Part shown: positions 1 through 20,093 of the stretch, piece after piece
Position numbering within the stretch: position 1 is the stretch's first letter
How the letters are laid out: every line of letters starts with the position of its first letter
Source: a virus
Virus record (IMG/VR): IMGVR_UViG_3300006920_000341
Location: 1-20,093 of that record
Strand: one strand, 5' to 3'
DNA: 20,093 nt
Notes under the pieces: model-generated
Databases searched by the model: none
What the model saw: only the letters and a program-made list of their open reading frames with translations
Told to the model about the DNA's origin: nothing
Translations under genes and position numbers: made by a program

Positions 1-684
1 AAAAAGCCAGTAGCTAAAAAGCCAGTAGCTAAAAAGAAAGCTATGGTTAAAAAAGAAGATGTGGTTGCATTTGATGTTCCAGTTGTGGATCCTATTATTC
101 TTGATGAAGAACAGGTTATCGATGGTGCTAAAGAGAATGCTCAGATTGCTAAGGCAATGAGTGAAACAAAATCTCCAGACCTTAGTGATGAAACTATTAA
201 TCCTAATTCAGAATTAATTGAGCACATCAAAGAGATTCGTAAGAATGCTGACAGGATGCAAAAGATTATTTTAGGAAATCGAAACATTTTTAGTGCTTCT
301 TTAAATGATTCTATGAATAACGGTAGAGCTTGGTTGGGCCAACTACTTGGTGCTATTGGAACACAGAATCCTTATAATGTTGAGGTTAAAACAGCATTTG
401 ATATTCCTGCTACTACAGATGTTGTAAAAGAAGATAAAGAGATTGCTGCTGATGTTCGTGAGTTTAGTCTTCTTGGTTCTTTAGAAGCTACATTAGAAGC
501 ACGCGAAGGAATATCTAGTATTAAAAAGTCTATATATTCTTTAATTGCTGCTTGTTATGAAAATGGTACAAACGGTTATTTTAAAGATGCAGTTAAAGTA
601 AATGTTAGTATTACTAATGCTTGGTCACATTATTGTGAAGCACGTTTTGAATTAGGATATAAACTCGCAAAACTTAGAAAATAA
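1..684 (+). CDS. Partial Acb2/Tad1-hairpin-like protein with lysine-rich KKPVA repeats
   Basis: The reading frame is open from base 1, so the gene begins upstream; 227 residues are visible. The first 14 residues are a Lys/Pro/Ala repeat (KKPVA twice, then KKKA), like the basic tails of H1-like DNA-binding proteins. An ATG at base 43 is in frame, but the repeat reads straight through it. The body is helical. The stretch NNGRAWLGQLLGAIGTQNPY, followed by a P-T-T-D-V segment, resembles the R/W-L-G-x-x-L-G / NPY pattern I associate with small phage proteins of the Acb2/Tad1 hairpin family, which bind cyclic nucleotides and block CBASS or Thoeris signalling. A second helical half (REFSLLGSLEATLEAREG onward) could be a diverged repeat or an unrelated domain. 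The stop codon directly abuts the chaperonin start, implying coupled expression. The coding call is firm; the family call is from memory of sequence patterns and is tentative. A structural or DNA-binding protein is the alternative. Confidence 0.7.
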   Translation, partial: KKPVAKKPVAKKKAMVKKEDVVAFDVPVVDPIILDEEQVIDGAKENAQIAKAMSETKSPDLSDETINPNSELIEHIKEIRKNADRMQKIILGNRNIFSASLNDSMNNGRAWLGQLLGAIGTQNPYNVEVKTAFDIPATTDVVKEDKEIAADVREFSLLGSLEATLEAREGISSIKKSIYSLIAACYENGTNGYFKDAVKVNVSITNAWSHYCEARFELGYKLAKLRK

Positions 685-2343
685 ATGAACAAAAATATTA
701 TATATGGTGATGAGGCTCGTAAAGGATTGCTTTCGGGTCTTGAACAAATTGAAAAAGCGGTAAAGGTTACATTGGGTCCAAGCGGATCTAATGTTCTGAT
801 TAGGGTAAAAGGTGAGGCTCGTCCTTTCTCGGTTAAGGATGGAGTAACAGTTGCTAGAGAAGTTTTCTCTGACGTACCTATTGAGATGGTTGCTATAGAA
901 TCGGTTCAGGATGTTGCCAACAAATCTGATGAACTAGCAGGAGATGGTACCACGACTGCAACAGTTTTGGCCGCAGCTATTTTCAAAGCTGGAGTTAACT
1001 TAGATAAAAACCTCAACCGCTTAGAAGTTAAAAGAGGTATTGATAAGTGTATTTCATTAATTGTAGATGCCTTAGAGTCAAAATCTATTTCGGTTAAAGA
1101 TTCTCCAAAAATGTTAAAGCAAGTTGCTTTGATATCTTCTAATAACGATGAGGAAATTGCAGATTTAGTTATTCAAGCTTACGAAGCTGCTGGAAAGCAA
1201 GGTATCGTAAACATCAAACGATCTAGAACATATGAAACGTATTTGACTACAATTCAAGGAATGAACTTACCAATGGGGTTAGCTTCTCCTTACTTTATGA
1301 CAGACATGAAGAACGAGACTTGTGAGTTTGACGAAACCTATGTGTATCTTAGTAATGAGCCTCTTACAGATGTAAGTGAGAACTTCAATCATTTGTTAGA
1401 AACTGTTAATGAAGAAACGGCTAATTTACTTATTGTAGTTCCTAAAATCGATGATGTTGTATTGTCAATGTTAGTTACTAATGTCGCAAAGGCAAACTTT
1501 AAAGTATGCGTGTGTGTAGCTCCAGACTTCGGTGATGAGCAAATGCATACTCTTAGAGATATAGGTTCTGCCCTTGGCAAAGCTCCGTTTCTTAAAGAAG
1601 AAGGTGTTCAGTTTAATAGTCTTGCTAAAGAGGATGTAATGGCTTCTTTACCAAAAGCAAAAGGCATTAGTGTTGGTTTACAATATACTTCCATTAAAGG
1701 CGTAGCTGGAACAAAAGAATACAGAGCGAAGGTTCGTAAGCAAATGGAAGAAAGAGCAGATTCTTTACGAGAAAAAATAAAAACTGTAACAACTCCTTAT
1801 GAGAAAAACATATTACATATGCGTATCTCTAGGCTTACTGATGGTGTAGCTTATATAAATCTTGGTGCTTATTCAGACACAGAGTTTCTAGAAAAGCAGC
1901 ATAGGATTAACGATGCTTTGCACGCGACTAAGAACGCTGTTCAGGAAGGTATTATTCCCGGTGGTGGAACGGCTTTGCTATCATTAAGCAAGATGGAAAT
2001 TGAAACAAGAAACAATAATCCATCTTTACAGGCTGGTATTGATATTGTGATGGAAGCTATTAAATCTCCATTTAATCAGATAATAAGTAATGTAGGAGTT
2101 GAAGAAATAGATTTAGAAGATTTTGACAATTGTCAAAATAATTGGGAACATGGTTATGATGCTAGAGCTGGTGTCTTTGTTGAGAGTATGATTAAACAAG
2201 GAATTATAGATCCAGTAAAGGTTACGCGAGTAGCTTTGCAAAACGCAGGTTCTATTTCTGGAATGCTATTGACAACAGAGTGTGTAATAATTGACCCATC
2301 GGTTTACAGTAAAACTACGAGTCCTAATCCAATGTTCGGATGA
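685..2343 (+). CDS. groEL: GroEL-type chaperonin (Cpn60, group I)
   Basis: This is a 552-residue ATP-dependent folding chaperonin, close to the roughly 548 residues of E. coli GroEL and collinear with it. Visible group I signatures are KVTLGP (27-32), KDGVTVARE (51-59), the nucleotide-binding AGDGTTTATVL (85-95, including the Asp equivalent to E. coli D87), NDALHATKNAVQEG (409-422, with Asp410 at the place of catalytic D398), PGGGTAL (425-431) and DPVKVTRVALQNA (509-521). The apical domain (about 190-375) keeps the hydrophobic helices that hold substrate and co-chaperonin. The flexible Gly-Gly-Met tail of bacterial GroEL is missing; the protein ends NPMFG. The ATG follows the previous TAA with no gap, and the TGA overlaps the next ATG (ATGA), so translation is coupled within a phage operon. 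No GroES-like gene is visible. A role in folding capsid or tail proteins is inferred. With ATPase residues intact it should be active, using either host GroES or an unrelated phage co-chaperonin. Confidence 0.97.
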   Translation: MNKNIIYGDEARKGLLSGLEQIEKAVKVTLGPSGSNVLIRVKGEARPFSVKDGVTVAREVFSDVPIEMVAIESVQDVANKSDELAGDGTTTATVLAAAIFKAGVNLDKNLNRLEVKRGIDKCISLIVDALESKSISVKDSPKMLKQVALISSNNDEEIADLVIQAYEAAGKQGIVNIKRSRTYETYLTTIQGMNLPMGLASPYFMTDMKNETCEFDETYVYLSNEPLTDVSENFNHLLETVNEETANLLIVVPKIDDVVLSMLVTNVAKANFKVCVCVAPDFGDEQMHTLRDIGSALGKAPFLKEEGVQFNSLAKEDVMASLPKAKGISVGLQYTSIKGVAGTKEYRAKVRKQMEERADSLREKIKTVTTPYEKNILHMRISRLTDGVAYINLGAYSDTEFLEKQHRINDALHATKNAVQEGIIPGGGTALLSLSKMEIETRNNNPSLQAGIDIVMEAIKSPFNQIISNVGVEEIDLEDFDNCQNNWEHGYDARAGVFVESMIKQGIIDPVKVTRVALQNAGSISGMLLTTECVIIDPSVYSKTTSPNPMFG

Positions 2344-2588
2344 TAAGTAGCTACGCAAAAGAAGAGGACTTGCAAACAGAGGAAGTTGCAAGTTCTCAAA
2401 TTAAAGAGATTGGACATACTGCTTCAGGAAAAGCAATATATATTAGATTTGGTAATGGAAGTATTTATAGATACAGTCCATCAACTCAAGAAGATTATGA
2501 TAATTTCTCTGAATCCGAAAGTAAAGGAAAGCATTTTCATAGTGTTATAAAAAGAAGTATTAACGCAACAAAAATTCACAATGGCTAA
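2340..2588 (+). CDS. KTSC-domain small protein
   Basis: This 82-residue protein matches the KTSC domain pattern: SSQIKEIGH (about 19-27), a short beta hairpin AIYIRFGNGSIYRY (32-45), and an end segment Y..F..SESKGKHFHSVIKR (53-71), which corresponds to the K-[TS]-x-S-C-like terminal helix seen across the family. KTSC domains are short, occur alone or fused to nucleases and replication-type proteins, and their function is poorly defined; nucleic-acid contact has been suggested. The gene starts inside the chaperonin stop (ATGA) and overlaps the following gene by 8 bases, so it belongs to the same translationally coupled block. No signal peptide or membrane segment is seen. The domain call is good; no specific role can be given from the sequence. 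Confidence 0.8.
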   Translation: MISSYAKEEDLQTEEVASSQIKEIGHTASGKAIYIRFGNGSIYRYSPSTQEDYDNFSESESKGKHFHSVIKRSINATKIHNG

Positions 2589-2979
2589 AAAAATAACAGA
2601 AATACCAACATCCGTATTATTAAATTACCAACAGTTACTTGAGTTTACAAGTAGATCACTATATGGTTTATTTCAAGAAGCTGAAACATTAGCAAAGACT
2701 GGCGAGGTAAGTCCGGGATATGTAAGTAAGATTGAAAAAGAATTTCACTTTAAGCTTGGAAAGAATAATGAAGCCAGCGCATCGATTGATAAAGAAATTT
2801 GCAAACGTGTAAGAGGACAATTCGGAAAAGATGTAACTTTGTCTGATGATATGGCTAGGATCTCAGAAGCTTTTGAGCAAGAAAGAGACAGGATGTTTAA
2901 GCTTAAAGAAAAAAAGGACTTAAAACCTTCTATAAAATCTAAGCCTAAATCTAATTTTAAAATTGTAAAAGACGATTAA
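2581..2979 (+). CDS. Hypothetical small basic-tailed phage protein
   Basis: I do not recognise this 132-residue protein. It looks helical from residue 10 to about 110 (LLNYQQLLEFTSRSLYGLFQ, then a charged stretch), with a lysine-rich tail (about 107-130, KEKKDLKPSIKSKPKSNFK) that could contact nucleic acid. There are no cysteine clusters, signal peptide or membrane segments. It overlaps the KTSC gene by 8 bases and shares one base with the next gene (TAATG), which supports it being a real, coupled gene. Small proteins just before terminase genes can be small terminase subunits; a helical protein with a basic tail is compatible with that, but nothing here is diagnostic. Confidence 0.75.
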   Translation: MAKKITEIPTSVLLNYQQLLEFTSRSLYGLFQEAETLAKTGEVSPGYVSKIEKEFHFKLGKNNEASASIDKEICKRVRGQFGKDVTLSDDMARISEAFEQERDRMFKLKEKKDLKPSIKSKPKSNFKIVKDD

Positions 2980-3299
2980 TGATTTCATTTAAACACACAG
3001 GATTTATAATAGAAAATGTTTCTGATATTGAAAGGCTTTTTCCTCAAGATTTAGAAACTTTACTTAAAAGTGAAATGAAAGGAGATTTAATTTTTATCAT
3101 TCCTTCTAAGTTCAAAAGCAATAAAAACAAGACTATTTATAAAATAGGTTGGCTTGTGGAGTTTTTAAAATTTATATATCCTGAAAAAAAAATTGCTGAT
3201 TTCTGTGAAATAATAAATGAAAGATACCAAGTCTTTTTAGATCGTCGTGCAATAGAAAGAAAAATGAAAGAGTATGCCAGTAATGATATATTCAAATGA
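2979..3299 (+). CDS. Hypothetical small protein, possible DNA-binding helices
   Basis: This 106-residue protein is unidentified. The N-terminal half (1-50) alternates hydrophobic strands and acidic helices. The C-terminal half (about 52-100) is basic and helical: IGWLVEFLKFIYPEKKIADF, then FLDRRAIERKMKEYAS. The W..L..FIY....I.....I...F....... R.IERK layout loosely recalls the C-terminal DNA-binding part of Bacteroidota RteC-like proteins; this is a weak resemblance noted by eye. The start overlaps the previous stop (TAATG). It is the last gene before a hairpin terminator, so it ends the chaperonin transcription unit. A small terminase or a regulator are possible roles; neither is shown. Confidence 0.72.
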   Translation: MISFKHTGFIIENVSDIERLFPQDLETLLKSEMKGDLIFIIPSKFKSNKNKTIYKIGWLVEFLKFIYPEKKIADFCEIINERYQVFLDRRAIERKMKEYASNDIFK

Positions 3300-3304
3300 A
3301 AAAC

Positions 3305-3334
3305 AGGGGATCCAAATGGTTCCCTTATTTTTTT
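3305..3334 (+). terminator. Rho-independent terminator after the chaperonin block
   Basis: AGGGGATCC (3305-3313) pairs with GGTTCCCTT (3318-3326) around an AAAT loop, with one T-T mismatch and one G-T wobble. It is followed by TTA and a run of seven T residues (3328-3334). It begins 5 bases after the stop of the preceding gene, the expected place. The T-run also forms the upstream part of the promoter-like box that follows. Confidence 0.75.
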
Positions 3335-3343
3335 ATAAATTTG
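3329..3343 (+). promoter_or_regulatory. Promoter-like box (Bacteroidota -7 type), copy 1
   Basis: TTTTTTATAAATTTG contains TAAATTTG (3336-3343), which fits the Bacteroidota -7 consensus TAnnTTTG. The same 15 bases occur at 8471-8485, again just before a gene. The ATG at 3348 lies only 4 bases after the box, so a transcript from here would be leaderless or nearly so. No clear -33 TTTG/TTG element is seen 19-21 bases upstream, so a phage-specific or activator-dependent promoter is possible. Confidence 0.5.
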
Positions 3344-3347
3344 ACAA

Positions 3348-3944
3348 ATGTATTTAGTATCCATAAACCCAAAGACCGGTCTTTTAGAGCTTGGAGAAAA
3401 CAATGATGGTTTACTTGCTATTAAAGAATTTCGTGTTATATTAGACATTGAAGAATTAGGTCTTCAGTGCTTAACTGCGATTGCTCTCGTAGCTGACTAT
3501 CAATCTCCGAAGAGATTCTATAACATGAAGGACAGACCTAGAGCTGCAATGGAAGAGGTTACTGGCGAGCGTGACAAGTTTATTTGGAAAAGAAAGGAGA
3601 TTCAGGACGCGTTGATTAAATACGATGCTTTGCAATACGACCCAACTCTTGAGGAAGGTAAGATACATTACCAAAGGAAAGTGAATAAGCTTAGGGAGTT
3701 TAGTGAGTCTGAGAAAATGTATGGCAAAGGCCATAAAGGTCCTAATGGGGAAGAACTTACATTTAGAAATCCTGCAACCGTAGCTAAAGAGCTTCGTGAT
3801 ATAAATGCAGATATAAAATATTTTGAAGAACAAGTACAAGGAAAAGATATTTATGAGAAGTCACCAGTTAAGCAAGGATATACTTTGTCTAGATTGGAAC
3901 AGCTTGTAGATAAGAAGAATTCTTTTTATCAGAAAGTCAGATGA
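3348..3944 (+). CDS. Conserved-looking pre-terminase protein of unknown function
   Basis: This 198-residue protein lies directly before the large terminase gene. The N-terminal 50 residues look like a compact beta/alpha start (YLVSINPKTGLLELG, then EFRVILDIEELGLQCLTAIA). The rest is helical and highly charged: a segment VADYQSPKRFYNMKDRPRAA (about 48-67), followed by long helices with coiled-coil character (ERDKFIWKRKEIQDALIK, AKELRDINADIKYFEEQVQG). I recall similar 'SPY/SPK...R...E' proteins at this location in crAss-like phages, but cannot name a function. Position and helical build make a small terminase or packaging-associated virion protein the leading guesses. The ATG sits 4 bases after a promoter-like box, so this gene may open the packaging/head transcription unit. 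Its stop (ATGA at 3941-3944) is followed by an 80-base G-rich gap. Confidence 0.82.
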   Translation: MYLVSINPKTGLLELGENNDGLLAIKEFRVILDIEELGLQCLTAIALVADYQSPKRFYNMKDRPRAAMEEVTGERDKFIWKRKEIQDALIKYDALQYDPTLEEGKIHYQRKVNKLREFSESEKMYGKGHKGPNGEELTFRNPATVAKELRDINADIKYFEEQVQGKDIYEKSPVKQGYTLSRLEQLVDKKNSFYQKVR

Positions 3945-4024
3945 GAAATTCGCGTTTTATCAGTTTTCTGTGCAGGGGCATCGGTGGGAGACTGCTGGTG
4001 TCTTTGTTTTTTTAGTGTCACTAT
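3945..4024 (+). other. G-rich intergenic stretch before terL
   Basis: These 80 bases differ from the A+T-rich surroundings: the middle (about 3968-4003) has several G-runs on the + strand (GGGG, GG, GGG, GG), then a T-run (4006-4013). A short stem AGAC/GTCT (3990-3993 with 4001-4004) precedes the T-run and could act as a weak pause or terminator. A 24-codon ORF starts at the ATGA of the previous stop (3941-4015), but shows no sign of being a gene. A packaging-initiation (pac/cos) site next to terminase is a guess only. Confidence 0.35.
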
Positions 4025-6202
4025 ATGGAAGTAAATATAGATTGGAATAAATTTGATAGTACTCTTTATCGGCCATTAGTCGAAATGCCAATACCAGATT
4101 TTAATCCTGGTACTTTAGCATATGATGATTTTTGGGATGAACAGGATAATCGCTGTCTTAATGGATATAAGCCTTCGAGGTTTATGCCATCGATATCCAA
4201 TGAGCATTACTTCTATTTGAACATGTGTAAAATTGAGCTTCTTAAAAAAGGAGCTACAAGAAAGTCCTATGATTACCCATTTTATCGGGAGTTAGATCGT
4301 AGGCTTTTTGATGAAATAAAAGGAGCTAAAAGACACAAGCATGGTCTTATTGTTGGAAAGCCTCGTAGGGTAGGATTGTCTTGGGTAGGTGCTACAACAT
4401 CAACCTATGAGTTGTTATTTTACAAAAACGGTAAGATTGGTGTAGCAGCTGGGCAAGATGATAAAGCTCAAGATTTCTATGAGAAAGTAAAAGCGCTTCT
4501 AGATAATGTACGTCCAGAGTATGCTTCAGGTATCATTACTAAAAATAGTGAGGAAATAAAACTAGGATATAAGTACATTGATAACAAGCAACCAAAGGAA
4601 GGTGGTTTGCTATCTCAAATGTTTATGAAAACGATGTATGCCAAGCCAACAGGGTTTGAGGGTAAATCGTTAGCATTAGTAATTTTTGAAGAGGCTGGTT
4701 TATTCGCGGATATAGTAGCAGCTTTCAAATCTACCGAACCTTGTTTCAAAGATGGTTCAAATCAGTTTGGAACTCCAATCGTTTATGGTACCGGTGGTGA
4801 TATCGAGAAAGGATCTAAAGGTTACAAGAAAATGTGGTACGCTGATAAGGATGTGTACAATCTTAAAAAAGTATTTATTTCTGCGACTGACTTTTACCCT
4901 GGTGATGGTATTCCAGATAAAGAAACTAAGAAAACAATTTCATTCTTTGATTTCAGAACAGGACGTACCAATCATAAAGCTGCAAGAATACATATTGAGG
5001 CAGAGCGTGAAGCAAAAAAGAATTCAGAAGGCTTCGTAAAACATATTCAGTCATACCCACTTAAAGAGTCTGAAATCTTTATTAAAAACTCAGGAGGTTT
5101 ATTAAACCGTCAGAAGTTAAATGCGCAACGTAACAATTTAGAAAACTGTCCTTACCTAATTCAAACAGGTAGATTAGAGTGGACCACTAAAGACCCAACA
5201 ACACTTAGGCTTATTGCTCGAGCAAAAAACATAAAGGAAGAAGATAAAATTCATTTCCAAAGAGGTTCTAAGATTAAATTTATTGAAGATGAAGAACTTG
5301 GTACTATTAAAAAACTTCTGGACCCAGTTGACCAGAAAAAGGTTGCGTACAATCCTGATATTATCGGTTGTGATAGTTATGATGATGAGGTTGCAGAAGG
5401 TACTGGTTCATTAGGAGCTACTATCGTATATCGTTGTTTTCATGGGGTTACTCATCCTTACAATATGCCTATCGCGTATGTAATGGATAGGGGTACTTCT
5501 GATAATGATGATGAATTCTATTCTAACACATTAAGACTTGCTATCTATTATGATTCAGAGGTATTGTTAGAATGGACTAAGATTTTAATTAAAACTCATT
5601 TCGAAGATGTCGGAGCTTTACAGCATTTAAAAGGTCGGCCGGACTTAAGTGGTGAGGGCTATAATTCAAAAGCAGTAAACCAGTATGGATTTAAAATGTC
5701 TAACCAACATGCTTTTAAAATAATTGTAAGATTACTAAAGAAAGAGGTTAATGAGAATTTCAACAACATATGGTTTGAAGAAATACTAGACCACTTGATT
5801 GATTTTGGTGATGCCAATGCCGATTTAGCTTCAGCTTACGGAATGGTTCTTATTTCTAGACTTGATAGTTTTGGAGATTTAACCGATGGTATTGATGAAG
5901 ATACTCAGTATGAAGGTGATATTTTAGATAACATGGGGCATTGGGTTATTGAAGATGGTATTCGTATCTTTAAGACCTACGCTGAAACTCAGGACTATGA
6001 TGATGGGTTTGATCAAGAGAAGATTAATGTATGGAATCCAGAGTACGACCTCAGCGGAGAAGATAAGAAAAGCTACGAACAGGCTAAAGTAAGTTCTATA
6101 AATAAGATTAAAAAAGAACGTGAAGATATCCTTAAAAAGTACGGAAATGACCCAATGGCTTTTGTACTTGAACAGCATCACAATAAATTGAATGAAAATT
6201 AA
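4025..6202 (+). CDS. terL: Terminase large subunit (TerL)
   Basis: This 725-residue protein is the DNA-packaging motor: an N-terminal ATPase that threads DNA through the portal and a C-terminal RNase H-like nuclease that cuts the concatemer. The Walker A-like loop is GKPRRVGLSW (111-120), a deviant form without a canonical GKT/GKS. Walker B with catalytic glutamate is LALVIFEEAG (216-225), and the coupling motif is GTPIVYGTGGD (249-259). The nuclease domain begins near 440 with IIGCDSYDDE (446-455), whose Asp450 is the likely first metal ligand, and includes HLIDFGDANADLASAYGM (590-607) near the distal acidic cluster. Residues 675-725 are a charged helical extension. The protein is long for a TerL but in the range of crAss-like enzymes. 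The portal gene follows after 21 bases, the standard order. No Shine-Dalgarno site precedes the ATG. Confidence 0.93.
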   Translation: MEVNIDWNKFDSTLYRPLVEMPIPDFNPGTLAYDDFWDEQDNRCLNGYKPSRFMPSISNEHYFYLNMCKIELLKKGATRKSYDYPFYRELDRRLFDEIKGAKRHKHGLIVGKPRRVGLSWVGATTSTYELLFYKNGKIGVAAGQDDKAQDFYEKVKALLDNVRPEYASGIITKNSEEIKLGYKYIDNKQPKEGGLLSQMFMKTMYAKPTGFEGKSLALVIFEEAGLFADIVAAFKSTEPCFKDGSNQFGTPIVYGTGGDIEKGSKGYKKMWYADKDVYNLKKVFISATDFYPGDGIPDKETKKTISFFDFRTGRTNHKAARIHIEAEREAKKNSEGFVKHIQSYPLKESEIFIKNSGGLLNRQKLNAQRNNLENCPYLIQTGRLEWTTKDPTTLRLIARAKNIKEEDKIHFQRGSKIKFIEDEELGTIKKLLDPVDQKKVAYNPDIIGCDSYDDEVAEGTGSLGATIVYRCFHGVTHPYNMPIAYVMDRGTSDNDDEFYSNTLRLAIYYDSEVLLEWTKILIKTHFEDVGALQHLKGRPDLSGEGYNSKAVNQYGFKMSNQHAFKIIVRLLKKEVNENFNNIWFEEILDHLIDFGDANADLASAYGMVLISRLDSFGDLTDGIDEDTQYEGDILDNMGHWVIEDGIRIFKTYAETQDYDDGFDQEKINVWNPEYDLSGEDKKSYEQAKVSSINKIKKEREDILKKYGNDPMAFVLEQHHNKLNEN

Positions 6203-6223
6203 TACCTTTATAAAAAATATATT

Positions 6224-8470
6224 ATGAGTGTTTTAGGAATTCCAGACCAGACGATACCAGAATCGTTAAAGGACAAGCAGTGGCATGTAAACCACAATCT
6301 TGCTCACTCTGCTTTTACATTAAGCACTAATTACGACGACCAAAGAAAATATATTTTAAAGATGTTTCGCGGTTATAATGCCGAACTTGGCCCTGCAGAA
6401 ACTAAATTAGCACAAGCAATTACTTGTCCAAATGGATATGATTTAGGTATTGAGTATATAGTTTACCCTCTTATTCAATCAAAAATAGAACAAGCGATCG
6501 GTGATTTTATTCGTAGACCTATAAAAAGTAGAGCCTACGCAATGGACAAATCTTCTAAGAATGCTAAGTTTCAGAAGAAACTTGAAATGCTCGGTGAAGA
6601 AATTATGAGAGACATAGCCGAACAGTTAAATCCTGATTTGGGTTATACTCCGGAAACTCCATTAAAAGATTTAGATCTTCCTGAAGATGTAGAAGAATTC
6701 TTTTCACAAGACTTCAAATCTGTAGCTGAAACAGTAGCTAACGATTTAATAGATTTATTCTTAGATGTACGTGGAGAAAAGAAAAAACTTAAAGGTATGT
6801 TTAGAAATTACCTTATTTCTGATAGAGGACACGCTGTATTAGATAAAGCTAAAGGACATACGACAATGTACGGCACACATCCTTTAGATTGTGACTATGA
6901 TTTAGATCCTTATAAAGTTGTTCAAGACGACCATGAGTTCTTTTATCAAAGTTGGTGGCTTACTCAGAATGAAATTTACAATACATTTCCAGAACTTGAC
7001 AAAGGGCAAAAAGAGTCTATAAATATCATGTTCACGAATATGACATCTTTAAGCACTAGCTCTCATGACTCGGAGCAACTATCATCTTCAATGAAATATG
7101 ATGGTTGGTATAAGACTGACAACAAAGTGAATCGCATTCGTTTAAGTAAATGTATGTGGAAGTCTCAAAAGACAGTTAACATTAAGGTTAATGAAAATAA
7201 GGAAGGTCAGAAATTTCATAAAAAATTAAAAGAAGGAGATAGAATTAGAAAAACTGATACTATCAAAAAATACATTGGTGAAGTTCCTAGACATTGTATT
7301 ATGTTGGGCCCAGAGATTGTATTAGAGTGGGGGGTAATGGAACAGAGACTATCAAGGAAAGATGCTCCTTGGGCATGTACACTGCCTGTTATTTCTATTG
7401 TAAGAGATAATGACAGTGGTACATCTCAAGTTAAATCAATGGCTTCTAAATTATATCAGCTTCAAGAACTAGCTTCGGAAACGTTATTTGAAATTCGTCT
7501 TGCTCTTAAGAAAGTTGGTAATTCAAAAGTTCTTTTATACGATACTGCCCAAACACCAAAAGCATTTACTAAAGGTGGTTATGAAAATGGTCTTAACAGA
7601 GTAATGCACCATGTTAAGAAGGATCAGTTTCTTATGTTTAATTCTAAAGACAAAGGAGCAAAACAAAACTTCAATCAATTCACAAGTTTAGACCTCAGTC
7701 AAAAAGGAGTTATTCAAGATTTATTTAATGGTCTTGCTATTATAGAAGACTTAGCTGCTAAGTTCACTGGGTTTACACCAGAGAGGGAAGGTAACATTGG
7801 TCAATACCAAACAGCGACAGGAACCGACAAAGCTATTAGAGCTTCGGCTGCGCGTACTGAAGTGTTCTATACACCATTCGATGAGTTTGTCCAGGCTATT
7901 TTAAGCAAGGCTATCATGAAAATGAAATTTGATTATGAAGAAGGTGAAGTGTTGCAGTATGTAGTTGGAGAGTTTAAAACAAAATTCTTAAAATTATTTA
8001 AAGAGTTTTTCCTTGCTGACATGGGTATATATCTAGGTGATGCAAGAAAAGACCAAGAAATGAGCGATATCATAGATAGAGCTGCTGAGGTTGCATTAGG
8101 TAATAGCTCGGCGCCAGAAATGGCTTTAGGTCTTATTGAAGTATTTGAGGGAGATAGCGCAAATGAAAAGAAAGCTGTTTTCCAAAGAATGGTTAATTCT
8201 ATGGCTAAACTTAGAGAGGAACAAGCTAAGGCAGATGCAGAACAAGCACAAGCTGCTATGGAAGCAGAAGCCAAAAGCAAGGAAGATGATAGAACTCTTA
8301 CTAGGGATGGTTATCAAAAAGACAAAGATGTGGCATACATTTATAAAGATGGTAAAGCGCAAGATGGTCTTCAGAAAAATCAATCTCAAGAACGTCAAAC
8401 AGCAGCAAAGCTTGATGTTGATTTAGAAAAATCTAGAGAGCAGAGTAGGCAAAAAGAATCAGTAAAATAA
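6224..8470 (+). CDS. Portal protein
   Basis: This 748-residue protein is the probable portal, forming a dodecameric ring at one capsid vertex through which TerL pumps DNA. Supporting features are its place between terL and the scaffold/capsid genes, its length, and segments typical of crAss-like portals: YPLIQSKIEQAIGDFIRRP (81-99, portal body), YDLDPYKVVQDDHEFFYQS (225-243, wing), GQYQTATGTDKAIRASAART (about 526-545, near the stem helices). From about 660 the protein becomes a charged Ala/Glu/Lys/Gln coiled coil (EEQAKADAEQAQAAMEAEAK) and ends in a hydrophilic tail, compatible with a C-terminal barrel or a packaged-DNA-contacting extension. The 21-base gap upstream is A/T-rich (TTTATAAAAAATATATT) with no Shine-Dalgarno motif. 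No frameshift or truncation is visible. Confidence 0.88.
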   Translation: MSVLGIPDQTIPESLKDKQWHVNHNLAHSAFTLSTNYDDQRKYILKMFRGYNAELGPAETKLAQAITCPNGYDLGIEYIVYPLIQSKIEQAIGDFIRRPIKSRAYAMDKSSKNAKFQKKLEMLGEEIMRDIAEQLNPDLGYTPETPLKDLDLPEDVEEFFSQDFKSVAETVANDLIDLFLDVRGEKKKLKGMFRNYLISDRGHAVLDKAKGHTTMYGTHPLDCDYDLDPYKVVQDDHEFFYQSWWLTQNEIYNTFPELDKGQKESINIMFTNMTSLSTSSHDSEQLSSSMKYDGWYKTDNKVNRIRLSKCMWKSQKTVNIKVNENKEGQKFHKKLKEGDRIRKTDTIKKYIGEVPRHCIMLGPEIVLEWGVMEQRLSRKDAPWACTLPVISIVRDNDSGTSQVKSMASKLYQLQELASETLFEIRLALKKVGNSKVLLYDTAQTPKAFTKGGYENGLNRVMHHVKKDQFLMFNSKDKGAKQNFNQFTSLDLSQKGVIQDLFNGLAIIEDLAAKFTGFTPEREGNIGQYQTATGTDKAIRASAARTEVFYTPFDEFVQAILSKAIMKMKFDYEEGEVLQYVVGEFKTKFLKLFKEFFLADMGIYLGDARKDQEMSDIIDRAAEVALGNSSAPEMALGLIEVFEGDSANEKKAVFQRMVNSMAKLREEQAKADAEQAQAAMEAEAKSKEDDRTLTRDGYQKDKDVAYIYKDGKAQDGLQKNQSQERQTAAKLDVDLEKSREQSRQKESVK

Positions 8471-8485
8471 TTTTTTATAAATTTG
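8471..8485 (+). promoter_or_regulatory. Promoter-like box (Bacteroidota -7 type), copy 2
   Basis: This is an exact 15-base copy of the element at 3329-3343 (TTTTTTATAAATTTG), again holding TAAATTTG, which fits TAnnTTTG. It begins right after the portal stop; the next ATG lies 13 bases past the box at 8499, giving a very short leader. No hairpin precedes it here, so it would add transcription of the scaffold and capsid genes to read-through from upstream. There is no convincing -33 element. Confidence 0.5.
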
Positions 8486-8498
8486 TTAAAACTAAACT

Positions 8499-9560
8499 AT
8501 GAATAAGCAAGGCACAGAAAACCTAGATTTCCAAGAAGACATGTTTCCCAAAAGCGATGCAAATGAGTTATTTGAATTTGACCAAGACGACTTGGACGAT
8601 AAAGATGATACTTTTGATCCAGAAGATTACGATGGTGTAGTTTTAGATAAAGACCCATTGTTAGTTGCTGCTGAAGAAGCTAAAGAAAATGAAGAAGAAG
8701 AGGAAGAGCAAACTGGGTTAAACTTTGAAGATAAAGGAGAAGAAGATAAAGGAGGAGACTTTGATATTGAAGCTTTGAATAAAAAAATGGATACTAACTT
8801 CGAGAATGAAGCTGAGTTTAAATCATTTTTAGATGGAAAAAAAGAAGAAGAAGAAAAAGAAACTAATGAGAAAATTCTAGAAGATGCTGAACTTACCCTT
8901 GACTTTTATGAGCCTTTATTAAAGTTAGAGGACGAAGCTCTTATGACTAAGCAGTTTGAAATGATTGCTATCAACAATAAGCAAAATCTGAATGACGAAG
9001 ATGTAAAAATTGATATTGAAGAGCAAGTTCAAGATTTAATAGATTCAAGAACACTAAGCCTTCAAGCTGCTAAATTAAGAGGTGAGATAGAAAACTTAAA
9101 AGTAAATCCAGCTATAGAGGCAAAGCGTGGGGTTGTCTCTCAACGTGAAGCTGCTGCGGCGGTATTAGAAAAAACAGAAAAAGAAGAATTACAAAATGTA
9201 TTTGCCAAGATATCTAAACAACAAAGTTTTTTTGGGGTTAATCTTGACAACAAAAAAATAGTCGATACGTACAAGGATGTACAGTCGGGTAAGTTTATCG
9301 ATGAGTTGAAAGCCGATAAAGAAGCTTTAGCTGAGCTCGCCCTGTTCCGAATATACAAAGAGGAAATCTTTAAATCTTCGACAGGGATGAAGTATGAGGA
9401 TGGTATTAAGGCCATGTTGGACGAATTCAAAAACAACAAGGATTCTAAGCCAATTCCCGGAACTAGTAGTAGACGAAGTTCCCCAGCAAGCAGCGCTTCA
9501 ACACAAGATGGACTAATTGCAGATGTGCTTTATAACGCACCTGTGAAAAGAGAAGAGTAA
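8499..9560 (+). CDS. Probable head scaffolding protein
   Basis: This 353-residue protein sits between portal and major capsid genes, the usual place for a scaffold. Residues 10-125 are extremely acidic, with Asp/Glu runs (DQDDLDDKDD at 28-37, EEEEEE at 65-70, KKEEEEKE at 114-121). Residues 125-315 are helical and rich in Ala, Glu, Lys and Gln (for example REAAAAVLEKTEKEEL), with no Cys. The C-terminus is a Ser/Thr/Arg/Pro-rich linker (GTSSRRSSPASSAS, 321-334) and a short end segment, a layout like scaffold proteins whose C-terminal tail grips the capsid protein. A scaffold would guide assembly of the procapsid and then leave or be degraded; no protease gene is visible nearby. The evidence is composition and position, not sequence identity; an internal core or cargo protein is the alternative. 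Confidence 0.65.
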   Translation: MNKQGTENLDFQEDMFPKSDANELFEFDQDDLDDKDDTFDPEDYDGVVLDKDPLLVAAEEAKENEEEEEEQTGLNFEDKGEEDKGGDFDIEALNKKMDTNFENEAEFKSFLDGKKEEEEKETNEKILEDAELTLDFYEPLLKLEDEALMTKQFEMIAINNKQNLNDEDVKIDIEEQVQDLIDSRTLSLQAAKLRGEIENLKVNPAIEAKRGVVSQREAAAAVLEKTEKEELQNVFAKISKQQSFFGVNLDNKKIVDTYKDVQSGKFIDELKADKEALAELALFRIYKEEIFKSSTGMKYEDGIKAMLDEFKNNKDSKPIPGTSSRRSSPASSASTQDGLIADVLYNAPVKREE

Positions 9561-9676
9561 ACATGAACAATGTTCTAGTTATTTTTCAAAATTATGTATC
9601 CTTTTGCAAAGTGGCCAAGGGCAATTAAGTAGGAGGTTTTTAAAACAAATTATTAATTTTAAAAATCTATTTTAAC
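9561..9676 (+). promoter_or_regulatory. 116-base leader of the capsid gene
   Basis: This is the longest gap in the window. It contains a small inverted repeat GAAC-AAT-GTTC (9565-9575) with a T-rich stretch after it, a perfect AGGAGG (9631-9636) placed 40 bases before the capsid ATG and so too far to serve it, and an A/T-rich final 40 bases. A 21-codon ORF (9563-9628) ends 2 bases before AGGAGG. No TAnnTTTG box was found; TATCCTTTTG (9597-9606) is only a loose approximation. It probably acts as the 5' leader or promoter region of the most highly expressed gene. Confidence 0.4.
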
Positions 9677-11353
9677 ATGGGAGTTTTATTAAGAGGGAGC
9701 CAAGAAAGGTTTAATCCCCAAATTCACACAGAAGCAAATTCATTAACAACGTTGATGAAGAAAGACTTCGCAGTCAAAAGAAAGACTTTTGACTTATTTA
9801 CAAAATACAACAAGTTTCAATCTTGGATGTATTACTCTGGTCGTGTAAACCAAGGTATCAAAAAAGGAAAGCTTAAGGCTGCCTCTAATGATATCAATGA
9901 CAATGCATATCGTGTTAATTACGAAGGTATGGACATCTTACCTGCATATTCATTTGGTCAAGCACAAATAGGTACTCTTTTTGATGCCGCCAATCCAAAC
10001 CCTGATATGACGGGTAATGGATTTACAAATACTGGAACTGTCAATGCTGGTTTTACCAATGTTGCAACAGACACGTTAATTTCATTTTCGGTAACTCACG
10101 ATCCGACTTCTGAAATTTATGGTGACAAATTCAATCCTAACGACAAAATTGTTTTAGACAATGGTTTAGGTGTGAACGTTATCATAGTTTCACCAGGTCG
10201 TAGAGCTTCTACAAATGACCATTATGTGTATGATGGAAAAACCATTGGACCTGCTGCTTTGTTTAGCACAAGTCATTTGGCTGATGGGAATGTTCTTACT
10301 GAAGCTGGTTCTGCTTTCGGAGAAGGTTCATTGAAAGGTTCACAAAGAACCAACCGTAACAAGTGGAGAATTAACTATTCTTTTATTACTCGTTACAGTT
10401 TGACAATGACTGGTTCTGCTAAAAAGCAAAAAATCGCTTACATCTATAACTCTGACAAGAGAGATAGTAAGATGTGGGAATTTGATGAGGTTCTTCGTGG
10501 GGAAAGCGTTTTCCGTATGATGAATGAATTAGCGTTACGTTATTCACGTATCTCTATGGATCCATCAACTCACGCATGGTTTGAAAACTATGGAACAAAT
10601 GCACTTACTGTAAGTGGGTTCCAAGCTGAGTCAGGTATCGAAGCTCCGGTTATCGGTAATGGTTGGATTCCAGAAATCGAAGATAATGCGACTTTCGATT
10701 ACAATCCAAACAACGGTTTATCGCATACGATTATTGAAGCGATTACTAATGTACTTGCAACTCGTTCTCCAAAAGGGAATAGAGGTAATGTATTCTTAGG
10801 AGTTACTGACCGTATCGGTTGTACTGCTTTTGATTATGGAATGAAGCAATTGATGCAGTTTGATTTGAACACTGCAACTTCGGGGGCTTCAAACATTGTT
10901 TACAATGTTGCTTCTGGAGAGAAAATGACTCTTGGATTCGAAGTTACTATTTACAAGTATCTTGGTAACGAATTCGTAATCATTGAAGACGAGTTATTAA
11001 ACCACCCGGGATTATTCCCAGTGAATGGTGGATTGGTAGGAACAGGTCACATTTATATTCTGAACGCAACAGATATCGATGGTGTACCGAATTTTGAGGT
11101 GCTTTCTCGTTCAGGTCGTAATATGATCAGAAAGAACGTAGATGGAATGCATTCTTTTGATCCAAGTTCTGACCAAGGTAATACAGCTGCAAGTGGATTT
11201 GACGGATGTCAAACACACATGCTTTCTGAGTTAATGGCTGTTCTTTATGATGTTCGCTCATGCGGAATTCTTAAAGCTACAACTCCTTTTACAGGAGGTG
11301 CTTTAACTGGAACTGCTATTGCAGATGCGGGAGCGAATACGTTCACGTTCTAG
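9677..11353 (+). CDS. Major capsid protein
   Basis: This 558-residue protein is the likely main shell protein, expected to have the HK97 fold. It follows portal and scaffold genes and is followed immediately by a strong terminator, as usual for a highly expressed capsid gene. The N-terminus (1-60) is a positively charged helical arm (LTTLMKKDFAVKRKTFDLFT), then comes a region that would form the E-loop and P-domain (Arg/Lys-rich 61-80). A Gly/Thr/Asn-rich insertion (about 105-220) could be a surface domain. Residues 225-330 hold helix-rich core sequence (MNELALRYSRISMDP), and the C-terminal 120 residues alternate strands and loops as in an A-domain, ending Gly/Ala/Thr-rich. It has few cysteines and no signal peptide. 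The reading frame ends in tandem TAG TAG. The capsid call rests on context, size and general resemblance to crAss-like capsid proteins. Confidence 0.85.
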   Translation: MGVLLRGSQERFNPQIHTEANSLTTLMKKDFAVKRKTFDLFTKYNKFQSWMYYSGRVNQGIKKGKLKAASNDINDNAYRVNYEGMDILPAYSFGQAQIGTLFDAANPNPDMTGNGFTNTGTVNAGFTNVATDTLISFSVTHDPTSEIYGDKFNPNDKIVLDNGLGVNVIIVSPGRRASTNDHYVYDGKTIGPAALFSTSHLADGNVLTEAGSAFGEGSLKGSQRTNRNKWRINYSFITRYSLTMTGSAKKQKIAYIYNSDKRDSKMWEFDEVLRGESVFRMMNELALRYSRISMDPSTHAWFENYGTNALTVSGFQAESGIEAPVIGNGWIPEIEDNATFDYNPNNGLSHTIIEAITNVLATRSPKGNRGNVFLGVTDRIGCTAFDYGMKQLMQFDLNTATSGASNIVYNVASGEKMTLGFEVTIYKYLGNEFVIIEDELLNHPGLFPVNGGLVGTGHIYILNATDIDGVPNFEVLSRSGRNMIRKNVDGMHSFDPSSDQGNTAASGFDGCQTHMLSELMAVLYDVRSCGILKATTPFTGGALTGTAIADAGANTFTF

Positions 11354-11373
11354 TAGTATTGAGTATTAACATT

Positions 11374-11399
11374 ACCCCCTTCTCACGAGGGGGGTTTTT
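11374..11399 (+). terminator. Strong rho-independent terminator after the capsid gene
   Basis: CCCCCT (11375-11380) pairs with AGGGGG (11388-11393) around the 7-base loop TCTCACG, and A11374 can pair with the following T. It is followed by T11395-11399. It is the most G+C-rich stem in the window and lies 20 bases after the capsid stop. It likely reduces transcription into the connector genes, setting capsid protein in excess. Confidence 0.85.
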
Positions 11400-11411
11400 A
11401 AACTATAAATA

Positions 11412-12254
11412 ATGAATGCACAGAAAAATGTAGTAAAGTTAGACAGACCAGAACAGTTAATGACCGAAGAGGCTATTAATGGAACTTGGAAACTAGTTTA
11501 CAAAACAACAAACAATCTTGGAGTCGCTGGATTTTCAGGAAGATTTTTATCTTCTTATCCAGATGCGATAACAGGTCAAGACCGACATCTTGAAAATAGA
11601 AACGGTCAATTCGTTCCTGGTTATTTTATTCAAAAAATAGTCACAATGTTGCATCCCACAACTAACAGGGAGCATCGTAAAGTCATTGACTGGCTTGTTG
11701 GCCACCCTGAAGTTGGTGTAGAAGTATCTCAAACAAAATTATCTGCAAGATACATTGAGGACAAAAGAAGTAATCCAAGAATTAAATTAGTTAATTTGGA
11801 TTTCGAAGAAATAGAAGATTTAGAACAAGAAGATTTTATCGATAAGCTTATTGGTCTTTTATCATTAGATACTGGAGCAAAATCTGTTGGATTAAAAAAG
11901 CTTCGTTACGTGTTAGCCCAGCTTAACATGACTTATCGAGAAGCTAAGTATTTAACTCAACCGGTTATTGAAAAGCAAAAGCTAAGAAAGACTCTTAAAA
12001 CATTTGTTAGATCTTCACTTGCTAATGCTCAAAAGGTTGAATTGATTTTAGATAACCTTGATGCAGCACAGTTTGAATTTGAATTAAAGGAAATGCTTCG
12101 CGTGGGAGTTTTAGATATCAGTAATGGTATGTATCTTTACCTTGGTAATCCTTTAGGAATGTCTAAAGAGAGTGTTAGAGATTATTTCGGTAACAATCCA
12201 GACTTAAAAGTAGAGCTTACTGAAAAGCTTTACAATGAGTTGAAAAAAGAGTAA
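11412..12254 (+). CDS. Unidentified virion-region protein downstream of capsid
   Basis: I cannot name this 280-residue protein. It is the first gene after the capsid terminator. The N-terminal 70 residues have a mixed beta character with Gly/Tyr/Asn turns (GTWKLVYKTTNNLGVAGFSG). Residues 70-130 are basic (HPTTNREHRKVIDWLVGHPE). From about 135 to the end it is helical, starting with an acidic run (DFEEIEDLEQEDFIDKLIGL, 130-149) and including LRKTLKTFVRSSLANAQKVE (191-210) and EFELKEMLRVGVLDI. No signal peptide, membrane segment or catalytic motif is seen. In crAss-like phages the gene after the capsid gene encodes a virion or packaged protein, which fits. There is a 58-base gap upstream holding the terminator and an A/T-rich start region, and a 20-base gap downstream. 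Confidence 0.82.
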   Translation: MNAQKNVVKLDRPEQLMTEEAINGTWKLVYKTTNNLGVAGFSGRFLSSYPDAITGQDRHLENRNGQFVPGYFIQKIVTMLHPTTNREHRKVIDWLVGHPEVGVEVSQTKLSARYIEDKRSNPRIKLVNLDFEEIEDLEQEDFIDKLIGLLSLDTGAKSVGLKKLRYVLAQLNMTYREAKYLTQPVIEKQKLRKTLKTFVRSSLANAQKVELILDNLDAAQFEFELKEMLRVGVLDISNGMYLYLGNPLGMSKESVRDYFGNNPDLKVELTEKLYNELKKE

Positions 12255-12257
12255 ATA

Positions 12258-12376
12258 ATTTAAAAGGACTGATAATGGCAAGTATTATATATACTGTATC
12301 TGAAGTAAAGAATAAAATCAATCAGTTCGCTGACAAACTAGGCTCTGATTATTTTACATTGCCAGTCCTTTTAAAT
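12258..12376 (+). repeat. 14-base perfect inverted repeat across a gene start
   Basis: ATTTAAAAGGACTG (12258-12271) has its exact reverse complement CAGTCCTTTTAAAT at 12363-12376, 91 bases on. The left arm contains AAAAGGA, the ribosome-binding-like sequence 6 bases before the ATG at 12275; the right arm is within codons 30-34 of the same gene. In mRNA the two arms would form a 14-bp stem hiding the ribosome-binding region. Confidence 0.75.
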
Positions 12377-12955
12377 AAATTTGAAACCTCAGCTTGGGAT
12401 TTCATAGGAGAGAAGTTAAAGTTAATTGAAACAACTCAAACTATAACAGACGATATAAGACCCTTAATAGTTACTAGGAATCTTGCTGTCTTAGATGAGT
12501 CGGTAGTAGATGCAGTTCCTACCGGTGTTATTATTAAACCAAGATATTTATCTGCTGAGCCGTCAGACTACCACAGGACAGTTGCTTATGATGTTTATTA
12601 TAATGATGGAACAAAAGCTCTTAGAGCAGATAAGATTGCGCAATCAGAATACAGAGTAGCGCTTAGAAACCCAAATAAATCTGCTAATAAGCAATACCCT
12701 CTTATACTTCAAGAGGCAAGTCAATTTCAAATAGACTGCGGCGAAGCTGTTGCTAGTACGTTTAGATTGACATATTGTAAAAAACCAACCTTCGGAACAA
12801 CTAGTACTCCAGATGGAAGAATAATAAACTTGCCAGATGATGCTATTGAAAAAATACTACTTGATGTTGTAACCTCTTTATTTGTCAATACAGGTGACGA
12901 GAGAAGTAAATCAAGTTATGAAGTAGAAGAATCTTTTAGAAAAATATTTAGATAA
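12275..12955 (+). CDS. Ring/connector-type virion protein (crAss-like)
   Basis: This 226-residue protein is probably one of the ring or adaptor proteins that extend the portal towards the tail. Its plan fits that family as I know it from crAss-like phages: an N-terminal helical segment (5-50, VSEVKNKINQFADKLG, LPVLLNKFETSAWDFI), then a beta-rich middle with PTGVIIKPRYLSA (80-92), a charged segment AQSEYRVALRNPNKSANKQYP (about 121-141), a QFQI..GEAVASTFRLTYCKKP strand pair (about 147-168), and NLPDDAIEKILLDVVTSLFVN (about 180-200) leading into a final helix. AAAAGGA lies 6 bases before the ATG, one of the few recognisable ribosome-binding sites here, and is covered by an inverted repeat. It shares one base with the next gene (TAATG). 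The assignment is moderate; the exact ring number is unknown. Confidence 0.75.
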   Translation: MASIIYTVSEVKNKINQFADKLGSDYFTLPVLLNKFETSAWDFIGEKLKLIETTQTITDDIRPLIVTRNLAVLDESVVDAVPTGVIIKPRYLSAEPSDYHRTVAYDVYYNDGTKALRADKIAQSEYRVALRNPNKSANKQYPLILQEASQFQIDCGEAVASTFRLTYCKKPTFGTTSTPDGRIINLPDDAIEKILLDVVTSLFVNTGDERSKSSYEVEESFRKIFR

Positions 12956-13689
12956 TGCAGACCGAACTACACATAATCAATACAATTTGGGATACTGTAA
13001 GAGCTGGCTTAAAAAACCAAGACGATCCTATCAATGAAAGATTAATGCGTGCTTATCTAGCTTCTCATAGAGGTAGAATATTAAATGAGCATTATGTAAA
13101 TGCTAGGCAATTGCCAGATGAGGTTTTTCAGAACTTTGGTGCCGTAGGTCCAAATCAAGGAGATGTAACATTCTCATTAACAAGAAACCAATGGATTGCC
13201 ACTAGCGCAATACCTACGGTAATTAGATTTAAAGAAAATTTTGGCTTCATGGCTGAAAAAGAACATTATATAGTTTCTTTCTTAAATTCTGAAGAATTTA
13301 GAAATAACAAGTATGACCGTTATGGTAAATTTCATCCATCTATACAATACATTGGAAGAGAAATGATTTTATATACAGGCATACAGCAAACTGGAAATCC
13401 ACTAGGAGATCTACCTTCTGTTTTAAACAATGCTGTTGCTGCCATAGCAACAGAGGCTTTGGGTAATAAAATAACAATTAAAATGAGAGGTGTGTTAGTC
13501 AATCCAGATGATGATGCTCTTTATGACTTCAATACTTCGGCTTATCCATTTCCTAATGAACTTTTAGACAAATTAATTAATTCAGTAACGGCTAGAGATT
13601 TCAATGTTTTTTTAAGAACAAAATCTGATGAGGTAGGTGACGGTCGTGATAACCCTGGTCAATATCAAAATGGAAAAGAGCTCGACTAA
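12955..13689 (+). CDS. Ring/connector-type virion protein (crAss-like)
   Basis: This 244-residue protein has the layout of another crAss-like head-tail joining protein. The N-terminal helices include INTIWDTVRAGLKNQDDPIN (8-27) and ERLMRAYLASHRGRILNEHY (28-47). A central beta region contains TSAIPTVIRFKENFG (82-96), a Phe/Tyr-rich strand set up to about 145, then NKITIKMRGVLVNPDDDALY (about 169-188) and a C-terminal helix YPFPNELLDKLINSVTARD (about 194-212). The N-P-D-D then Y-P-x-P series is typical of these structural proteins. There is no membrane segment or enzyme motif. It starts in the previous stop (TAATG) and overlaps the next gene by 20 bases, so it is tightly co-expressed with its neighbours. 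Function within the ring stack is inferred from position. Confidence 0.75.
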   Translation: MQTELHIINTIWDTVRAGLKNQDDPINERLMRAYLASHRGRILNEHYVNARQLPDEVFQNFGAVGPNQGDVTFSLTRNQWIATSAIPTVIRFKENFGFMAEKEHYIVSFLNSEEFRNNKYDRYGKFHPSIQYIGREMILYTGIQQTGNPLGDLPSVLNNAVAAIATEALGNKITIKMRGVLVNPDDDALYDFNTSAYPFPNELLDKLINSVTARDFNVFLRTKSDEVGDGRDNPGQYQNGKELD

Positions 13690-14194
13690 TAAGGTTTTAA
13701 ACATAAAAGATTTTCACAAAACTTTTGAGAAAAGAAAGTTGAAATACCCTCCGGGGTATTTTGCTGTTAGTAAGAAAACCAAATTAAAAAGAAAAACCTT
13801 AGTACCGTTTACCTTATTTAAAACAATCATTAAGCAGTATTTGAAATTTTATTTTTTTGATTTCTACAGTAGTAAGTTTCCAATTTATTTCCCTCTTGGT
13901 GGTTGGATGAAAAAAGTTCTTTTTAGACCATTTATTAATTTACAAAAAAGAGGAAACCAAGATGCTCAGGTCGTTCGTTCAGATGGTTCAATAGGTTGGT
14001 TTTGGTACCTTCGTCCGTCAAGACATGTATTTTATATGGTAGATATACACAAGCTAACTGGAAGTACCAATCAAATACCGCTTATGGAAGCTTCTTGGCT
14101 TGCTGCAAATGATAAAGATATATTACCTATCTTTACCAATGAAACGCGGAAATTTCGTCATAAAAATATGTTTTTTATATGTACTCTAACTTAG
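13670..14194 (+). CDS. Small basic virion-region protein of unknown function
   Basis: This 174-residue protein starts at the ATG at 13670, overlapping the previous gene by 20 bases. An in-frame ATG at 13637 would add 11 residues (starting MTVVITLVNIK) but deepen the overlap to 53 bases, so the shorter form is chosen. The protein is strongly basic and aromatic: FEKRKLKYPPGYFAV, then KKTKLKRKT, a helix FKTIIKQYLKFYFFDFYSSK, a proline/glycine-rich FPIYFPLGGWMKKVLF, and a Trp/Tyr-rich C-terminal half. I recall proteins with an 'xxP...LG' middle at this position in crAss-like phages but not a function. A connector component or a DNA-end-binding protein are both compatible. It overlaps the next gene by 16 bases. 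A very stable hairpin lies at 13742-13761 within its codons. Confidence 0.75.
   Translation: MEKSSTNKVLNIKDFHKTFEKRKLKYPPGYFAVSKKTKLKRKTLVPFTLFKTIIKQYLKFYFFDFYSSKFPIYFPLGGWMKKVLFRPFINLQKRGNQDAQVVRSDGSIGWFWYLRPSRHVFYMVDIHKLTGSTNQIPLMEASWLAANDKDILPIFTNETRKFRHKNMFFICTLT
13742..13761 (+). other. 8-bp RNA hairpin with UNCG tetraloop inside a gene
   Basis: AAATACCC (13742-13749) and GGGTATTT (13754-13761) pair perfectly around TCCG, giving the very stable C(UCCG)G tetraloop form in RNA. It lies 53 bases after the stop of the previous gene, inside the coding sequence for KYPPGYF. The T-run after it is short (the stem itself ends in TTT, then T), so termination would be partial at best. An RNA stability or pausing element is more likely. 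Confidence 0.6.
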
Positions 14195-15231
14195 TACCAT
14201 TCGAAACCATTGTCGAGCGCGTTAAAGATAGCACCGGTATAACTAACCTTCGCAATCATTATCCAAAACTTCGACGAATGATATTCCAAGTCGAAAAAGA
14301 TTTAGGATATGGTGGAACCGCAATACTCAAAAGAATTACTTACAAAGTCCTTAACGACAGTATTAAAACTGATGCGCCTTTAGGGAATACTATTATCGTA
14401 GACGATACGCTAGGAACAACTCAATATAGAGCCAAGCTACCCGTAGATATTCTTTATCTTGAAGAAGTCGGTATGTGTAATGAAGGGCTTTGTCCAGGAG
14501 ACTATACGGTACAAGGTAATTATATTTTCATATGTAAACCTATTGAAGAGTTTAGCCTTATTTATTGGACTTTAATTCTAGACAATGAGGGTAATCCTGT
14601 AACTACAGAGAATCATACTGAAGCAGTTGTTGCTGGATTAACCTATATGCTATATCGTCCTAAGATATGGAATGGAAAAGAAGGCTCTTTAAATGTTTAC
14701 AGAGAGTTTGAAAGGTTTTATCACGATAGGCTTGCCGAGGCAAGAGGTGACGACATGTGGCCGTCTACAGAATTAGAGTGGAATAAGATAGCTGATTTGT
14801 GGAAAATGAGTTATAGAGATATATTGATTTACAGTGATGATAGGGGAAAATGTTTCTGTTCTATTCCAGAACACATAAATCCTTCTATACCATCAACAGT
14901 CGTTGATGTTGATGTTTATTATTGGCAATATGATGAATTGTTTTCAGATATTTCAAACGCGCCATCAATAGATCAAGCGTTTCTAAACAATCAATCTCAA
15001 GTACCAATAGCTAATCTTGAACTAGGTCAAATAATTCCATACGTAAACGTAGGGCGAGTAGCTTTTGGAATTACAAACGTTGCAGAAGATGTATATAGAA
15101 TCATGGATTCTTTAGGAGCTGATATTACAGATGTTGTATTTGATAAATATTACAATCCTACTTTAGAGTTACAGATTTATATATCTAAAGTTCATTATAT
15201 TGAAGGTGAAATCTATTATAAATTTATCTAA
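14179..15231 (+). CDS. Tail-tubular / head-tail connector-like virion protein
   Basis: This 350-residue protein has a beta-rich N-terminal domain of about 210 residues with the layout of podovirus head-tail connector proteins (P22 gp4 / T7 gp11-like, also found in crAss-like phages). It begins with a helical N-terminus (FETIVERVKDSTGI, LRNHYPKLRRMIFQVEKDLG), then strands around LPVDILYLEEVGM (about 92-104), a YTVQGNYIFICKP strand pair (about 112-124), the TLILDNEGNPVTTENHTEAV segment (130-149) and helix GLTYMLYRP. The DNEGNPVTxxxHxEA pattern is the best family mark. Residues 215-350 form a second domain beginning at a Cys-containing loop (GKCFCSIPEH) with Pro/Ser linkers and a strand-rich end. 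It overlaps the previous gene by 16 bases and is followed by the tail fibre gene after 5 bases. Confidence 0.7.
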   Translation: MYSNLVPFETIVERVKDSTGITNLRNHYPKLRRMIFQVEKDLGYGGTAILKRITYKVLNDSIKTDAPLGNTIIVDDTLGTTQYRAKLPVDILYLEEVGMCNEGLCPGDYTVQGNYIFICKPIEEFSLIYWTLILDNEGNPVTTENHTEAVVAGLTYMLYRPKIWNGKEGSLNVYREFERFYHDRLAEARGDDMWPSTELEWNKIADLWKMSYRDILIYSDDRGKCFCSIPEHINPSIPSTVVDVDVYYWQYDELFSDISNAPSIDQAFLNNQSQVPIANLELGQIIPYVNVGRVAFGITNVAEDVYRIMDSLGADITDVVFDKYYNPTLELQIYISKVHYIEGEIYYKFI

Positions 15232-15236
15232 GAATT

Positions 15237-18200
15237 ATGCCATTTATAGACTTAACAACTGGAATACGGCCGATAACACAAACTCCGTTAAATCCAAAAG
15301 AACATTTTCAAACACTTCAAGAAATACAAGACCTTAGTGGAACTGAAAGTTCTGATTTTTATACCTTCTATGAAGGTATGATCGCTTATGTTGCTAATAA
15401 TGAATATGCATATATTTGGAGAGAAAGAAAAGTGTCAGAGACAGGAATTTCTGTTATGGCTCAAGATTATACTTATCCTAGTACACCTATTGTTGATGGT
15501 ATAGATTATAGTGGTAGATCGTTTAATTTCTTTGTTTATAGTGTAAAATCTTTTGTAGACTTACATGATGTTTTAGATAGTACATATTATGGCAAAGAGG
15601 GCTACGCCCCTATAGTAACTGCAAATCCTCTTTTAGAAGGTGATTATTATCTTCAACTTAAAAAAGCATTAACCCTAGCTGATATTTACAGAGCTAATGC
15701 ACCTATTGATTTTGGAGTATCTTGGGTTTCTGGATTTGTATATGACGTCTTTTGTTCTAAGTATATTATAAATCAGTTAGATTACAATTTATTTGCATCA
15801 AAAAGAATCACACTTACTAATGGAGACGTTACATTTAATAGAATTGACCTCATTATACTTCGATTAGATTTAAACCTGAGTAATCCTATAATTACAGTTC
15901 GTGAAGGAGACCCGTCTGGAGATCCTGTTGAGCCAACTATAGATTTAACCAGGGAAGTTATTCTTTCAAGAAGAACCGTACTAGCTAATGCTGTTGTAGA
16001 CCCAACAGCAACTATTGACCTTGTTTTTGATGAAAATATTGAATGGACAGGAACAAGTTCAGCTGGAATAAACTTTAATGACGTTTCAATAGCTCCATTT
16101 ACTGGAACTAAAAGCGTAAATATACCCGAAACATTAGCAAATACTTTTCCTAGAACAATATTTTGGGATAGAGGTTCACTAACTACTTATGTTAGAGAAA
16201 ACAATTTTATATTTAGTATTATAAATAATGTTACTAGTTTCAGAGATACAGTATTTGAGTTTAAACTTACTAACAGTGTTAGTGGGGCTAATTTCATTAA
16301 AACTGTATCTTTATTTGAAATGCAGAGTTATGGTTTTATTATCCAAAGCACAGACTGGCATGTAATCAATATACCACTTTCATTATTTGTTGTTGATAAT
16401 TCAGGAGAAACACAATACGATGGAATTTCTATATCCTTTACAAACAACAATGATATTAATATTGATAGAGTAAACATACAAGGTGGCGTACCTGTAGTTA
16501 CATCTCCGGATATCTTTGTAAAAGAAGTTTTACCTGGTAGTGGAATATCTATTGATTCAACAGATCCAGAAAGACCTATTGTTTCTGTAATAGAACCTCT
16601 TGAAAGAAAAACAAATGACTCTTTTACTGGAGATAGATTAAAGCCAGTCAAAACAGACTTACATGGGTTTATGGTTGAAAAAGACACTAATGGATATGTT
16701 GGGTATGATGTTGCAAATGGAAATGAAGGAGCTTCTGCTATAGCAGGATTTAAAGCTAGGTTAAGTAGCCCAGAGCTTTACGCAACTCCTTATATTGGAA
16801 TGTTTGTATTTTCAAAAACTAATGCTCAAGCAAATCTAAGAGAGAAAACTACTGTTCAATCTTATGGAGATAGATTCGATACTGTTGGTCAAAATGGAGA
16901 TTATAAAATTTTGATTGGAAACTCATTAGGTGATCTTAATATATTTAATGAGGCATTTCAAGTTCAAGGAGTTACAGGTACCATAACAGCAGATATGATG
17001 ACTACAGCTGTTTTAAACGCAGCTTCAGGAAAAGAACTTACAACTGTTGAGTGGATTCTCTCTAAGTTGTTGCCAATGACTTTTAGTAATCAAATTATTT
17101 GTAATCAAGCAAATATAGCAACTACACTAGGTGCTACAATAGACTCTACGAAGGAATATTTTCTTGATGGTGTAATAGATTTGGGAGCAGTATCAATAGA
17201 AGTTCCTGCTGGAGGGATGAATATTAAAGGATATGATTTTAATATAAGTGGACTAACATCTTCAGAAGCAGCTTATACTATGTTTACAAGTCCTATCGGA
17301 GGTTCTGGTGATATTCTTTGGAAAGATTTTAAAATAGAAGTTACTGGTGCAGGCTCACAGGTTTTAGATATTGTAAGTGATACTGGGAATGAAGCATTTG
17401 AAATAGATAGAATAAATTTTAATAATTGTACTTCATTAGGTGAAATTGATAACTACAGACAAGGGTTAGAAACAGGAACAGGTAGATTTGGTGGTACTCC
17501 AAATTTGATTTTATCAGGTGTTTGGTCAGGTGGCTTTTTTATAGATGCTTCAATAGTTAGGGGTTTAACAGACGGAGCTTATGCACTATATGAAGCAGGA
17601 ACAGGATTTACAATGGCATCAAGGTTTAGGTCTAATCAGAATGTAGACTTAAATGCTACAGTTGCTTTATTAGACTTTGCCCCAGCTAATTTTACAAATC
17701 CTAGTACATTGCAATTAGATAAATGTTTAGTAACTCGAAATGGTGTTATAAATGCTGGTGATGCAACATTAATCCCTAATATATCACAAACTAATCTTGA
17801 AAGTATATGGCAAGGTAATGTAGGAATACAAAACACTTTTGTAGGAGGTAGTCTAAGCTTAACAGTAGAAGTGGAAAGCGTCATAACTACTCCAGGAGTA
17901 TTTGTAGATTTACTTGGAACTTTTGTAGATTCAGATTTACAACATTTTGATGTTCCCTTAAATGGACAACTTAGACACTTAGGGAATTCACCAAGAGAGT
18001 TTAAGGTTATATTTGAAGGAATATTAGTTTCTACTTCTGGAGATGAATTAGATTTAAAAGTAGTTGTATGGGATGATTCAGCAAGCGGATTTGTAGATTA
18101 TAAAATTACAAGAAGAGTGGTTAATAATTTGCAAGGCGGTAGAGATGTGGCTTTTTATACGATAATAACAAATATCATTTTAGATAAAAATGACTATGTT

Positions 18201-18281
18201 AAGCTACAAGTAGCAAACGTAGCAGCCACTAATAATATAACTGCTGAATTAAATTCAGATATTACAGTAGAAGAAAGATAA
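15237..18281 (+). CDS. Large tail fibre/spike-like protein with carbohydrate-binding-like and beta-helix-like domains
   Basis: This 1014-residue protein is probably the host-recognition fibre or spike. Residues 1-85 resemble the virion-anchor region of crAss-like tail proteins (PKEHFQTLQEIQDL, FYEGMIAYVANNEYAYIW). Residues 85-250 are mixed. Residues about 264-420 look like a carbohydrate-binding jelly-roll: an FEFKL strand, then DWHVINIPLSLFVV, YDGISISF and INIDRVNIQGG, the pattern of W-x-x-I-x-IPLS-x-F and DGI..F. A linker holds GSGISIDSTDPERPIVSV (434-451), common in phage fibres. Residues about 628-870 have short Gly/Asn-rich repeats (VPAGGMNIKGYDFNISGLTS) suggesting a parallel beta-helix. 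Residues 876-1014 form a compact beta C-terminal domain (FKVIFEGILV, LDLKVVVWDD, DYVKLQVANV), likely the trimer tip. No chaperone or lyase catalytic site can be named. The gene ends in three different stop codons in a row. Confidence 0.78.
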   Translation: MPFIDLTTGIRPITQTPLNPKEHFQTLQEIQDLSGTESSDFYTFYEGMIAYVANNEYAYIWRERKVSETGISVMAQDYTYPSTPIVDGIDYSGRSFNFFVYSVKSFVDLHDVLDSTYYGKEGYAPIVTANPLLEGDYYLQLKKALTLADIYRANAPIDFGVSWVSGFVYDVFCSKYIINQLDYNLFASKRITLTNGDVTFNRIDLIILRLDLNLSNPIITVREGDPSGDPVEPTIDLTREVILSRRTVLANAVVDPTATIDLVFDENIEWTGTSSAGINFNDVSIAPFTGTKSVNIPETLANTFPRTIFWDRGSLTTYVRENNFIFSIINNVTSFRDTVFEFKLTNSVSGANFIKTVSLFEMQSYGFIIQSTDWHVINIPLSLFVVDNSGETQYDGISISFTNNNDINIDRVNIQGGVPVVTSPDIFVKEVLPGSGISIDSTDPERPIVSVIEPLERKTNDSFTGDRLKPVKTDLHGFMVEKDTNGYVGYDVANGNEGASAIAGFKARLSSPELYATPYIGMFVFSKTNAQANLREKTTVQSYGDRFDTVGQNGDYKILIGNSLGDLNIFNEAFQVQGVTGTITADMMTTAVLNAASGKELTTVEWILSKLLPMTFSNQIICNQANIATTLGATIDSTKEYFLDGVIDLGAVSIEVPAGGMNIKGYDFNISGLTSSEAAYTMFTSPIGGSGDILWKDFKIEVTGAGSQVLDIVSDTGNEAFEIDRINFNNCTSLGEIDNYRQGLETGTGRFGGTPNLILSGVWSGGFFIDASIVRGLTDGAYALYEAGTGFTMASRFRSNQNVDLNATVALLDFAPANFTNPSTLQLDKCLVTRNGVINAGDATLIPNISQTNLESIWQGNVGIQNTFVGGSLSLTVEVESVITTPGVFVDLLGTFVDSDLQHFDVPLNGQLRHLGNSPREFKVIFEGILVSTSGDELDLKVVVWDDSASGFVDYKITRRVVNNLQGGRDVAFYTIITNIILDKNDYVKLQVANVAATNNITAELNSDITVEER

Positions 18282-18308
18282 TAGTGATCAAATCAATATA
18301 ACAATATA

Positions 18309-19301
18309 ATGGCAATTACTCATTTCGAAATATTAGAGTTACCAGATGAAAACATTGTTATCAGTGAAATTTCAGCAACTCCTTTGTTGATTGACACTCG
18401 TTATCCTATAACAGACCAGAGTAATGTTAATTTTAAAAGAATAGCATTGTTAGATGAATTCTATGTAAAAGCACCTTTTAAATGGAGAGCTATTAACGAT
18501 GTTTCTGAAACGATTGGATCCGAAACCGTTTCTTACCTAGAATGGAAGTCTATAATCGAAGATAGTCCTGAATCTGTATCAGTTGTTAAAACAGTTTTAA
18601 ATTCATTTACAGAGAGCCTCCTTGATGCTTTTCCTATAAACGGAACTGTGGAGGTTATCGAGATAGTTTCACTGTCAGGCGTTCCCTCATTAGTTTTTAA
18701 TGGTTCAAATGTTTATGTTGGACAAATTATAAATGTTCAATATTTATTTTATGCAATCTATACAGTTGGAGCAACTGGAGGTGGACTACCATATTTTAGT
18801 ATGACTTATAAAGTTGGACAGTTTAATGCAATAGAGCCAGCTATATATACTTACGAGCTTAATGTCGATTCCTTAGCTGAAATTGCAGCTGATGGTGTGG
18901 AGTTTGTAACAGAGTATTCAGACACTTTTGATGATGGTGGTATCCCTACGGTTTACCCAGTAAAAAATCAAAGTTTATTTATTGATATTACAAAAGGATC
19001 TTCTCTTGGAATATCGAATATTGACGTTGTTATTTTATCTCCGTATCTTGCGTTAAATGTTTGGAATAATATTATTGTAAATATAAATGGCGATGAAACA
19101 CTATATACAGTTGACGGAACTTTTAACCTCAACGCAAAATTAGATGTCAACGGAAATGCTAAAATTAAAATAAGCAATATAATTGTGGTGGATGCACCAG
19201 GAGCAAAGACAGGTCAAATAGACGTGAATCTTATAAGCATAGACGGTAATCCAGCATTAGTTAGTGCAACAAACACAGTTCAATTAATAACAAATCTTTA
19301 A
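18309..19301 (+). CDS. Beta-rich virion/tail protein of unknown function
   Basis: I do not recognise this 330-residue protein, but its composition (Val/Ile/Thr/Asn-rich, very few Cys, alternating strands) and place after the fibre gene make it a structural tail protein. The N-terminal 110 residues include helix-like and acidic parts (WRAINDVSETIG, SVVKTVLNSFTESLLDAFPI). Residues 115-195 are strand-rich with a Gly turn (VGATGGGLPYF). The C-terminal part (about 215-330) reads like one or two Ig-like or fibronectin-like sandwiches, with NVWNNIIVNINGDETLYTV, LNAKLDVNGNAKIKISNIIV and GQIDVNLISIDGNPALVSAT. There is no signal peptide or membrane segment. It is preceded by a 27-base A/T-rich gap and followed after 3 bases by the next gene. 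A baseplate/hub or a receptor-binding accessory are both possible. Confidence 0.78.
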   Translation: MAITHFEILELPDENIVISEISATPLLIDTRYPITDQSNVNFKRIALLDEFYVKAPFKWRAINDVSETIGSETVSYLEWKSIIEDSPESVSVVKTVLNSFTESLLDAFPINGTVEVIEIVSLSGVPSLVFNGSNVYVGQIINVQYLFYAIYTVGATGGGLPYFSMTYKVGQFNAIEPAIYTYELNVDSLAEIAADGVEFVTEYSDTFDDGGIPTVYPVKNQSLFIDITKGSSLGISNIDVVILSPYLALNVWNNIIVNINGDETLYTVDGTFNLNAKLDVNGNAKIKISNIIVVDAPGAKTGQIDVNLISIDGNPALVSATNTVQLITNL

Positions 19302-19304
19302 ATT

Positions 19305-20093
19305 ATGTCACAAGTAGTATCAATCACAAAGCCGGGAGCTACCGTTATAAAAACGTGGAATACCGCTGATCCAACAAAAAAAGAGGTATATGTCTACAAT
19401 GATGGGGCTCAAATAACATATAATTCCAATAGAGAAGGAACGTTTAATATTGAACCACCTTCTAAATCTAATCCTGTATTATCAATAGCTTTCGCAGACT
19501 TAGATAATAATTATGGAACAGCCAATGCTGAAGCTTTCGTAGATTACTGTGCTTCTAATGGTTTTTTTCTTGAGGCCTCGGGAGGTAACGGGGCTAGTAC
19601 TACTAATGTTCCTGTTAGTTCAATAGGAGTTGAAATTGACTTTAATGATGCTACTAAAACAGAGAAGGCAAAAACAATTATAGCCTTAAATGCTTTACCC
19701 TCTACTCCCCTAACTGTGGGTGCTGTAGCAATCTTTGTAACTACTCGAATTGTATTAGCTAATGGAGAAGGTATAGAATTAACAGGGCAACCCGACTATG
19801 CTATTGTAAGAACTCTTTATACTCTAACAAAACCGTATGTAAATATAGGTTCTGGAACAGTATTAACCGAAGTAGATGTCCAATATTTTAATACGATTGA
19901 CTCTCGTAATGTTGCACCCACTGAGTTTGATCTTGGAGATATAGGAGCAGCAGATGTCTGGGATTTTGTTACTGCCAATGGTCCTTACAGTACTCCTAAT
20001 AGTGCAACAGTTATTTTCAGAGCTATTCAAAATGGTACTGAAACTCTTTGGTTGTACTTAGGTCAAGGAGAGGAGATAGGTACAGGATTTGCA
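19305..20093 (+). CDS. Partial beta-rich virion/tail protein (3' end beyond window)
   Basis: An open frame of 263 codons begins at the ATG at 19305, 3 bases after the previous stop, and runs without a stop to the window end. The protein is Val/Thr/Asn/Gly-rich with few charged residues. It opens with MSQVVSITKPGATVIKTWN and a short strand-rich domain (1-60), then a segment ADLDNNYGTANAEAFVDYCA (64-83) with NGFF and a Gly/Ser linker (about 85-100). I have seen this 'L..NYGT....AFVDYLA.NGFF' pattern in small tail proteins of Bacteroidota phages. Residues 100-263 hold repeated strand-turn units (IVLANGEGIEL, TKPYVNIGSGTVLTEVDVQY, SATVIFRAIQNGTETLWLYL). It is likely a tail or fibre component, and the strong codon coherence and tight spacing make it a genuine gene. 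C-terminal domains cannot be judged. Confidence 0.75.
   Translation, partial: MSQVVSITKPGATVIKTWNTADPTKKEVYVYNDGAQITYNSNREGTFNIEPPSKSNPVLSIAFADLDNNYGTANAEAFVDYCASNGFFLEASGGNGASTTNVPVSSIGVEIDFNDATKTEKAKTIIALNALPSTPLTVGAVAIFVTTRIVLANGEGIELTGQPDYAIVRTLYTLTKPYVNIGSGTVLTEVDVQYFNTIDSRNVAPTEFDLGDIGAADVWDFVTANGPYSTPNSATVIFRAIQNGTETLWLYLGQGEEIGTGFA

Follow-up and report, generated by a model that had tools for sequence, protein, structure and literature searches.

A GroEL gene upstream of the terminase in a relative of the crAss-like phages appears to be paired with a strongly diverged GroES-like cap gene

The stretch of virus DNA analyzed here (the window, 20,093 bases) encodes a GroEL that is, with good confidence, a working group I chaperonin paired with a GroES-like, strongly diverged cap encoded by the phage itself, the two genes lying in the same operon-like block. 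The best reading of the data is a private, diverged, and roofless (gp31-like) GroEL-GroES pair located upstream of the terminase gene. An earlier note on this DNA had presented the GroEL as capless, but a diverged GroES-like open reading frame is found one gene upstream in a near-identical contig, as suggested by fold prediction, profile comparison, and synteny in 13 of 13 contigs. This gene lies just off the window edge and is too divergent for the family models, and thus, it was overlooked; the cap seemed to be missing because of where the window ends and of how sensitive the profiles are. The features discussed are collected in Table 1.

Table 1. Location of the chaperonin genes, their neighbors, and the related genes of a sister clade. 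Positions refer to the window unless a contig is named.
Feature	Position	Strand	Basis
groEL, group I chaperonin, 552 aa	685..2343	+	PF00118, phrog_5725, mapped D52/D87/D410 and groove residues
Putative GroES-like cap, 111 aa, outside the window	G001:46164-46499 = L008:6164-6499	minus	ORF and position; AF2/Foldseek/VIA-align; profile and shuffles; synteny
w1, helical protein encoded between the cap gene and groEL	1..684	+	Conserved position; PF24729 Acb2_Tad1_hairpin matched weakly by relatives
KTSC-domain protein; its start and the groEL stop overlap (ATGA)	2340..2588	+	PF13619, 4.9e-13
Three small conserved genes (132, 106, and 198 aa) between groEL and terminase	2581..3944	+	Order conserved in relatives
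Terminase large subunit, portal, 353-aa protein, crAss-type major capsid protein	4025..11353	+	phrog_6681, phrog_6547, PF23898
Putative GroES-like gene of G012-G015, overlapping the groEL start	L094:10105-10551; L090:4497-4949; L110:4149-4616; L135:6331-6780	-; -; +; -	Helix, profile, and model

The groEL reading frame contains no internal stops, and its product has the full-length Cpn60 domain architecture, matching PF00118 (7.4e-47, residues 22-537) and the PHROG family phrog_5725, "chaperonin groEL" (1.3e-117, residues 1-537). Aligned to E. coli GroEL, it keeps the ATPase residues D52, D87, and D398 (here D52, D87, and D410) and the hinge glycines G192, G375, and G410 (here G192, G387, and G422), and the GDGTTT motif is intact. 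The protein ends in ...IIDPSVYSKTTSPNPMFG, and the GGM-repeat tail is absent from it and from every phage relative aligned; such a tail is common in group I chaperonins, but the family is not defined by it. The groEL start codon directly follows the stop codon of w1 with no gap, the groEL stop overlaps the start of the KTSC gene, and the terminase, portal, and major capsid genes start further on, at 4025, 6224, and 9677. The earlier description of a full-length phage GroEL with intact ATPase and hinge signatures, without the Gly-Gly-Met tail and in a coupled block just before the terminase, is thus borne out. At the sites of contact between rings, the residues equivalent to R452, S463, V464, and E434 of E. 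coli are replaced and E461 is kept; these sites also vary among the named phage GroELs, so that the substitutions give no conclusion on ring number.

The window is a virus record of its own, 99.985% identical to part of the IMG/VR record 3300025652_000049 (G001; 76,423 bases), where it corresponds to G001:46114-26022 save three bases. Its relatives were gathered via their terminase and capsid genes. Three of those bearing GroEL (G007, G031, and G038) have repeated ends at 82-83 kb, suggesting that G001 is probably close to complete; repeated ends were also found in the GroEL-less G018 and G023. A six-frame Pfam search detected no Cpn10 in the window, in agreement with the earlier statement that no co-chaperonin gene lies there, and nothing above the cut-off in G001 or in 41 relatives, three complete ones included. 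Two rows fell below the threshold: the one in G013 pointed to the reading frame immediately before GroEL, and the other (G015:52096), some 8 kb away from GroEL on the opposite strand, is probably due to chance.

Searching beyond the window, as the earlier note had proposed, reveals in G001 the 111-residue reading frame of Table 1, predicted to have the GroES fold, which is located one gene upstream of GroEL and ends 49 nt before the first base of the window and 16 nt before w1. Its product contains ...VGVIEAVGEQGNAAAVGCVVFYHS...AVIAIRLDE..., resembling GroES. No Pfam or PHROG family recognizes this protein or its homologues as a co-chaperonin, the family was not found in the phage collection records by tblastn, and a single-sequence scan for further GroES-like genes returned only the query's own contig. 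The 198-aa gene at 3348-3944, in the slot of the "GroES" gp089 of Cellulophaga phage phi38:1, was weighed as a further cap candidate solely for its position and was set aside; it has no Pfam or PHROG match. Its product is encoded directly before the terminase in nearly all relatives, with or without GroEL, and is one of the more strongly conserved proteins of this region (about 34-60% identity).

The assignment of the upstream protein is supported by structure prediction. An AlphaFold2 model built on an alignment of twelve homologues, which also provided the profile, is mostly beta and of moderate confidence (mean pLDDT 70.6, pTM 0.65). In a Foldseek search of the PDB, ranks 1-8 were Cpn10, GroES, Hsp10, and T4 gp31 (probability 0.95-1.00, E 0.01-0.10), and with VIA-align, ranks 1-15 were co-chaperonins (Z 6.5-7.9), followed by a ClpP-S2c entry (5.8) and by oxidoreductases of the GroES-like fold (at most 5.0). 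The GroES-like beta fold is shared with alcohol dehydrogenases, which counts against the identification as a cap. Compared by hhalign with a profile of 79 GroES sequences, the cap profile gave a weak match with a score of 23.4 (E 0.0019), a probability of only 14%, and a collinear alignment of 64 columns. One of 400 column shuffles reached this score, and scores of 8-11 were obtained with three control families of this operon. Searched against 177,635 solved sequences, the profile had Chaperonin 11 as its best row, in register, with an E of 0.91 that is not significant alone. Since a GIVL-type motif is absent, we limit the claim to "GroES-like": the protein is not a canonical Cpn10.

Every contig of the clade in which the DNA before GroEL is preserved (13 of 13) carries a homologue of the cap gene there. 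Six-frame searches of 10 relatives that lack GroEL detected none; these relatives are more distant, and some are truncated upstream. Twelve of the 13 syntenic homologues themselves built the profile. The co-occurrence is therefore partly phylogenetic, and it supports the pairing without being a proof of it. Neither of the two GroES-like types described here was found in G019 and G032, two relatives whose GroEL is 28-29% identical. A gene of 128-145 aa lies directly before GroEL in them (L136:13413-13799, minus strand; L137:248-685, plus strand); its product matches neither GroES-like type, and its end recalls GroES by eye.

Between the two VG motifs, the cap family has about 7 residues vs. 16 in E. 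coli GroES, which leaves no room for the roof hairpin. The mobile-loop region is present, lacking GIVL, and many members have F/W-x3-I/L instead. A comparable case is gp31 of T4, which has no roof loops and very low sequence similarity to GroES, and adopts the same fold (PMC6318259). Given the roofless cap, the lost GIVL, and an apical domain of GroEL that is more diverged than the equatorial one, we infer that ring and cap have become fitted to one another and not to partners from the host. In the likely cycle, patterned on GroEL-GroES and GroEL-gp31, an unfolded client would bind to the ring, ATP binding would recruit the small cap to the ring, the client would fold inside the closed chamber, and ATP hydrolysis would release it. 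Physical interaction, capping, clients, and ring number are, in this scheme, what we infer.

It could be proposed that this GroEL works as a ring alone, as in phages EL, OBP, and AR9, and that the small upstream protein is unrelated to it. A Pfam-recognizable Cpn10 is indeed missing from the 76.4-kb contig and from the three complete relatives, and capless function has been reported for other phage GroELs (PMC9598537, PMC7185714). We regard this proposal as improbable, since a protein of predicted GroES fold is fixed beside GroEL throughout the clade, a sister clade has a GroES-like gene of its own in that place, and the window GroEL is 34-38% identical to bacterial GroELs, whereas that of EL reaches 22% (PMC7185714). 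A very improbable proposal is that the phage GroEL uses the GroES of the host and that the upstream protein does something else. Several groove residues agree with it, Y203, F204, L237, L259, V263, and N265 being retained, but V264 is replaced by T, most of the relatives having a polar or charged residue at this site, L200 also differs, and the apical domain is only 26-28% identical to that of E. coli or Flavobacteriales GroEL vs. 40-46% for the equatorial domain (26 and 40%, respectively, with E. coli).

The origin of the gene bears on a further alternative, a recent capture of a host groEL, which is hardly credible. The closest bacterial GroELs are mostly from Bacteroidota, the best with 38% identity. 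However, the nearest rows of all are the phage relatives (46-54%), and a maximum-likelihood tree of 110 GroELs, in which Dulem41, cr111, phi38, Panino, elemoA, and pG010 have uncertain places and long branches, places the window sequence apart from the bacterial GroELs, in a clade made up solely of phage sequences (SH-aLRT 98 and 96). Recent host capture is thus rejected. The protein is not nested within one host genus, the position that the earlier note had associated with such a capture, and groEL is, by its phylogeny, an old phage gene.

The sister clade mentioned above, which is more distant, comprises G012-G015, whose TerL proteins are 47-48% identical to that of the window. Their gene in this position encodes about 150 aa, with a predicted N-terminal transmembrane helix followed by a GroES-like domain. 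The helix is hydrophobic (Kyte-Doolittle 2.1-3.5 over 19 residues), the domain profile scored 30.6 against GroES (best of 200 shuffles, 20.5), and the domain model (pLDDT 69) matches Cpn10 with a Foldseek E of 8e-4. The plain reading of these four sequences and the model is a putative membrane-tethered co-chaperonin. If it is real, such a membrane-anchored cap would have no counterpart among the studied chaperonins known to us. A broader scenario can be put forward only tentatively, and we consider it rather doubtful: that of a deep crAss-like lineage with GroES caps that are invisible to current models, fixed beside their own GroEL and adapted to it in mobile loop, roof, and apical groove, in whose sister clade the N-terminal helix would tether the cap to the membrane, the chambers docking at the inner membrane.

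Phage GroEL-GroES pairs were already known in phi38:1, immuto, elemo, and cr111_1; what is new here is a cap family missed by current models and a putative membrane-anchored version. The Cellulophaga phages phi38:1 and Calle_1, which infect marine Bacteroidota, also encode a GroEL and, in its vicinity, a Cpn10 of their own, but their GroELs are 34-35% identical to that of the window, their Cpn10 is recognized by Pfam, and the pair lies among replication genes and not before the terminase. There are two GroES-type genes in phi38:1 (NC_021796.1), gp007 (4099-4374) near GroEL and the longer gp089 (49847-50431) directly before the terminase, which match the canonical GroES profile with 5.7e-20 (the profile includes gp007) and 8.2e-6, respectively. 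The order in CrAssphage cr111_1 (Steigviridae) is similar, GroEL being followed by a putative 10-kDa chaperonin and both genes preceding the terminase in the same direction, but its GroEL is 28% identical and its cap is located downstream of GroEL, several genes away. In the literature searched, we found no account of crAss-like GroEL/GroES pairs. The closest named phage GroEL (40%) is that of Flavobacterium phage immuto, with GroES directly upstream, although this is a 160-kb phage with an annotatable GroES in a replication context. The gp31 protein of T4 shares the GroES fold without roof loops and is among the top fold matches of the cap; it works, however, with the host GroEL, whereas the present phage encodes both the ring and the putative cap. 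GroEL homologues are also encoded by EL, OBP, and AR9, but these are more diverged and no co-chaperonin requirement has been reported for them (PMC7185714, PMC9598537), whereas here a protein of predicted GroES fold is encoded next to GroEL.

Judged by its TerL, which is 22-26% identical to those of named crAss-like phages, and by its capsid protein, which matches PF23898 Crass_capsid (3.1e-11) and only six named records at about 23% identity, the phage appears to be a deep relative of Crassvirales outside the described families, and the phage collection contains no isolate close to it. GroEL is patchy in the wider lineage, being present in 22 of 42 records, several of which are short fragments. 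From gene position alone, a use in virion protein folding is possible. At 61 kDa, the major capsid protein is somewhat bigger than gp23 of T4 (about 56 kDa), which itself slightly exceeds the capacity of the GroEL-GroES cage (PMC6318259). Against such a role, the GroEL-less relatives, complete ones included, have capsid proteins of about equal length, and the pair of phi38:1 and immuto is located near DNA polymerase and other replication genes.

These results remove one apparent lone phage GroEL and illustrate the ease with which such cases come about. Caps may be hidden likewise in other "GroEL-only" phages, a possibility that the authors of the EL work also left open (PMC7185714). In addition, the diverged pair offers a natural test of joint change in a chaperonin and its cap.

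Two other proteins of the region deserve mention. The true start of w1 lies 33 nt before the window (238 aa; an in-window ATG at 43 would give 213 aa). The protein has two helical-hairpin motifs, and its place is conserved in L102, L106, L095, L130, L131, L133, L138, L140, and L141. There is a weak match to PF24729 Acb2_Tad1_hairpin in two members of the family (E 0.035), and phrog_1983 is matched by four (best 1.8e-5); w1 might be related to cyclic-nucleotide sponge proteins. Further downstream, a 1014-aa protein is encoded at 15237-18281. Its C-terminal 385 residues match phrog_16509 (1.6e-119), and the relatives share mainly the N-terminal ~100 residues; by sequence, it appears to be a modular, exchangeable tail or fibre protein.
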